In this document: positions 1-64,000 of the stretch, one piece after another
How the letters are laid out: the number at the start of each line of letters is the position of its first letter
How positions within the stretch are numbered: position 1 is the first letter of the stretch
Assembly (NCBI RefSeq): GCF_014041935.1
Contig: NZ_CP059491.1
Span: forward strand, 3,286,001-3,350,000
DNA: 64,000 bases
Reading direction: 5' to 3'
DNA from: Gordonia jinghuaiqii
GTDB taxonomy: Bacteria; Actinomycetota; Actinomycetes; Mycobacteriales; Mycobacteriaceae
Notes under the pieces: generated by a model
Database searches by the model: none
What the model was told of the DNA's origin: nothing
Seen by the model: only the letters and a program-made list of their open reading frames with translations
Made by a program: the position numbers and the translations under genes

Positions 1-1355
1 TCTTCGGTGCGCGGGTTGTCGTCGGTGACGATGACGAGTTCGGCGCCGCGCGCGGCGGCGTCGCCCATGAGCGGACGCTTGCTGGTGTCGCGATCTCCGC
101 CTGCACCGAGGACGACGGCCACCCGGCCCGTCGTCTGTTCCCGCAGCGTCGCCAGGACTGCCTGCACGGCACCGGGTTTGTGGGCGTAGTCCACCAGCGC
201 GAGGAAGGGTTGTCCCAGGTCGATGCGCTGCAGCCGGCCCGGCACACTCACCGATGCGACGGCGTCGAGGGCCGTGGAGATCGACACCCCGGCCGCGTGG
301 GCGACGGCCACCGCGAGCAACCCGTTGGCCACGTTGTAGCGGCCGGGCAGCGGGATGAGGAGTTCGTGGTCGCCGTCGGGTTCGGTGAACGGTGTCTTGG
401 AGGTGCCATCCGCGGCGAGGTGGGACTCACCGGCGTGCCAGTGCGCGGGCGTCGGCCCGGTCGAGACCGTGATCGGCTGCAGGTGGGCCGCCTCACCGGG
501 GCGGCGCGCGAGTTCGGCCATACGTCTGCCCCATTCGTCGTCGACGCAGACGACGGCGCGGACCGCGTGGGTCGGAGACGAGGGGACGAACAGCTGCGCT
601 TTGGCGTCGAAGTAGGCGCGCATCGTCGAATGGAAGTCGAGATGATCCTGCGAGAGGTTGGTGAACGCGCCGATGGCGAAGTGTGCGCCGTCGACCCGTC
701 CGAGCGCGAGTGCGTGGCTCGACACCTCCATGACGACGACGTCCACGCCGTCCTCGAGCATCGCCGCGAGCAGTGCCTGGAGGGTGGGAGCCTCCGGTGT
801 CGTCAGCGTGCTCGGCTGGGCGACCCCGTTCACGCGCGTCTCCACCGTCCCGATCAGACCCACCGAATGGCCCGCGGCCAGCAGTGCGGCCTCGACGAGG
901 TAGGACGTGGTGGTCTTGCCCGATGTCCCGGTGATCCCGATCAGCTTGAGTCGCTGCGACGGGTTGCCGTACACCCGGGCGCTCACGTTGCCGAGGATGG
1001 TGCGCGGTGCGGGGTGGACGAGGACCGCGACGGCCGTCTCCGGCGGGAGCACGCGGGCGAGTTCGGCCCGGCCGGCCGGGTCGGTGAGGATGACTGTCGC
1101 ACCCGCGGCCACGGCCTGATCGGCGAACCGCGCACCGTGTGTGGCCGCACCGGGCAATGCGGCGAACAGGTCGCCCGGCGCCACCTCCTGGGCGCGCAGG
1201 GTCACCCCGGTCACGCTCGTCTCCCGGTCGGCGCCGCCGACGAGATCGAGTCGGGCACCGGTCGCCGTGGACAGCACGGCGACGGGTGTCGGTGTGACCT
1301 CGCGTGGCCGAATGGGTCCGCCGGCACGGCCAGATGATCGTCGACGAGACGCCAT
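1..1355 (-). CDS. murE: UDP-N-acetylmuramoyl-tripeptide synthetase MurE (3' end beyond window)
   Basis: Cytoplasmic Mur ligase that adds meso-diaminopimelate to UDP-MurNAc-L-Ala-D-Glu. The conceptual minus-strand translation gives an N-terminal substrate domain, the ATP P-loop GTSGKTTTS, the central-domain segment [14 protein letters not shown] and the C-terminal-domain stretch [12 protein letters not shown] followed by GAGGDRD. The frame is open to base 1, so the last few dozen residues (including the DNPR region, just reached) are cut by the window edge; this is not a pseudogene. ATG at 1355 is chosen because an AGGAGGCGAGGAG purine tract precedes it. It lies downstream of ftsI in the same direction, with about 207 bases between them, the usual division/cell-wall order. 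Identification rests on motif recognition. Confidence 0.95.
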
Positions 1356-1562
1356 GGGTGCTCCTCGCCTCCTCGTGTGTGGTCGGGCCTGGTTCAGGCT
1401 GTGGTGTCAGTGGGATGGGCGGTTACAGGTCGGGATCCCGGCGGGCCGGCCCGGCGCAGAATTGCACTTACGATACCGACCCGCGGATGGGCCCCCGCGG
1501 ACGCGTGTACGCCGGGCGGTGTCCGTGGGCGATATGCCCGGACAGCGCGGAGTGTGGTGTCC

Positions 1563-3527
1563 TCAGCGGGCGACGAGCGTCATTCGGGGCGCCGGCGGCG
1601 AGAGGGGCACCTGCGACCGCTGCAACATCCACGACGCGATGGTCGAGAACAGCGGGCCGGCCGACTGGCCGCCGGAACCATCGGAGCTGCGGCGCGGATT
1701 GTCCAGCATGATCCCGATGACGTAGCGCGGATCGTCCGCGGGCGCGATCCCCGCGAAGGTGATGTTGTAGTTCGAGTTCGAGTAGCAGCCACAGGACGGG
1801 TCGACCTGCTGGGCGGTGCCGGTCTTGCCCGAGATCTGGTATCCGTCGACAGCGGCCTTGGTGCCGGTGCCCATCTGCACGCCCATCGGATCGTCCTGCA
1901 CCACCGAGCGGAACATGTCGCGCACGGTTCGCGCAGTCGCCGGACTGACGACGCGTACGGGGTCCGGGCGGGCGCGGTCCTCGGTTCCGGCGCCGTCGCG
2001 TTCCTCGGAGACGAGGATGCGCGGCGGGATTCGCAGACCGTCGTTGGCGATGGCCTGGTACATCGCGGTCATCTGGAGCAGGGTCATCGACAGCCCCTGC
2101 CCGATCGGCAGGTTGGCGAACGAACCACCCGACCACTGGCTCAGCGCGGGCACCTCGCCTGCGCTCTCCGCGGGGAGTCCGACGCCGGTCCGCTGTCCGA
2201 GTCCGAAACGCTTGACCATCTCGGCGAACCGTTCCTCGCCGATGCGTTTGGCCAGCATCAGCGTGCCGACGTTGGACGACTTACCGAAGATGCCGGTGGT
2301 GGTGTACGGCTCGACACCATGCGGCCACGCATCGCGCACGGTCACCCCCGACATCCGGATGTCGCCGGGGACCTGATGCACCGTGTCGGGTTTGGTGAGG
2401 CCGTATTCGATGGCCGCCGAGGCCGCGACGAGCTTGTTGACCGAACCCGGCTCGAACGGCGAGGTGACCGAGGGGTTGCCCAACTCGGCGTGGGGCTGAT
2501 CGGCGAGCGGCTCCGAGGCGTTGAACGTGCCGTCGTTGGCCATGGCGAGCACCTCACCGGTCTGCGCGTCGAGCACCACCGCCGACGCCCCCTTGGCACC
2601 GGACGCCTGCTTGGCCTTCATGACCTGGCTCTGCACGAACCACTGGGTGTCGGAGTCGAGCGTCAGGCGCACCGTGGCCCCGTTCAGCGCGGGGTGCACG
2701 TTGCGCATGCTGCCGGGGATTATCGCGCCGTCGGAGCCACGATCGTAGGTCCGTGATCCGTCGGTCCCGGACAGGATCGAGTCGAGCGATGCCTCGAGTC
2801 CGATGAGTCCGTTGCCGTCGTAGTTCACGTCGCCGACCACGTTGGCCGCGAGCGACCCGCCCGGATACAGGCGGATGCTCTGGGGATCGGCGCCGACCTC
2901 GGGGAACTCCTCGGTGATCCGCGAGGCGACGTCCGGGCTCACCGAACGCGCGAGGTAGACGAACGTCTCCTCGCCGGTCACCTTCGCCAGCAGGTCCTCT
3001 TCGGAAATCGACCCGCCGAGAGCGACCGATACGCCCTTGGCGATCTCCCTCAGTCTCGTCTCGACATCCGGCAGTGACGGGTTCTTGCGATGTTCTTCAT
3101 CGATCGACTTACGAACGGCCTTGGGCAGGAACGTGAGTGAGCGTGCCTCGTCGGTGTAGGCCAACGGGCGCCCGTTGCGATCGAGGATGGCCCCGCGCTT
3201 GGCGGTGAGGACCTGCGTGTACTCGCGCTGCTGTGCCGCCTCCGCCGAGATCGCGCCGGCCTCGACGGTGTGCACGACGATCATCTTGACCGCCACCGCG
3301 AGCACCACCAGCAAGACCAGGATGCCCGCCATCCGAGTGCGGAAACCGAAACTCTGAGGACCGCCGAGGTGCCGCCAGGGACCTTTGCCCGATCCCCCGT
3401 CACCCGACCCACGCCGCCCGGATCCACCCCGGCCCGAGCCACCCGACCTCGCTCCCGGTGCGTTGCCGGGTCGGCGTCCCGGGCGAGACGGCCGAGGGCC
3501 GTGACGCTCGAAGGTCGCACGTGTCAT
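1563..3527 (-). CDS. ftsI: Septal peptidoglycan transpeptidase (PBP3/PbpB)
   Basis: Class B penicillin-binding protein that cross-links septal peptidoglycan. About 654 residues: a long basic, Gly/Ser/Arg-rich cytoplasmic tail, one membrane segment (about residues 67-90, ILVLLVVLAVAVKMIVV), a dimerisation domain, and a transpeptidase domain with SxxK (S362-V-N-K), SxN (S417-S-N) and KTG (K568-T-G). ATG at 3527 is taken as the start; an in-frame TTG at 3536 is an alternative, and neither has a clear Shine-Dalgarno. It follows the FtsL-like gene with a gap of about 120 bases. The extracellular catalytic order is complete, so the enzyme should be active. In mycobacteria the orthologue is PbpB. 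Confidence 0.95.
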   Translation of the reverse strand: MTRATFERHGPRPSRPGRRPGNAPGARSGGSGRGGSGRRGSGDGGSGKGPWRHLGGPQSFGFRTRMAGILVLLVVLAVAVKMIVVHTVEAGAISAEAAQQREYTQVLTAKRGAILDRNGRPLAYTDEARSLTFLPKAVRKSIDEEHRKNPSLPDVETRLREIAKGVSVALGGSISEEDLLAKVTGEETFVYLARSVSPDVASRITEEFPEVGADPQSIRLYPGGSLAANVVGDVNYDGNGLIGLEASLDSILSGTDGSRTYDRGSDGAIIPGSMRNVHPALNGATVRLTLDSDTQWFVQSQVMKAKQASGAKGASAVVLDAQTGEVLAMANDGTFNASEPLADQPHAELGNPSVTSPFEPGSVNKLVAASAAIEYGLTKPDTVHQVPGDIRMSGVTVRDAWPHGVEPYTTTGIFGKSSNVGTLMLAKRIGEERFAEMVKRFGLGQRTGVGLPAESAGEVPALSQWSGGSFANLPIGQGLSMTLLQMTAMYQAIANDGLRIPPRILVSEERDGAGTEDRARPDPVRVVSPATARTVRDMFRSVVQDDPMGVQMGTGTKAAVDGYQISGKTGTAQQVDPSCGCYSNSNYNITFAGIAPADDPRYVIGIMLDNPRRSSDGSGGQSAGPLFSTIASWMLQRSQVPLSPPAPRMTLVAR

Positions 3528-3649
3528 GGTCGTCAATTCTTCACCGCTTCAACGTTGTGGCACCGGATTTGGACCCGGCGGGTTGCAGATCGCCGCGAGA
3601 CGAGCGGCACACGGCAGAGCGCGGTGTGCCGGCCGCGCCGCCGGCGAAC

Positions 3650-4525
3650 TCACGGGGCGGGCACCACATTCGGCGCCGGGATCGGCGTGGACGGCGTCGG
3701 TCTCGCCGACGGTGACGGGTTCGCCCCGGCAGGCGCCGGCATCGGGTTCGCCCCGGCGGGCGCCGGCATCGGGTTCGCCCCGGCGGGCGCCGGCACCTGT
3801 TGCGAGGGTTTGGGTTGCGGGCTCGTCGGCTGGGGTGTCGAGGACCGGGGTGTCGAAGGCTGGGGTGTCGAAGGCTGGGGGTTGCCCGAGCCACCGCTGT
3901 CGGTGCCTCCGCCGCCGAGACCGATCGAGTCGTCCACCTGGCTCGGATCGATGGTGTCGGCCGGATCCGGCTTGAGATCCGGGTTGAGGTCGGCCATCGG
4001 TCGTCCCGAGGCCGGGGCCGGTTTGCCCACGATCTTCGGGCGCTTGGGATGCTCGACGATCATGCGAGCCGGATTGTCGGCCGGGATCATCCCGAGACGT
4101 GTTGCCTCATACGACAATTCGGGTGCGGAGTTGCCGGATTCGTAGGTGCGCTTCAACGCATCGCGCTGGTCGACGAGTGACTGATTCGCCGCTCGCTCGA
4201 TACCCAGCTTGTAGGAATCCTGCGCGGCCTTGGTCGACAACCACAGACTCAGGCCCAGACCGAGGACCAGCAGGGCGATGACCGGGACCACAAAGGGCGT
4301 GTGCTGCAGGCGCTCTCGCAGCGAGACGCCGGTCATCGAGAGTCCCCCACCGGTGCGGCGAGGCGTTGTCACATGACCGGCGGCGGTGCGCTTGGAGCGC
4401 CGGTCCAGTGCTCGCTGGGCTGCCCGCGATCGGGTGGCCCGCTCGGATTCGATGCGGGTACGGCGCGACCGTCGGGAGTCCCGCTCGGAGTCGGCGCGCG
4501 TCGGGGCCTCGTGCAGGATGGTCAT
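3650..4525 (-). CDS. FtsL-like septum protein with proline-rich tail
   Basis: Small single-pass protein in the ftsL position between rsmH and ftsI. Residues 1-75 are highly basic and cytoplasmic; one membrane helix follows (around residues 78-95, VVPVIALLVLGLGLSLWLS), then a short coiled-coil-like stretch with QSLVDQRDALKRTYES, as in FtsL. After about residue 165 the protein becomes low complexity: Gly/Ser, then PQPSTP units, then three copies of a nine-residue APAGANPMP-type unit encoded by a 27-base tandem repeat. The ATG lies 2 bases after the rsmH stop, so translation is probably coupled. The mycobacterial counterpart (Rv2164c) is also proline-rich. Role by inference: links the divisome to FtsI. 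Confidence 0.8.
   Translation of the reverse strand: MTILHEAPTRADSERDSRRSRRTRIESERATRSRAAQRALDRRSKRTAAGHVTTPRRTGGGLSMTGVSLRERLQHTPFVVPVIALLVLGLGLSLWLSTKAAQDSYKLGIERAANQSLVDQRDALKRTYESGNSAPELSYEATRLGMIPADNPARMIVEHPKRPKIVGKPAPASGRPMADLNPDLKPDPADTIDPSQVDDSIGLGGGGTDSGGSGNPQPSTPQPSTPRSSTPQPTSPQPKPSQQVPAPAGANPMPAPAGANPMPAPAGANPSPSARPTPSTPIPAPNVVPAP
3717..3797 (-). repeat. 27-bp tandem repeat, three copies, inside the FtsL-like gene
   Basis: Three adjacent 27-base units at 3717-3743, 3744-3770 and 3771-3797, nearly identical. They keep the reading frame and encode the APAGANPMP-type repeat of the extracellular tail. Shorter 15-base QPSTP repeats lie just downstream in plus-strand coordinates (about 3825-3880). 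Confidence 0.9.
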
Positions 4526-4527
4526 GC

Positions 4528-5511
4528 TCAGCCCTTCTCGACTCGTTCGATCGCCCGGACGCGCACCGGTGCGGATCGCGGATTGACGGCGAGCTCGTCC
4601 TCGTCGGCGCGCTCGGCGCCCCGGGTGACGAGACGGAACTTCGGCGCGGTGCCGGGCAATTCGACCGGCAAACCGCGTGGGGACGTGGAGGTGGTCCGGG
4701 CGGCGAACTCGTGCTTGACGATTCGGTCCTCGAGTGACTGATAGCTCATCACCGCGATCCGCCCCCCGACGGCCAGCGCGGACAGCGCTGCCGGCAGCGC
4801 CTCACGCAGGACGTCGAGCTCGTGATTGACCTCGATGCGCAATGCCTGGAAGGTGCGCTTGGCCGGGTGCCCTCCGGTCCGCCGGGTGGCTGCGGGAATG
4901 GAGTCGTAGAGCAGTTCGACGAGTCGCGCGCTGGTGGTGAACGGTTCCTTCTCGCGTTCACGCAGGACCGCGGAGGCGATCCGGCCGGCGAAGCGTTCTT
5001 CACCGTATTCGGAGAGGACGCGAGCGAGTTCGCCGTGGGAATAGGTGTTGAGCACGTCGGCGGCGGTGAGCGGGTCGTCGGCGTTCATCCGCATGTCCAG
5101 CGGCGCGTCGAGCGCATAGGCGAACCCGCGGCCGGCCTGGTCGAGTTGCATCGACGACACACCGAGGTCGAACAGTGCCGCATCGATCGTCTCCTCACCC
5201 GCAGCTGCGAGGACGTCGTCGATCTCGTGGAATGTCGCCTGATGCAGAGAGATCCGATCGGCGTACGGCTGGAGGCGCCGCCGGGCGATGTCGAGTGCCG
5301 ACGCGTCGCGATCGATGCCGATCACACGCACGAGCGGGAAGGTCTCCAGAATCAGCTGACTGTGTCCACCGGCGCCGAGGGTGGCGTCGAGGAAGACCCG
5401 CGGCTCGTCAGCATCCAGTGCGGGAGTGAGCAATTCGACGATTCGTGCACCCATGACCGGGATGTGCCCGTATTCGCCGGTGCGGCGAGAGTCGTCACGT
5501 GTGTCGTCCAC
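4528..5511 (-). CDS. rsmH: 16S rRNA m4C1402 methyltransferase RsmH (MraW)
   Basis: S-adenosylmethionine-dependent N4-methyltransferase acting on C1402 of 16S rRNA. The 327-residue product begins with HIPVM, then the SAM-binding motif [10 protein letters not shown], the conserved [11 protein letters not shown] segment, [14 protein letters not shown] and the C-terminal [14 protein letters not shown] block; its length is normal. The frame stays open far upstream, but family alignment and the GGGGGG purine tract select the GTG at 5511. It overlaps nothing; the FtsL-like gene starts 2 bases after its stop. The 197-base leader after mraZ folds into a strong hairpin structure (see the ncRNA entry). 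Confidence 0.95.
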
Positions 5512-5594
5512 GGAGAGCCCCCCATCGGCGTGTCGGCGGTTTCGGCGGTTGGTGAGGATCTGCGCATCTGCGCGAGCGGCGGGCTTCGGATGGA

Positions 5595-5655
5595 GCGGGG
5601 TCCCGACCCGATTCCGCACCTGGCGTTGGGGAAGTACGCCAGGGTCGGACCGGGC
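5595..5655 (-). ncRNA. Candidate structured leader of rsmH (mraW-type RNA)
   Basis: On the minus strand the segment folds as nested helices. An outer arm GGTCCGACCC pairs with GGGTCGGGACC (one bulged G), and inside it CTGGCG pairs with CGCCAG around an 11-base loop. In plus coordinates the outer arms are about 5599-5609 and 5642-5651 and the inner arms 5620-5625 and 5637-5642. An 'mraW' RNA motif has been reported upstream of this gene in actinobacteria; I cannot test membership against the covariance model, so the structure is observed and the family name is inferred. Confidence 0.5.
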
Positions 5656-5708
5656 CGAGGCCTCGTGCCACCCGAAAACGCGAGTGCCGACTCTGCCTTG
5701 TCTCTCGG

Positions 5709-6149
5709 CTACAGCACCGCGTTCAACGCGGCCGAGTTGGCTGCCGAGAAGTTCTCCTCGTGCTGGGTCTGGTACTCGTCCCACGCGGCCGAATCCCAGA
5801 TCTCGAGGTGATCGAAGCTGCCGAACACCACGCACTCCTTGGACAGTCCCGCATAGACCCGGTGGTCGCCGGACAAGCTGATCCTGCCCTGACCGTCCGG
5901 CCGCTGTTCTTCCGAACCGGCGAAGAACGTTCGCTGAAACGCACGCAGATCGGGGTCGTTGCGTGACGCCTCGACGATCCTCGCCGCGATCGCATCGAAC
6001 TCTTCGGTCCGATACACCGACAAGCTGTGGTCTTGGCCTTTGGTGACCACTACCCCTCCTGCCAGTGCGTCGCGGAACTTCGCGGGCAGCGTGAGCCGCC
6101 CCTTGTCGTCCAATTTGGGCGTGTAGGTGCCGACAAATCGCGGGGACAT
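5709..6149 (-). CDS. mraZ: Transcriptional regulator MraZ
   Basis: AbrB/SpoVT-like DNA-binding protein heading the division cluster; MraZ represses its own operon by binding direct repeats upstream. The product is 146 residues with the two SpoVT/AbrB-like halves typical of Mra[21 protein letters not shown] near the N-terminus and the second copy [19 protein letters not shown]. The ATG at 6149 has an AGGAGGTG ribosome site just upstream. Two perfect 10-base direct repeats lie 64-90 bases upstream of the ATG, which fits autoregulation. Length and motif order match the family. Confidence 0.95.
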
Positions 6150-6206
6150 GTCGACACCTCCTGCCCACTGAGTTCTGCGTTCCGGATCGCCTTACCCAGT
6201 GATGCC

Positions 6207-6239
6207 ACAGTACCCCACTTTCCACCACTTTCCACCCCC
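6207..6239 (-). promoter_or_regulatory. mraZ promoter with MraZ boxes
   Basis: On the minus strand two identical decamers GTGGAAAGTG follow head to tail and are followed by GGGG, then a -10-like TACTGT (plus 6207-6212). The 10-base period and GTGG core match known MraZ operators. The boxes occupy the -35 region, so bound MraZ would block polymerase. Confidence 0.75.
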
Positions 6240-6599
6240 AGCGCCCCCATCTCCTCCCCTCGACCACAAAGTCCCAGTTCAAGACGTCAAAAATTCGCGA
6301 CTCCCCGTGTGTCCCCGGTTCGTCGGTCGGCGTCATCAACCCTTGTTGCAAGTGATAGAAGGGGCGGTCTGACGCCTGCGGTGCCCTTGTGACCAGCGGT
6401 TGTGTACCGGTGGGGCGAAGTGGGGCACCCCGGTGGGGCGAAGTGGGGCACGCCGGTGGAGCGGGGTGGGGGAACGTGCTGAGGCGAGGCCGACGACGCA
6501 CGTGGGGAGGAATGAGGAACCCGCGGCAGTGGAGGCCAGACACGGCGGGGCACAGCGTTGCGAGGCTGCACAGTGCGGCTACACAGGGGCATACGCACG
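6240..6599. other. Long non-coding region upstream of mraZ
   Basis: No credible gene. It contains the distal mraZ upstream region, a CTTGTTGCAAG inverted repeat (about 6343-6353) and a G-rich plus-strand direct repeat of 22 bases at 6407-6428 and 6430-6451 with a third partial copy to about 6471. Each copy holds two GTGGG cores ten bases apart. The terminator of the DUF3040 gene closes the region. Confidence 0.6.
6407..6471 (+). repeat. G-rich 23-bp-period direct repeat
   Basis: Two exact copies of CCGGTGGGGCGAAG followed by TGGGGCAC start at 6407 and 6430; a third, degenerate copy starts at 6453. The GTGGG-N5-GTGGG spacing imitates the MraZ box period but on the opposite strand from the mraZ promoter. 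Confidence 0.8.
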
Positions 6600-6629
6600 A
6601 AAAAGCCGCGTGCTCGGCGGCACGCGGCT
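6600..6629 (-). terminator. Rho-independent terminator after the DUF3040 gene
   Basis: AGCCGCGTG pairs with CACGCGGCT (plus 6604-6612 and 6621-6629) around an eight-base loop; on the minus strand the helix is followed by TTTTT. It lies 75 bases after the DUF3040 stop codon. Confidence 0.85.
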
Positions 6630-6703
6630 GTGATCGTATGCGGTTGTGGGAGTCGAAGCGGGGGTCAGCCGATCGCCGACGAGGGGTCGTCGGGATCAGA
6701 GGA

Positions 6704-7102
6704 TCACTCCTGCTCAAACCTCCGGTTGAATCGTTCTTCCATGCGTTCCGACAGCTTGCGCTTGGCCTCCGGGGACGCGGACTGCTTTCTCCCGCCCCGC
6801 GATGACGAGGGCGCAGTCTCTGGCGAGTTGTCTCCCCAGAGGGCGAAGAGGCCCGCACCGAACATCACCAGGAAACCCAGAAGGCTGACGATGGGGAATC
6901 CGCCGATGGCGATGTCGACGATGAGGCCGCCGATGAGCATGACGAGTCCGATGACGAATACCGCCACCGCCTGAAGGCGACGACGAGCACTCGACCTACC
7001 CAGCCGTCGACGCTTGACACTGGACGCAAACTTGGGGTCTTCCGCGTACAGAGCGCTCTCGATCTGTTCGAGCATGCGTTGCTCGTGCTCCGAAAGTGGC
7101 AC
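6704..7102 (-). CDS. DUF3040 membrane protein
   Basis: A 132-residue actinobacterial membrane protein of unknown function, regularly found beside mraZ (Rv2169c position). The N-terminal [15 protein letters not shown] is the family hallmark. Two membrane helices follow at about residues 45-65 and 67-87, then a charged tail rich in Lys, Arg and Glu. The GTG at 7102 is chosen because it gives the conserved N-terminus and is preceded by GGAGAAGGAGG; an upstream in-frame start at 7144 would add 14 residues without a ribosome site. It has its own terminator, so it forms a single-gene unit separate from mraZ. Confidence 0.85.
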
Positions 7103-7266
7103 CGACCCTCCTTCTCCCTGATCCGCGACGCCGACGACGGTCACCCGCGACCGGTAAGGCGTCTGCGCCTATCGTCCCATGATACGAGGTGAAATCGACC
7201 GCGACCACCATTACTCGCCGTTGCAGCCGACCAGGGCCCCCACGGGCCCCATAAGTGTGGCCGGTC

Positions 7267-7740
7267 TCACGCGGTTCGCCCGATCTGCGGCACTTGTCCG
7301 CCGAGTTTGCCTTGTTCATAGGCGATCACCATCGTCTCGACCCGGCGGAGGAACTCGAGGACGAGCAGGCGCATGCCGGCGACGCTGTCCGGATCGAGCG
7401 TTCGGATGATGCCCGACTCGATCTTCATGCGAACGGGCGACAGGGCCGCGAAGCGGGCGGCCGGCTGGGCCAGCTCGGGCGCGACCATCCCGATCCGGGT
7501 CCAGGCGTTCGACGTCTTGCGTCGCGTCGTCCCGATCGGCTCGTGCACGGCCAGCGCGGCGCCGGACGCGCGGAGCGCGACGAGGTAGAGCTGACGGAAG
7601 CGTTCGGCGTCGTCCTCAACCCCGTCGGCATTGTCGAGGAGGAGGTGGGCGCGTGCGAGCAGATCGCGCGCGCGTCCGACCATCGCCGGGTCCGCCGACG
7701 CGGGGCCGGTGGGACCATTGGCGGCGCGATGGCTGGGCAT
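7267..7740 (-). CDS. SAV_6107-family HEPN-domain protein, SOS-linked
   Basis: A 157-residue, all-helical protein resembling the actinobacterial SAV_6107 HEPN family: ARDLLARAHLLLDNADGVED, FRQLYLVALRASGAALAV and the aromatic NAWTRIGMVAPELAQ block are visible. HEPN proteins are often RNases or nucleotide-transfer partners; no catalytic R-x4-6-H can be assigned here. ATG at 7740 follows GAGGAGG at ideal spacing and is preferred, but the frame is open to an ATG at 7887 with a good-quality N-terminal stretch. A LexA-type box and a clear promoter lie at 7891-7942, leaving a leader of about 160 bases if the short form is used. The SOS link is inferred from sequence only. Confidence 0.7.
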   Translation of the reverse strand: MPSHRAANGPTGPASADPAMVGRARDLLARAHLLLDNADGVEDDAERFRQLYLVALRASGAALAVHEPIGTTRRKTSNAWTRIGMVAPELAQPAARFAALSPVRMKIESGIIRTLDPDSVAGMRLLVLEFLRRVETMVIAYEQGKLGGQVPQIGRTA

Positions 7741-7890
7741 GGCGTCCTCCTCGTGCTCATCGCCGCGGGCCGGCGGTCGTTTCTCGTTCTGGGCAGCGGA
7801 TTGACTCGGCCCGGCGGCAGACGCTTCCCTCGTCCGCCGCCGGACCGTGTCGTCGTGGATGAACGCGAACAGCTTGCGGAGGCACATTCA

Positions 7891-7942
7891 TCGAACATCC
7901 GTTCGACACGTTCAATATAGCTATCCACCCGCTTGTCTACAA
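7891..7942 (-). promoter_or_regulatory. SOS promoter: -35/-10 and LexA box for the HEPN gene
   Basis: Minus-strand -35 TTGTAG (plus 7937-7942), a 17-base spacer, -10 TATATT (plus 7914-7919), then 7 bases further the perfect palindrome TCGAACATCCGTTCGA (7891-7906). This equals the mycobacterial LexA consensus TCGAAC-N4-GTTCGA, placed across the expected transcription start. Confidence 0.85.
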
Positions 7943-7999
7943 GGCGTGTGTGACAGAACCGATTCATGAGGTAGTGGTGACGCAGGGAGTGGTCGGGCG

Positions 8000-8674
8000 G
8001 TGACGATCCGGTTGGTGAGCCTGAGCGGTCAGGACTCACGGGCGTGGCTCGAACCCGCGCTGGACATCTACGTGACCGCGATGGGGTATCCCCGCGGCAC
8101 CGAGGTCCACCGCGCCGGACTCTGGCGTGAACACATCGCCCGTCCCGGCTGGCACGCGGTGGGCGCGGTGGCCACGGTGTCGCCGCACGAGGCGCACACG
8201 ATGCCCGCCGCCCGGCGCCGCGTGGGCCCCCCGGTCGGCCGGGGGCCCGACGATCTCCTCGTCGGCATCGCCTATGGATACACTGGTGCGACCGGCCAGT
8301 GGTGGAACCAGCAGCTGCGGCTGGGGCTGCGCCAGACCGGCCGCTCGCCCGAGCACATCGAGGTGATCGCCCGCGATTACTTCGAATTGACGGAGCTCCA
8401 CGTGCATCCCAACGCTCAGGGCCGAGGTATCGGCCAGTTGCTGCTCGCCCGACTGCTCGCCGACCGCCCGGAGCGGCACGTACTGCTGTCGACACCGGAG
8501 ACCCCGGCCGAACAGAACCGCGCATGGTCGCTCTACCGGCGCATGGGGTTCTCCGATGTACTACGGCACTTCACCTTCACCGGCGATCCTCGCCCGTTCG
8601 CCTTCCTCGGCAGGCCGCTTCCGCTGGATCTGCGGGCCCCGGCCGCCGCCCCGACCGGCAACACGGGAACATGA
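8000..8674 (+). CDS. GNAT-family N-acetyltransferase
   Basis: A 224-residue acetyl-CoA-dependent acyltransferase in the Rv2170 position. The acetyl-CoA motif A, ELTELHVHPNAQGRGIG followed by QLLLARLL (about residues 132-157), has the Q-x-x-G-x-G/A core, and NRAWSLYRRMGF is the typical GNAT C-terminal strand. The GTG at 8000 is preceded by GGGAG about 11 bases away. In M. tuberculosis the relative has been reported to acetylate isocitrate lyase; that substrate is only a suggestion here. Its stop overlaps the next gene's start by four bases (ATGA), so the two are translationally coupled. Confidence 0.85.
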   Translation: MTIRLVSLSGQDSRAWLEPALDIYVTAMGYPRGTEVHRAGLWREHIARPGWHAVGAVATVSPHEAHTMPAARRRVGPPVGRGPDDLLVGIAYGYTGATGQWWNQQLRLGLRQTGRSPEHIEVIARDYFELTELHVHPNAQGRGIGQLLLARLLADRPERHVLLSTPETPAEQNRAWSLYRRMGFSDVLRHFTFTGDPRPFAFLGRPLPLDLRAPAAAPTGNTGT

Positions 8675-10290
8675 CCGGCCACGGGGTCCGACGTGACGCG
8701 GTGATCATCGGCGCGGGCCACAACGGTCTGATCGCCGCGGCCTACCTGGCACAGGCCGGACGCGACGTCGAGGTCCTCGAGCGCGACGACATCCCCGGCG
8801 GCGCCGTGTCGACCGTGGAACGCTTTCCCGGTCACCGCATCGATCGTGGGTCGTCGGCGCATCTGATGATCCGGCACTCCCCCGTGATCGACGACCTCGA
8901 GCTGACCTCCCACGGCCTCCGCTACGTCGACTGCGACCCGTGGGCCTTCATCCCGGCCACCGCGACCGCACCGGCGATCGTGTTCCGCACCGACCTCGAC
9001 GCCACCTGCGCGTCGATCGAACGTGCCTGCGGCCCAGGCGATGCCGCCGCATACCGCCGTTTCGTCGAAGCCTGGACACCGCGCGCCGCGGCGGTGATGG
9101 ACGCGTTCTTCCACCCCGCGACCATGGGACGGCTGGGGCGCGCATTCGGCGGCCTGGGCGGCACCGCGACCACCGCGCGCACGGGACTGTTCGGTCGCCG
9201 CACCGGCCGGGTGCTGAACCTCACCGCCGAGCTGATGGCCTCCGGGGACTCCCTGCTCGACGAGTACTTCACCTCCGAACACCTCAAGGCGGGTCTCGCC
9301 TGGTTCGGCGCCCAGTCCGGGCCGCCGATGAGTGCACCCGGCACCTCGCCCATGGTGGGGTTCGCCGCGCTGATGCATCGCATCCCGCCGGGGCGCGCGA
9401 TCGGCGGCAGCGGCGCCCTCACCGATGCTCTCGTGAGCCGGCTCGGCCACGACGGTGCCCGCGTCTCCTGCGCCGACCCGGCCACTTCCATCACCCGCTG
9501 CGGCGACCACTGGCGGGTGCGATCGGCCTCCGGCGAACTCCGCTGCACCGGCACCGTCATCAGCGCCTGCCACATCCTCACGACGCTGGACCTGCTGGCC
9601 GCCGGCGGCTTCGACGAGGCCACACTCGAGAAGTGGCGGCGGAACATCGTCGTGGGCAACGGCATCGGGATGGCGGTCCGACTGGGAACGACGGCTCTGC
9701 CCGAGTATCGGGATCTGCCCGGCGATCTCCCCGCCCACGGCGTCCACTCCGCTCTCGGACTTCTCGTCACCGACCGCGCTCAGCTCGTCACCGCACACTC
9801 CGCCGCCGCGGTCGGTGAACTGCCGCCGCGCCCGGCCGTCGTGGCGATGAGCTACTCGGCGATCGACCCCACCCTCGCCCCGGCGGGACGCCACGTGATC
9901 AATCTCTGGGCGCAGTGGCATCCCTACCGCCTCGCCGACGGTGACTGGGCGAGTGCCGGCGCACGGGCGGCCACCGCGATCTGCGACGAAGTCGATCGAC
10001 ACGCACCGGGTTTCGCCGCGTCGATCGCCCACCGGTATGTACAGACCCCCCACGACCTGGCCACCGAGCTCGGCCTCATCGGCGGCAACATCATGCACGT
10101 CGAGATGTCGATCGACCAGATGTTCATGTGGCGCCCCACCCCCGACCTCGCCGGACACCACGTCCCCGGCGCCGACGGCCTCCTGCTGGCCGGCGCGTCG
10201 ACGCACCCCGGCGGCGGCGTCACCGGCGCCAGCGGGTACATCGCGGGACACCTGGCGCTGCGACGCCGCGCGCGGCGCGGGTCGCGCTGA
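8671..10290 (+). CDS. FAD-dependent phytoene-desaturase-like oxidoreductase
   Basis: A 539-residue flavoprotein of the NAD(P)/FAD amine oxidase or CrtI-like superfamily. The N-terminal dinucleotide fold VIIGAGHNGLIAAAYLAQAG and the following LERDDIPGGA are clear, and the C-terminal flavin signature is GADGLLLAGASTHPGGGVTG. No carotenoid genes adjoin it, and the substrate is unknown. Related proteins include the human PYROXD2-type group. It overlaps the GNAT gene by four bases. The gene is not part of this block in M. tuberculosis as I recall it, so it may be an insertion; composition does not look foreign. Confidence 0.8.
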   Translation: MTGHGVRRDAVIIGAGHNGLIAAAYLAQAGRDVEVLERDDIPGGAVSTVERFPGHRIDRGSSAHLMIRHSPVIDDLELTSHGLRYVDCDPWAFIPATATAPAIVFRTDLDATCASIERACGPGDAAAYRRFVEAWTPRAAAVMDAFFHPATMGRLGRAFGGLGGTATTARTGLFGRRTGRVLNLTAELMASGDSLLDEYFTSEHLKAGLAWFGAQSGPPMSAPGTSPMVGFAALMHRIPPGRAIGGSGALTDALVSRLGHDGARVSCADPATSITRCGDHWRVRSASGELRCTGTVISACHILTTLDLLAAGGFDEATLEKWRRNIVVGNGIGMAVRLGTTALPEYRDLPGDLPAHGVHSALGLLVTDRAQLVTAHSAAAVGELPPRPAVVAMSYSAIDPTLAPAGRHVINLWAQWHPYRLADGDWASAGARAATAICDEVDRHAPGFAASIAHRYVQTPHDLATELGLIGGNIMHVEMSIDQMFMWRPTPDLAGHHVPGADGLLLAGASTHPGGGVTGASGYIAGHLALRRRARRGSR

Positions 10291-10317
10291 CCCTCCGGGC
10301 CTGGCCCGTCTGGCACG

Positions 10318-11253
10318 ATGAGCACCGTGCGAACGTCGAATCCCGAACCGGGTGCACCCGAGTCCCGTCGAGCCCGGCGTCTGCTGCCGTCCGCGGTGGC
10401 CGTCGCGCTCCTCGTCATGTCCCCGCTGATGGCCGGCTGCCTCGAACGGTCGACCACGGTGGGCGACCGCTATTCCGGGAGCGTCATCGTCGCGACCTCG
10501 GCGGACAACCCGCGCGGCACCCCGCAGCTCGATCTCCCCGAGTCGATGGCCGGCCAGGTGTCGGTGACCGACTACCGGGAGACCCCGGAGGAGCCCGGTG
10601 CGGGCGACGGTTCCGCGGCACCGTCGACGTCGGCCGAGAACGGCGGCGGGGACCGGAGCGGTGACGACAACCCGGCCACCCGCGCCGGCACCCGCGCGAG
10701 CTTCTCCGATCTGACCGCGGGCCAGTTCGGTCAGCTCGGCGACATCATCGCCGACTCCTACGGCGACACGTCCCTGACGATGGACCTCACCGCCAAGCGC
10801 AGCGGCGAGGTGGTGCGTTTCCGCGGCAACACCGACCTGACCGAACTCATCCCGGGCCGCGACTACGTGCAGCTCACAGTCACCTTCGGCGGACCGGTCA
10901 CCGCGACGAACGGTGAGCAGATCGGCGAATCGACGGTGACGTGGACACCGCCGGTGGGCGAACCGTCGGATTTCACCGCCGACGCCACCTACCCGGATCC
11001 GGCCACGGCCGCGGTCAGCAGCTGGTCCTGGTTCGTGGCGCTGCTCTGCGTGATCGTGATCCTGGTGATCGTGCGGATCGCCTACTCCAAGCGCTACCGC
11101 GGGCCCCGTCCCGGGCGGCCGGTTCCCGTGAAGACCGCGCCGTCGAACATCTCGGGCGAGGGACTGGCCGCCGCCGCGGACCCCGTGCCCGGGGAGGCTC
11201 GCGCCGGCTCGGCGTCCGACGCATCACAGCCGTCACCGCCGACGGAGAGATGA
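10318..11253 (+). CDS. lppM: LppM-like lipoprotein
   Basis: Envelope lipoprotein of the LppM (Rv2171) family, linked in mycobacteria to lipoglycan levels and phagosome traffic. The N-terminal signal ends in the lipobox LMAG-C41; the mature region begins CLERSTTVGDRYSG. A Gly/Ser/Asp-rich insert (about residues 85-125) separates the first strand from the conserved domain, and a single C-terminal helix (about residues 237-257) is followed by a basic cytoplasmic tail, giving a double-anchored topology. ATG at 10318 is used; GTG four codons later is possible. It sits between the oxidoreductase and a convergent metF, with a shared terminator behind it. Confidence 0.85.
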   Translation: MSTVRTSNPEPGAPESRRARRLLPSAVAVALLVMSPLMAGCLERSTTVGDRYSGSVIVATSADNPRGTPQLDLPESMAGQVSVTDYRETPEEPGAGDGSAAPSTSAENGGGDRSGDDNPATRAGTRASFSDLTAGQFGQLGDIIADSYGDTSLTMDLTAKRSGEVVRFRGNTDLTELIPGRDYVQLTVTFGGPVTATNGEQIGESTVTWTPPVGEPSDFTADATYPDPATAAVSSWSWFVALLCVIVILVIVRIAYSKRYRGPRPGRPVPVKTAPSNISGEGLAAAADPVPGEARAGSASDASQPSPPTER

Positions 11254-11283
11254 ACCCCTCGGGGCCGACCCTGCGAGGGGTTC
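11252..11283. terminator. Bidirectional hairpin between lppM and metF
   Basis: Perfect ten-base stem GAACCCCTCG / CGAGGGGTTC (11252-11261 and 11274-11283) with a 12-base loop, starting at the lppM stop codon. There is no long T tract. Confidence 0.7.
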
Positions 11284-11331
11284 GGCTGAGACGGGCCGGG
11301 CGGGTGGGTCAGTCGGGGTTGCTCAGACGGC

Positions 11332-12282
11332 TCAGGCCGGGACGTGCAGCGCCGCGTCGACGTCGACCCCGAGACGGCCGAGCACCTCGGTCGTCGCCTT
11401 GGCGAAGTTCAGGCTGCAGAAGTGCAGGCACGGTGCGCCCTCGGCGATCAGGCGTTGCGCCATCTCGGTCGCGAAGTCGATGCCCTCGGCACGGACGGCC
11501 GCACGATCCTCTTCCGGACCGTTGCCCGCGGCCCGGGCGAAGCGCTCCTCCACCGCCGGCGGGATCACCGATCCGGACAGCTCGACCATGCGCTGCGCGG
11601 TGGCCAGTGACGTGACCGGCATGATGCCCGGGATGATCGGTTTGGCCCCCTGCTCGGTATCGGCGGCCGCGACGCGATCGCGCAACCGCAGGTAGTGCTC
11701 GACATCGAAGAACATCTGGGTGATCGAGTACTCGGCGCCGGCCCGCAGCTTGTTCACCAGGGTGCGGGTGTCGTGCTCGATGTCGGGGGAACGATGGTGC
11801 GTCTCGGGGAAGGACGCCACGCCGACGTGGAAATCGCCCAGTGTGCCGATGAGCCGGACGAGCTGCTCGGCATACTCCACGCCGTCGGGGTGGGCGACCC
11901 ACTCACCGAGCGGATCGCCGGGCGGATCACCGCGCAGGGCCAGGATGTTGGTGATGCCCTGATCCGCGTACGCGCCGACCAGCGCGCGCAACTCCGCGAC
12001 GCTGTGATTGACCGCGGTCAGATGGGCCACCGGGAGCAGGGTCGTCTGGGCGGCGAGCTGCCCGGTGATGCGGACCGTGCGGTCACGGGTGGAACCGCCC
12101 GCCCCGTAGGTCATCGACACGAAGGCCGGCGACAACCGCTCGAAGATGCGCACGGCCCGCCACAGACGGGACTCGGCCTCGGCGTCGCGCGGGGGGTAGA
12201 ACTCGACGGAGAACGGGACCGGGCCGCGGTGCGGCGCGGACAGACGTTCGACGATCGAGGGTGCCGGAGCGGTTGGGGTCAC
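11332..12282 (-). CDS. metF: 5,10-methylenetetrahydrofolate reductase
   Basis: FAD-containing TIM-barrel enzyme making 5-methyltetrahydrofolate for methionine synthesis. Visible are the N-terminal FSVEFYPPRD (catalytic Glu of the barrel), SMTYGAGGSTRDRT, the folate-site segment NILALRGDPP, ITQMFFD and IPGIMPVTS; the length of 316 residues is standard. The GTG at 12282 is preferred over the ATG at 12309: a -10 box TACACT ends six bases before the GTG and there is no Shine-Dalgarno, so the mRNA is probably leaderless. It is divergent from idsA and shares a 38-base control region with it. Confidence 0.9.
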   Translation of the reverse strand: MTPTAPAPSIVERLSAPHRGPVPFSVEFYPPRDAEAESRLWRAVRIFERLSPAFVSMTYGAGGSTRDRTVRITGQLAAQTTLLPVAHLTAVNHSVAELRALVGAYADQGITNILALRGDPPGDPLGEWVAHPDGVEYAEQLVRLIGTLGDFHVGVASFPETHHRSPDIEHDTRTLVNKLRAGAEYSITQMFFDVEHYLRLRDRVAAADTEQGAKPIIPGIMPVTSLATAQRMVELSGSVIPPAVEERFARAAGNGPEEDRAAVRAEGIDFATEMAQRLIAEGAPCLHFCSLNFAKATTEVLGRLGVDVDAALHVPA

Positions 12283-12320
12283 CCGGACAGTGTACGGAGC
12301 GATTCGCATAGCCTGGCACG
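12283..12320. promoter_or_regulatory. Mirror-image leaderless promoters of metF and idsA
   Basis: Minus strand: TACACT (plus 12289-12294), six bases, then GTG of metF. Plus strand: TAGCCT (12309-12314), six bases, then GTG of idsA at 12321. Only 38 bases separate the two start codons. Confidence 0.75.
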
Positions 12321-13523
12321 GTGACCTTCACGATCCCCACGCCGACCACACTCGATGCGGTCCCGGCGGCCGTCGAGGCCGAATTGCGTGCGTTCTTCGC
12401 CGACGCCGTGCCCGCGGCCGCGCAGATCGCGCCGGTCGTCGGCGAGGCCGCCGAACTGATCCGGGACTTCATCCTGCAGGGCGGCAAACGCATCCGGCCG
12501 GTCTTCGCCTTCGCCGGGTGGCGCTGCGGCACCACATCCTCGGGACGCGGCGAGGGTGAGGAACGCGGCGGACCCGACGCGCGTGACGCACTACGCGTGT
12601 GCGCCGCACTCGAACTCGTGCAGGCCTGCGCACTGATCCACGACGACATCATCGACCACTCCGACACACGTCGCGGACACCCGACCGCCCATCGCGCATT
12701 CGAGTCGCGGCACACCGGTGCCGGATGGGCCGGTGACGCCGGCGAGCACGGCGTCGCCGCGGCCATCCTGGCCGGCGACTTCGCACTCGCCTGGGCCGAC
12801 GATCTCGTCCACGATCATCGTCCGGCGGTGGTCTCGACAAGCTCGACCAGCGGTGGGACAAGCTCGGCCGGCGGCGGGACACGCACCCCCGGCGAACGAC
12901 GCGAGCACCGTCCGCTGCCGGCCGACGTCGGTGCGACCTGGGCGGCGATGCGGACCGAGGTACTCGGCGGCCAGTTCCTCGACATCGTGAACGAAGCCGG
13001 CGGCGACGACTCGACGGCCGCGGCCTACCGGGTCATGGAGTTCAAGACAGCCGCCTACACCGTCGCCCGCCCACTCGAACTCGGTGCGCGCCTGGCCGGC
13101 GCCCCCGAGGATCTGGTGACCCGACTGCGTTCGATCGGCCACGATCTCGGTATCGCCTTCCAGCTGCGCGACGACCTGCTCGGCGTGTTCGGGGACCCGG
13201 CGCGGACGGGCAAACCGTCCGGCGACGACCTGGCGTCGGGCAAACGCACCGCGTTGCTGGCGATCGCACTGCGTCGCGCCGACGAGAGCGACCCCGCACT
13301 GGGGCAACACCTGCGCTCGTTCATCGGACACCCGCTCTCCCACGACGAGTTGGCCGCTGCGCGCGACATCTTCGTCGAGGTCGGCGCCGTCGCCGAAGTC
13401 GAGAAGTCGATCGACGAGTTGTTGCGGTCGGCGTTGAGCTCGCTCGACGCCGCCGACATCGGCGCCGACATCCGTACCGAACTGGCCGCGGTCGCGCATC
13501 GCGTCGCGCACCGCGAGGCGTGA
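12321..13523 (+). CDS. idsA: Polyprenyl (geranylgeranyl-type) diphosphate synthase
   Basis: Class I trans-prenyltransferase condensing isopentenyl diphosphate units. The first aspartate motif is IHDDIIDHSD, preceded by LQGGKRIRP, and the second region is LRDDLLGVFGD. Following FKTAAYTVARPLELGA the helical core is complete. At 400 residues it is about 40-50 longer than relatives because of two low-complexity inserts, one near residue 75 and a larger Ser/Thr/Gly stretch near residues 170-195 encoded by a repeat-like DNA element. GTG at 12321 is leaderless. It is followed 7 bases later by mptA, suggesting that polyprenyl carriers and mannan synthesis are co-expressed. Confidence 0.88.
   Translation: MTFTIPTPTTLDAVPAAVEAELRAFFADAVPAAAQIAPVVGEAAELIRDFILQGGKRIRPVFAFAGWRCGTTSSGRGEGEERGGPDARDALRVCAALELVQACALIHDDIIDHSDTRRGHPTAHRAFESRHTGAGWAGDAGEHGVAAAILAGDFALAWADDLVHDHRPAVVSTSSTSGGTSSAGGGTRTPGERREHRPLPADVGATWAAMRTEVLGGQFLDIVNEAGGDDSTAAAYRVMEFKTAAYTVARPLELGARLAGAPEDLVTRLRSIGHDLGIAFQLRDDLLGVFGDPARTGKPSGDDLASGKRTALLAIALRRADESDPALGQHLRSFIGHPLSHDELAAARDIFVEVGAVAEVEKSIDELLRSALSSLDAADIGADIRTELAAVAHRVAHREA
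12826..12879 (+). repeat. In-frame repeat-like insert within idsA
   Basis: The segment contains GACAAGCTCG twice in variant form (GTCTCGACAAGCTCGACC near 12831 and GGGACAAGCTCGGCC near 12855), each followed by a GCGG-type run. It resembles the dispersed GTCTCGACAAGCTCGACC elements I recall from Gordonia-like genomes. It inserts only low-complexity Ser/Thr/Gly residues. Confidence 0.55.
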
Positions 13524-13530
13524 GCGCGCC

Positions 13531-15126
13531 ATGAAGCGGAGCCCGGTGGCGGGCCGAGTCGGCCCGGCGACCCGAGATCTGATCTGCGGTGCGATCGGTG
13601 CCGCGCTGGTGTGTGTCGGCAGCTTCGGCGTCGGCGACCCGCCACGCAATTCACCACTGCTCACCGACCTCGGCCTGAGCTGGATCACCTACGGCCACGG
13701 CAAGAACCTGTTCGGCACCTTCTTCTGGACCGGCGTGTTCCTGATGGTCTTCGCATGGGTCCGATTGGGCCGTCGCGTCGTCCGTCCCACCACAGACGCC
13801 GACACCGCCGCCGAGGCCCTGCCATCGACACGCACGCTGGGTCGGTGGGTGCTGGTCTGGACGGCGCCGCTGCTCATCGCGGTACCGGTGTACAGCCGCG
13901 ACGTCTACGCCTACCTCGCGCAGGGCGCGGTGTTCGGAGCCGGCTTCGACCCGTACGCCGACGGACCCGCCCACGCCCCGGGGCCGCTCGTCGACAGCAT
14001 GGCGCAGGTCTGGGCCACCACCACCGCGCCGTACGGTCCGTTCTTCATGGGCATGCTGCGCGTGGTCACCGAGATCACCGGCGACCACGTCATCCTCGGC
14101 GTGCTCGCCATCCGACTCCTGTTGCTGCCGGGATTGTTCCTGTCGCTGTGGGCGATCCCCCGACTGGCCCGTCGGTTCGGCGCCTCGCCGCAGGCCGGCC
14201 TGTGGCTGACGCTGTTCAACCCGCTGGTGCTCATCCACCTCGTCGCCGGGCCGCACGTCGAGCTGCTGATGATGGGTGTCCTCGTCAGCGGCATCGCGCT
14301 GGTGGCCCAGCGGCGCCACGTCCTCGGCACATCGGTGCTGGCGGTGGCGGTGTCCATCAAGATCACCGCCGGTGTCGCATTGCCGTTCGTGTTGTGGATG
14401 TGGTTGGCGCACATTCGTTCCGAGCGTCAGGTGACGGCACGCGACGTGGTGACCGTGTTCGCCTCGATCGTCGGGATCGCGCTCGCGGTCTTCGGGTTCT
14501 GGACGCTGGTCGTCGGGCTGGGCATCGGCTGGCTGACCGGCCTCGGCTGGGCGGATGTGATCATCAACTGGTTCACCATCCCGACGCTGGCCGCGCACCT
14601 GGTGACCCTTGTCGCCGCACCCTTCGTCGCGCTGAATCTGCAACCGGTGCTGGAGGTCACCCGCTCGATCGGATTCGTCGTCCTCGCTGTGACGCTCGTC
14701 GTGCTGTGGTGGCGGCACCGGCACGACGACCGCGACGCCGTGGCCGGTATGGCGTGGGCGATGCTGGCCGTGCTGCTCCTCGAACCGTCAACGCTCCCCT
14801 GGTATTACACCTGGGTCCTGGCCATCGCGGTGGCCTTCACACTGCCGCAATGGGCACGGGCGACGGTGGTCGGGGCGTCGACGTTCCTGCTCATCGTGTT
14901 CCAGCCCGACGACGCGATCGTGTTCTACAAACCGTTCGAGGTCGCGCTCGCCGCCGCCCTGGCCGGGCTGGCGGCATGGTCGCTGGTGCGCCCGGACCCG
15001 TTGTCGCTGCGCCGCTTCGGCAGGTGGGCCTGGGGGACCGCCCCGACATCCGAGACCGACCCGTCCGAGACCGGCCCGTCCGTTGCGGACCGGGTCAGAA
15101 AGCCTGAGCCTGCGCCCGGCGGATGA
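13531..15126 (+). CDS. mptA: Alpha-(1->6)-mannopyranosyltransferase MptA
   Basis: Polytopic GT-C glycosyltransferase that uses polyprenyl-phosphate mannose to extend the mannan backbone of lipomannan and lipoarabinomannan. The 531-residue product has about 12 hydrophobic segments; the first periplasmic loop carries the GT-C acidic motif in VYSRDVYAYLAQG. The C-terminus is a soluble Thr/Pro/Glu tail. It follows idsA by seven bases and its 3' end overlaps the convergent Rv2175c-like gene by 32 bases. Assignment comes from gene order (Rv2174 position) and membrane pattern. Confidence 0.85.
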   Translation: MKRSPVAGRVGPATRDLICGAIGAALVCVGSFGVGDPPRNSPLLTDLGLSWITYGHGKNLFGTFFWTGVFLMVFAWVRLGRRVVRPTTDADTAAEALPSTRTLGRWVLVWTAPLLIAVPVYSRDVYAYLAQGAVFGAGFDPYADGPAHAPGPLVDSMAQVWATTTAPYGPFFMGMLRVVTEITGDHVILGVLAIRLLLLPGLFLSLWAIPRLARRFGASPQAGLWLTLFNPLVLIHLVAGPHVELLMMGVLVSGIALVAQRRHVLGTSVLAVAVSIKITAGVALPFVLWMWLAHIRSERQVTARDVVTVFASIVGIALAVFGFWTLVVGLGIGWLTGLGWADVIINWFTIPTLAAHLVTLVAAPFVALNLQPVLEVTRSIGFVVLAVTLVVLWWRHRHDDRDAVAGMAWAMLAVLLLEPSTLPWYYTWVLAIAVAFTLPQWARATVVGASTFLLIVFQPDDAIVFYKPFEVALAAALAGLAAWSLVRPDPLSLRRFGRWAWGTAPTSETDPSETGPSVADRVRKPEPAPGG

Positions 15127-15460
15127 CCTCGCGCGCGTAATCCGTGCGCAGCGCGGCCGCCGGATACAGACCGAGGTCGTCGTGCACGGTGAACAGCCAG
15201 CTCATCACCTCGTCGCGGGTGTAACCGCCGTCGAGCAGGACACCGACGAGACCGTAGAAGTGCTTGACGACGCCCTCGTCGTCGAGGAACAGCGCCGGGA
15301 TCCCGGGCTGCCCCCCGCGGGAGACGGCGAGCAGATTGTGGTCACGGATCAGTGTGCGCACCCGATTGGACGAGACATGGAGACGGCGGGCGACCTCGTC
15401 GACCGACAGCAGATCCACATCGGGGGGCAGGGTGTCAGGCGACAACGGTAAGGAACCCAC
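15095..15460 (-). CDS. Rv2175c-like DNA-binding protein
   Basis: A 121-residue winged-helix protein; in M. tuberculosis Rv2175c binds DNA and is phosphorylated by PknL encoded beside it, as here. LLSVDEVARRLHVSSNRVRT is the helix-turn-helix and GLVGVLLDGGYTRDEVMSWL plus EVIRRAQAQAF form the conserved C-terminus. The GTG at 15460 starts VGSLPLSPDTLPP; compared with the mycobacterial protein, as I recall it, about a dozen N-terminal residues carrying the phosphorylated threonine are missing. Thr10 could be a substitute, or a TTG two codons upstream could be used. It is convergent with mptA (32-base overlap) and divergent from pknL. Confidence 0.8.
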   Translation of the reverse strand: MGSLPLSPDTLPPDVDLLSVDEVARRLHVSSNRVRTLIRDHNLLAVSRGGQPGIPALFLDDEGVVKHFYGLVGVLLDGGYTRDEVMSWLFTVHDDLGLYPAAALRTDYAREVIRRAQAQAF

Positions 15461-15585
15461 GGACAAGAGCCTAACCGGTCCGCGCGACGGCGAGAAACCG
15501 CTGTACCCGGCGACCGGTTCGACGACGTGGCGGCGCGCTGTCCGCACCGGGACCCGGGTTGTCCCAGACCACCCCGCCCTGCAGG

Positions 15586-15598
15586 TAGATTCGGCAGA
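15586..15598 (+). promoter_or_regulatory. Leaderless promoter of pknL
   Basis: TAGATT (15586-15591) followed by seven bases and ATG at 15599; no Shine-Dalgarno is visible. Confidence 0.6.
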
Positions 15599-16816
15599 AT
15601 GAATTCCCCCGTCGACACGATGCTCGGGACCGTCCTCGAAGGCCGGTACCGGATCGACGCGCCCATCGCGCGCGGCGGCATGTCGGCGGTCTATCTCGGC
15701 GTCGATCTGCGCCTCGGCCGGGACGTGGCCGTCAAGGTCATGGACTCCCGCTACTCTCACGACCCGCAGTTCCTGCGCCGCTTCGAGTTCGAGGCTCGCG
15801 CGGTCGCGGGACTCAAGCACCCGGGTCTGGTCGCGGTGTACGACCAGGGCATCGACAACGGCATCGCGTTCCTGGTGATGGAACTCGTCGACGGCGGCAG
15901 CCTGCGCGAGCTGCTGCGCGAACGCGGACCGATGCCGCCGCACGCGGTGGTGGCCGTCGCCGCGCCCGTACTCGGCGGATTGGGTACCGCCCACGCCGCG
16001 GGCCTGGTGCACCGCGACGTCAAACCGGAGAACGTGCTGATCTCCGACGAGGGCGAGGTGAAGGTCGCCGACTTCGGCTTGGTGCGTGCCGTCGCCGAGG
16101 CCGGGGTCACCTCGGCGAGCGTCATCCTCGGGACCGCCGCCTACCTGTCCCCCGAACAGGTCGAGTCGACCCACGCAGACGCGCGCAGCGACGTCTACTC
16201 CATGGGCGTGATGATGTTCGAATTACTCACCGGCAGAACACCTTTCCAAGGCGATTCGCCTCTGGCGCTGGCCTATCAGCGGCTCACCTTCGACGTTCCG
16301 GCTCCCGGTGACGTGATCGCGGGTGTACCCGAGGAGTTCGACGAGATCGTGTTGCGCGCGACCGAACGCAACCCGGCCGACCGTTTCGCCGACGGATTCG
16401 ACATGCAACGCGCCCTGCTCACCGTCGCCGACGAACTCGACCTCCCGCCGTTCACGGTGCCCGCACCGCGCCGATCCGCCGAACGCGAGACGATGTCGCG
16501 GTATCGCGCGGCCGGCGGCCCCGGGGGCGGCACCAGGGTTCACTCGGTGCCCGGCCCGCACAGTCCGGCCTCCGAACCGGTACGGCCGGTGGCCGACGTG
16601 GTGGACCCGCCCACCGAGCCGCCTGTCCGTGAACGTACCGACGACCGCGATCTACCGCGTACCCCGGAACGGACGCGAGATGCTCACGTCGAACCCGCGC
16701 TCGTCGGCGGCAGCCGTCTCGGCTCGCTGGCGTGGATTCTCGTGGTGCTGCTCCTCGCCGCCGGACTCGGCGCCGCCGGTTTCTGGGTCGGCAGCACGTA
16801 TCTCACGATCGGCTGA
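15599..16816 (+). CDS. pknL: Serine/threonine protein kinase PknL
   Basis: Membrane-anchored Hanks-type kinase of 405 residues. Glycine-rich loop IARGGMSAVYLG, catalytic Lys46 (VAVKVMD), HRDVKPEN with Asp140, DFG at 158-160 and APE-like SPEQ are all present, so the kinase should be active; activation-loop Thr/Ser residues at about 171-174 are likely autophosphorylation sites. A Pro/Arg-rich juxtamembrane linker leads to one helix near the C-terminus (SLAWILVVLLLAAGLGAAGF) with only about 10 residues outside, so there is no PASTA sensor. Neighbour of its presumed substrate, the Rv2175c-like protein, as in mycobacteria. Confidence 0.93.
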   Translation: MNSPVDTMLGTVLEGRYRIDAPIARGGMSAVYLGVDLRLGRDVAVKVMDSRYSHDPQFLRRFEFEARAVAGLKHPGLVAVYDQGIDNGIAFLVMELVDGGSLRELLRERGPMPPHAVVAVAAPVLGGLGTAHAAGLVHRDVKPENVLISDEGEVKVADFGLVRAVAEAGVTSASVILGTAAYLSPEQVESTHADARSDVYSMGVMMFELLTGRTPFQGDSPLALAYQRLTFDVPAPGDVIAGVPEEFDEIVLRATERNPADRFADGFDMQRALLTVADELDLPPFTVPAPRRSAERETMSRYRAAGGPGGGTRVHSVPGPHSPASEPVRPVADVVDPPTEPPVRERTDDRDLPRTPERTRDAHVEPALVGGSRLGSLAWILVVLLLAAGLGAAGFWVGSTYLTIG

Positions 16817-16839
16817 GAGGTCACCGAAGAGCCTCGATC

Positions 16840-16864
16840 GCGGCCGGCAGGAACTGCCGGCCGC
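16840..16864. terminator. Bidirectional terminator between pknL and aroG
   Basis: Perfect 11-base stem GCGGCCGGCAG / CTGCCGGCCGC with a GAA loop, centred in the 58-base gap between two convergent stop codons. Confidence 0.8.
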
Positions 16865-16874
16865 TCTACACGCG

Positions 16875-18837
<1,963 letters not shown>

Positions 18838-18911
18838 GGGACAAGTATTCACACACGCCGGTGACGACCCGCTCACCGCTCATCGTTTCGCCATACCGGC
18901 CACTTGCTGTC

Positions 18912-18925
18912 TACCCTGGTATTTC
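18912..18925 (+). promoter_or_regulatory. Leaderless promoter of the mannosyltransferase-Nudix gene
   Basis: TACCCT (18912-18917), eight bases, then GTG at 18926. It decides the start against the longer open frame from 18836. Confidence 0.6.
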
Positions 18926-20530
18926 GTGCGCTCCAGGTCTGTGCTGGCGACCGCTCTCCTGGCGGCGTCGATCATCGCGCGGCTCGTCTGGGACACGCTG
19001 ACCGTGAACGGCAGGAACTTCGTCGACCTGCACGTTTACCGCGACGGTTCGGCGGGTCTCGCCGACGGGTCGCTCTATTTGTTCACCTATGCCGGTGAGA
19101 CCGACTTCGCGCTGCCCTTCACCTATCCGCCTTTCGCGGCGGTCGTGCTGTACCCGCTGTCGCTGATCCCGTTCGATCTCGTGGCCATCGGCTGGCAGCT
19201 CGCCACCTTCGGGGCGCTCTACGGATGCGTGTTGCTCGCACTCCGCCTGTGCGGCCGGACCACCGACATCCACCCCCTTGCGGCGCTGTGGACCGCACCG
19301 GCGATCTGGTGCGAACCGGTCCGGGTGACGCTCGACTACGGCCAGATCAATGTCTTCCTGATGCTCGGCACCCTGCTCGCGGTCAACTGGGCCCGCAGCG
19401 ATCGCGGTGTCCTCGCCGGTGGAGCGCTGATCGGCCTGATGGCGGGCATCAAGCTGACCCCGGCCATCACCGGGCTGTGGTATCTCGCGGTACGACGCCC
19501 CCTGGGCGCGGTCAGCGCGGCGATCGCCTTCGTGCTCACGATCCTCGGGTGCCTGCTGCTGTTCCCCGACGTGACCCGAACCTATTACGGCACACTCCTC
19601 GGCGACGCCGAACGCATCGGCCCGGTGAAGGCCGTGATCAACCAGAGCCTGCGCGGCACCTTGTCACGGTTCGTCGGGTTCGACGTCGGTACCGGCTGGA
19701 TCTGGTTCGCCGGTGTCCTCGTCGCGACGGTGGTGGCGGTCATCGCCTGGCGCTCGGTCTCCGACGCACTCGGCGTCCTGCTCGTCGTCCAGTTCCTCGG
19801 TCTGCTGATCTCCCCGATCTCCTGGGTCCATCACTGGGTGTGGATCATCCCGCTGGGCGTCTGGCTGGTGCACGGCGCGGCGTCGGTGCGTCCCGGTGCC
19901 CGGGCGGTTCTCGGGATGTGGGTGGTCGTCGCCGGCCTGGGGATCCCGTGGGTGCTGCGGGTGATGATCGAGTACGGCCCGGTACCCCCGGCCGCCGTGG
20001 AGGCGATCTTCGGCGCGGCGTGGCCGGTGGCCACCTTCGTCACGCTGGGGTGGCTGATCGCGACCCGCGCGCATCGCACCCCGACCTCCCCCGCCCTGTT
20101 CCCCGACACCCGGCCCGCTGATGTGGTCGCGGCGGCCATCATCGACGACGGTCGACTGCTGCTGGCGCAGCGGTCCCGGCCGGCCGAGCTGGCGGGCAAA
20201 TGGGAGCTGCCCGGCGGTCGGGTCGAATCGGGTGAATCGCATGCCGAAGCCCTCACCCGCGAGATCCGGGAGGAACTCGGCGCCGAGGTGGAGGCCGGCG
20301 AGCGCGTCGGCGCGCAGGTGTCGCTCGCCAACGGGCTCACGCTGCATGCGTACCGGGCCCGGTTGTTGTCGGGGACACCCGCCGCGCTCGAACACCTCGA
20401 CGTGCGGTGGGTCTCGGCCGAGGAACTACGGACGTTCGATCTCGCCGATGTCGTTCCGGCCGACCGGGACTGGGTACCTCAGCTGTGCGCCATCCTCGAT
20501 GATGATGCGCGCGTGGGCGAAGCGGGTTGA
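18926..20530 (+). CDS. mptC: MptC-like mannosyltransferase fused to a Nudix hydrolase
   Basis: Residues 1 to about 385 form a polytopic GT87/DUF2029-type GT-C transferase in the position of Rv2181 (MptC), which adds alpha-1,2-mannose branches to lipomannan; the first loop contains DLHVYRDG and the next HPLAALWTAPAIW. After a short hydrophilic joint (RAHRTPTSPALFPDTRPAD) residues 400-534 form a MutT-like domain, VVAAAIIDDGRLLLAQRSRP, with a complete Nudix box starting at G431 (G-x5-E-x7-REIREELG). No stop codon or ribosome site separates the halves, so a single polypeptide with a cytoplasmic pyrophosphohydrolase tail is predicted. GTG 18926 is chosen on the -10 box. An internal GTG at 20123 could yield free Nudix enzyme. 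Confidence 0.8.
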   Translation: MRSRSVLATALLAASIIARLVWDTLTVNGRNFVDLHVYRDGSAGLADGSLYLFTYAGETDFALPFTYPPFAAVVLYPLSLIPFDLVAIGWQLATFGALYGCVLLALRLCGRTTDIHPLAALWTAPAIWCEPVRVTLDYGQINVFLMLGTLLAVNWARSDRGVLAGGALIGLMAGIKLTPAITGLWYLAVRRPLGAVSAAIAFVLTILGCLLLFPDVTRTYYGTLLGDAERIGPVKAVINQSLRGTLSRFVGFDVGTGWIWFAGVLVATVVAVIAWRSVSDALGVLLVVQFLGLLISPISWVHHWVWIIPLGVWLVHGAASVRPGARAVLGMWVVVAGLGIPWVLRVMIEYGPVPPAAVEAIFGAAWPVATFVTLGWLIATRAHRTPTSPALFPDTRPADVVAAAIIDDGRLLLAQRSRPAELAGKWELPGGRVESGESHAEALTREIREELGAEVEAGERVGAQVSLANGLTLHAYRARLLSGTPAALEHLDVRWVSAEELRTFDLADVVPADRDWVPQLCAILDDDARVGEAG

Positions 20531-20581
20531 CTCACCGGTCCGGGAGACCACAGCGGGCCCGCGCGGCAGGGCCGGTTGCCC

Positions 20582-21289
20582 TCAGGCGGCGTCGGCGGCC
20601 GGCGGTTCGGCGACCGGCTGCTGATTCTTGAGGCTTGCGGCGTAGACGTCGACGTACTGCTGGCCGGAGAGCTGCATCAGCTCGTACATGATCTCGTCGG
20701 TGACGGCGCGCTCGATGTAGCGGTTGCCCTCCATCCCCTCGTATCGGGCGAAGTCGAGGGGTTTGCCGATCCGGACAGTCACCTTGGTGGGTCGGGGCAT
20801 GATGCTTCCCGGCGGGTTGAACCTGTGGGTGTCGAACATCGCGACGGGGATGACCGGTACGCCGGTGTCCATCGCGATACGTGCGAGTCCGGTCTTTCCC
20901 TTGTAGAGCCGGCCGTCGGGCGAGCGGGTGCCCTCCGGATACATGCCCATCAGTTCGCCCTTGCCCAGCTGCCGGCGTGCCGCGGTGAACGCGCCTTCGG
21001 CGGCCTCGGCTCCGGACCGGTCGATGGGAATCTGGCCGGCGGCGGTGAAAAACCAGCGCTGCAGGCGCCCTTTGAGTCCGGTGCCGGTGAAGTACTCGCT
21101 CTTGGCGAGGAAGTAGATGCGACGGTCCACCATGAGCGGCAGGAAGAAGCTGTCCATGACGGCGAGGTGGTTGCTGGCCAGGATCGCCGGACCGTCGACC
21201 GGGATGTTCTCGTGGCCTTCGATGGTCGGCCGGCCCATCACCCGCAGGAACGGGCCGACAAATATGTACTTGAACGCCCAGTACCACAT
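20582..21289 (-). CDS. plsC: 1-acyl-sn-glycerol-3-phosphate acyltransferase
   Basis: Membrane-associated acyltransferase of phospholipid synthesis, about 235 residues. The catalytic H-x4-D is SNHLAVMDSFF, block II is FFTAAGQIPIDR and block III is MYPEGTRSPDG; block IV VPVIPVAMFDT is also visible. An N-terminal hydrophobic segment anchors it. ATG at 21289 follows GAGGAG at good spacing; an upstream in-frame start at 21310 is less likely. It is convergent with the mannosyltransferase-Nudix gene. The C-terminus ends in an Ala/Pro tail. Confidence 0.92.
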   Translation of the reverse strand: MWYWAFKYIFVGPFLRVMGRPTIEGHENIPVDGPAILASNHLAVMDSFFLPLMVDRRIYFLAKSEYFTGTGLKGRLQRWFFTAAGQIPIDRSGAEAAEGAFTAARRQLGKGELMGMYPEGTRSPDGRLYKGKTGLARIAMDTGVPVIPVAMFDTHRFNPPGSIMPRPTKVTVRIGKPLDFARYEGMEGNRYIERAVTDEIMYELMQLSGQQYVDVYAASLKNQQPVAEPPAADAA

Positions 21290-21482
21290 GAGATTCTCCT
21301 CGCCGCGCACTCCGACCCGATGACTTCACCGGTCGAGACCTTCCGCTGCCGCTCCGGCAACGCCGGCCATTGGACGTCCCGACGCCAAGACCTTACCCGC
21401 GTCGAACTCTACCGATCGGCCCGGCTTTCGTCAGCGATGCCCGGCGCGGCGGTCCACTGACCGCGACGCCCGTTCCCCGGCG

Positions 21483-22478
21483 TCAGAGCCCGGCGACCGG
21501 GCGGTCCACCGGGTTGATCGACGCCGTGGCCCGAATTGCTTGGCGCGCAACCTCGGCCGCGCCGACGACACCGGCCGTCTCGCCGAGCTGGGTGCCGCGG
21601 ATGCGGGCGAGTTGACGGTGCCCGGCACCGGTGACCTGGCGGGCGTAGTGCTCGCGGGCTTCGTCGAGGAACAGGCCCGACGCCGCCCCGACACCACCGG
21701 CGAGCACGATCAGGTCGGGGTCGAAGATGTCGGCGATCATCGCGAGGCCCTGCCCGAGCGACGTCGCGAACCGGGCGAAGGCCGCCAGCGCGACGGCGTC
21801 GCCGTCGGCTGCGGCACCGGCCACACGACGTCCGGTCAGGGAGCCCGGGTCGGCGGCGACGTCGGCGGCAAGTTGGCTGCGCCCCCAGTCGCCGTCGGCG
21901 AGGAGTTCGACGACGGTGTCCACCAGCGCGGTGCCACTGCAGTACCGCTCCCAGCAGCCACGCTTGCCGCACGCACACGCCCGGCCGTCGGGGACGATCG
22001 TCAGATGACCGAGTTCCGGTGCGACACCGTAACTCCCGCGGTAGATCTCGCCGTCGATGACAAGTCCCGCGCCGATGCCGGTACCGATCGCGAGGACCAC
22101 GGTGTTGTGTCCGCGGGCGGCGGCACCGAATCGCCACTCGGCGACCGCGGCCGCGTTGGCGTCGTGTTCGGCGTAGACCGGAATCCCCACGCGCCGGGTC
22201 ATGTCCTCGGCGACGGGCGCCTCGCGCCACGGGAGATGCGGTGCGAATCGCACGATCTTGCGGTCGGTCGTGAGGAAGCCTGCGATCGCCAGGCCGACGG
22301 CCTTCGCATCCCACCGCGAGGTCAGTTCGCCGACGAGCCGGTCGAGGCAGTGTTCGAGAGCCTGTGCCGTGGGGGGTGTCTGGGCACGCAGGGTGTCGAG
22401 CATCGCGCCGCGGTCGTCGACCACCGATGCACGCACACTGGTGCCGCCGATGTCGATCCCGATCGTCAAGTCGCCCAT
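21483..22478 (-). CDS. glk: ROK-family glucokinase
   Basis: ATP-dependent sugar kinase making glucose 6-phosphate. The 331-residue protein has the ATP loop GIDIGGTSVRA, the sugar and catalytic segment AEHDANAAAVAEWRFGAA, the ROK signature from GTGIGAGLV to PELGHL and the zinc site CACGKRGCWE. No helix-turn-helix is present, so it is an enzyme rather than a ROK repressor. Its ATG overlaps the stop of the preceding unknown gene (TGATG), so the two are co-translated. It is not in this place in M. tuberculosis as recalled, but is near these genes in corynebacteria. Confidence 0.9.
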   Translation of the reverse strand: MGDLTIGIDIGGTSVRASVVDDRGAMLDTLRAQTPPTAQALEHCLDRLVGELTSRWDAKAVGLAIAGFLTTDRKIVRFAPHLPWREAPVAEDMTRRVGIPVYAEHDANAAAVAEWRFGAAARGHNTVVLAIGTGIGAGLVIDGEIYRGSYGVAPELGHLTIVPDGRACACGKRGCWERYCSGTALVDTVVELLADGDWGRSQLAADVAADPGSLTGRRVAGAAADGDAVALAAFARFATSLGQGLAMIADIFDPDLIVLAGGVGAASGLFLDEAREHYARQVTGAGHRQLARIRGTQLGETAGVVGAAEVARQAIRATASINPVDRPVAGL

Positions 22479-23032
22479 CAGTTCTCCTGGTCGGGGTCGG
22501 TCACGGGCGTCCGCGAGGCCGGCCGGGGCTCCGGGTGGGCCGCGGGAGGCGTGTACCCGGCGCGCGGCGCGGCGGCGTTGATGCGGACCGGTATCGGCTC
22601 GTAGTGGCGCGGTGTCGATCCGGTGCTCGGCGCCGACCGCAGTGCCTCCGCGATCGCCTCGAGCACCGCGACGACCGCCGCGATCAGCCGGGCGATGAGG
22701 CCACCGATCTCTCTCAGCAGCGTGGTGATCTCACCCGACGCCCCGGCGAGTGCCGAATCGACCGGACCGCCCGCGGCGAACGCCGACCCGAAACCTCGCG
22801 AGTACTTGTTCCACAAGTCCTCGATGTCGTGTGAGCCCGGCCTTCCCGAGTCCGAAGTTCCCGCGCCGGCTTCCGGCTTCGGACCCGCAGCATCGGGAGA
22901 CCACGCGAAAAGCACCGCCAGCTGGTCGATCTGGTCGGCCAACCCGAGCAACAGATCCCGGACGGGGTCGGCGGGCCGACCGCGATCGGACCCGTCACCG
23001 GCCTGCCGGAACGTCTCCTCGTCGGTACCCAT
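22478..23032 (-). CDS. Unknown protein with amphipathic or membrane helix
   Basis: I do not recognise a family. The 184-residue product has an acidic N-terminus containing a short helix (DLLLGLADQIDQLAVLFAW), a Gly/Ser-rich linker, a strongly hydrophobic helix around residues 110-135 (IGGLIARLIAAVVAVLEAIAEAL) and a proline-rich tail, so it may sit at the membrane. ATG at 23032 has GGGGGAGAG upstream; a longer frame begins at 23068. The stop overlaps the glk start by one base, suggesting a shared operon with glucokinase. Its position corresponds to Rv2183c in mycobacteria, which I cannot confirm as a homologue. Confidence 0.6.
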   Translation of the reverse strand: MGTDEETFRQAGDGSDRGRPADPVRDLLLGLADQIDQLAVLFAWSPDAAGPKPEAGAGTSDSGRPGSHDIEDLWNKYSRGFGSAFAAGGPVDSALAGASGEITTLLREIGGLIARLIAAVVAVLEAIAEALRSAPSTGSTPRHYEPIPVRINAAAPRAGYTPPAAHPEPRPASRTPVTDPDQEN

Positions 23033-23082
23033 CGCGAACTCTCCCCCTTCGGCCGCCGTCGTGCCCACAGCGTCGTGCCAGT

Positions 23083-23120
23083 CGTCGTGCCCAGATCGTC
23101 GTGCCCAGATCGTCGTGACC
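23083..23120. repeat. 14-bp tandem repeat (2.7 copies)
   Basis: CGTCGTGCCCAGAT is repeated exactly at 23083-23096 and 23097-23110 and continues imperfectly to 23120, with degenerate copies upstream. It lies in the intergenic region between the ArsA-like stop and the unknown gene. Confidence 0.85.
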
Positions 23121-23294
23121 CGGTCATGCCGACCATCGCGCTCGGTCGGGCCTCAGCGCACCGTACCGCGGCGCCTGCGGCGTGCGGTCTTCGAACGTAC
23201 CCCGTCGCGGCGGCACCGTTCCACCGCTGTCGACCACCTCGTCGTTGCCCACCGGTCCCCGGGCCCTGTCATCGCCCCCCGGACTGCCAGGACG

Positions 23295-24554
23295 TCACCG
23301 CTGAGGCCACACCGCCGGGTCGGGGACGAACCCGATGCTCAGCCGCTCACCGTCCCAGTCGGCATCGACCACCGTGCAGCGTCGCAACACCGACGGCAGT
23401 CGTACCGGATGACGGAACCCGGAGATCGTCACCAGCAGGTCGTCACCGCTGCGGCCCAGGGCCAGGGAGTCGGGGTCGGGCAGTCGCTGCGGCCAGGACA
23501 GCCGGTAGGCAGGACCACCCGGTTCGGCCCGTGCCGTGTCGGTGGTCCCGGCCGTGTCGTCGGCCGCGTCCTCGTCGACCATCGCCTCGATCCGCGCCGC
23601 AGCGGAACCGCGCGGCATCCCGTGCGGGGCAGGCAACGTCACCGCCAGCTTGCGCAGTCGAGCCATGCGATCGATGGTGTCGGCGGACCGGCCGACCAGC
23701 TCCACCGGCACCGATCCGCACGCATCGGCGGTGTCGAGCTGGGCGCGGACCAGTTCGACGAGTTCGGTGGGCGATTCCGAACCGACGCCGGCGTTCACCT
23801 GGACCGAGGCCAACGGCAGACCCATGAGGTCGGCACCCGCGAGGTATTGCTCCGACAGCCTGCGGGTGCGGTCATCGGCGGCCAGCACCAGGTGCACGGC
23901 CACCGCGTGGGGATCGGCGAACAGCTCGGCGATGTCGAGGCAGTCGCGGTCGATGGCGTCGACGGCGGCCGTCAGCTGCGCGATGACGGGCCGTTCGGCG
24001 GCCATCGCGAGTCTCCGGTGCCGCGGCCAGAACCGGTTGAGCGCCTGGCTCAGCACCGATCCGCCGCGCAGGAACTGCATCGGGTCGCCGCACCCCGAAC
24101 AGTCGACGATGATCCGCTGCCACTGGCCACTCGTCGCCTCGTCGCGGATGCGGCGCAGGAGCAGGAAGTCGTCGATGCCCGGCAACGACGTCAGTTCGGC
24201 GGCATCGATCGCGGCGAGGGTGCCGACACCGGGCAGCATCGCCTTGCTGTGGCTGACCGTGTGCGCGAGGACGTCCACGAACGACGACCAGGTGCGTTCG
24301 GTCAGATCGAGCCGATCCAGGGTCAGCAGGTGGAGGGATTTCGACACCGCGACGGGTTCGCCGGGCTGTCGGTAGACCCGTGCCCAGTCGGGCACGGGGG
24401 ACCAGCGGTCGACGGTGATCAGCAGGGTGTGCGGCTCGGCCCCGGCGATCGGGGTACCGGAGCGCTGTCGGGAATCCCGTGGCGTGCGCGGCCGTTGGGT
24501 CGCGCCAGCGGCGGCGACCGCGGAGACGCCGGAACCACCGGGACCGAGCACCAC
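23295..24554 (-). CDS. ArsA-like ATPase-family protein with lysine-less P-loop
   Basis: Resembles the anion-transporting ArsA/MinD-type family (Rv2184c position), 419 residues. The N-terminal loop reads GPGGSGVSAVAAA where an active deviant Walker A would be KGGVGKT; both lysines are replaced, and the later DCSGCGDPMQFLR corresponds to the ArsA DTAPTGHTLRLL block. Nucleotide hydrolysis is therefore doubtful. A Thr/Ala/Asp-rich linker precedes a small C-terminal beta domain (GGPAYRLSWPQRLPD) of HSP20-like type. The GTG at 24554 lacks a good ribosome site and probably depends on coupling with the SRPBCC gene ending 20 bases before. Confidence 0.75.
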   Translation of the reverse strand: MVLGPGGSGVSAVAAAGATQRPRTPRDSRQRSGTPIAGAEPHTLLITVDRWSPVPDWARVYRQPGEPVAVSKSLHLLTLDRLDLTERTWSSFVDVLAHTVSHSKAMLPGVGTLAAIDAAELTSLPGIDDFLLLRRIRDEATSGQWQRIIVDCSGCGDPMQFLRGGSVLSQALNRFWPRHRRLAMAAERPVIAQLTAAVDAIDRDCLDIAELFADPHAVAVHLVLAADDRTRRLSEQYLAGADLMGLPLASVQVNAGVGSESPTELVELVRAQLDTADACGSVPVELVGRSADTIDRMARLRKLAVTLPAPHGMPRGSAAARIEAMVDEDAADDTAGTTDTARAEPGGPAYRLSWPQRLPDPDSLALGRSGDDLLVTISGFRHPVRLPSVLRRCTVVDADWDGERLSIGFVPDPAVWPQR

Positions 24555-24574
24555 GTGAACAGGTGTGAGATCGA

Positions 24575-25012
24575 TCAGCCTTCGACCCTCTTCTTCAGGT
24601 CGAGCAGCGCGGCGTCGGTGATGGCCTTCTCCGCACGGCGCTTGAGCTGTCCGATCATGGGCACCTGCAGATCCACCATCAGCTCGTAGGTCACCTTGGT
24701 CGACCCCGGCACCTGCTGGGTGAGTACATAGCGCCCGCGCTGATCCTTCTGCAGGTCACTCGAGACCAGATGCCAGGACACCTCGGTCGCGTTCGGATCC
24801 CAGTCGTAGGCAAGCACATAGGTGTCCTGCAGGACGCCCGCGTCGAGCACGAACCGTACTTCCAGGGCCCGGCCGGCGTCGTCGGTGCGCAGCACCTCGA
24901 CCTCCCGCGCCGAGGTCACCCAGTCGGGGTAGTGCTCGAAATCGGCGATGACGGCGAGGATGTCGCCGGCGTCGGCACCGATGACGATGTCGCGTTCGGT
25001 GTGGTCGGCCAT
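24575..25012 (-). CDS. SRPBCC (START-like) protein, TB16.3 family
   Basis: A 145-residue lipid- or ligand-binding fold resembling Rv2185c (TB16.3). Visible family stretches are ADHTERDIVIGADAGDILAV, FEHYPDWVTSAREVEV, TYELMVDLQVPMIGQLKRRA and the terminal LLDLKKRVEG. No catalytic residues are expected; the fold usually binds hydrophobic molecules. ATG at 25012 overlaps the stop of the upstream SRPBCC gene (TGATG). The trio SRPBCC-SRPBCC-ArsA-like is one operon and is conserved in order in mycobacteria; a joint role in lipid handling is speculative. Confidence 0.85.
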   Translation of the reverse strand: MADHTERDIVIGADAGDILAVIADFEHYPDWVTSAREVEVLRTDDAGRALEVRFVLDAGVLQDTYVLAYDWDPNATEVSWHLVSSDLQKDQRGRYVLTQQVPGSTKVTYELMVDLQVPMIGQLKRRAEKAITDAALLDLKKRVEG

Positions 25013-25431
25013 CAGGCCACCCCGGACCCGGCCGGGGACCCCACCGCGGGCCCACCCACACCGCGCCCGTCCTCGAGGATGCGCTTGCACTCGAACGACA
25101 TCTCCTTGCCCGCCACCCGGCGCTGCTTGTTCTCTGAGGCCAACGCGTCGGCGCGGGCACGCGGGTCGTCGGGCAGGGCGCGGGTCGGTTCGGCGTGCAG
25201 GAAGTAGTGCAGGACGAAACCGTCGAGGACGGCCTCGTTCCAGATCTCCATCGTTCCCGTCACCGGGCCGCCCACCTGCCAGCGAATCCCCTGCTCCCCG
25301 CGGTCCTCGGTGACCGCCAGTCGGAGGTCGGGCCACCATCTACGCCAGCGGGCCGGGTCGCCGATCACGGCGGCGGCCAGCGGTGGTGCCGCGGCGACGA
25401 ATACCTCGTCTGCCACCTGGATGCTCGTCAC
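25012..25431 (-). CDS. SRPBCC (polyketide cyclase-like) protein, Rv2186c family
   Basis: About 139 residues, second START-like protein of the pair. VTSIQVADEVFVAAAPPLAA at the N-terminus, RWRRWWPDLRLAVTEDRG and TGTMEIWNEAVLDGFVLHYFLHAE are recognisable Rv2186c features, and VAGKEMSFECKRILED closes the fold. Start is GTG at 25431; a GTG two codons earlier (25437) is possible. It diverges from fadD15 with about 120 bases between. Its stop and the next start share one base. Function unknown. Confidence 0.8.
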   Translation of the reverse strand: MTSIQVADEVFVAAAPPLAAAVIGDPARWRRWWPDLRLAVTEDRGEQGIRWQVGGPVTGTMEIWNEAVLDGFVLHYFLHAEPTRALPDDPRARADALASENKQRRVAGKEMSFECKRILEDGRGVGGPAVGSPAGSGVA

Positions 25432-25554
25432 GCCCACTAGCTTCACATACTCGTGTCGACGCAGGGTAGTGCACCCGAAACCGACGTCGCGAACAGGCCG
25501 ATCCGGCCACGGGGATACGATTTGCTCATTGTTGTCTACTGGAGGGTAACCACG

Positions 25555-27363
25555 ATGAGCGAGTACCGCGTGCCCGCGAAGTTCTCGATCGCCGACGACG
25601 AGAACTGCACGAACATCATCTTCGACCGGGCACAGCGATCTCCGCAGCACATCGTCTTCCGGCACAAGCAGGGTGACCGGTGGGAGCCTGTCACCGCGGC
25701 CGACGCCGCCGCCCGCATCTCCGCGCTCGCCAAGGGACTGATCGCCTCGGGCGTCAACCCCGGCGACCGCGTGGCCCTGCTGTCGCGAACCCGCCTCGAA
25801 TGGAACCTCTTCGACTTCGCGATCTGGTCGGCGGGCGCGATCACCGTGCCGATCTACGATTCCTCCTCGGCCGGCCAGATCGAGTGGATCATGCGCGATT
25901 CCGGCGCCGTGGCGATCATCCTCGAGGACGACGCCCATCGCGCCGCCTTCGAGTCCATCGACTCGCTCACCGCACCCGTCACCGTGTTCCAGATCGACCG
26001 CACCGACGGCCCGGGCGCCGTCGACGAACTCGGTGCCGCCGGCGCCGACGTGCACGACGACGAGGTCGCCAAACGCCGCGCCACCGTGGGGTCCGCCGAT
26101 CCGGCGACCCTGATCTACACCTCGGGCACCACCGGCCGCCCCAAGGGTTGCGAACTCACCCACGCGAACATGCTCTCCGAGGTGCGCGCCGTCCTCGAAG
26201 GCGACATCCTCGACGAACTCATCAAGCGCGACGAGAAGCGCCTGCTGATGTTCCTCCCGCTGGCCCACGTGCTCGCCCGCGCGATCACGCTCGTCGCCAT
26301 CGAGGCCGGCGCGGAGGTCGGGCACACCAGCGACATCGCCCATCTGGTGGACGAATTCGCGGTCTTCAAGCCGTCGCTCATCCTGTCGGTGCCCCGCGTG
26401 TTCGAGAAGGTGTACAACACCGCACGCCAGAAGGCGCACGACGGCGGCAAGGGCAAGATCTTCGACGCCGCGGCCGACACCGCCATCGCCTACTCTCAGG
26501 CCCGCGAACAGGGTCAGGTCGGCCTCCGCCTGAAGCTCAGGCACGCGCTGTTCGACGCCCTGGTCTACAAGAAGCTCAGGGACGCTCTCGGCGGGGAGTG
26601 CCAGATGGCGATCTCGGGCGGCGCACCGCTCGGCGCGCGCCTTGGCCATTTCTTCTCCGGTATCGGCGTGCCGGTGTACGAGGGCTACGGACTCACCGAG
26701 ACCACGGCGGCGTTCAGCGTGAACACGCCGTCGGCCTCGAAGATCGGTACGGTCGGAAAGCCGCTGGCGGGCAACGCCGTTCGCATCGGAGACGACGGGG
26801 AGGTCCTGCTGAGCGGCGGCGTCGTGTTCGCCGAGTACTGGCAGAACCCCGAGGCCACCGCCGCCTCCGTCGTCGACGGCTGGTTCCACACCGGCGACCT
26901 CGGCACCGTCGACTCCGAGGGGTTCATCACGATCACCGGCCGCAAGAAGGAGCTGATCGTCACCGCGGGCGGCAAGAACGTCTCCCCCGCCGGCCTCGAA
27001 GACGTCATCCGCGCCAACGTCCTGATCTCGCAGGCGACGGTCGTCGGCGACGCCAAGCCGTTCGTGGCCGCGTTGATCACGATCGACCAGGAGGCCTTCC
27101 CGGCGTGGAAGGAGCGCAACAGCAAACCCGCGTCGGCATCGGTCGCCGATCTCCTCGACGACGCCGAGCTGCTCGCCGAGGTCCAGTCGGCCATCGATCT
27201 GGCCAACAAGACGGTGTCGGGTGCCGAAGGCATCAAGAAGTTCCGCATCCTGTCAGCGGACTTCACCGAGGAGACCGGCGAGATGACGCCGACCCTCAAG
27301 GTCAAGCGCAACGTGGTCGTGGAGAAGTTCGCGGGCGACATCGAGGCGATCTACGAGCGGTGA
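25555..27363 (+). CDS. fadD15: Long-chain fatty acid-CoA ligase FadD15
   Basis: AMP-forming acyl-CoA synthetase, 602 residues, peripheral to the membrane. The phosphate-binding loop YTSGTTGRPKG (about residues 187-197), the acyl-adenylate motif GYGLTETTAAF, GWFHTGDLG and the catalytic-lysine region near MTPTLKVKRN are complete. ATG at 25555 follows GGAGGG; the frame is open upstream to 25453 but that part is not conserved. A candidate -10 TACGAT lies at 25516-25521. It is convergent with pimB (39 bases). Family context: supplies acyl-CoA for lipid synthesis or degradation; the exact chain length is unknown. Confidence 0.93.
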   Translation: MSEYRVPAKFSIADDENCTNIIFDRAQRSPQHIVFRHKQGDRWEPVTAADAAARISALAKGLIASGVNPGDRVALLSRTRLEWNLFDFAIWSAGAITVPIYDSSSAGQIEWIMRDSGAVAIILEDDAHRAAFESIDSLTAPVTVFQIDRTDGPGAVDELGAAGADVHDDEVAKRRATVGSADPATLIYTSGTTGRPKGCELTHANMLSEVRAVLEGDILDELIKRDEKRLLMFLPLAHVLARAITLVAIEAGAEVGHTSDIAHLVDEFAVFKPSLILSVPRVFEKVYNTARQKAHDGGKGKIFDAAADTAIAYSQAREQGQVGLRLKLRHALFDALVYKKLRDALGGECQMAISGGAPLGARLGHFFSGIGVPVYEGYGLTETTAAFSVNTPSASKIGTVGKPLAGNAVRIGDDGEVLLSGGVVFAEYWQNPEATAASVVDGWFHTGDLGTVDSEGFITITGRKKELIVTAGGKNVSPAGLEDVIRANVLISQATVVGDAKPFVAALITIDQEAFPAWKERNSKPASASVADLLDDAELLAEVQSAIDLANKTVSGAEGIKKFRILSADFTEETGEMTPTLKVKRNVVVEKFAGDIEAIYER

Positions 27364-27402
27364 CCGCCCGGCGGTACCGTCGGCTCGCCGCGCCGGTTGC
27401 CT

Positions 27403-28527
27403 CTACAGCAACTGGCGCAGGCGGGCCGCCATCTGACTCCACTGCCAGTTCTCGACCACGTATCGTCTTCCCGCCCGGCCCATCTCGGCTGCCGCCTCGC
27501 GATCGCCGAGGATCGAGAGGATGGCCATGGCGACCGCGTCGACATCGGTACCGTCGACGGCGGTGCCGGTGACGCCCTCCACGATGGTCTCAGGCGCTCC
27601 GCCGGACAACCCGGCGACGACCGGGACTCCCGTTGCCGATGCCTCGAGGTAGACGATGCCCAGCCCTTCGACGTCGAGCCCGCCGCCGCGCGTCCGTGCC
27701 GGCATCGCGAACACGTCGGCGACGTTGTGGTACGCCGCGAGTTCCTCGGCGGGAACCGACCCGGTGAAGATCACGCTGTCCTGCACCCCCGATTCGGCGG
27801 CGAGATCGTGCAGGGTCTCCGCGTACGGTCCGCCGCCGACGATCACCAGGGTGGCGTCGGGTACCGTGCGCCGGATCAGCGGTAGCGCACGGATCAATAC
27901 ATCCTGCCCCTTGCGCGGCACCAGCCGCGACAGGCACAGGATCGTCGGGCTCTCCCCCAGCTCGTGGCGTTCCCGGAACTGTCGACGCGCGGCCGGGTCG
28001 GGCCGGAAACGGTCGGTGTCGACGCCGGGCGGCAGGTACTCCAGGGACGCATGGGCACCGAATGCCGAGGCGAAACGACCTCGGGTGTAGCGGCTCACGA
28101 AGGTGATGACATCGGTGTTGCGTCCGATGTGGTTCAGGACCTGACGCGCCACCGGCAGCATCGACCAGCCCACCTCGTGCCCATGGGTGCTCGCGATCAC
28201 GCGCTCCGCACCGGCCCGACGCATCGCCGGGGCCAGCACCGCCAGCGGTGCGGCCGCCCCGAACCACACGGTCGAGATGTCCTCACGGCGCACGATGTCG
28301 GCGGCGCGGCGGGCGACGAACGGTGTCGGCAGCATCAGCGTGGTCGGGTGGCGGTACACCCGATACGCGGCGGCGGCGTCGAACTCGTCATGCGAGTCGC
28401 CGCGCCACCGCGGTGCGTAGACCACGATGTCGTCGGCGGGCAACCGCTCCACCAGGTTCTGCAGGTAGGACTGGATACCACCCGGCCGCGGCGGAAAGTC
28501 ATTGGTGATCAACAGGGTTCGCGACAT
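27403..28527 (-). CDS. pimB: GDP-mannose-dependent phosphatidylinositol mannosyltransferase PimB
   Basis: GT4 transferase adding the second mannose to PIM1, giving PIM2, on the cytoplasmic face. The 374-residue GT-B protein has the acceptor-side NDFPPRPGGIQSYL, THGHEVGWSMLPV, the donor-side VPRKGQDVLIRALP and VIVGGGPY, and the E-x7-E-type DVEGLGIVYLEASATGVPV. ATG at 28527 overlaps the stop of the upstream lipoprotein gene by one base (TGATG). In mycobacteria the counterpart is Rv2188c. It closes an operon of peptidase-like lipoprotein and pimB, all facing the NlpC/P60 genes upstream. Confidence 0.93.
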   Translation of the reverse strand: MSRTLLITNDFPPRPGGIQSYLQNLVERLPADDIVVYAPRWRGDSHDEFDAAAAYRVYRHPTTLMLPTPFVARRAADIVRREDISTVWFGAAAPLAVLAPAMRRAGAERVIASTHGHEVGWSMLPVARQVLNHIGRNTDVITFVSRYTRGRFASAFGAHASLEYLPPGVDTDRFRPDPAARRQFRERHELGESPTILCLSRLVPRKGQDVLIRALPLIRRTVPDATLVIVGGGPYAETLHDLAAESGVQDSVIFTGSVPAEELAAYHNVADVFAMPARTRGGGLDVEGLGIVYLEASATGVPVVAGLSGGAPETIVEGVTGTAVDGTDVDAVAMAILSILGDREAAAEMGRAGRRYVVENWQWSQMAARLRQLL

Positions 28528-29927
28528 CAACGCACCTGGCCGTCGAGCCATCCACGCCATCCGGTGAGCAGCTGCTTGCGGTCGACGCCGAGCGCACCGG
28601 AGATCGCGGCGTCCTGTCGCGCCGCCTCCGGCGACGCCGCCACGCCGACGTACAGCTTCTTCAGCCGTGCCTCACCGAACCGGTCCGCGACGTAGGCGGC
28701 CAACGACCAGGAGCTCTGATATGCCACCAGTGAAGTCTGACCGTCCATCGCGAACTCTGCGTCGGCGGGTAGGTCGATCGGGGCGGAGCCGGAGCGGACC
28801 GCCTCGGCCAGATCCGGTGCGGCGTCGGCGAGTCGGGTGTACGTGCCCTTGCGGCCCACGTACTCGGGCACGCCCTCGGTGATCCACAGCGGCGCACCGA
28901 CGGCGGTGTCGACACGGGCCGCGATGTGGGTGAGTTCATGACGCAGCACGACGCCGAGCGTCGGGGCGGCGAGACCGAGGGCCGCCGGGGTGAACACGAT
29001 CCGCTGCCCCACCGCCGTGCGCTGCGGATGGTCGACCCGGCTGTAGACCGATGCGGCCGCGGCCCTCCCGGTCACGGCGGGACCCGCGGGCACGAGTGCA
29101 TCGAACTGCGGGTCCGTCGCGGTGGCGACCACCACGGCCCGACGATCCCAGGTGTCGCCCCAGAACGCGCTGACCGCGTCCACGGCATCCGGCAACAGGC
29201 GGCGCAGATCGACGACGGTCTTGGTGGTGTCGGGATAGGACGCGACGACCGAGGTGCCGCCCGCGGTCGCGACATCGACGGCCATCAGGCCGGGCAGCTC
29301 CCACATCTGCGTGGCCGACGGGTCTCCGCCCAGAGCTGCGGAGTCGCCGACGAGCTGCCAGTCCTCCCCATGTCGGGAGACGATGAACTCGGTACCGGCC
29401 ACCACCTCGGGTTCGGCGATGCCGGGTGAGGTCGCGCCGCCGAGCGCGTAACGCAACTCCACCGGAGCCACCCACGAGTCCGAGCTGCCCCCGGCGTCGA
29501 GGACCTGCTGGAGCTCGCCGGGCACGAGCTTCTCGGCCTCCTCGGTGGGAGCGAGCTGATAGTCGAACCGCGCGAAGCGCAGCTCGGCGCCCCGACCGCT
29601 CCGACGTTCGAACTCGGCCGGCCGGAACGTGGCGGCGGCGGTGACGAACCGGTTCTTGAACTGCGGCGACGCGGCGGCGTCGAACAGGCCGCCGATCGCG
29701 GTCACGTCGCCGGCGGTGATCGCGGTGCCGAGTGAGTCGAGCAGTCGTGTCACCCCGGCCGCACGGTCCTGCTCGTAGACGTTGGTCGCGGTGCTCACCG
29801 TCGAGGTCGCCCCGGAATCCGGTCCCCGCTCGGCCGGTGAACCTGCGGTGCCGCATCCGGTGGCGGCTCCGGCGACCAGGGCGAGCGCCGCCAGGGTCGG
29901 GCACAGCCGCCCGCGCAGGAAGACCAC
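28527..29927 (-). CDS. Lipoprotein with zinc-peptidase (MA-like) domain
   Basis: A 466-residue exported protein of unknown target. The N-terminus is a signal with lipobox ATG-C25, followed by a Ser/Thr-rich spacer. The C-terminal third contains RHELTHIAARV with the zinc pair H330-E-L-T-H334 and downstream WITEGVPEYVG with a candidate third ligand (E351 or E355), the layout of gluzincins and the peptidase-MA-like family. Residues 60-200 resemble a small nuclear-transport-factor-like fold but this is weak. GTG at 29927 is the only start that keeps the signal. It is coupled to pimB and begins 7 bases after the NlpC/P60 stop, so cell-wall hydrolase, peptidase and PIM synthesis share transcription. 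Confidence 0.78.
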   Translation of the reverse strand: MVFLRGRLCPTLAALALVAGAATGCGTAGSPAERGPDSGATSTVSTATNVYEQDRAAGVTRLLDSLGTAITAGDVTAIGGLFDAAASPQFKNRFVTAAATFRPAEFERRSGRGAELRFARFDYQLAPTEEAEKLVPGELQQVLDAGGSSDSWVAPVELRYALGGATSPGIAEPEVVAGTEFIVSRHGEDWQLVGDSAALGGDPSATQMWELPGLMAVDVATAGGTSVVASYPDTTKTVVDLRRLLPDAVDAVSAFWGDTWDRRAVVVATATDPQFDALVPAGPAVTGRAAAASVYSRVDHPQRTAVGQRIVFTPAALGLAAPTLGVVLRHELTHIAARVDTAVGAPLWITEGVPEYVGRKGTYTRLADAAPDLAEAVRSGSAPIDLPADAEFAMDGQTSLVAYQSSWSLAAYVADRFGEARLKKLYVGVAASPEAARQDAAISGALGVDRKQLLTGWRGWLDGQVR

Positions 29928-29934
29928 CGGCGCG

Positions 29935-31014
29935 TTAGAACCGACGGGCCGAGTTGTACGGTCCGGCCTCGTCGAGCGGGACGACCTTCACCGGGACACC
30001 GAAGGTCGACGCATGGATGACGTAACCCTCACCGACGTACATGCCGACGTGATGGGCGTCCGGGTAGTAGATGATCAGGTCACCGGGTTTGAGGTCCTTG
30101 CGCTCGACCGGTTGGCCACCGGCCAGCTGCGCCTGACTCGACCGCGGCAAGGTCTTTCCGGCCCGCGCGAAGGCCCACACCATCAGTCCCGAGCAGTCGA
30201 ACGACTGCGGTCCGGTGGCTCCCCATACGTACGGCGCGCCGATCTTTGTCAGCGCGGCCTGCACAGCGATGAGTGCGGGAGCGGTGCCCCGGGGGACCAG
30301 ACGGGGATCGAAGTCGAAAGTGGGCCCGCGCAGTGCGGCGAGTTGCTTGCCGGTCATCGACTCGTAGATCGCACGGATCTGGATGGCCTGGAGTTGTAGG
30401 TCGGCCTGCTTGGTCTGCAGATCACCGCGGACGCGTTCGGCACGGGACACGGCCTCCGAGGCCGCCAGGGCGGTCTGGTCTGCGTCCTTCTTGGCGACGG
30501 CCGTGCGGGCCCGGACCTTCTTGATCGCCGAGAGATCCGACGCCGCCTGGCGGGAGATCATGTCCAGGCCGGACATCTGGTCGAGGAGCGCCTGGGGTGA
30601 GTCACTCACCATCACCGCGTACAGACCGCTCACGCGCGCACCCTGGTAGCTGGCCCGCACGATGGCGTCGACCCGGGACTGGTGCACCGCGAGCTGGGCA
30701 CGGCTGGCGTCGAGCTTCTGCTGGGCGATCGCCGCGGCCTTCTTGGCCGACAGAACGATCCCGCGCTGCTTGTCGTATTCGATCTTCGCGTCGTGCATCG
30801 CCTCGGTGGTCTTCTCCGCGTCGATGCCCAGTTGCTTGTAGCGGTCGAGCAACTGATCGGCCGTCCGTGCGGGTACGGCGCGCGCATCGCCCACCCCGCC
30901 GGTCGCCGGGGCGATGACGGTCGCGAGTGCCGACAACACGCAGACGGCGATCATCAGCGGACCCGATCGCGTGCGCGGACCAGCTGCTCGAGTCCGCCCC
31001 TCCCCGAAAACCAC
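29935..31014 (-). CDS. ripC: NlpC/P60 cell-wall hydrolase, RipC-like
   Basis: Exported D,L-endopeptidase-type peptidoglycan hydrolase, about 359 residues, in the Rv2190c (RipC) position. After a signal peptide (about residues 20-50, ending GVGDARA) comes a long coiled coil (residues 55-210) like that of FtsX-controlled hydrolases, then the NlpC/P60 domain with Cys274 in QSFDCSGLMVWA, a His in DAHHVGMYVGEG and the third residue near IHAS. GTG at 31014 is chosen because AGGAG lies about 11 bases upstream; a GTG at 31026 is alternative. The coiled coil suggests activation by the division ABC transporter FtsEX, as known for RipC. Confidence 0.88.
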   Translation of the reverse strand: MVFGEGRTRAAGPRTRSGPLMIAVCVLSALATVIAPATGGVGDARAVPARTADQLLDRYKQLGIDAEKTTEAMHDAKIEYDKQRGIVLSAKKAAAIAQQKLDASRAQLAVHQSRVDAIVRASYQGARVSGLYAVMVSDSPQALLDQMSGLDMISRQAASDLSAIKKVRARTAVAKKDADQTALAASEAVSRAERVRGDLQTKQADLQLQAIQIRAIYESMTGKQLAALRGPTFDFDPRLVPRGTAPALIAVQAALTKIGAPYVWGATGPQSFDCSGLMVWAFARAGKTLPRSSQAQLAGGQPVERKDLKPGDLIIYYPDAHHVGMYVGEGYVIHASTFGVPVKVVPLDEAGPYNSARRF

Positions 31015-31147
31015 GGTCTCACTCACTCCTCTGCTGGCTCGTCCCCGAGGAACTCTCGTCGGAGACTCCCCCGGCTCACGCCTCCCCGGCGTGCTCCGGC
31101 GACTCCGGACCACACTAGGTCCGACGACAGGTCCCGAGGACTGGATC

Positions 31148-31176
31148 GGGCGGACCGCACCTCGCGCGATCCGCCC
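31148..31176 (-). terminator. Possible hairpin terminator after the second NlpC/P60 gene
   Basis: GGGCGGA pairs with TCCGCCC (31148-31154 and 31170-31176) around a 15-base loop in the 218-base gap between the two NlpC/P60 genes; no T tract on the minus strand. Confidence 0.45.
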
Positions 31177-31193
31177 TCTCCTACTGCTCGTGT

Positions 31194-31241
31194 GTTCAGT
31201 TGGTCTCAGTAGCGACAGCGGTTCAGTTGGACTCAGTAGCG
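31194..31241 (-). repeat. 27-bp-period duplication covering the stop of the NlpC/P60 gene
   Basis: GTTCAGTTGG-(T/A)-CTCAGTAGCG occurs at 31194-31214 and 31221-31241, differing at one base. The second copy contains the last codons and stop of the upstream gene, so its 3' end has been tandemly duplicated. Confidence 0.85.
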
Positions 31242-31919
31242 GCGGATGCCGGTGAGCGTCCACTCCTTGACGGCGTCCCGCTTCACCGGGGTGCCGTAGG
31301 TGGACGAGTGGACGAACTGGCCGTTGCCGACGTAGATGCCGGCGTGACCGCCACCGTTGAAGATCATGACGTCGCCGGGCTGCGCCTCGCTGTAGGACAC
31401 CGAACGACCACCGCCGAGCTGTCCGTAGCTGTCACGCGGAATGGTCTTTCCGGCCTGCTTGTAGGACCAGTAGACCAGGCCCGAGCAGTCGAATGCGTTC
31501 GGGCCGGCCGAACCGTAGGAGTACGGCGAGCCGATCTTGCTCTCCGCGGCCTTGACGGCCTTCTGTCCGGTGGTCATCTGCGGCTGCACGAAGCCACCGC
31601 CGCCGCCCGGACGGAACTGCTGGGGAATCTGCTCCGGCGCGATGCCCGGCACGGTGAACTGACCCAGGTTCGGGATCTCGACCGTGGCCGCGGGCGACTT
31701 CTTGACAGGCTTGGCCTTGGGGGAGGGCTTGACCTCCGGGCCCTTCTTCTCACCGGGCAGGGCCGGGATCTCGAAGGTGCCGAGCGGGGTGTGGACCGGG
31801 GCGGCCAGAGCCGGACCGGCAGCAGCGGCGAGCGAACCGAGCGTGATCGATCCGGCGATCACCGCCTTCTTTGCAACCGTGCTCCCACGATTGGGCTGTT
31901 CCAAACGATGTTTGGCCAC
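31233..31919 (-). CDS. NlpC/P60 cell-wall protein behind a c-di-AMP riboswitch
   Basis: A 228-residue exported protein: signal peptide with AVIAGSITLGSLAAAAGPALA, a Lys/Pro-rich linker (residues 50-115), then an NlpC/P60 domain with YSYGSAGPNAFDCSGLVYW (Cys145), GHAGIYVGNG (His) and FVHSS. The catalytic set looks complete, unlike the mycobacterial RipD in which it is degenerate. GTG at 31919 follows GAAGGAG. The leader is about 230 bases and folds as a ydaO-type riboswitch, so expression should fall or rise with cyclic di-AMP. Neighbour to the RipC-like gene; corynebacteria also carry a pair of P60 genes here. Confidence 0.88.
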   Translation of the reverse strand: MAKHRLEQPNRGSTVAKKAVIAGSITLGSLAAAAGPALAAPVHTPLGTFEIPALPGEKKGPEVKPSPKAKPVKKSPAATVEIPNLGQFTVPGIAPEQIPQQFRPGGGGGFVQPQMTTGQKAVKAAESKIGSPYSYGSAGPNAFDCSGLVYWSYKQAGKTIPRDSYGQLGGGRSVSYSEAQPGDVMIFNGGGHAGIYVGNGQFVHSSTYGTPVKRDAVKEWTLTGIRRY

Positions 31920-31939
31920 GAAGCGTGTTCTCCTTCAAA

Positions 31940-32155
31940 AATCTTCCTCTACCGCCGACCGAGTTAGCTGTCGGGTTCGGGCCGGAAGAGTGGCCCTACA
32001 CGTGTTTCGCGCACGACGTATCCACAGGACACGCATGCGTGATAACGCGATTCACCCCGATTCGGCGCAGTGTCGGCCGGGAGCGTCAATGCTGACGCGC
32101 CCGATGACCCTGCCCGAAGGTTGTGGTTCCCCGGTTCGCCACGAGGGCGATTGAG
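31940..32155 (-). promoter_or_regulatory. Cyclic di-AMP (ydaO/yuaA) riboswitch
   Basis: Minus-strand leader containing the conserved islands of this class in order: CCGGGGAACC (plus 32125-32134), GGGGTGAATC (plus 32049-32058), and CCGAACCCGACAGCTAAC-TCGG (plus 31952-31980). An opening TCGCC/GGCGA hairpin precedes the first island. In actinobacteria this class commonly precedes cell-wall hydrolase genes and turns them off when c-di-AMP is high. The ends are approximate. Confidence 0.92.
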
Positions 32156-32274
32156 CGGTGACTTCTGCGGACCACTTCTGTTGAAGCGGGACGCTCCGCG
32201 AATGTCTCAGAAAGGTTACGAAATCGTGGGCGCCCTGTCCACTAGGCGACGGACACTCAAACCCCACGCATTTC
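32156..32274 (-). promoter_or_regulatory. Region expected to hold the promoter of the riboswitch transcript
   Basis: Between the Cys-rich gene stop and the riboswitch. No convincing -35/-10 pair could be chosen by eye; transcription could also read through from the Cys-rich gene. Confidence 0.35.
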
Positions 32275-32559
32275 TCAGCCTGCACGCAGGACCGTCACCG
32301 ATGCCATCCGATCCATGCTCTGAGCTGCGGTTTTACCGGACCTTGCAGATCGTGCAGCACCACTGGTGACCATTGCAGCCGCGTGGAAAACATCGATTGC
32401 GAGGTCGAGCTCAGCATCGGCGCCGGCGGCCCCCGCCGTTACCGGAGCTCCACCTTCGCCGGGCACATCGTCCCAGCTCGGGCCGCCAAAAAGCACCGTC
32501 ATCATGCACCCGTCACAGGCGACGGGACGGGCCGGGCAGCTGGCGCAGTCGACATACAT
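32275..32559 (-). CDS. Small cysteine-rich actinobacterial protein
   Basis: A 94-residue protein starting MYVDCASCPARPVACDGCMM, with four cysteines in C-x2-C-x6-C-x2-C spacing, which looks like a zinc or iron-sulphur site, followed by TVLFGGP and a short Ala-rich helical region. ATG at 32559 has GGAG nine bases upstream. I recall similar small Cys proteins in mycobacteria and streptomycetes but no function. It lies immediately upstream of the riboswitch-controlled NlpC/P60 gene in the same direction and diverges from the SOS-controlled exonuclease gene. Confidence 0.65.
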   Translation of the reverse strand: MYVDCASCPARPVACDGCMMTVLFGGPSWDDVPGEGGAPVTAGAAGADAELDLAIDVFHAAAMVTSGAARSARSGKTAAQSMDRMASVTVLRAG

Positions 32560-32763
32560 GGTGTGATCTCCATCTCATCTCGCGGCCGGGGCCGCGTCGG
32601 CCCCGTGTCGGGCGGGTCGATCGTGAGGATTTGCCTCGTCTCTCACGTCGAGGTGGAGATTAGGTCCCCCCACCGACAAGTTCGCTCGAACAGAGTTCGC
32701 AACATCTGTCACACAAGCCACAAGCACCTCGTCGCGGTGCGTCGCGGCCGCCGTGTCGGTGCA

Positions 32764-32782
32764 TCGAACTAATGTTCGCCAG
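32764..32782 (+). promoter_or_regulatory. LexA-type box overlapping the -10 of the exonuclease gene
   Basis: TCGAACTAATGTTCGC (32764-32779) matches TCGAAC-N4-GTTCGA in 11 of 12 fixed positions. TAATGT (32770-32775) inside it is a -10 box seven bases before the GTG at 32783, so the transcript is leaderless and the operator covers the promoter. Confidence 0.8.
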
Positions 32783-34603
32783 GTGATGGACACCAGCGTC
32801 GACGGCTCCGGCGGGCAGTTGACCTTCGCCGACCTCGAGGCCGCCGACCACGCCGCGGAAGGGAACGCCTCGCCGAACGAGTTCAGCGACCGTTCGCTCT
32901 TCGACACGACCCTGGTGGTCGTCGACCTCGAGACCACCGGCTCCGACCCGGCCCGCGATCGCATCACCGAGATCGGCGCGGTCAAGATCCGCGGCGGCGA
33001 GGTGATCGGCGAGTTCGCCACCCTGGTCGACCCCGGCCGGCCGATCCCGCCCCAGATCGTCACCCTCACCGGGATCACCACGGCCATGCTCACCGACGCC
33101 CCGCGGATCGAATCGGTGCTGCCGGCGTTCTTCGAATTCGCGCGCGGTTCGATACTCGTGGCCCACAACGCACGCTTCGACATGGGTTTTCTCCGGCAGA
33201 ACGCGATCCGCCTGCAGCTGCCGTGGACCTTCAGCCTGAGTCTGTGCACCGTGACCATGGCCCGGCGCATCCTGTCGCGGGAGGAGACGCCGACGGTGAA
33301 GCTGAGCGCACTCGCCGAGCTCTTCGATGTCTCCGTCCGGCCCACCCACCGCGCCCTCGACGACGCACGCGCCACCGTGGAGGTCTTCCACCGGCTGCTC
33401 GAACGCGTCGGCAACCAGGGCATCGCCACCGTCGGCGAGCTGACGTCGTACTTGCCGCGCACCAACCCGCGGCTGCGCGCCAAGCGCCACCTCGCCGACC
33501 ACGTTCCCGCCCGCCCCGGGGTCTATCTCTTCCGCGGTCCGTCGAACGAGGTCCTCTACGTGGGTACCGCCGTCGACCTCCGTCGCCGGGTGCGCTCCTA
33601 CTTCACCGGAGGCGATCCCCGCCGCCGCATCGCCGAGATGGTGCTGCTCGCCGAGCGCGTCGACGTCGTCGAGTGTTCCCACGCGCTCGAGGCGGCGGTG
33701 CGTGAACTACGACTCCTCGGCGCCCACGCCCCGGCCTACAACCGGCGGTCCACCCAGCCGAATAAGGGCTGGTGGGTGACCCTGACCGAGGAGCGCTTCC
33801 CTCGCCTCAAGGTCAGCCGCACCCCCACCGACGAGTCGATCGGACCGGTCGGGAACCGCAACAACGCCGCCACCGTCGCCGACGTCATCGCCGCGGCCGC
33901 CGGTCTGCGGACGTGCACAAAACGGTTGGGCGCCAACGGTTACCACTGGTGCCCGACGGTCGAGGGCGCGCGCCTGCCCGGCGCGTGCCATGCCGCAGCC
34001 ACCCAGGCGCAGACGGTCCCGGACTACCTACCGCGGGTCACCGCGGCGCGGCGCCTCATGCGCGGCGACACCGACGAACTGCTCGACGACCTCACCGCAC
34101 GCCTGGCCGAGTTGTCCGAGGCGCACATGTTCGAGACCGCGGCCCGCCACCGTGACCGCCTCGCCCTGACCATCGACGCACTGGCGCGGTGTCAGCGCCT
34201 GGCCGCGCTCTGCTCGATCGCCGAGATCGTGGTCGCCCGGTCCGACGGTGAACGCGGCTGGCACTTCGCGGTGATCCGGCACGGACGCCTCGCGGCGGCG
34301 GGCCGCGCCCGGCGCGGCGTGTCCCCGATGCCCGTCGTCGACGCCCTGATCGCCTCCGCCGAGACCGTGATCCCCCAGCCGGGGCCGCTGCGCGGCGCGC
34401 CGGCGGAGGAGGTCGGCCTGATCTATCGGTGGATGACCGAGCCGGGAGCGCGGATCGTCGCCACGAGCGATCCGGTCGCGCTGCCCGTCGGATGTGCCGA
34501 ACGCAGGCTCGGCTGGTCCAGGTCGGCGCACGACGCGCGTGCAGACGGACACCGGGCACATCGGACGAGTCAGCACGCGGCGGCCACTAGGCTGGCGCCA
34601 TGA
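32783..34603 (+). CDS. DEDDh exonuclease with GIY-YIG (UvrC-like) nuclease domain
   Basis: A 606-residue DNA-repair protein of the Rv2191 type. Residues 40-220 are a DnaQ-like 3'-5' exonuclease: VVVDLETTG with D48 and E50, AHNARFDMGFL, and HRALDDARATVEV. Residues 245-330 are a GIY-YIG domain (RPGVYLFRGPSNEVLYVGTA) like the N-terminus of UvrC, and the rest resembles UvrC's following region but lacks the C-terminal UvrC endonuclease half. Start GTG at 32783 (or ATG one codon later) is set by the -10 box. A LexA-type operator overlaps the promoter. The stop overlaps the next gene (ATGA). Confidence 0.9.
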   Translation: MMDTSVDGSGGQLTFADLEAADHAAEGNASPNEFSDRSLFDTTLVVVDLETTGSDPARDRITEIGAVKIRGGEVIGEFATLVDPGRPIPPQIVTLTGITTAMLTDAPRIESVLPAFFEFARGSILVAHNARFDMGFLRQNAIRLQLPWTFSLSLCTVTMARRILSREETPTVKLSALAELFDVSVRPTHRALDDARATVEVFHRLLERVGNQGIATVGELTSYLPRTNPRLRAKRHLADHVPARPGVYLFRGPSNEVLYVGTAVDLRRRVRSYFTGGDPRRRIAEMVLLAERVDVVECSHALEAAVRELRLLGAHAPAYNRRSTQPNKGWWVTLTEERFPRLKVSRTPTDESIGPVGNRNNAATVADVIAAAAGLRTCTKRLGANGYHWCPTVEGARLPGACHAAATQAQTVPDYLPRVTAARRLMRGDTDELLDDLTARLAELSEAHMFETAARHRDRLALTIDALARCQRLAALCSIAEIVVARSDGERGWHFAVIRHGRLAAAGRARRGVSPMPVVDALIASAETVIPQPGPLRGAPAEEVGLIYRWMTEPGARIVATSDPVALPVGCAERRLGWSRSAHDARADGHRAHRTSQHAAATRLAP

Positions 34604-34878
34604 TCACTGCCATCGTCCTCATCCAGGCCGACATCCACCGGATCCCGGAGACCGCTCAGGCCGTCGCCGACATCCCCGGGGTCGAAGAGGTGTACTCCTG
34701 CGCGGGCGACGTCGACCTCATCGCGAAGATCAGGGTGCGCGACCACGAACAGATCGCCACCGTCGTCACGGGCCAGATCAACCGGCTGCCGGGTGTACTC
34801 AAGAGCGCCACGCACATCGCGTTCCGCAGCTACTCCAGCTCCGACGTCGAAGGCGGCTTCTCGATCGGCGAGAACTGA
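34600..34878 (+). CDS. Stand-alone Lrp/AsnC ligand-binding (RAM) domain protein
   Basis: A 92-residue alpha-beta protein equal to the effector-binding half of Lrp/AsnC regulators without the DNA-binding half. ITAIVLIQADIHRIPETAQ, GVEEVYSCAGDVDLIAKIRV and the strand ATHIAFRSYS are the RAM pattern; it probably forms dimers or octamers and binds an amino acid. ATG overlaps the exonuclease stop by four bases, an odd partner for a DNA-repair gene. Its downstream convergent neighbour is trpD. Effector and role unknown. Confidence 0.82.
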   Translation: MITAIVLIQADIHRIPETAQAVADIPGVEEVYSCAGDVDLIAKIRVRDHEQIATVVTGQINRLPGVLKSATHIAFRSYSSSDVEGGFSIGEN

Positions 34879-34932
34879 CCGGGAGCCGCCGTCCGACGCA
34901 CCGCCCGGCATCACCGCCGGGCGTACCGGCGG

Positions 34933-36003
34933 TCAGTGAGACGAGGCCAGTCGGGTGCTGAGCGCTGCCCACCGATCCAACAACGTTGCCGCAGCACCGG
35001 TGTCGATGGCATCCGCGGCGCGCTCCTTGGCCACCCGCAGCGCCTCGGTGAGCTCCGTGGAGCTCATCGGTGCCTGCTGCTCGAACGCCACGATCGCACC
35101 CGCCGAGTTCAACAGGACCGCGTCGCGCACAGGTCCGGTCGTCCCGGCGAACAGATCGCGGGCGATGGCCGCGTTGGCCACCGCATCGCCGCCCTGAAGG
35201 GCCGAGAGCTGCACCCGGGCGATCCCCAGGTCGGTCGGGTCGACGCTGAGCTCGTTCACCTGCCCGCCGACGATCTGCCACACCGTGGACGTCGTGGTGG
35301 TCGTCAGTTCGTCGAGCCCGTCGTCGCCTCGCACGACCAGCGCCGAACCGCCCCGTTCGGCGAAGGCGCGTGCCAGCACGGGCGCGAGGTCGGCGAAGGC
35401 GCATCCGATCAGCCCTCGCGAGGGCCTCGCCGGGTTGGTCAGCGGCCCCAGCACGTTGAACACCGTCGGGATACCGATCTCCTTGCGCGGCGGTCCGGTG
35501 AAACGGAACGCCGGGTGGAAGACCGGCGCGAAGCAGAACCCGATCCCGAGCTCTTCGACACACCGCGCCACCGAGGCCGCGTCGAGGGTGATGTCCACCC
35601 CGAGCGCCTCCAGCACATCGGCACCACCGCTCTTCGACGACGCCGCCCGGTTCCCGTGCTTGACCACCGCCACGCCTGCGGCCGCGATCACGATCGCGGT
35701 CATCGTCGAGATGTTGACGGTGTGTGACCGGTCGCCGCCGGTACCGACCACGTCGACGGCCGGCCGGCTCACGTCGACCAGGGTGGCGTGGTCGAGCATC
35801 GCCCGCGACAGACCGAGGAGCTCGGCAGGCGCCGCGCCCTTCATCTTGACCCCGACGCCGAAGGCGGCGATCTGCGCTCCGGTGGCGCTGTCGGTCATGA
35901 TCTCGTTCATCGCCCACGCGGCCTCGTCGACACTGAGGTCGAGGCGATCGATGATCTTGCCGAGGATCTGCGGCCAGCTGAAGTCGGATTGTCCGGTGCT
36001 CAC
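34933..36003 (-). CDS. trpD: Anthranilate phosphoribosyltransferase
   Basis: Second step of tryptophan synthesis, joining anthranilate and PRPP. The 356-residue protein has the PRPP loop [50 protein letters not shown] and the hinge [10 protein letters not shown]. No other trp gene is near, as in mycobacteria. The frame is open to 36144 but GTG at 36003 is chosen by homology and because the -10 box TAGGCT ends eight bases upstream of it (leaderless). Confidence 0.93.
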
Positions 36004-36011
36004 ACGCAGAG

Positions 36012-36017
36012 AGCCTA
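36012..36017 (-). promoter_or_regulatory. Leaderless -10 box of trpD
   Basis: Minus-strand TAGGCT, eight bases, then GTG at 36003. It overlaps the 3' border of the upstream unknown gene (stop at 36026). Confidence 0.55.
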
Positions 36018-36025
36018 GTGCCTGC

Positions 36026-36511
36026 TCAACCACGCGGACGCTGAAGGACGGCCCAGCTGCGCGCGACGCCGTCGTGACGGGATCCCAGGCTGGCCATCCG
36101 TGACCGTTCCTGGGACAGATGCATGGCGTCGAGCCGCTGGACACGCGCCACGACCACCACCGCGTACCCGGCCGCGGAGGCCTCCGGCGCCGGCCCCCAC
36201 CGCTCGTCGGAAATCACCTCGTAACCGTCGAGGGCGGCCACCGCCACAGCATCGTCCAGACGGCCGTGCGGGAGCTCGAGGTCATGCCGCAGGATGACCT
36301 CCTCCTCCGACCGCCACGACGAGGCGTCGAGCGCCGCCGAACTCGCCACTGCGTCGTCGTCGGAGCCCGCGACCGTCACGACGGCGTCGGTCAGCGACAG
36401 CGGACCCGCTTGCAGGTCGCCCCGAAGACGTGACCGAAGGCGGGCCAGGCGCCCCTGCGCGACGACGCGTCCGTTGAGATCCCGGGAACCCGATGAGGAC
36501 GAACTGGACAT
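36026..36511 (-). CDS. Unknown protein between trpD and ctaE
   Basis: No family recognised. The 161-residue acidic protein opens with six serines, then a basic stretch ([16 protein letters not shown]), a beta/alpha segment ([20 protein letters not shown]), and a second half with [20 protein letters not shown] and [19 protein letters not shown]. No membrane helix or signal is seen. The ATG at 36511 is leaderless: TACGGT (plus 36518-36523) ends six bases before it. It faces away from ctaE across 154 bases, so it may share regulation with the oxidase operon. Absent here in M. tuberculosis as recalled. Confidence 0.6.
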
Positions 36512-36517
36512 GAACAC

Positions 36518-36523
36518 ACCGTA
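36518..36523 (-). promoter_or_regulatory. Leaderless -10 box of the unknown gene before ctaE
   Basis: Minus-strand TACGGT, six bases, then ATG at 36511. Confidence 0.5.
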
Positions 36524-36665
36524 GCCATCACAGCGCCGCAGACGAACCTCCGCGGACACGCCGGAGCGGCTCCGATTGGTGCCCCGACCTGGGGCGGGAG
36601 AATTACTTCACCCCAATTTCCGACCCGGGTGGCCACCGCTTACTACGAACCGTCATACTTCACTT

Positions 36666-37277
36666 GTGACAAGCGCTGTAGGTACCTCAGGAACAGCCAT
36701 AACCTCGCGCGTGCACTCGCTGAACCGGCCCAACATGGTCAGCGTCGGCACGATTGTGTGGCTGTCCAGTGAGCTCATGTTCTTCGCTGGCCTCTTCGCG
36801 ATGTATTTCGTCGCCCGTGCCAACTCCGCGGTGGGATGGCCGCCGCCACCGACCGAGTTGAATCTCGCCCTCGCCATACCGGTGACGACGATCCTGATTC
36901 TCTCGTCGGTGACCTGCCAGATGGGCGTCTTCGCCGCCGAACGCGGCGACGTCTTCGGCCTTCGCCGCTGGTACGTGATCACCCTGATCATGGGCACGAT
37001 CTTCGTCCTCGGGCAGGGCTACGAGTACACCGTGCTCGTCGGACACGGCACGACGCTGTCGTCGAGCGCCTATGGATCGGTCTTCTACATAACGACCGGT
37101 TTCCACGGCCTCCACGTCATCGGCGGCCTGATCGCCTTCGTCTACCTCCTCATCCGAACCAAACTCTCGAAGTTCACCCCGGCGCAGGCAACCGCCGCAA
37201 TCGTTGTCTCCTACTACTGGCATTTCGTCGACATCGTCTGGATCGGACTGTTCGTCACGATCTACTTCATCCGATGA
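36666..37277 (+). CDS. ctaE: Cytochrome aa3 oxidase subunit III
   Basis: Membrane subunit of the terminal oxidase that forms a supercomplex with QcrCAB. The 203-residue product has five hydrophobic helices; [30 protein letters not shown] (His of subunit III) and [16 protein letters not shown] are diagnostic. GTG at 36666 gives the usual length; the frame upstream to 36576 is not conserved. A CATACT box six bases before the GTG suggests another leaderless start. It leads the ctaE-qcrCAB operon; a strong hairpin and a tandem repeat separate it from qcrC. Confidence 0.95.
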
Positions 37278-37281
37278 AGCC

Positions 37282-37308
37282 GGCTCCCCGCGGTCCCCGC
37301 GGGGAGCC
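37282..37308 (+). terminator. Strong hairpin between ctaE and qcrC
   Basis: Perfect 12-base stem GGCTCCCCGCGG / CCGCGGGGAGCC with a TCC loop, beginning 5 bases after the ctaE stop. No T tract follows, so it may be a partial terminator or an RNA-stability element setting the ratio of CtaE to QcrCAB. Confidence 0.65.
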
Positions 37309-37311
37309 ACC

Positions 37312-37386
37312 AGAGCGAAGCTCGATTCGGCAGTACAGAGCGAAGCTCGATCCACAACCACAGAGCACAGCTCGCTCTAGAACAAC
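37312..37386 (+). repeat. 25-bp tandem repeat of mini-hairpins before qcrC
   Basis: Three units with an exact 25-base period at 37312, 37337 and 37362. Each begins A-GAGC-NNN-GCTC, a four-base-pair hairpin with loops GAA, GAA and ACA (37313-37323, 37338-37348, 37363-37373). Confidence 0.85.
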
Positions 37387-37415
37387 AGTCCGTCCCGCTT
37401 AGTAGAGAGTCACAG

Positions 37416-38312
37416 ATGAGTTCATCTCCACCGCGTCCGTCGGATAGCGGCACCGAGGTCGGACCCGATGCATCGGCCCGACACTCCTCTGCACGTGACG
37501 CCGGCCGCCGCGCCAAGGCACGACGCAAGCTTCGCCGACGCGCCGGTGGCACCATCGTGTTGCTGGCCGGTCTGGTCATGGCCGGTGTGCTCGCCTCGGT
37601 TCTGACCCCCGAACCCCAGGTCGCGGTTGCCGACGAGAGCAACGCCGCGATGATCAACGACGGTCGCAAGCTCTACGAGACCTCGTGCATCACGTGCCAC
37701 GGCGCCAACCTGCAGGGTGTGACCGACCGCGGTCCGGCCCTGCTCGGCGTCGGCGACGCCGCCGTGTACTTCCAGGTCTCGACCGGTCGTATGCCGGCCG
37801 CACGTGGCGAGGCACAGGCCCAGCGCAAGCCCGCGAAGTTCACCACCGAGCAGATCGATCAGCTCGGCGCATTCATCCAGGCAGAAGGCGGCGGTCCCAA
37901 GACCCCGCGTGACGCCGACGGCAACGTCTCCGAAGGCTCCTTGCGCGGTGACAGCATCGGACGCGGCAGTGAACTGTTCCGCCTGAACTGCGCGTCGTGC
38001 CACAACTTCACCGGTCGTGGTGGCGCCTTGTCCTCGGGCAAGTACGCACCGAACCTCGACGGTGTCAGCGAGTCACAGATCTACACCGCGATGCTGACCG
38101 GTCCGCAGAACATGCCCAAGTTCTCCAACCGGCAGCTCGATTCGGCAGAGAAGAAGGACATCATCGCCTACGTCAAGTACGCGACCGAGGCCAAGCCAAG
38201 CGGCGGACTCGGACTGGGCGGCTTCGGGCCGGTCAGTGAGGGAATGGTGATGTGGTTCGTCGGCGTCATCGCCATCGTCGCAGGCGCCATGTGGATGGGA
38301 TCTCGAGCATGA
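37416..38312 (+). CDS. qcrC: Di-haem cytochrome c subunit of the bc1 complex
   Basis: Membrane-anchored dihaem cytochrome cc that passes electrons from the bc1 complex directly to the aa3 oxidase. The 298-residue protein has a basic cytoplasmic N-terminus, one helix (about residues 45-63), two haem sites CITCH (C91-H95) and CASCH (C192-H196), distal ligands in MPAARG and NMPKFS, and a C-terminal membrane helix. ATG at 37416 has only a weak purine tract (TAGAGAG) upstream. The stop overlaps the qcrA ATG by four bases. Confidence 0.96.
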
Positions 38313-39472
38313 GCGGCAGTGAGAAGAGCGGGGACGTCCCGTCGCGGGACGAACTCGACCAGATGAGCACCGATGAGCTCGTCAAACTCGGCACCAATCT
38401 CGACGGCGTCGAGATCATCCACCGCTCGGAGCGGTACGCCGAGCCGGGCACGAAGGCCGAGAAGCGCGCGGAGCGACAGGTGGCCGTCTGGTTCACCATC
38501 GCCGGCGTCGCCGCACTCGCCTGCCTGGGCATCTTCCTGTTCAACCACTGGGAGTTCGCACTTCCCGACGACCCGAACTACTGGTGGTACACCTTCAACA
38601 CGCCGTTGCTGGGTGCCACGTTCGGACTCTCGGTGTTCGCGATCGGCGTCGCGCTGATCCTGATCACCAAGAAGTTCATCCCGGCCGAGATCTCGGTCCA
38701 GGACCGCCACGACGGCGGTTCGTCGGAGGTCGACAAGAAGACGATCGTCGGTCTCCTGCAGGACACCGGCAAGACCTCGACCCTGGGTCGTCGCAAGATG
38801 ATCATCGGTTCGGCAGGATTCGGTCTGGGCGCCTTCGCCGTGACCGGCCTGGTCGCCTTCCTCGGCGGATTCATCAAGAACCCGTGGGCCGAGGGACCGA
38901 ACTCACCGCTGTGGCACTCGGGCTGGTCGCCGATCTACAACCCCAAGAGCGACCCGAACGAGACCATCTACCTGCGTCGCGACACCGGCAACCCGTTCCA
39001 GGTCGCCCTGGTCCGGCCGGAGGATCTCGACGCCGGCGGCATGGAGACCGTCTTCCCGTGGCGTCGTTCGGACGGCTTCGGTGAGTCCGAGCACTCCCGC
39101 CATCTGCTGGAGAAGGGCCTCCACGAGGTCCGTAACCCCGTCATGCTCATCCGTCTGCGTCCCGAGGACGCGGCCCGCGCCATCAAGCGCACCGGGCAGG
39201 AGAGCTTCAACTACGGTGACTACTTCGCCTACACCAAGGTCTGCAGCCACCTCGGATGCCCCGCATCGCTGTACGAGCAGCGGAGCAACCGGATCCTGTG
39301 TCCCTGCCACCAGTCGCAGTTCGACGCCCTCGAGTACGCCAAGCCCATCTTCGGACCGGCCGCCCGTGCTCTGGCACAGCTGCCGATCACGGTGAACAGC
39401 GAGGGCTACCTCGTTGCCGCAGGCGACTTCATCGAGCCCGTCGGACCGGCATTCTGGGAGCGTAAGTCATGA
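38309..39472 (+). CDS. qcrA: Rieske iron-sulphur subunit of the bc1 complex
   Basis: The 387-residue actinobacterial Rieske protein with three N-terminal membrane helices (around residues 55-75, 95-117, 165-190) and a periplasmic 2Fe-2S domain: CSHLGC (C312, H314) and CPCHQS (C331, H334), with the disulphide cysteines C317 and C333. ATG at 38309 overlaps the qcrC stop; the frame is open further upstream as a shadow. Stop overlaps qcrB (ATGA). The order qcrC-qcrA-qcrB is typical. Confidence 0.96.
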
Positions 39473-41091
39473 GCATCGCCGACCGTCTCGGCACACAGGC
39501 CGAGGAAATGGACTCGCGGTATCACCTCGCCGCGGGTATGCGCCGCCAGATCAACAAGGTGTTCCCCACCCACTGGTCGTTCATGCTGGGTGAGATCGCG
39601 CTCTACAGCTTCATCATCCTGCTGATCTCGGGTGTCTACCTGTCGCTGTTCTTCGATCCGTCGATGGCCCGCGTGGTCTACGACGGCGCGTATCAGCCGC
39701 TCAACGGCGTCATGATGACCAAGGCGTACGAGACCACGCTGGACCTCTCGTTCGAGGTCCGCGGCGGTCTGTTCGTCCGCCAGATCCACCACTGGGCTGC
39801 GCTGCTGTTCGCCGCGTCGATCATCATCCACATGGCACGCATCTTCTTCACCGGTGCGTTCCGACGTCCGCGTGAGGCCAACTGGATCATCGGTTGCCTC
39901 CTGCTGATCCTGGCGATGTTCGAGGGCTTCTTCGGCTACTCGCTCCCCGACGACCTGCTCTCGGGTACCGGCGTCCGCGCCGCGATGAGTGGCATCGTCC
40001 TCGGTATCCCCGTGGTGGGCACCTGGATTCACTGGGCGCTGTTCGGCGGGGACTTCCCCGGCGAGATCATCATCCCGCGTCTGTACGTGCTCCACATCCT
40101 GCTGTTCCCGGGCATCATCCTGGCGCTGATCGGCGCGCACCTCGCGCTCGTCTGGTACCAGAAGCACACCCAGTTCCCCGGCCCCGGCCGCACCGAGAAG
40201 AACGTCGTCGGCGTCCGCATCATGCCGGTGTTCGCGGCCAAGGGTGGCGCGATGTTCGCCTTCGTGACCGGAGTCCTGGCCATCATGGCCGGCGTCTTCC
40301 AGATCAACCCGGTTTGGAACATCGGCCCGTACAACCCGGCGCAGGTGTCCGCGGGTTCCCAGCCCGACATCTACATGATGTGGACAGACGGACTGATACG
40401 TCTGTTCCCGGCGTGGGAGCTCTACCTGGGCAACTACACGGTGGTGATGTCCAACTGGGTCGTGCTGATCATGACCATCATGTTCGCGGTCATGTTCGCC
40501 TACCCGTGGATCGAGAAGCGACTCACCGGCGATGACGCTCATCACAACCTGCTGCAGCGTCCGCGCGACACCCCGGTGCGCACGGCGATCGGTGCGATGG
40601 CGTTCTCGTTCTACATCCTGCTCACGCTGGCCTGCATGAACGACATCATCGCGTTCAAGTTCCACGTTTCACTGAACGCGACGACGTGGATCGGCCGTAT
40701 CGGACTGATCATCCTGCCGCCGCTGGTGTACTTCATCGCCTACCGTTGGGCACTCTCGCTGCAGCGCAGCGACCGTGAGGTCCTGGCACACGGCATCGAG
40801 ACCGGCATCATCAAGCGGCTGCCGCAGGGTGAGTACATCGAGGTGCACCAGCCCCTCGGCCCGGTCGACGATCACGGTCACCCGATCCCGCTCCCCTACG
40901 AGGGTGTCGCACTACCGAAGCGGATGAACAAGCTCGGTTCTGCGGGCGCCCCGGGTACGGGTTCGATCCTGACCGCCGATCCGCCGGAGCAGCAGCTGCG
41001 TCACGTGGAGTTCGAGCACGAGCTCGAGGCCGCGGAGCGCAAGGCCCTGCGCGACCTGCAGGCCAAGGGCGGCAACCCCTTCGGCGAGTAA
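39469..41091 (+). CDS. qcrB: Cytochrome b subunit of the bc1 complex
   Basis: Integral membrane subunit with two b haems and the quinol sites, 540 residues; target of Q203-type inhibitors in mycobacteria. [21 protein letters not shown] supplies haem-ligand histidines of helix [21 protein letters not shown] those of helix D. The ef-loop PEWY equivalent is not obvious in the stretch read (PAWELY near residue 312 may correspond). The C-terminal about 120 residues form the hydrophilic extension of actinobacteria. A strong terminator follows. Confidence 0.96.
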
Positions 41092-41119
41092 CACACTCGC
41101 GAGGTTCCACGTACGACCC

Positions 41120-41164
41120 ACAGCGGGCCGTCGAGCACCACTCCGGTGCACGACGGCCCGCTGT
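41120..41164 (+). terminator. Terminator of the ctaE-qcrCAB operon
   Basis: 14-base perfect stem ACAGCGGGCCGTCG / CGACGGCCCGCTGT (41120-41133, 41151-41164), continued inside by GCACC/GGTGC, 29 bases after the qcrB stop. Confidence 0.85.
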
Positions 41165-41244
41165 CTCGTTCCCCGATCCATGTCGAGCGTCTCGGCATCT
41201 CCCCTCCCCCACCGCCACGCATCCGATGTGGCACGGTGGACACC

Positions 41245-42744
41245 ATGCGCCGGTTACGTTCCAGAAGTTCCGGTCTGTCCCAGATCACCCGCGGGATGGG
41301 CACTCTCGATGCCGAGATCTACGACACGATCGCCCGCTCGCCGAGCCCGCTGCTCGATGCGACGATGCCGCCGCTGTCCCGGGCCGCTGATCATTCGAAG
41401 CTGTGGATGGCCATCGCCGCGGGACTCGCCGTGTCCGGACATCCGTCGCTGCAGCGAGGCGCTGCCCGGGGTCTCGCCGCGCTCGCGGTCACCAGCGTGG
41501 TGACCAACCAGGGCGCCAAGCGGATTCGACGCCGGCCCCGCCCCTCCTCCGGCCTCATCCCGCTGCCCCGGCAGGGGCACCGCAGCCCGACGTCGAACTC
41601 GCTGCCGTCCGGACATTCGGCGAGTGCGGCCGCCTTCGCGGTGGGTGTCGGGGTCGAGAGCGCACCCGCCGGCCTCGTGTTGTCCGCGCTCGCAGGTCTG
41701 GTCGGACTCTCCCGAGTCGCCACCGGCGCACACTATCCCGGTGACGTGGTCGCCGGCCTCGGCATCGGTGCCGCGGTCGCGACAATCGGGGCCCGCGTCA
41801 TACCGCCGATCGCCCAGCCCTCACTGTCGCTGGCCGCACCCAGCATCGTCGACGCCCCGGCACGTCCGAACGGCGCGGGTCTGGTCATCGTGGTGAATCC
41901 GGCGGCGGGTGACGGCCACGGGCGCCGCGTCGTCGCCGCCATCCGGCACGCGCTGCCCGACGCGGAGATCGTGGAACTCGACGAACACTCCGACATGGCA
42001 GCCGAATTCGCCGAGAGCGCCTCACGGGCGGACATCCTCGGTGTCGCCGGCGGTGACGGCACCGTCGCGTGTGCGGCGGCCGCGGCGGTCGCCGCCGACG
42101 TCCCGCTGGCTGTTTTCCCGGCAGGCACGTTCAACCACTTCGCCCGCGACATCGGGTGCGGCACGGTCGAACACACCCTCGAGTCGATCCGCACAGGTTC
42201 GGCGTCCCGGGTCGACGCGGTGTGGCTCAACGATTCTCGCCTCATCCTGAACACTGCCAGCATCGGTGCCCACCCACATTTCGTCCGGATCCGGAGGCGG
42301 CTGCAGAGCCGCATCAGCCGTCCGCTGGCCACTGCGGCAGCGGTGTTCCAGGTGCTCCGCAAAGACCCGCACGTCCGTGTCGACATCGGCGACAGGGTCA
42401 TCGACGCGTCACTGTTCCTGGTCGGCAACTCGATCTACCAGCCGACCGGCTTCCTGCCCGCTCGCCGGGTCCGGCTCGACGACGGACTCCTCGACGTCCG
42501 CATCCTGGAGACGAACCACCGCTGGGCCACGCTGCGGCTCCTCGGGTCGCTGGCCGCCGGCCGGCTCGAGCGCTCGAAGCTCTATCACGAGATGCAGGTG
42601 CCCGAGTTCCGTTTCACGCCGGTCGACGGCCCGGTCGCGGTGTCCCACGACGGCGAGGTCGAGGAGTCCTACACCAGCGCCGAGTTCCGGGTCGACTACC
42701 GCGTACTGAAGGTCTACCGGCCGCTCCGTCCCGCACGGCGCTGA
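41245..42744 (+). CDS. PAP2 phosphatase fused to a diacylglycerol-kinase-like domain
   Basis: A 499-residue two-domain enzyme. Residues 1-200 are a PAP2 phosphatase with the three signature motifs: K92-RIRRRPRP, PSGH at 121-124 and SRVATGAH-YPGD at 156-167 (His163 and Asp167). Residues 210-499 are a DAGK/NAD-kinase-like domain with VNPAAGDGHG and GGDGT at 269-273. The pairing suggests that a lipid phosphate is dephosphorylated and another lipid phosphorylated in one polypeptide, perhaps for polyprenyl or diacylglycerol recycling; substrate unknown. ATG at 41245 follows GGTGG. It sits between the bc1 and oxidase subunit genes, where mycobacteria have other genes. Confidence 0.85.
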   Translation: MRRLRSRSSGLSQITRGMGTLDAEIYDTIARSPSPLLDATMPPLSRAADHSKLWMAIAAGLAVSGHPSLQRGAARGLAALAVTSVVTNQGAKRIRRRPRPSSGLIPLPRQGHRSPTSNSLPSGHSASAAAFAVGVGVESAPAGLVLSALAGLVGLSRVATGAHYPGDVVAGLGIGAAVATIGARVIPPIAQPSLSLAAPSIVDAPARPNGAGLVIVVNPAAGDGHGRRVVAAIRHALPDAEIVELDEHSDMAAEFAESASRADILGVAGGDGTVACAAAAAVAADVPLAVFPAGTFNHFARDIGCGTVEHTLESIRTGSASRVDAVWLNDSRLILNTASIGAHPHFVRIRRRLQSRISRPLATAAAVFQVLRKDPHVRVDIGDRVIDASLFLVGNSIYQPTGFLPARRVRLDDGLLDVRILETNHRWATLRLLGSLAAGRLERSKLYHEMQVPEFRFTPVDGPVAVSHDGEVEESYTSAEFRVDYRVLKVYRPLRPARR

Positions 42745-42764
42745 CACGTACGGGACGACCTCGG

Positions 42765-42796
42765 CACGGGATCACCACAGCACGGGATCACCACAG
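42765..42796. repeat. 16-bp perfect tandem duplication
   Basis: CACGGGATCACCACAG at 42765-42780 is repeated exactly at 42781-42796, in the gap after the PAP2 fusion gene. Confidence 0.9.
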
Positions 42797-42812
42797 GCCT
42801 CATCACGACGAG

Positions 42813-42844
42813 AAGCGCCCCACCGGACATCCGGTGGGGCGCTT
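42813..42844. terminator. Bidirectional terminator between the PAP2 fusion and ctaF
   Basis: 14-base perfect stem AAGCGCCCCACCGG / CCGGTGGGGCGCTT with an ACAT loop, between convergent genes. Confidence 0.85.
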
Positions 42845-42882
42845 GTCGTTGCTGTTGGAGATGCTGCGTGCGACCGTGGAGG

Positions 42883-43299
42883 TCAGTGCTTCTCGGGTCC
42901 GACGTGGTACTCGAAGACGAGCCCTGCGGCCGCGCCCATGATCGCCACGGCGGCGAAGATCGCCAGCCAGAAGTTGCCCGTCGCGAAGCCGACCGCGAAG
43001 GTCGATGCGCCGAGTGCGATCAGGATGGGCCACCACGAATGGGGGCTGAAGAAGCCCAGTTCGCCTGCGCCGTCCTCGATCTCGGCATCTTCGTAGTCTT
43101 CCGGACGGATCTCGACGCGTCGTGCGACGAACCGGAAGAACGTACCCACGATCAGCGTCAGTCCGGCTGCGAAGAACAGCCCGACCGCGCCGACCCACTC
43201 CAGGCCCTTGCTGGTGAAGGCAGTGAACAGGGTGTAAGCGACGCCCGTCAGAAAGAAGAAGGCGGTCAGCATCTCGAAGAGGCGTGCCTCGATCTTCAT
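42883..43299 (-). CDS. ctaF: Cytochrome aa3 oxidase subunit IV
   Basis: Small actinobacterial oxidase subunit, 138 residues, with four hydrophobic helices: [50 protein letters not shown] and [17 protein letters not shown]. The loop [31 protein letters not shown] is family-typical. It starts two bases after the ctaC stop, so the genes are coupled. Assembled with CtaC, CtaD (elsewhere) and CtaE. Confidence 0.94.
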
Positions 43300-43301
43300 C
43301 G

Positions 43302-44411
43302 TCAGCTCACTTTCTTGGTGCAGTTGGCCAGAACCGGATCGTCCCGGTTGCCCTCGGCTCCGACGGTGCCGCCGGCATTACGTCGGGTGTCGAACGGAAC
43401 CGTGCTGACCGACTCGGGCACCTGACAGATGGACGCGAGCGCCTCGGCGTTGGTCGCGGTCGGGTTCGCCTGGCGGAACCGGATGTAGGAGTCGAAGTCC
43501 TCCGGCGTGACCGCACGGACCTCGAAGTTCATCATCGAGTGGTAGGTGCCGCACATCTCGGCGCAACGCCCGACGAAGGCGCCGGTCCGATCGATCGAGC
43601 TGAACTGGAAGATCGGGTCGCTGGCGTTCTGCTTCGGGAACGGGAAGACGTCGCGCTTGTAGAGGAACTCCGGCACCCAGAACGAGTGGATGACGTCGGC
43701 AGAGGCGATGTTGAACTCGATCCGCTTACCGGTCGGCAGGACCAGGATCGGAACCTCCGAGGATGTTCCGACGGTCTCGATCTTGTCGAAGTTCAGGTAG
43801 TCGCGGATGTCGTCATCGCGGCCGCCGGCCGGCAGGGGCACTTCTTCGTGCTCGCCACCGTGATCGCTGGGACCGCTGTGCTCGGTCTCCGCGGCGGGGC
43901 CGGAGCCACCGACCTGTTCCTGGATCTCGAACGGGTTGCCGTTCTCCTCGAAGCCGTCGTAGACGGTGCCGTCGGAGAAGACGACCTTGTTGTAGCCGAA
44001 CTTCCAGTTCCACTGGAACGCGGTCACATCGACGACGACCTTCGAGTCGTCGGTCTTGCCTTCGACGTCGTTCTGCACGATGACGGTGAAGTAGAAGAGC
44101 ACCGCGATGATGACGAACGGGATCGCCGTGTAGGTGAGCTCCAAGGGGACGTTGTACGCGGTCTGCCGCGGGAAGACGCCCTTCTTGGCGTCATTCGCGC
44201 GGTGGAACGTGATGGTCCAGAATATCAGCGCCCACACCAGGATGCCCATGACCAGAGCTGCGATGACCGACCAGGTCCACAGATCGACCATCTTCTTGGC
44301 CTCGGGCGTGATGCCCTCGGGCCAACCGAAACGCATCGCCGCGCCGGCGTCGCACCCCGACATCAGCAGTGCGCCGAGGCCGAGAGCGGCGACAAATCCG
44401 AGTCGCTTCAT
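43302..44411 (-). CDS. ctaC: Cytochrome aa3 oxidase subunit II (CuA)
   Basis: Lipoprotein carrying the CuA centre that accepts electrons from QcrC. The N-terminus [20 protein letters not shown] has lipobox LMSG-C20; two membrane helices follow (about residues 43-65 and 88-108), then the cupredoxin domain with [11 protein letters not shown] and the copper ligands in [16 protein letters not shown] loop with Glu/His/Gly-rich sequence (about residues 160-190) is an actinobacterial insert. ATG at 44411 is taken; an in-frame GTG at 44473 would add 21 residues and cannot be ruled out. 369 residues. Divergent from asnB. Confidence 0.94.
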
Positions 44412-44760
44412 CGTCCGTGACGCGGATGAGACACGCCGCGCTCGGGGCCGTCCATCGTGAGCCAATTTCACGCCTTCCTGCTCGCTCACCGGCGCCCTTG
44501 CGCCGAGGTGAGTGCATGCCACATGACCTGCAAGGGCAAGAACCCGCCGTGGGCACACGGCAATTCTTGCACCTAGTACTACGCAGCGTAGACCAACCGG
44601 GGGAAGCTCTCGTTATTGGGGTTGATCCGGTCGTGTCAGCTCTGCGGCGTGCGCGAACAAGCCAGGTCGGAACCGTCTGTTGCTCTTCAGGCATACTCGG
44701 ACGCGGCCCGGCCGTGGCCGGCCGTGGGTGTGGATTGACAACGGATTGGGAGAAGTAAAC
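44412..44760. promoter_or_regulatory. ctaC/asnB divergent control region
   Basis: No gene. It holds the perfect 13-base palindrome CTACGCAGCGTAG (44579-44591), a GCAAGAA/TTCTTGC inverted repeat around it on one side (about 44537-44569), a CATACT -10-like box near 44693, and the asnB ribosome site GGGAGAAG. The palindrome is a candidate operator for either gene. Confidence 0.5.
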
Positions 44761-46686
44761 GTGTGTGGTCTGCTCGGCCTGTTGACCTCCGACGCATCGG
44801 CAGCCGATGTCGTCGACGCGGTGGCGGTGGCCTCACACTGCATGCGGCATCGCGGACCCGACGAACCGGGGACGTGGCACGACGAGGACATCGTCTTCGG
44901 CTTCAACCGGCTCTCGATCATCGACATCGAACATTCCCATCAGCCGCTCCGGTGGGGTCCCCCGGAGAGTCCCGACCGCTACGCGCTGGTGTTCAACGGG
45001 GAGATCTACAACTACCTGGAGATCCGCGCCGAACTCGCCGCGGACGAGGGCGTCGAGTTCCGCACCGAGGGTGACAGCGAGGCCATCGTCGCCGCATTCC
45101 ACCACTGGGGTCCCGACGCGGTGCGCCGCCTCCGCGGCATGTTCGCGTTCGCGATCTGGGACACCGAGACCCGGTCGTTGTTCCTCGCCCGCGATCCGTT
45201 CGGCATCAAGCCGCTGTTCGTGGCGTCGGGTCCGGGCGGGTTGATCTTCGGCAGCGAGAAGAAGAGCCTGCTCGAACTGATCGAACGCGTCGGCCTGTCG
45301 GTGGATCTCGATCCGCGCGCGATCGAGCACTACACCGTGCTGCAGTACGTCCCTGAGCCCGAGACCGTGCACGCCGACATCCGCCGTCTCGAGTCCGGCT
45401 GTCATGCGACCGCCACCCCCGGCAGTCCCCTGTCGATCCGGCGGTACTTCACCCCGCAGTTCGGTGTCCGGCCGGTCACCGACGCCACCCGCCAGAAACG
45501 CTACGACGAGATCGCCGACGTCCTGGCCGATTCGGTCGCCAAGCACATGCGCGCCGACGTCACCGTCGGTTCGTTCCTGTCCGGCGGCATCGACTCGACG
45601 GCCATCGCCGCGCTGGCCATCCGGCACAACCCCGACCTGATCACCTTCACCACCGGTTTCGAGCGGGAGGGTTACTCCGAGGTCGATGTCGCCGCGGAGT
45701 CGGCCGAGGCGATCGGCGCGCGCCACGTCGTGAAGGTCGTCGGACCGTCGGAGTTCATCGGGGCCATTCCCTCGATCGTCTGGTATCTCGACGATCCGGT
45801 TGCCGATCCCGCGCTCGTGCCGCTGTACTTCGTCGCCGCCGAGGCGCGCAAGCACGTCAAGGTCGTACTCTCCGGCGAGGGCGCCGACGAACTCTTCGGC
45901 GGGTACACGATCTACAAGGAACCGCTGTCACTCGCACCGTTCGACCGGCTGCCCCGCGCACTGCGCCGTGCCGCGGGCAAGGTGTCCGACCGCATCCCGG
46001 AGGGCACCCGCGGAAAGAGCCTCCTTCATCGCGGCTCGCTGACTCTGGAGGAGCGCTACTACGGCAACGCACGCAGCTTCGACGACGCCAGGTTGCAAGC
46101 GGTGCTGCGCGACTACCGCCCGGAGTGGACCCACACCGACGTCACCGCGCCGATCTATGCGATGAGCGAGGGCTGGGATCCGGTGGCGCGCATGCAACAT
46201 CTCGATCTGTTCACGTGGCTGCGCGGTGACATCCTGGTCAAGGCAGACAAGATCACCATGGCCAACTCGCTCGAACTGCGTGTGCCCTTCCTCGATCCGG
46301 AGGTGTTCGCGGTCGCCGAGCGTCTGCCGCACGACGAGAAGATCGCCCACGGCACGACGAAATACGCGTTGCGCAAGGCACTCGAGCAGATCGTCCCGGC
46401 CCACGTGTTGCATCGCAAGAAGCTCGGCTTCCCGGTTCCGATCCGCCACTGGCTGGCCGGCACCGAGATGTTCGACTGGGCGCACGAGACGATCGCCCAC
46501 TCACAGACCGACCACATCTTCGACAAGTCCGCGGTGATCGCGATGCTCAACGAACACCGGGAAGGCGCGGTGGACAACAGCCGTCGCCTGTGGACGGTGC
46601 TCATCTTCATGGTGTGGCATGGGATCTTCGTCGAGGGCACGATCGTGCCCGAGATCATCGACCACACCTACCCGGTGCGGGTCTAG
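44761..46686 (+). CDS. asnB: Glutamine-hydrolysing amidotransferase AsnB (LtsA type)
   Basis: Class II glutamine amidotransferase plus synthetase, 641 residues. The N-terminal nucleophile Cys2 (MCGLLG) is processed from GTG at 44761; RHRGPDEPG, FNGEIYNY and the ATP loop SFLSGGIDSTAIAAL with SGEGADELFGGY are clear. Annotated as asparagine synthetase, but in corynebacteria (LtsA) and M. tuberculosis the orthologue in this position amidates meso-diaminopimelate of peptidoglycan precursors, affecting lysozyme and antibiotic tolerance; the gene order favours that role here. Ribosome site GGGAGAAG. It diverges from ctaC. Confidence 0.93.
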   Translation: MCGLLGLLTSDASAADVVDAVAVASHCMRHRGPDEPGTWHDEDIVFGFNRLSIIDIEHSHQPLRWGPPESPDRYALVFNGEIYNYLEIRAELAADEGVEFRTEGDSEAIVAAFHHWGPDAVRRLRGMFAFAIWDTETRSLFLARDPFGIKPLFVASGPGGLIFGSEKKSLLELIERVGLSVDLDPRAIEHYTVLQYVPEPETVHADIRRLESGCHATATPGSPLSIRRYFTPQFGVRPVTDATRQKRYDEIADVLADSVAKHMRADVTVGSFLSGGIDSTAIAALAIRHNPDLITFTTGFEREGYSEVDVAAESAEAIGARHVVKVVGPSEFIGAIPSIVWYLDDPVADPALVPLYFVAAEARKHVKVVLSGEGADELFGGYTIYKEPLSLAPFDRLPRALRRAAGKVSDRIPEGTRGKSLLHRGSLTLEERYYGNARSFDDARLQAVLRDYRPEWTHTDVTAPIYAMSEGWDPVARMQHLDLFTWLRGDILVKADKITMANSLELRVPFLDPEVFAVAERLPHDEKIAHGTTKYALRKALEQIVPAHVLHRKKLGFPVPIRHWLAGTEMFDWAHETIAHSQTDHIFDKSAVIAMLNEHREGAVDNSRRLWTVLIFMVWHGIFVEGTIVPEIIDHTYPVRV

Positions 46687-46715
46687 ACACTCCACCGGCC
46701 GGCAATCATCCCGAC

Positions 46716-46800
46716 ACCGCCCCAGAAAACCGCCCTCCCAAGGCAATTCGACGACGATACGTCGCTCGTCAGCCTGTGGAGGGCGGTTTTCCGGGGCGGT
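46716..46800. terminator. Very long hairpin between asnB and gdx
   Basis: 23-base arms at 46716-46738 and 46778-46800 pair with a single mismatch; both contain GCCCT/AGGGC and AAAAC/GTTTT segments. The 39-base loop contains smaller GACGA/TCGTC pairing. It ends 8 bases from the gdx stop and serves both convergent genes. Confidence 0.75.
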
Positions 46801-46808
46801 TCGGTGTG

Positions 46809-47123
46809 TCAGTGCGCGAGCTTGAGACCGATCACGCCGCCGACGATCATCAGCAGGAAGAACACCTTGACGGCCGAGACCGGTTGCTCGCCGGTGGCCA
46901 TCGCGTAGACGACGGTGAGCACCGCGCCGATCCCCACCCAGACCGCGTAGGCGGTGCCGATCGGGAGTTCGCGCATCGCATAGGCCAGACCGGCCATGCT
47001 GGCGGCCAGCGCCGCGACGAACACCAGCGTCGGGGCGAGCCTGGTGAAACCCTCGGACTTGCCCAGCGCAGTGGCCCATACGGCTTCGAGAACACCCGAG
47101 ATCACCAGGATCAACCACGACAT
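46809..47123 (-). CDS. gdx: Guanidinium exporter Gdx (SugE-type SMR transporter)
   Basis: Four-helix small multidrug-resistance protein of 104 residues that exports guanidinium in exchange for protons, working as an antiparallel dimer. The essential membrane Glu is in ISGVLEAVWATALGKSEGFT, and the W-A-x-A-L-G-K-S-x-G-F-T block is the Gdx rather than the Qac signature; GTAYAVWVGIGAVLTV is helix 3. The frame is open to 47189, but ATG at 47123 has GGAGG seven bases upstream and matches family length. A guanidine-III riboswitch lies 14-56 bases upstream, confirming the substrate. Confidence 0.93.
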   Translation of the reverse strand: MSWLILVISGVLEAVWATALGKSEGFTRLAPTLVFVAALAASMAGLAYAMRELPIGTAYAVWVGIGAVLTVVYAMATGEQPVSAVKVFFLLMIVGGVIGLKLAH

Positions 47124-47136
47124 CACGACCTCCAGC

Positions 47137-47179
47137 GGGCCGTCTTGTCGCACACCGGGTACAGCACCCCTCGTCCGGG
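47137..47179 (-). promoter_or_regulatory. Guanidine-III (ykkC-III) riboswitch
   Basis: Minus-strand leader reads CCGGACGAGG, then a short variable arm, TACCCGG, a spacer and GACAAGACGGCCC, the conserved pieces of guanidine-III in the right order and spacing. The GACAAGACGG segment lies just before the gdx ribosome site, so ligand-dependent pairing could control ribosome access and turn gdx on with guanidine. Confidence 0.92.
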
Positions 47180-47275
47180 AGCCCGCCATCGGGGCTCGCC
47201 TTCCAAGGTCTCACGTCCGGCGAACGGAGGGCAACGTCAGACCGGTCACCACCGGGCGTCCGCCGGACGCGGTGA

Positions 47276-48298
<1,023 letters not shown>

Positions 48299-48319
48299 CT
48301 ACCCACTCCCCCGACACGA

Positions 48320-48354
48320 CACCGGCCGCACCCCGAAAAGGGATGCGGCCGGTG
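48320..48354. terminator. Hairpin between the IscA-like gene and adoK
   Basis: 11-base stem CACCGGCCGCA / TGCGGCCGGTG (48320-48330, 48344-48354) extended inside by CCC/GGG around GAAAA, 32 bases past the IscA-like stop. Confidence 0.7.
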
Positions 48355-48386
48355 GAGAAAAGCCGTTCGACGCGCGCGGCGTCGGA

Positions 48387-48746
48387 TCAGTTGAACGAGT
48401 CGCCGCAGGCGCAGCTGCCCGTCGCGTTGGGGTTGTCGATGGTGAACCCCTGCTTCTCGATGGTGTCGACGAAGTCGATGGTGGCGCCCTGCACATAGGG
48501 AGCGCTCATCCGGTCGACGGCCAGCTTCACACCGCCGAAGTCGGAGGTGACGTCGCCGTCGAGGCTGCGATCGTCGAAGAAGAGCTGGTATCGCAGGCCG
48601 GCGCAGCCGCCCGGCTGGACCGCGATACGCAGCGCGAGATCGTCGCGGCCCTCCTGGTCGAGCAACGCCTTCGCCTTGGACGCGGCAGCGTCGCTCAGGA
48701 TGACGCCGGTGCTCGTGGCAGTGCCCGTTTCGTTCTGCACGGTCAT
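48387..48746 (-). CDS. IscA/ErpA-type iron-sulphur carrier
   Basis: A-type Fe-S carrier or insertion protein, 119 residues, in the Rv2204c position. The three ligand cysteines are in QPGGCAGLRY and GSCACGDSF; LSDAAASKAKALLDQEG and VDFVDTIEKQGFTIDNPN complete the fold. ATG at 48746 follows AGGAGC. It may feed the Rieske protein, LipA or other clusters made from this region, but that is inference. Own terminator downstream. Confidence 0.93.
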   Translation of the reverse strand: MTVQNETGTATSTGVILSDAAASKAKALLDQEGRDDLALRIAVQPGGCAGLRYQLFFDDRSLDGDVTSDFGGVKLAVDRMSAPYVQGATIDFVDTIEKQGFTIDNPNATGSCACGDSFN

Positions 48747-48945
48747 GGATGCTCCTGTAAGTGGTGTGGTCCCGGTCGGAAGAGGCCCGATCTCGCTCTG
48801 GGGTCTGTGCCCCGCGCCTTCTCGGGTTTCACCCCGCTCGCCGGGAGGTCGACCGGTTGTGCCCGTGCGTACAACCGTACTCCCTCCTGTGGTATTCCCG
48901 TCCATTCGGACCGACGTCGAGCACTGAACGCCGATCGGTCCGGGT

Positions 48946-50022
48946 TCAGCCCGAATACCGCTCCGCAACCGACTCGGCGAGCCGTGTGAGCTGGTTCTCG
49001 GCGTCGGCCATGGCGACCTCCACCGACCCGGCCACGTCGACGATGGCGTACGCACCCGCGATTCCGGCGGCGGCGATCTCCGACCCGGACAGCGCGACCT
49101 GCCCGGCGAGGACCAGGGTCGGGGCGCCGGCACCGGCGGCCCCCACGCTCGATGCCGCGGCGTGCAGAGCGGACACGACCTTGCCGCGCAGGGTCTGCGA
49201 GTCGAACCGACCCTCACCGGTGACGACGACGTCGGCGGCGGTGACCTCGGCGGACAGGTCGGTGGCCGCGGCCACCACGGTGGCACCCGACACCCGCTCG
49301 CCGCCCAGGGCGAGCAGCGCGGCACCGAGACCGCCGGCCGCGCCGGCGCCGGGTTCTGCGATGATGTCCGTACCGGCGAGCGAGTTCAGGGTCGACGACC
49401 AGTCGGCCAACCTCTTCTCGAGCAGGGCGACGGTGTCGGCGTCGGCGCCCTTCTGCGGCCCGAACACGGCAGCCGCCCCCAGCGACCCGAGAAGCGGGTT
49501 CTCGACGTCGGACGCCACCACGATCTGCACATCGCGCAACATCTCGAGCGCCCGCGCGCCACCGCCGAGGGCGTCGACGAGGCCGGCACCCCCGTCGGTG
49601 GTCGCGCTGCCACCGAGGCCCACCACGATGCGACGCACACCGTGCGACAGTGCCGCGGCGATGAGCTCCCCCACCCCGTGCGTGGTGGCCTGCACGGCTG
49701 TGCGCGGCGTCGGCGTCCCGCCGAGCTGATGGAGTCCGCAGGCCTGGGCACATTCGAGGTAGGCGGTCGACGACGCCTCGTCGAGGAGCCATCGCGCGGC
49801 GACCCCCGCACCGAGGGGGCCGTGGACCTCCTCGGTGACGACGGTGCCCACGCGGGTCGCCAGCACATCGACGAAACCCGGACCGCCGTCGGACTGCGGG
49901 GCGAGAACGAGATCGTCGGCCGGCCGCGCGGCGACCCAACCGCGCGCGATGGCCTGTGCCGCGACCACCGCGGACATGGTGTCGCCGAACGAATCCGGCG
50001 CGATCAGAACGCGCACGGGCAT
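48946..50022 (-). CDS. Glycerate kinase (GK-1 type)
   Basis: Class II glycerate kinase (GlxK/GarK family), 358 residues. VLIAPDSFGDTMSAVVAAQAIARG at the N-terminus contains the family motif (usually with KGS in place of GDT), SDGGPGFVDVL, GLGGSATTDGGAGLVDALG and TGEGRFDSQTLRGKV the substrate and ATP regions. The D-S-F-G-D-T variation of the usual D-S-F-K-G-S changes a lysine that normally contacts substrate, so substrate preference may differ; mycobacterial relatives should be compared. ATG at 50022 is used. Confidence 0.85.
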   Translation of the reverse strand: MPVRVLIAPDSFGDTMSAVVAAQAIARGWVAARPADDLVLAPQSDGGPGFVDVLATRVGTVVTEEVHGPLGAGVAARWLLDEASSTAYLECAQACGLHQLGGTPTPRTAVQATTHGVGELIAAALSHGVRRIVVGLGGSATTDGGAGLVDALGGGARALEMLRDVQIVVASDVENPLLGSLGAAAVFGPQKGADADTVALLEKRLADWSSTLNSLAGTDIIAEPGAGAAGGLGAALLALGGERVSGATVVAAATDLSAEVTAADVVVTGEGRFDSQTLRGKVVSALHAAASSVGAAGAGAPTLVLAGQVALSGSEIAAAGIAGAYAIVDVAGSVEVAMADAENQLTRLAESVAERYSG

Positions 50023-50242
50023 CCACGCATCGGTTCGGCCGCCATCGACTCGCCTCCACACCCGCCACCGGTCATGAGCACGAAGTATAGGTAGCGCGCC
50101 GATACCCGGCAGGGCGACGAGACCTCTCCGGCCCGTCCCCGCACCTCACCTCGCGGCAGCAAATCGACGTCCGCGGCCTGCCGTCGCCGACCGCGGCGCC
50201 CGAAAGCGACGACCGCGCGTTTCCCTCGCAACATCGATCACC

Positions 50243-50248
50243 TAGGCT
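50243..50248 (+). promoter_or_regulatory. Leaderless -10 box of the DUF3043 gene
   Basis: TAGGCT, eight bases, then GTG at 50257; no Shine-Dalgarno. Confidence 0.6.
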
Positions 50249-50256
50249 CTACAGGC

Positions 50257-50943
50257 GTGAAGCTGCCATGGAAGAAGGACGACACGCAGGCGGATTCGGG
50301 CGACGGCCCGGTCTCCACCTTCGCCGTCGACGAGTCCGATACCACCGACGAGTCGACCCCCAAGGGCAGCAAGTACACACCCGGCAAGGGACGCCCGACG
50401 CCGAGTCGCCGCCAGGCCGAGAACCGACGTCGCGGCCCGGTGGCCCCGCCGCCGACGACCCGGTCCGAGGCGCGTGCGCGCAAGAAGGAACTCAAGTCCA
50501 CCCTGTCCAAGGAGGACAAGCGCAGGCTCTCGGAGGAGCGCCGCGCCAAGCGTCTCGAGCAGCGCGAGAAGATGATGGCGGGCGAGGAGGCGTTCCTGAT
50601 GCCCCGCGACAAGGGACCGGCGCGCCGCTACACCCGCGACATCGTCGACGCCCGGCGCAACTTCGCCGGACTGTTCATGCCCTTCGCCATCCTGCTGATC
50701 CTGATGATGTTCCTGCTGCCGCAGGCGGCCGCGCTGACCAACCTGGTCCTCGTCGCGTTCGTCGTGCTGATGGCCATCGACGGAGTGATCCTCGGACGTA
50801 TGGTCAATCGCCGTGTCGCCGAACGGTTCCCGGAGTCGTCGGACGGCGGGTTCAAGCTGGGCTGGTACGCGTTCACCCGCGCGATGCAGCTGCGCAAGAT
50901 GCGCGCCCCCAAGCCGATGGTCTCGCGCGGCGACGAAGTCTGA
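50257..50943 (+). CDS. DUF3043 membrane protein
   Basis: Actinobacterial membrane protein of unknown function (Rv2206 position), 228 residues. A long highly charged cytoplasmic N-terminus (PSRRQAENRRRGP and RSEARARKKELKSTLSKED, probably coiled) is followed by the conserved RDIVDARRNFAGLFMPFAIL and two membrane helices, then ILGRMVNRRVAERFP and LGWYAFTRAMQLRKMRAPKP. GTG at 50257 is leaderless. It precedes the cobU-cobT fusion by 3 bases, so it heads a cobalamin-gene operon; whether it is functionally linked is unknown. Confidence 0.85.
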   Translation: MKLPWKKDDTQADSGDGPVSTFAVDESDTTDESTPKGSKYTPGKGRPTPSRRQAENRRRGPVAPPPTTRSEARARKKELKSTLSKEDKRRLSEERRAKRLEQREKMMAGEEAFLMPRDKGPARRYTRDIVDARRNFAGLFMPFAILLILMMFLLPQAAALTNLVLVAFVVLMAIDGVILGRMVNRRVAERFPESSDGGFKLGWYAFTRAMQLRKMRAPKPMVSRGDEV

Positions 50944-50946
50944 TCC

Positions 50947-52776
50947 GTGGCCGACCGCGCAACGCGCACCCTCGTCCTCGGGGGCGTGCGATCGGGCAAG
51001 TCCGCGTACGGCGAATCGCTGTTGCGCGGGCACCGGCAGATCCGCTATCTGGCGACCGGCCCCATCACCTCCACCGACAGCGAGTGGATGGAGCGGATCC
51101 GGGTTCATCGTGAGCGCCGCGACGATCGATACACCACGATCGAGACCGCCGACCTGAGCCGCGCCTTGCGCGCCGCCCCCGACATCCCCGCCCTCGTCGA
51201 CGACCTGGGCAGCTGGCTCACCACACAGATCGACGCCGTGCACGGCTGGACGTCGGGGTCGGAGATCGATCTCGACGCCCAGATCGCCGACTTGTGCGAC
51301 GCGCTGTCGGCGATGACCGCCGACGTGGTGCTCATCAGCCCCGAGGTCGGCCTGTCGCTGGTGCCGCCCACACCCGCCGGACGCGTGTTCCAGGATCTCC
51401 TCGGGACCCTCAACGCCGCTGTCGCCGCCGTGTGTGAGCGCGTGTCGCTGGTGGTCGCCGGCCGCGTCCTGGACCTCCCCCGGGACGACGCGGCAGCTCG
51501 GACAGCACCGGTCGACGCCGACGCACCTGTCGTGGCGCCTGCCGTCGCGGCCGGGGAGCCCGGCCGTGACCGGACAGAGCCACCGGCGTCCGAAGCGACT
51601 CCCGAACCCCCTGCCGATCCCCCTGCCGACGCCGCGCCGGATCACACCCCCGATGACGCGCCGGCGTCCCGCGAACTGCCCGACCCCACCGACGCCGAGG
51701 TCTTCGCGCCCGTGTCTCCGCCCGACGAGGCGGTCGCCTTCGCCGCCCGCGAGCGCCAGATGATGCTCACCAAACCGCCGGGGTCACTCGGCCGGGTCGA
51801 GGAGATCGGGGTGTGGATCTCGGCGTGCCAGGGACAGTGCCCACCGGCCCCGCTCACCGCTCCTGCCGTCGTCGTGTTTGCCGGCGACCACGGCGTCGCT
51901 CGCGGCGGCGTGTCGGCGTTCCCGCCCGAGGTGACCGCGCAGATGGTCGCCAACATCGCCGCCGGTGGTGCGGCGGTGAACGTGATGGCCGACCGGGTCG
52001 GCGCGACGGTGAAGGTCGTGGACATGTCCGTCGACGCCGACACCGCACCGCACCTGTCGCGGTACAAGGTGCGACGCGGCAGCGGTGATCTGCGCACCAC
52101 CGACGCCATCACCCTGGCCGAGGCCCGGATGGCACTGGCGGCAGGTCGCGCCATCGCCGACGACCTCATCGACTCGGGCACCGACGTGCTGATCGCCGGC
52201 GAGATGGGTATCGGCAACACCACCCCCGCAACCGTCCTCGTCGGTGCGCTCGCACGACGCGAACCGGTCGAGATCGTCGGTCGCGGAACGGGTGTCGACG
52301 ACGCGGGCTGGATGCGCAAGACCGCCGCGATCCGCGACGGCATGCGACGCGCACGCAAGGTGATCCACGACCCGCTGGCCCTGCTCGCCGCGGTCGGCGG
52401 CGCCGACCTCACCGCGACCGCGGGCTTCCTCGCCCAGGCCGCGCTGCGCCGGACACCGGTGATCCTCGACGGCGTGGTGATCACCGCGGCCGCGATGGTC
52501 GCCAACGAGCTCGCGCCGGGCGCGATGCGGTGGTGGATCGCCGGTCACCTGTCGGTCGAACCCGCACATCGGATCGCCCTCGAACACCTCGACCTCGAGC
52601 CCGTACTCGATCTCTCGATGCGGCTCGGGGAGGGCAGCGGCGCGGTACTGGCACTTCCGATCGTGCAGTCCTCGGTCGACCTGTTGATCTCGATGGCCAC
52701 CTTCGACGAGGCCGGCGTCACCGACAAGAGCGCGGCCGCCTCCCCCGCCGAGCCTGCGGGCACCGGAACATCCTGA
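50947..52776 (+). CDS. cobT: CobU-CobT fusion (cobalamin lower-loop assembly)
   Basis: Bifunctional protein of 609 residues. Residues 1-180: adenosylcobinamide kinase/guanylyltransferase CobU with P-loop [11 protein letters not shown] (G12-S19), the guanylylation His in [11 protein letters not shown], and [11 protein letters not shown]. Residues 181-255: Pro/Ala/Asp-rich linker. Residues 256-600: nicotinate-nucleotide:dimethylbenzimidazole phosphoribosyltransferase CobT with [41 protein letters not shown] and the catalytic glutamate in [14 protein letters not shown]. Both active sites look complete. M. tuberculosis keeps the two enzymes apart. Start GTG at 50947; 18 bases before cobS. Confidence 0.93.
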
Positions 52777-52793
52777 CCGCGAGGCGATGTGCG

Positions 52794-53585
52794 ATGCTCT
52801 CGCCGGTGAGCGCGGTGCGGACCGCGGTCAGCTGGATGACCGTGCTGCCGGTCGGCGACGCCGGCACCACCCCCGATCGGGCGGTCGGCGGGGCCGCGAT
52901 GTCGGCACTGCCGGTGGTCGGAGCCGTGTTGGGCGCGACCGCCGCGGCGGCGGCGTTCCTGCTGTCCTCCACCGACGCCCCCGCCCTGCTGACCGGCGTA
53001 CTGGTGGTCGCGCTGCTGGCCGTACTCACGCGTGGCATGCACCTCGACGGACTCGCCGACACCGCCGACGGCCTCGGGTGTTACGGCCCGCCAGAGCGGG
53101 TCACCGAGGTGATGCGCAGCGGCACCGTCGGCCCGTTCGGGGTCGCGACGCTGACCCTCACCCTGGGTGTCCAGGCGGTCGGGTTCGCCGGCCTCGCCGA
53201 GCGATCGCGTTGGTACGACATCGTCTTCGCCGTCGCAGTCGCCCGCCTCGGTGCGGTCATCGGCACCCGACGATCACTGAAACCCGCACACCCCAACGGT
53301 TTCGGCGCACTGGTCGCGGGCACCCAGTACCGTTCGATCGCCGTGTGGTCGCTCGTCGCGCTTGTCGCGACCGTTCCGCTCCGCTTGGGCCACAACGGAT
53401 TCGACGGCGGCCAGATGGAGCCGGCCGCCGTCGTCCAGGGTGTTGCGATCGTCGTGTGTGTCGCCGCATTCGCGTGGTTGTTCACCCGGCACTGCGCGCG
53501 CCGGATGGGCGGAATGACCGGCGACGTACTCGGCGCCACCATCGAACTCGGTGTCGCACTCGCCGTCGTCGGCCTTCTGCTCTGA
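52794..53585 (+). CDS. cobS: Adenosylcobinamide-GDP ribazoletransferase
   Basis: Integral membrane enzyme joining adenosylcobinamide-GDP with alpha-ribazole, the last main step of cobalamin synthesis. 263 residues with about seven hydrophobic segments; the catalytic motif is GMHLDGLADTADGLG and FGALVAGTQYRS is also typical. ATG at 52794 with GAGG upstream; a GTG four codons later is possible. Directly follows the CobU-CobT fusion, so substrate channelling at the membrane is plausible. Confidence 0.93.
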   Translation: MLSPVSAVRTAVSWMTVLPVGDAGTTPDRAVGGAAMSALPVVGAVLGATAAAAAFLLSSTDAPALLTGVLVVALLAVLTRGMHLDGLADTADGLGCYGPPERVTEVMRSGTVGPFGVATLTLTLGVQAVGFAGLAERSRWYDIVFAVAVARLGAVIGTRRSLKPAHPNGFGALVAGTQYRSIAVWSLVALVATVPLRLGHNGFDGGQMEPAAVVQGVAIVVCVAAFAWLFTRHCARRMGGMTGDVLGATIELGVALAVVGLLL

Positions 53586-53642
53586 CCGAGTCGGACGCCG
53601 CCTCAGCGGCAGATGTCTCGCCTCGGCGGCAACCGTTTCCCC

Positions 53643-54749
53643 TCAGCCGCGGTAGAGCTCCGTCATCCACCCGTGGGTGTCGGCGAAGGTTCCGCGCTGG
53701 ATGCCGGTCAGGGTGTCACGCAGTGCCTGTGTGACCTCGCCGGTCTCACCGTTGTTGATGGTGTAGTCCTCGCCGACGCCCTTGACGCGTCCGACGGGGG
53801 TGATCACCGCGGCGGTGCCGCAGGCGAAGACCTCGGTGATGTCACCCGACGCCACGCCCTTGCGCAGTTCCTCGGTGGTGATCTTGCGTTCCTCGACCGC
53901 GAAACCGGCGTCGGTGGCCAGCGTCAGCAACGAGGAACGGGTGATGCCCGGCAGCAACGAGCCCGACAGTTCGGGCGTCACCAGACGCGCGTCTGCACCG
54001 GACCCGAAGACGAAGAACAGGTTCATCCCGCCCATCTCCTCGATGTACCGGCGTTCGATGGCGTCGAGCCAGACCACCTGGTCACAGCCCTGCTCGGTGG
54101 CCTGCTGCTGAGCCAGGAACGCCGCCGCGTAGTTGCCGCCGCACTTGGCGAAGCCGGTTCCGCCCGGCGCCGCGCGCACGTACTCGGTCGACAGCCACAC
54201 GCTGACCGGCTTGATACCACCGGCGAAGTAGGCGCCCGCCGGGGAGGCGATGACGGAGTAGATGTACTGCGTGGACGGCGCGTTGACACCGAGACCGGCC
54301 TGCGAGGCGAACATGAACGGACGGAGGTAGAGCGCTTCCTCACCGCCGGCGGCGGGGACCCACGCGTTGTCCGCCTCGAGCAGCACCTCGAGCGAGCGGA
54401 TGAAATCCTCCACCGGAAGCGCCGGCATCGCGAGCCGCGCGGCGCTGCGCTGCATGCGTTCGGCGTTCGCCTCGGGGCGGAACGCGGCGATCGACCCGTC
54501 GGGCTGGCGGTAGGCCTTGAGTCCCTCGAACACCTCTTGGCCGTAGTGCAGAACCGTCGCCGCGGGGTCGAGGGCGATCGGACCGTACGGCTTCACCTTG
54601 GCGTTGTGCCAGCCCACCTCGGCGTCGTAGTCGATCATCACCATGTTGTCGGTGAAGTACTGGCCGAATCCGGGGGCGGCGAGGATTTCTGCGCGTCGGC
54701 CCTCCGACACCGGATGCGGGTGCTCGGTACGGTTGAACTCCAAGGTCAT
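53643..54749 (-). CDS. ilvE: Branched-chain amino acid aminotransferase
   Basis: Pyridoxal-phosphate fold type IV aminotransferase for leucine, isoleucine and valine, 368 residues. [36 protein letters not shown], the Schiff-base lysine in [12 protein letters not shown], and the signature from FFVFG through [10 protein letters not shown] are all present. ATG at 54749 is leaderless with TACCAT (plus 54756-54761) six bases upstream. Convergent with cobS. Confidence 0.94.
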
Positions 54750-54755
54750 GGCGTC

Positions 54756-54761
54756 ATGGTA
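54756..54761 (-). promoter_or_regulatory. Leaderless -10 box of ilvE
   Basis: Minus-strand TACCAT, six bases, then ATG at 54749. Confidence 0.55.
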
Positions 54762-54841
54762 CCGCTGGGCGCAAAAGCGATCTCCGCGCCCGGTCGGCGC
54801 ACGAAACGCCGCGGTGAGACGCCCGGGCGCGGGCGCGCCCG

Positions 54842-55957
54842 TCACACATGCGACGGCACGAACGGCGGGATGACGACCTCGCACGGCAGCTCGCGACCCC
54901 GCACGTCGACGACCACCTCGTCGCCCTTGCGCACACCCGAAACGGTGTCGAGGAGCGCCAGCGCGATGCCCTGTTTCAGGGTCGGCGAGAAGGTGCCAGA
55001 CGTGCACATCCCGATCTCCTGGCCGCCCGCACCGTCGGCCGACCGGACCACGCAGCCGGCGCGGGGCACCCCGCGACCGGTCGCCTTGAGTCCGTAGAGG
55101 CGACGGGCCGGCCCCGACTCCTTCTCGGCGAGCAACGCGTCCCGGCCGAAGAACGACGGCTTGTCCCAGCCCACCGCCCAGCTCGACCGCGCCTGCACCG
55201 GCGTGATGTCCGGCCCGAGCTCGTGACCGTGCAGCGCATAACCCATCTCGGTGCGCAGGGTGTCGCGCGCGCCCAGGCCTGCGGGCAGCCCACCGGCGGC
55301 CGTGATCGCCTCGAGCAACACGTCGAAGACGGCGCCTGCCTCGGACCAGCGCGGCAGGATCTCGTACCCGCGTTCGCCGGTGTAGCCGGTGCGACAGACC
55401 CGCACGGGCGCCACGCCGTCGGCGGTGGTCAGCTCGGCGTCGGCGAAGGCCATGTACTCGATGTCGGCGGGCAGGCCGAGCGCGGCGAGGATCTCCGGTG
55501 ACTTGGGGCCCTGCACGGCCAGTACGCCGAGGTCCCGATGCTGATCGATGATCGAGATGCCCTCCGGCGCAACCGCGGCGAGCTGTGCGATGACAGCTGC
55601 GGTGTTGGCCGCGTTGGGCACCAGGAACACCTCGTCGTCGCCGACGAGGTAGGCGATCAGGTCGTCGACGACACCACCGGAATCGTTGCAGCACAAGGTG
55701 TACTGCGCCTTGCCCGGAGCGATCTTGCCGAGGTCGTTGGTGAGCGTGGAGTTGACGAACGCCGCCGCGCCCGGCCCGGAGACGAGCGCCTTGCCCAGGT
55801 GGCTGACGTCGAAGATGCCCACGGCCTCACGCACCGCCGCATGCTCGGCGACCGTGCCCGAGTACGACACCGGCATGTTCCAGCCGCCGAACTCGGCGAA
55901 ACTCGCACCCAGTGCGGCATGGCGGTCGGCGATCGGTCCGGCGAGGAGTTCAGTCAT
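54842..55957 (-). CDS. gcvT: Glycine cleavage system T protein
   Basis: Aminomethyltransferase passing the methylene of glycine to tetrahydrofolate, 371 residues. [41 protein letters not shown], the folate and catalytic Asp region YMAFADAE and [13 protein letters not shown] are recognisable. ATG at 55957 is chosen since TAGCGT (plus 55965-55970) lies seven bases upstream; a GTG at 55966 is alternative. No glycine riboswitch is present in the 116-base gap to pepB. gcvP and gcvH are not in the window. Confidence 0.93.
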
Positions 55958-55964
55958 GCCGTTC

Positions 55965-55970
55965 ACGCTA
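55965..55970 (-). promoter_or_regulatory. Leaderless -10 box of gcvT
   Basis: Minus-strand TAGCGT, seven bases, then ATG at 55957. Confidence 0.5.
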
Positions 55971-56073
55971 TCGGGCCGTACGGCGGAGCTGCCCGAGACC
56001 GTGAGGTCCGCACTCGACCCGGCCTCTCGACACCACCGGTCGGCACCGGCCGGGCTGTGGCAGAGTTGACCGG

Positions 56074-57615
56074 GTGAGCAAGAACGACACCGTCGACCGC
56101 ACGCGCGGCCCCGAACTCGAACTGTCCACCACGATCGGCAAGGACGACACCGCCCTGGTCATCGGTCTGATCAGCGCATCGGGCTCCGGTGATGACACCG
56201 CCGATGCCGCCGAGCCGACCCTGGCGATCGGCGACGGAATCCTCGACGACGCCCAGGCGACCGCCATCACCGCCGCCCTCACGGCGTTGCAGGCCACCGG
56301 ATCGCACGGCGAGATCACCCGGATCCCGGCCCCCGAATCACTCTCGGTGGGCCTCGTCGTCGCCGTCGGCCTCGGCGACGCCGACAATCTCGACGACCAC
56401 GATCAGGTCCGTCAGGCCGCAGGCATCGCCGCCCGCGAACTCGACGGCCTCGAGTCGGTCGCGACCACGCTGTCGACCGTCGACCTGATCGCCGCGGCCG
56501 AGGGCCTGTTCCTCGGCGCCTACCGGTTCGACGAATTCCGTTCGGAGAAGTCGAAGCCGAATAAGACTCCGCCGCAACGCCTCACGCTGCTCGTCGAGTC
56601 GAAGTCCAAGGAAGCCAAGGCAGATCTGGAGCGTGCGGTCGCCGTCGCCGACTCCGTCGCCATCGCCCGCGACTTCGTGAACACCCCGCCGAGCCACCTC
56701 TACCCCGAGGAGTTCGCGGCCCGCGCCCGCACGCTCGGCAGCAAGGCCGGACTCAACGTCGAGATCCTCGACGACAAGGAACTCGACGCACAGGGGTACG
56801 GCGGGATCATCGGCGTCGGCAAGGGATCGTCGCGTCTGCCCCGGCTCGTCCGGCTGACCCACACGGCCAAGAAGTCCCCGAAGAAGGTCGCACTCGTCGG
56901 CAAGGGCATCACCTTCGACACCGGCGGCATCTCCATCAAGCCTGCCGCGAACATGGACCAGATGACCTCGGACATGGGCGGTGCGGCAGCCGTCATCGCC
57001 GCGACCATCCTGGCCGCCCGTCTCGACCTCGACGTGTCGGTCACCGCGACCGTGCCGATGGCCGAGAACATGCCGTCCTCGACGGCGCAACGCCCGGGCG
57101 ACGTGCTGACCCAGTACGGCGGACGCACCGTCGAGGTGCTCAACACCGACGCCGAAGGCCGCCTCGTCCTCGCCGACGCGATCGTGCGCGCCTGCGAAGA
57201 CGACCCCGACTACCTCATCGACACCGCCACGCTGACCGGTGCGCAGATGGTGGCGCTGGGCACCCGCACCCCCGGCGTGATGGGTACCGAGGAGTTCCGC
57301 GACCGGGTGGCCGCCCGCTCGGCCGACGTCGGCGAGAACGCCTGGGCCATGCCGTTGCCCGCCGAGTTGCGCGCCGACCTCAAGTCGCGGGTCGCCGATC
57401 TGGCCAACGTGACGCCGCACCGCTGGGGCGGCATGCTCGCCGCGGGCATCTTCCTCAAGGAGTTCGTGCCCGAGAACGTGCAGTGGGCCCACATCGACAT
57501 CGCCGGACCGGCCTTCAACACCGGCGGCCCGTGGGGCTACACCACCAAGGGCGGTACGGGCGTACCTGTCCGCACCATCGCCGCAGTGCTCGAGGACATC
57601 GCCGAGAACGGATGA
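56074..57615 (+). CDS. pepB: Leucyl aminopeptidase (M17)
   Basis: Cytosolic two-metal aminopeptidase, 513 residues, active as a hexamer. The C-terminal catalytic domain has [20 protein letters not shown] with the metal ligands Lys and Asp, and [17 protein letters not shown], the M17 signature with Asp, Glu and Arg; the N-terminal domain is variable. GTG at 56074. It is divergent from gcvT. Roles: peptide turnover; the mycobacterial orthologue is Rv2213. Confidence 0.94.
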
Positions 57616-57808
57616 GAACCGTTACCAACGAGTACGAGCCGAACCGAGTCGGCCCGTCGCCGTGCGGGTAGGGTGATCGGCGGGGATGAGTGGCTGACCC
57701 GCCATCCATTTACGCGGTCCCCACCGCGTCCCACCAGCGTGCCCACCGGCGCACACACCACCGGGCATCACCAACAGACCACCACGTCGAGTTCAGGAGT
57801 TCACAACG
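57616..57808 (+). promoter_or_regulatory. pepB-sucB intergenic region
   Basis: A -10-like TAGGGT at about 57667-57672 and the sucB ribosome site AGGAG near 57797 are the only recognised elements; no hairpin terminator was seen. Confidence 0.4.
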
Positions 57809-59629
57809 ATGGCCTTCTCCGTCCAGATGCCCGCCCTTGGTGAAAGTGTCACCGAGGGGACAGTCACCCGGTGGCTGAAGGAGGAGGGCGACACCGTCGA
57901 GGCCGACGAGCCCTTGCTCGAGGTGTCGACCGACAAGGTGGACACCGAGATCCCCGCCCCCACCTCGGGCGTGCTGACCAAGATCCTCGCGCAGGAGGAC
58001 GACGTCGTCGAGGTCGGTGGCGATCTGGCCCTGATCGGCGACGCCGACGAGGCGGGGTCCGACGACTCCGGTTCCGATGATTCCGCTTCCGACTCCGCCG
58101 GCGGCGACGAGCCGACCGAGGCCGCTCCCGAGCCCGAGCCCGAGCAGGCCGCCGAGGAGCCCTCGACCGAAGAGGACGCACCGGCCGAGAAACCCACCGC
58201 CGACACCGGTTCCGGCTCCGCGGAGGGCACCGACGTGCTCATGCCCGAGCTCGGCGAATCGGTCACCGAGGGCACCGTGACCAACTGGCTCAAGGCCGTC
58301 GGCGACGAGGTCGCCGCGGACGAGCCGCTCCTGGAGGTCTCGACCGACAAGGTCGACACCGAGATCCCCTCGCCGGTCGCGGGAACGCTGCTGGAGATCT
58401 TCGCGCAGGAAGACGATGTCATCGAGGTCGGCGGCAAGCTCGCCGTCATCGGCGACGCCTCGGCCGCCCCCGCCAAGAAGGACCCGGAGCCCGAACCGGA
58501 GGCGAAGTCCGAGCCCGAGCCCGAACCAGAACCCGAGCCGGAAACCAAGGCCGAGCCGGAACCCGAGCCCGAGCCGGAAACCAAGGCCGAGCCGAAGCCA
58601 GAACCCAAGGCCGAGTCCAAGCCGGCTCCCGAGGCGAAGTCCGCGGAGAAGTCCGACCCGCCCACCGTCGAGTCGACTCCGTACGTGACCCCGCTGGTGC
58701 GCAAGCTCGCCGCGGAGAACAACATCGACCTCAACTCGATCAAGGGCACCGGCGTCGGTGGCCGTATCCGCAAGCAGGATGTGCTCGCCGCGGCCGAAGA
58801 AGCCAAGGCGCCCGCACCCGAGTCCACGCCTGCGGCTGCTGCACCTGCTGCCTCGGCCCCGGCCCAGTCGTCCTCGTCGCCGGAGATCCGGCCCGAGCTC
58901 GCCGAGCTGCGCGGTACGACGCAGAAGATCAACCGCATCCGTCAGATCACCGCCAAGAAGACCCGCGAGTCGCTCCAGCAGAGCGCCCAGCTCACGCAGG
59001 TCTTCGAGGTCGACATGACCAAGATCGTCGGACTGCGCAAGGCGGCCAAGGAGGGCTTCAAGGCCTCCGAGGGTGTCAACCTCACGTTCCTGCCGTTCAT
59101 CGCGAAGGCCGTCGTGGAGGCGCTGAAGGCGCACCCGAACGTCAACGCCTCGATCGACGAGGACAAGAAGGAGATCACCTACTACGACAAGGTCCATCTC
59201 GGCATCGCCGTCGACACGCCCCAGGGTCTGCTGTCGCCGGTCATCCACAACGCCGATGACCTGTCGGTCGCCGGGCTGGCCCGAGCGATCGCCGACATCG
59301 CCTCGCGTGCGCGTTCCAACGGCCTCAAGCCCGACGAGCTCGCCGGCGGCACCTTCACCATCACCAACATCGGCAGCCAGGGCGCCCTCTTCGACACCCC
59401 GATCCTGGTCCCGCCGCAGGCGGCCATGCTGGGTACCGGTGCGATCGTCAAGCGTCCGGTCGTCATCACCGGTGACGACGGTTCGGAGTCGATCGCGGTG
59501 CGCTCGATGTCGTACCTGCCGCTGACCTACGATCACCGCCTCATCGACGGTGCCGACGCGGGCCGCTTCCTCACCACGGTGAAGAAGCGCCTCGAAGGTG
59601 CCTCTTTCGCCGCCGATCTCGGCCTCTAG
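57809..59629 (+). CDS. sucB: Dihydrolipoamide acyltransferase E2 (SucB/DlaT type)
   Basis: E2 core of a 2-oxo acid dehydrogenase complex, 606 residues. Two lipoyl domains with STDKVDTEI (modified lysines K43 and K181), long Glu/Pro and Ala/Pro linkers, a peripheral-subunit-binding domain ([20 protein letters not shown]) and a C-terminal catalytic domain ending in [13 protein letters not shown] (H576, D580). Annotation pipelines usually call this SucB, but in mycobacteria and corynebacteria the protein is the pyruvate dehydrogenase E2. Ribosome site AGGAG. It leads the run to lipB and lipA, whose products lipoylate it. Confidence 0.94.
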
Positions 59630-59662
59630 GGCGAGAGAGTCCGGCAACAACAGGGACACGCG

Positions 59663-60559
59663 ATGCGCACAGCCGTCGCAGGTTCACAGGGCCTCATCGG
59701 GAACGCCCTGGTCAACTCGCTGCGCGCGGCGGGCCACACGGTCACACGTCTGGTCCGCCGCGAGGCACGTGCTGATGACGAGTTCAGCTGGGACCCGGAG
59801 ACCATCGGCGTGCCCCCGGAGAGCCTCGACGGGGTCGACGCCGTGGTCTCCCTGGGCGGGGTCGGCGTCGGCAACGGCCGCTGGACCGGACGGTTCAAGC
59901 AGGAGTTGCGCGACTCCCGGATCACGCCGACCGAGGTTCTCGCCGAAGCCGTCCGCGATCTCGGTATCCCGACGTTCCTCAGCGCCAGCGCGACCGGTTA
60001 CTACGGCGACACCGGAACCCGCGTCGCCGTCGAAACCGACGGCCCCGGTGAGGGTTTCCTCGCGGGGCTGGTCGTCGACTGGGAGGCCGCAGCCGCCGCC
60101 AACGTCGGGAGCGACACCCGTCTGGTCCTGCTGCGGACCGCCCCGGTCCTCAGCGCACGCGGTGGTCTGCTCGGCAAGCTGCGACCGCTGTTCAAGCTCG
60201 GGCTGGGCGGCCCGATCGGCGGCGGCGAACAGTACTTCTCCTGGATCAGTCTCATCGACGAGGTGCGGGCCATCGAGTTCCTCCTCGACGCCGACGTGTC
60301 CGGCCCGGTCAACCTCAGCGCACCCGGATCCGTTCCGTTCGGCGAGTTCACCTCCGCGCTCGCCAGGGCCGTACACCGTCCGGCACCGTTCGCGGTGCCC
60401 GGATTTCTCGCGCGCGGCGTCGGCGGCGAGATGGCCGAGGAAATGATTCTGTTCAGTCAGCGCGTTGCACCCCACGTGCTCACCGATTCCGGATTCACCT
60501 TCACCCACGCGGGGATCGACGAGGCCCTGGCCTACGCGACCCGATCCCCCGCATCATGA
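59663..60559 (+). CDS. TIGR01777-type NAD(P)-binding epimerase
   Basis: Short-chain-dehydrogenase-like protein of 298 residues: [17 protein letters not shown] is the dinucleotide loop (G-x2-G-x2-G), [12 protein letters not shown] contains the SDR Tyr region, and [18 protein letters not shown] plus the C-terminal DUF1731 segment ([19 protein letters not shown]) define the SulA/YfcH family. The reaction is unknown. It is placed between the E2 gene and lipB and overlaps lipB by four bases (ATGA), as in mycobacteria, so a role near lipoylation is possible but unproven. Confidence 0.88.
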
Positions 60560-61263
60560 CCGGCCGCTCCGTCCGCGCCGACACCGCGCCCGTCGAGGTC
60601 CGTTCCCTCGGCGTGGTCGACTACCGCACGGCCTACGACATGCAGCACGGTCTGGCCACCGATCGGGCCGACGGCACCCTGGACCATGACGTGCTCCTGC
60701 TGCTGGAACATCCGTCGACCTACACCGCGGGCAAGCGCACCGAGGACGCCGACCGGCCGACGAACGGCGCCCCGGTGATCGATGTCGACCGCGGCGGCCG
60801 CATCACGTGGCACGGGCCGGGACAGCTCGTCGGTTACCCGATCGTGAAACTCGCCGAGCCGCTCGACGTCGTCGAGTACGTGCGTCGCCTGGAGTCGGCG
60901 CTCATCTCGGTCTGCGCCGGCCTGGGTGTCTCGACCGGCCGCGTCGACGGGCGGTCGGGTGTGTGGATCGTCGACGACGCCGGCGAACGCAAACTCGGAC
61001 AGATCGGCATCCGCGTAGCGCGCGGGGTCGCACTGCACGGTTTCGCGCTCAACGTCGATCCCGACATGTCCGCATTCGAGGCCATCGTGCCGTGCGGTAT
61101 CGCCGACGCCGGGGTCACGTCGCTGTCTCGTGAACTGGCACAGCCGTTGTCGGTGTCCTCGCTGCTCGACGCCACCGCGACGGCCGTGCTGACCGCGTTC
61201 GACGGCGTCGCCGCGACGCCCACCCCTGACCACACTTCTGCGAGCGTAGGATCGATCCAGTGA
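60556..61263 (+). CDS. lipB: Octanoyl-ACP:protein N-octanoyltransferase
   Basis: Transfers octanoate from acyl carrier protein to lipoyl domains. 235 residues; [16 protein letters not shown] is the hallmark, and the catalytic pair is Cys180 in IVPCGI and Lys146 in RKLGQIGIR. Start ATG overlaps the epimerase stop. The stop overlaps the lipA GTG (GTGA). The longer C-terminus after residue 210 is Ala/Thr-rich and variable. Confidence 0.95.
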
Positions 61264-62423
61264 CCGCGTCCCCCCTCACCCCCGGACCCGGTGCCCCCGA
61301 TGCCACACCCACGGCGTCGGCTCCCGCACCCCAGACCACCCCAGCCCAGACCACCCCAGCCAAGATCACCTCAGCCCAGAGCGCACCGGCACCGAGCACC
61401 ACGTCTTCGGGTGCCGCCCCGGCGCCCGAAGGCCGCAAACTCCTTCGGCTCGAGGTGCGCAACGCCCAGACCCCCATCGAGCGCAAGCCGGAGTGGATCC
61501 GGACGCGCGCGACCATGGGCCCGGAGTTCACCGAGCTCAAGGGTCTGGTCAAGCGTGAGGGCCTGCACACGGTGTGTGAGGAGGCCGGGTGCCCCAACAT
61601 CTACGAATGCTGGGAAGACCGCGAGGCGACGTTCCTCATCGGTGGCGAGCAGTGCACCCGACGCTGCGACTTCTGCCAGATCGACACCGGCAAGCCGGCC
61701 CCGCTCGACCGCGACGAGCCGCGTCGTGTCGCCGAGAGCGTCCAGGCCATGGGCCTGCGCTACTCCACCATCACCGGCGTGGCCCGCGACGACCTGCCCG
61801 ACGAGGGTGCCTGGCTCTACGCCGAGACCGTCCGGGCGATCCACCGTCTCAATCCGGGCACCGGCGTGGAGAACCTGATCCCCGACTTCCACGCCAAGCC
61901 CGACCTGCTGGCCGAGGTGTTCGACGCCCGGCCCGAGGTGCTCGCGCACAATCTCGAGACGGTGCCGCGCATCTTCAAGCGCATCCGGCCGGCGTTCCGC
62001 TACGAGCGCTCCCTCGAAGTACTCACCGCCGCACGCGATTTCGGCCTCGTCACCAAGTCCAACCTGATCCTGGGTATGGGTGAGACCCCGCAGGAGGTGC
62101 AGTCGGCGATCGTCGACCTGCACGAGGCCGGGTGCGACATCCTCACCATCACGCAGTACCTGCGCCCCTCCCCGCGGCACCATCCGGTGGAGCGGTGGGT
62201 CAAGCCCGAGGAGTTCGTCGACCATTCCGAGTTCGCCGAAGAGGTCGGTTTTGCCGGCGTCATGGCGGGCCCGCTGGTGCGGTCGTCCTATCGGGCCGGG
62301 CGCCTGTACGCGCAGGCCATGGCACACCACGGTCGCGAGATCTCCCCGGCACTGGCGCACCTGGCGACCGCGGGTTCGGCCAGCCAGGAGGCCTCGAGCC
62401 TGATGGAACGTCTCGCCCGCTGA
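61260..62423 (+). CDS. lipA: Lipoyl synthase with extended N-terminus
   Basis: Radical-SAM enzyme inserting two sulphurs into the octanoyl chain. 387 residues. Auxiliary cluster cysteines C106, C111 and C117 ([12 protein letters not shown]), radical-SAM cysteines C132, C136 and C139 (CTRRCDFC), [12 protein letters not shown] and [14 protein letters not shown] are complete. Residues 1-58 are an Ala/Thr/Pro-rich extension absent from typical LipA (about 310-330 residues); it is coded partly by a 15-base tandem repeat. An alternative later start would have to lie near residue 60 (no Met there), so the extension may be translated. GTG overlaps the lipB stop. Confidence 0.93.
61331..61375 (+). repeat. 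15-bp tandem repeat in the lipA N-terminal extension
   Basis: CCCAGACCACCCCAG occurs at 61331-61345 and 61346-61360, with a diverged third copy at 61361-61375, encoding TTPAQ-like units. Confidence 0.85.
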
Positions 62424-62476
62424 CCTCGCGCCCGCACCCACGGCGACCTTTCGGACGGTCCCCATCCAGCCGGACG

Positions 62477-62482
62477 TAAACT
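62477..62482 (+). promoter_or_regulatory. Leaderless -10 box of the DUF4191 gene
   Basis: TAAACT, six bases, then ATG at 62489; the lipA stop is only 66 bases upstream. Confidence 0.55.
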
Positions 62483-62488
62483 GGCCAC

Positions 62489-63232
62489 ATGGCAAAGGCG
62501 CAGTCCGTGAGCAAGGAAGCAAAGGCCGCGAAGAAGCAGGCCCGTAAGGCGGCATCAAAGGAACGGCGCCAGCAGTTGTGGCAGGCCTTCCAGATGCAGC
62601 GCAAGGAAGACAAGCGGCTCATCCCGTACATGGCGGGCGTGATCGTCCTGTCGATCGCCGTCTTCACCGCGCTCGGCTTCCTGCTGGGCTCGCCGTGGCT
62701 GGTGATCCCCCTCGGCGTCGTGGTCGGCATCCTCGGCGCGTTCATCCTGTTCGGCCGTCGCGTGCAGAAGAACGTGTACACCAAGGCCGAGGGACAGCCC
62801 GGCGCCGCCGGCTGGGCCCTGGGCAACATGCGTGGCCAGTGGCGGGTCAAGCAGGCCGTGGCCGGCACCTCGCACCTCGACGCCGTGCACCGCGTGATCG
62901 GCAAGCCGGGTGTGATCCTGGTCGCCGAGGGTTCCCCGACGCGGATCAAATCGCTGCTCACCCAGGAGAAGAAGAAGGTCGCCCGTGTCGTCGGCGACAC
63001 CCCGATCTACGAGATCATGGTCGGCAACGACGACGGCCAGGTCCCGCTCTCGAAGCTGGAACGCCACCTCAACAAGCTGCCCAGCAACATCGACCGCAAG
63101 CGCATGGAGACCCTCGAGGGCCGGCTCGCCGCTCTCGGGAGCAAGGCCCCCGGGCCCGGAATGCCCAAGGGCCCGCTGCCCGGCAACGCGAAGATGCGCA
63201 GCATGCAGCGCACCGCGCGTCGTCGAGGCTGA
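62489..63232 (+). CDS. DUF4191 membrane protein
   Basis: 247-residue actinobacterial membrane protein of unknown function (Rv2219 position). A Lys/Ala-rich N-terminus (KEAKAAKKQARKAASKERRQ) leads into two membrane helices (about residues 48-66 and 70-90), followed by the conserved soluble part NVYTKAEGQPGAAGWAL, GVILVAEGSPTRIKSLLTQEKKK and RHLNKLPSNIDRKRMETLEG. Leaderless ATG. It is always found close to lipA in related genomes. Terminates at a strong nested hairpin. Confidence 0.88.
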   Translation: MAKAQSVSKEAKAAKKQARKAASKERRQQLWQAFQMQRKEDKRLIPYMAGVIVLSIAVFTALGFLLGSPWLVIPLGVVVGILGAFILFGRRVQKNVYTKAEGQPGAAGWALGNMRGQWRVKQAVAGTSHLDAVHRVIGKPGVILVAEGSPTRIKSLLTQEKKKVARVVGDTPIYEIMVGNDDGQVPLSKLERHLNKLPSNIDRKRMETLEGRLAALGSKAPGPGMPKGPLPGNAKMRSMQRTARRRG

Positions 63233-63237
63233 GACGC

Positions 63238-63315
63238 CCGCACACCCTCCACGAACGGACGAACGCACCCCGAGTTATCTCGGGGTGCGTTTGTCCAACT
63301 CTGGAGGGTGTGCGG
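63238..63315. terminator. Nested bidirectional terminator
   Basis: Outer 14-base arms CCGCACACCCTCCA / TGGAGGGTGTGCGG (63238-63251, 63302-63315) enclose an inner perfect 12-base stem ACGCACCCCGAG / CTCGGGGTGCGT with TTAT loop (63263-63274, 63279-63290) followed by TTTGT. It lies between the convergent DUF4191 and RDD genes. Confidence 0.85.
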
Positions 63316-63322
63316 CCCGGGG

Positions 63323-63826
63323 TCAGCGGGTGCGGACGAGCGCCGTTCCGGTCGCACGATCGTGCAGTGCGCGGCCGTTGTAGTCGTTGATCAGCGCAGG
63401 CACGAGGAACACGATCAGGATCTGTCGGGCGAGGGCGCGGACGATGCCGACCGCGGCCGGGCTCTGCTTGCCTGTCGCCTCCGCGGTGTTGCGCTCGGCG
63501 CCGAAATCCACTCGTGCGACACGCATTCCCATGGCGTACTGGCCCGGCGTGAACCCGAAGAAGGTGACCGCGAACACACCCATGACGAACCACACGCCGA
63601 GCTGGGTGGTGGCGAGGTTGGGCGAATCGAAACCGACGAACAGCAATGCCAGTCCGGCGGCGATCAACCAGTCGACGAGCAGGCCCGCCACGCGGGGCCA
63701 GCCGGTGGCCAGAGACCCTGGGCCGCCGGCCGGCAAGCCGAGGTCCTGACCACGATATTCGTTGTCGACGTCGGTCCCGGGACCGATCTGCGGGCCTGAC
63801 AGCCAGGAACCGGTGGCTCGTCCCAT
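63323..63826 (-). CDS. RDD-family membrane protein
   Basis: A 167-residue integral membrane protein (Rv2219A position). PRVAGLLVDWLIAAGLALLF starts the RDD domain with its R and D residues, and further helices are WFVMGVFAVTFFGF and VGIVRALARQILIVFLVPAL. The gene is read from ATG 63826, preceded by GAGGAG at a good distance; the open frame upstream to 63982 lacks conservation. Function unknown; the divergent side, where glnA1 is found in mycobacteria, is just outside the window. Confidence 0.85.
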   Translation of the reverse strand: MGRATGSWLSGPQIGPGTDVDNEYRGQDLGLPAGGPGSLATGWPRVAGLLVDWLIAAGLALLFVGFDSPNLATTQLGVWFVMGVFAVTFFGFTPGQYAMGMRVARVDFGAERNTAEATGKQSPAAVGIVRALARQILIVFLVPALINDYNGRALHDRATGTALVRTR

Positions 63827-64000
63827 TGTGATGACTCCTCTCGCGCGACCGCGGAAACACCCCGGGTCCGCGTCGTTAAATGCGGTGTTCACCATGGTAG
63901 TCGCGGCGGCAGAGCCGACCTTCCTCGCCCGCGAACGCACCCCGCTACTGTTGGGGTGCGCCGAGTGCGATCTGTGATCCACAGCGGTGTAGCTGACAAC
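63827..64000. other. Region upstream of the RDD gene, window end
   Basis: No gene. It contains an eight-base-arm hairpin CGCACCCC / GGGGTGCG (63936-63943, 63953-63960), sequence-related to the inner terminator stem at 63263-63290. By synteny a plus-strand glnA would start beyond the edge. Confidence 0.5.

Follow-up and report, generated by a model that had tools for sequence, protein, structure and literature searches.

The gdx gene of Gordonia jinghuaiqii belongs, with a probability that we put at about 90%, to a self-contained unit controlled by a guanidine-III riboswitch. The unit would consist of a dedicated promoter, a guanidine-III aptamer located at the 5′ end of the mRNA or close to it, and gdx, which encodes a predicted guanidinium exporter of the small multidrug resistance (SMR) family. 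The binding of guanidinium would lock the pseudoknot and triplex of the aptamer and free the start site, enabling the production of Gdx, which in turn would carry guanidinium out of the cell in exchange for protons. The locus was analysed within a 64,000-nucleotide stretch of genomic DNA, referred to here as the window.

Organization of the locus

The elements of the locus are arranged on the minus strand in the 5′ to 3′ order of a PfkB-family kinase gene, a promoter-like block, the aptamer, a Shine-Dalgarno (SD) sequence, gdx, and an inverted repeat, followed by the convergent asnB gene (Table 1). The kinase gene is presumably cbhK. The open reading frame of asnB is listed from position 44680, and we chose 44755 as its start.

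Table 1. Coordinates of the features of the gdx locus within the window.
Feature	Position	Strand	Description	Basis
Convergent neighbour	44755..46686	plus	Asparagine synthase asnB	TIGR01536, 471.3 bits (cut-off 267.1)
Long inverted repeat	46717..46801		Between gdx and convergent asnB	By eye
gdx	46809..47123	minus	sugE-type SMR guanidinium exporter, 104 aa	PF00893, NF008512, Gdx-Clo
Shine-Dalgarno sequence	47128..47133	minus	GGAGGT, directly 3′ of the aptamer and 4 nt 5′ of the ATG	Sequence
Guanidine-III (ykkC-III) riboswitch aptamer	47134..47200	minus	24 invariant columns common to 29 other aptamers	RF01763, full length
P2 stem	47137..47168	minus	47168–47161 with 47143–47137; bulged U (or U-C mismatch) at 47166	
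Putative anti-start strand	47140..47151	minus	GCGACAAGACGG, in the conserved core and P2; predicted to pair with the start region without ligand	Prediction
Pseudoknot stem	47155..47178	minus	CCGG 47178–47175 with CCGG 47158–47155	Sequence
Possible −10 element	47205..47210	minus	GACCTT, 18 nt after TTGCCC	Sequence; prediction
Promoter-like block	47230..47242	minus	GTCTGACGTTGCC (conserved form GTCTGACATTGCC), containing the likely −35 element; putative promoter	Prediction
Upstream neighbour	47276..48253	minus	PfkB-family carbohydrate kinase, cbhK-like	PF00294, 138.7 bits

The putative −10 element would place the 5′ end of the mRNA at or near the beginning of the aptamer. In some relatives (for example, loci L002 and L008), a TAnnnT motif can be recognized by eye at the −10 position; the proposed −35 and −10 elements are absent from the output of a sigma-70 consensus scan. 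The inverted repeat downstream of gdx is a possible bidirectional terminator, and a terminator scan restricted to short loops found none between gdx and asnB. PADLOC returned no hit.

Guanidine-III aptamer

The identity of the aptamer was computed directly. The covariance search that the preliminary description had proposed, run with 4227 families of Rfam models against the whole window, matched RF01763 (Guanidine-III) over 67 of 67 model positions with a score of 62.7 bits, above the gathering score of 36. The E value of 1.4e-10 rules out a chance match, and a search of the 5.18 Mb genome for RF01763 returned this copy alone at E ≤ 0.001. The three sequence motifs that had been attributed to a guanidine-III pseudoknot, with the strand left unstated, follow one another in the described order on the minus strand, and all lie within the match: CCGGACGAGG at 47178–47169, TACCCGG at 47161–47155, and GACAAGACGG at 47149–47140. 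The motif had been placed about 14 bases in front of gdx; it is indeed close to the gene, but the distance needs correcting, as GACAAGACGG ends 16 nt before the ATG codon (47123–47121), with 10 nt separating that codon from the end of the full aptamer. Among 30 aptamers, the two CCGG strands of the pseudoknot are paired in 99.2% of cells, and the stem exhibits no covariation because three of its four pairs never vary. We infer that the window copy binds guanidine.

An in-frame ATG at 47189 on the minus strand, located inside P1 of the aptamer, opens a 126-residue frame (ORF 46809–47189). This codon is probably unused, since the relatives of the protein match from the ATG at 47123. The minus strand of the window contains two other regulatory RNAs: a c-di-AMP (ydaO/yuaA) riboswitch at 32167–31938 (75 bits, gathering score 38) and an mraW RNA motif at 5679–5578 (66.1 bits, gathering score 50).

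Predicted switching mechanism

According to the available text of a review (PMC12186494), guanidine-III is an ON switch that exposes the SD sequence and also protects the mRNA from RNase E. The exposure of the ribosome-binding site is inferred in the accessible part of Huang 2017 (PMC5696562), where the mechanism is termed 'less well established'. In the mechanism proposed here, the strand GCGACAAGACGG would, without guanidine, pair with the beginning of gdx (SD sequence, ATG, and codon 2) and thus hide the start site. We give this exact pairing slightly less than an even chance of being correct.

Over the set of loci, the aptamer strand and the gdx start are more complementary than expected by chance. 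The fold in which GCGACAAGACGG pairs with the segment from the SD sequence through the ATG and codon 2 recurs as an alternative among the 29 leaders that were folded. The duplex formed between the invariant strand and the gdx start has a mean energy of −9.2 kcal/mol in 96 loci, versus −6.0 kcal/mol at 190 SD-bearing starts (Mann-Whitney p = 2.8e-13, a value that is too small, since the loci are related). The control starts are mechanically called ORF starts with an SD-like string, taken from the same DNA, and are not annotated genes. The duplex of the window copy reaches −12.6 kcal/mol, an energy attained by none of the 190 control starts. Against a null of synonymous codons and shuffled spacers, the means were −8.9 versus −6.6 (Wilcoxon p = 2e-11, likewise too small because of the relatedness of the loci); locus by locus, p was below 0.05 in 17 of the 96, and was 0.07 for the window copy. 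For ten gdx genes at which no guanidine-III aptamer was scored, the mean was −6.3 kcal/mol, but two of these controls (L081 and L097) have an ACGAG...CCCGG string upstream and may carry unscored aptamers.

The ensemble folds contained 7.5 expected pairs between the strand and the start region, versus 3.0 in chimeras with the starts of other genes, and at least 6 expected pairs were found in 61 of the 96 loci. The pairing is not universal, as some loci (L032, L080, and L090) form almost no duplex. The duplex and ensemble tests covered 96 of 100 aptamer–gdx loci; those left out were L087 (start unclear), L105 (far start), L011 (wrong start), and L061 (duplicate of L016).

Some of the folds speak against the predicted OFF state. 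When P2 was enforced in the window copy, the unpaired share of the SD sequence changed from 0.35 in the free fold to 0.20, i.e. the site became less open, whereas over the 29 leaders, which include L011 with its wrong start, the openness shifted in both directions. The nested-energy comparison of the ON and OFF states, calculated for the window copy, leaves the pseudoknot out of account. The available text of Huang 2017 (PMC5696562), citing in-line probing, states that the pairing of P1 and P2 persists in the absence of guanidine, the moving part being the third strand. An OFF state that melts P2 does not fit this account, unless the start region was missing from the RNA that was probed. None of the titles and abstract beginnings available to us deals with the pairing of guanidine-III aptamers with start codons; the OFF pairing may nonetheless have been published.

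The control of gdx might instead be exerted mainly through mRNA stability, with the folded 5′ aptamer blocking the scanning of RNase E and the sequestration of the SD sequence playing a minor role. This possibility, which is compatible with the main model, appears rather unlikely to us, at somewhat less than one chance in three. The RNase E mechanism is given for guanidine-III in the consulted part of the review (PMC12186494), which cites Richards and Belasco 2021, and the promoter-like block, located 27–29 nt upstream of the aptamer, would make the transcript begin with the aptamer. Nevertheless, the aptamer strand has greater complementarity to the gdx start region than to other SD-bearing starts, a property that a mechanism based on stability alone does not need. 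Within the proposed model of a freed start site, transcript stability may be equal in weight to SD sequestration. If the pairing of GCGACAAGACGG is correct, the first codons of gdx (often ATG TCN TGG) would be part of the switch, and a mechanism that is less than well established would take the concrete and testable form of base pairing between GCGACAAGACGG and these codons.

Occurrence of the aptamer and gdx

The pair of a guanidine-III aptamer and gdx is an ordinary and common arrangement in Actinomycetota, and in Gordonia, gdx is normally preceded by a guanidine-III switch. The aptamer adjoins gdx in 30 of 37 Gordonia genomes, including that of G. jinghuaiqii (gdx E ≤ 1e-10). The remaining seven have neither an RF01763 nor a gdx match; the genus-wide RF01763 search was run with stricter filtering, at the cost of some weak matches, and absence here means not found. 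Among 24 further genomes of the order, RF01763 was present in seven (one under the cut-off), gdx in nine, and both in five. The reference genomes yielded 572 qualifying gdx loci, 80 of which were kept; a guanidine-III aptamer was found at 71 of them, and a guanidine-II aptamer at two.

Two tandem gdx genes follow a single aptamer in two Gordonia genomes (G029:C1:3675226-3675850 and G035:C23:10546-11170); such a pair could encode a heterodimeric exporter. At a further locus from the same order (L017 1246-2734), which has an aptamer but no gdx, a guanidine-III aptamer precedes an ORF that looks ureohydrolase-like (named by eye from its sequence). A guanidine-I aptamer is located just upstream on the opposite strand, which positions two classes of guanidine riboswitches back to back.

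Probable transfer of the unit

The unit in the cbhK/asnB junction of one Gordonia subgroup was probably gained by horizontal transfer. It adjoins cbhK at the asnB junction in nine Gordonia genomes, in eight of which both flanks are present, while in the ninth (G012) the contig ends. In the other 27 searched genomes, the unit is not at this junction; 25 of these have asnB in the fetched stretch, with a gap of 18–413 nt between cbhK and asnB and no gdx match in between. With or without the unit between them, asnB lies beside cbhK in 33 of 36 loci of the genus (the cbhK search left out G024). The neighbours of the 17 other Gordonia copies examined mostly differ, and a few are common to two or three copies.

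Allowing at most two mismatches, the promoter-like block GTCTGACATTGCC was found 27–29 nt 5′ of the aptamer in 12 of the 30 loci of the gdx branch to which the window copy belongs and in none of the 72 others, and 9 of 10,200 shuffled upstream stretches also matched it. The 12 loci are the nine Gordonia copies at cbhK/asnB and one copy each from Mycolicibacterium (L031), Nocardia takedensis (L069), and a plasmid of Kocuria rosea (L203). The Kocuria plasmid has a length of 110 kb and is typed as mobilizable; its copy has the same bulged P2 as the window, and 79% of the queried stretch matches, with 79.1% identity. The recurrence of the block, the P2 subtype, and gdx together in Gordonia, Mycolicibacterium, Nocardia, and on the Kocuria plasmid suggests that they were transferred as one unit, which we consider likely. 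The gdx branch that holds the window copy has a support of 94/92, below the star level of the tool.

It is also conceivable, but we think improbable, at roughly a one-in-four chance, that Gordonia had the cassette ancestrally and underwent many losses or relocations of it, without horizontal transfer. The grouping of all Gordonia copies as one clade was not rejected by gdx DNA (p-AU 0.21), by protein (0.42), or by a reduced set of 40 rows (0.34), but was rejected when the aptamer and gdx were combined (p-AU 0.020 and 0.012 in two overlapping data sets). The tested grouping was named after the first tree had been calculated. The trees were built without L016, L018, L087, and L105, and also without L136 where the aptamer was needed. 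An ancestral cassette is further opposed by the bulged P2 and the block, which the junction copies share with Mycolicibacterium, Nocardia, and the Kocuria plasmid, and which occur in 0 of 19 Gordonia copies at other sites. Transfer as one unit is therefore the better reading, although unproven. The titles and abstract beginnings available to us include none on the transfer of guanidine-III together with gdx in Gordonia.

The block and the aptamer subtype on a mobilizable plasmid suggest how a regulated metabolite pump may be gained complete with its sensor. A more far-reaching combined model, to which we give less than even odds, would have the most conserved, core-forming strand of guanidine-III aptamers also act as the anti-start strand that pairs with the SD sequence, ATG, and codon 2, and would have the promoter, subtype, and exporter move together between actinobacterial families, including by plasmid.

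Guanidine-III aptamers were observed on two more plasmids. In Pseudonocardia plasmid pBCI1-1 (L206 2117-2884), the aptamer is followed by a tandem pair of SMR genes, and transposase genes lie no more than about 2 kb away. In Tsukamurella tyrosinosolvens plasmid 23 (L204 2572-2971), an aptamer occurs together with one SMR gene.

P2 subtype with a bulged U

The P2 stem of the window copy has one non-standard position. In a straight register it contains a U-C mismatch, and it forms seven pairs if U47166 is bulged out. The bulged form is GGGGUGCYGU or UGGGUGCCGU paired with ACGGCCC, and is found in 21 of the 29 loci of the gdx-tree branch that holds the window copy and in none of the 71 other loci. 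Among 30 aptamers, P2 is paired in 93.3% of cells, and three of its pairs are changed on both sides. The 12 doubly changed cells and the covariation score of 0.193 were reached in 0 of 500 shuffles; three doubly changed pairs were reached by 62 of the 500, while 378 of them reached the observed number of pair types.

It is highly improbable that the bulged P2 reflects a drifted aptamer that has lost switching or responds to a close relative of guanidine. The prevalence of the bulged U in place of the straight seven-pair P2 within the gdx branch would be in line with drift, and methylguanidine, aminoguanidine, ethylguanidine, and agmatine also bind the pocket according to the available text of Huang 2017 (PMC5696562). 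However, the window copy and 29 other aptamers have all 24 invariant alignment columns, and the bulged subtype recurs in several families, which suggests that it is under selection.

Predicted exporter and guanidine-related genes

The family of the exporter, like its adjacency to the aptamer, was determined by direct computation. The gdx product matches Pfam PF00893 with 80.2 bits (cut-off 23.7), and contains the Gdx-type sequence block, VWATALGKSEGFT, that the preliminary description had reported. The nearest solved structure is that of Gdx-Clo (E = 6e-24, versus 2e-9 for EmrE). Residues E13, W16, S42, Y59, W62, the GxG fulcrum (G64-x-G66), and K101 are all present in the alignment with Gdx-Clo, which, together with the family match, bears out the earlier assignment to Gdx; the binding-site residues are as named in the available text of PMC7695847 and PMC9574504. 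SugE (NF008512) has the highest score of the 21 NCBIfam models listed, 104.1 bits, and we do not claim the NCBI name SugE because the cut-off of 126 bits was missed. A Qac-type multidrug exporter, and hence a mismatch between pump and sensor, can be dismissed as extremely improbable and is contradicted by W16, which is conserved in Gdx and replaced by Gly or Ala in Qac (PMC7695847, in the part available), and by the closer match to Gdx-Clo than to EmrE, even though the weaker NCBIfam hits include Qac models and SugE is below its cut-off. The protein is predicted to transport guanidinium.

Searches of the G. jinghuaiqii genome gave neither a match to PF00491, the arginase/ureohydrolase family, nor a guanidine-I riboswitch at E ≤ 0.001, and therefore the visible handling of guanidine is limited to export. 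The urea/guanidine carboxylase model gave 26 partial matches in the genome, the best with 977 bits, none above the cut-off of 1303.85. Free guanidine may plausibly be a genuine metabolite in G. jinghuaiqii, as the preliminary description had claimed. The genome additionally contains two tandem SMR genes (G000:C1:2828611-2829251) without a guanidine-III match nearby.

Comparison with known systems

In the original description of the ykkC-III motif, emrE and speB already appear as the genes downstream of it (Weinberg 2010, PMC2864571); as far as the available text extends, that description covers the arrangement in the window without essential difference. A ykkC-III element linked to guanidine removal has been published for Gordonia polyisoprenivorans 135 (PMC11117675); in the part of that paper available to us, both the RNA family and the genus are the same as in the window.

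The exporter is 44% identical to Gdx-Clo (PDB: 6WK5, 6WK8, 6WK9) over its full length, and every checked binding-site and fulcrum residue is kept. The predicted protein appears to have no functionally notable difference from Gdx-Clo.

We take the P2 of the window copy to map base by base onto positions 12–18/35–41 of the aptamer from Thermobifida fusca, whose crystal structure has been solved. The T. fusca RNA, as presented in the accessible text of Huang 2017 (PMC5696562), has in common with the window copy the full-length family match, the pseudoknot strands, the ACGA and GACAAGACG segments, a seven-pair P2, and the location 5′ of the ribosome-binding site. The two RNAs differ in P2, which contains the bulged U (or U-C mismatch) in the window copy and is Watson-Crick throughout in T. 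fusca, and in the gap between the aptamer and the SD sequence, which has a length of 16 nt in T. fusca, whereas in the window copy the SD sequence follows the aptamer directly.
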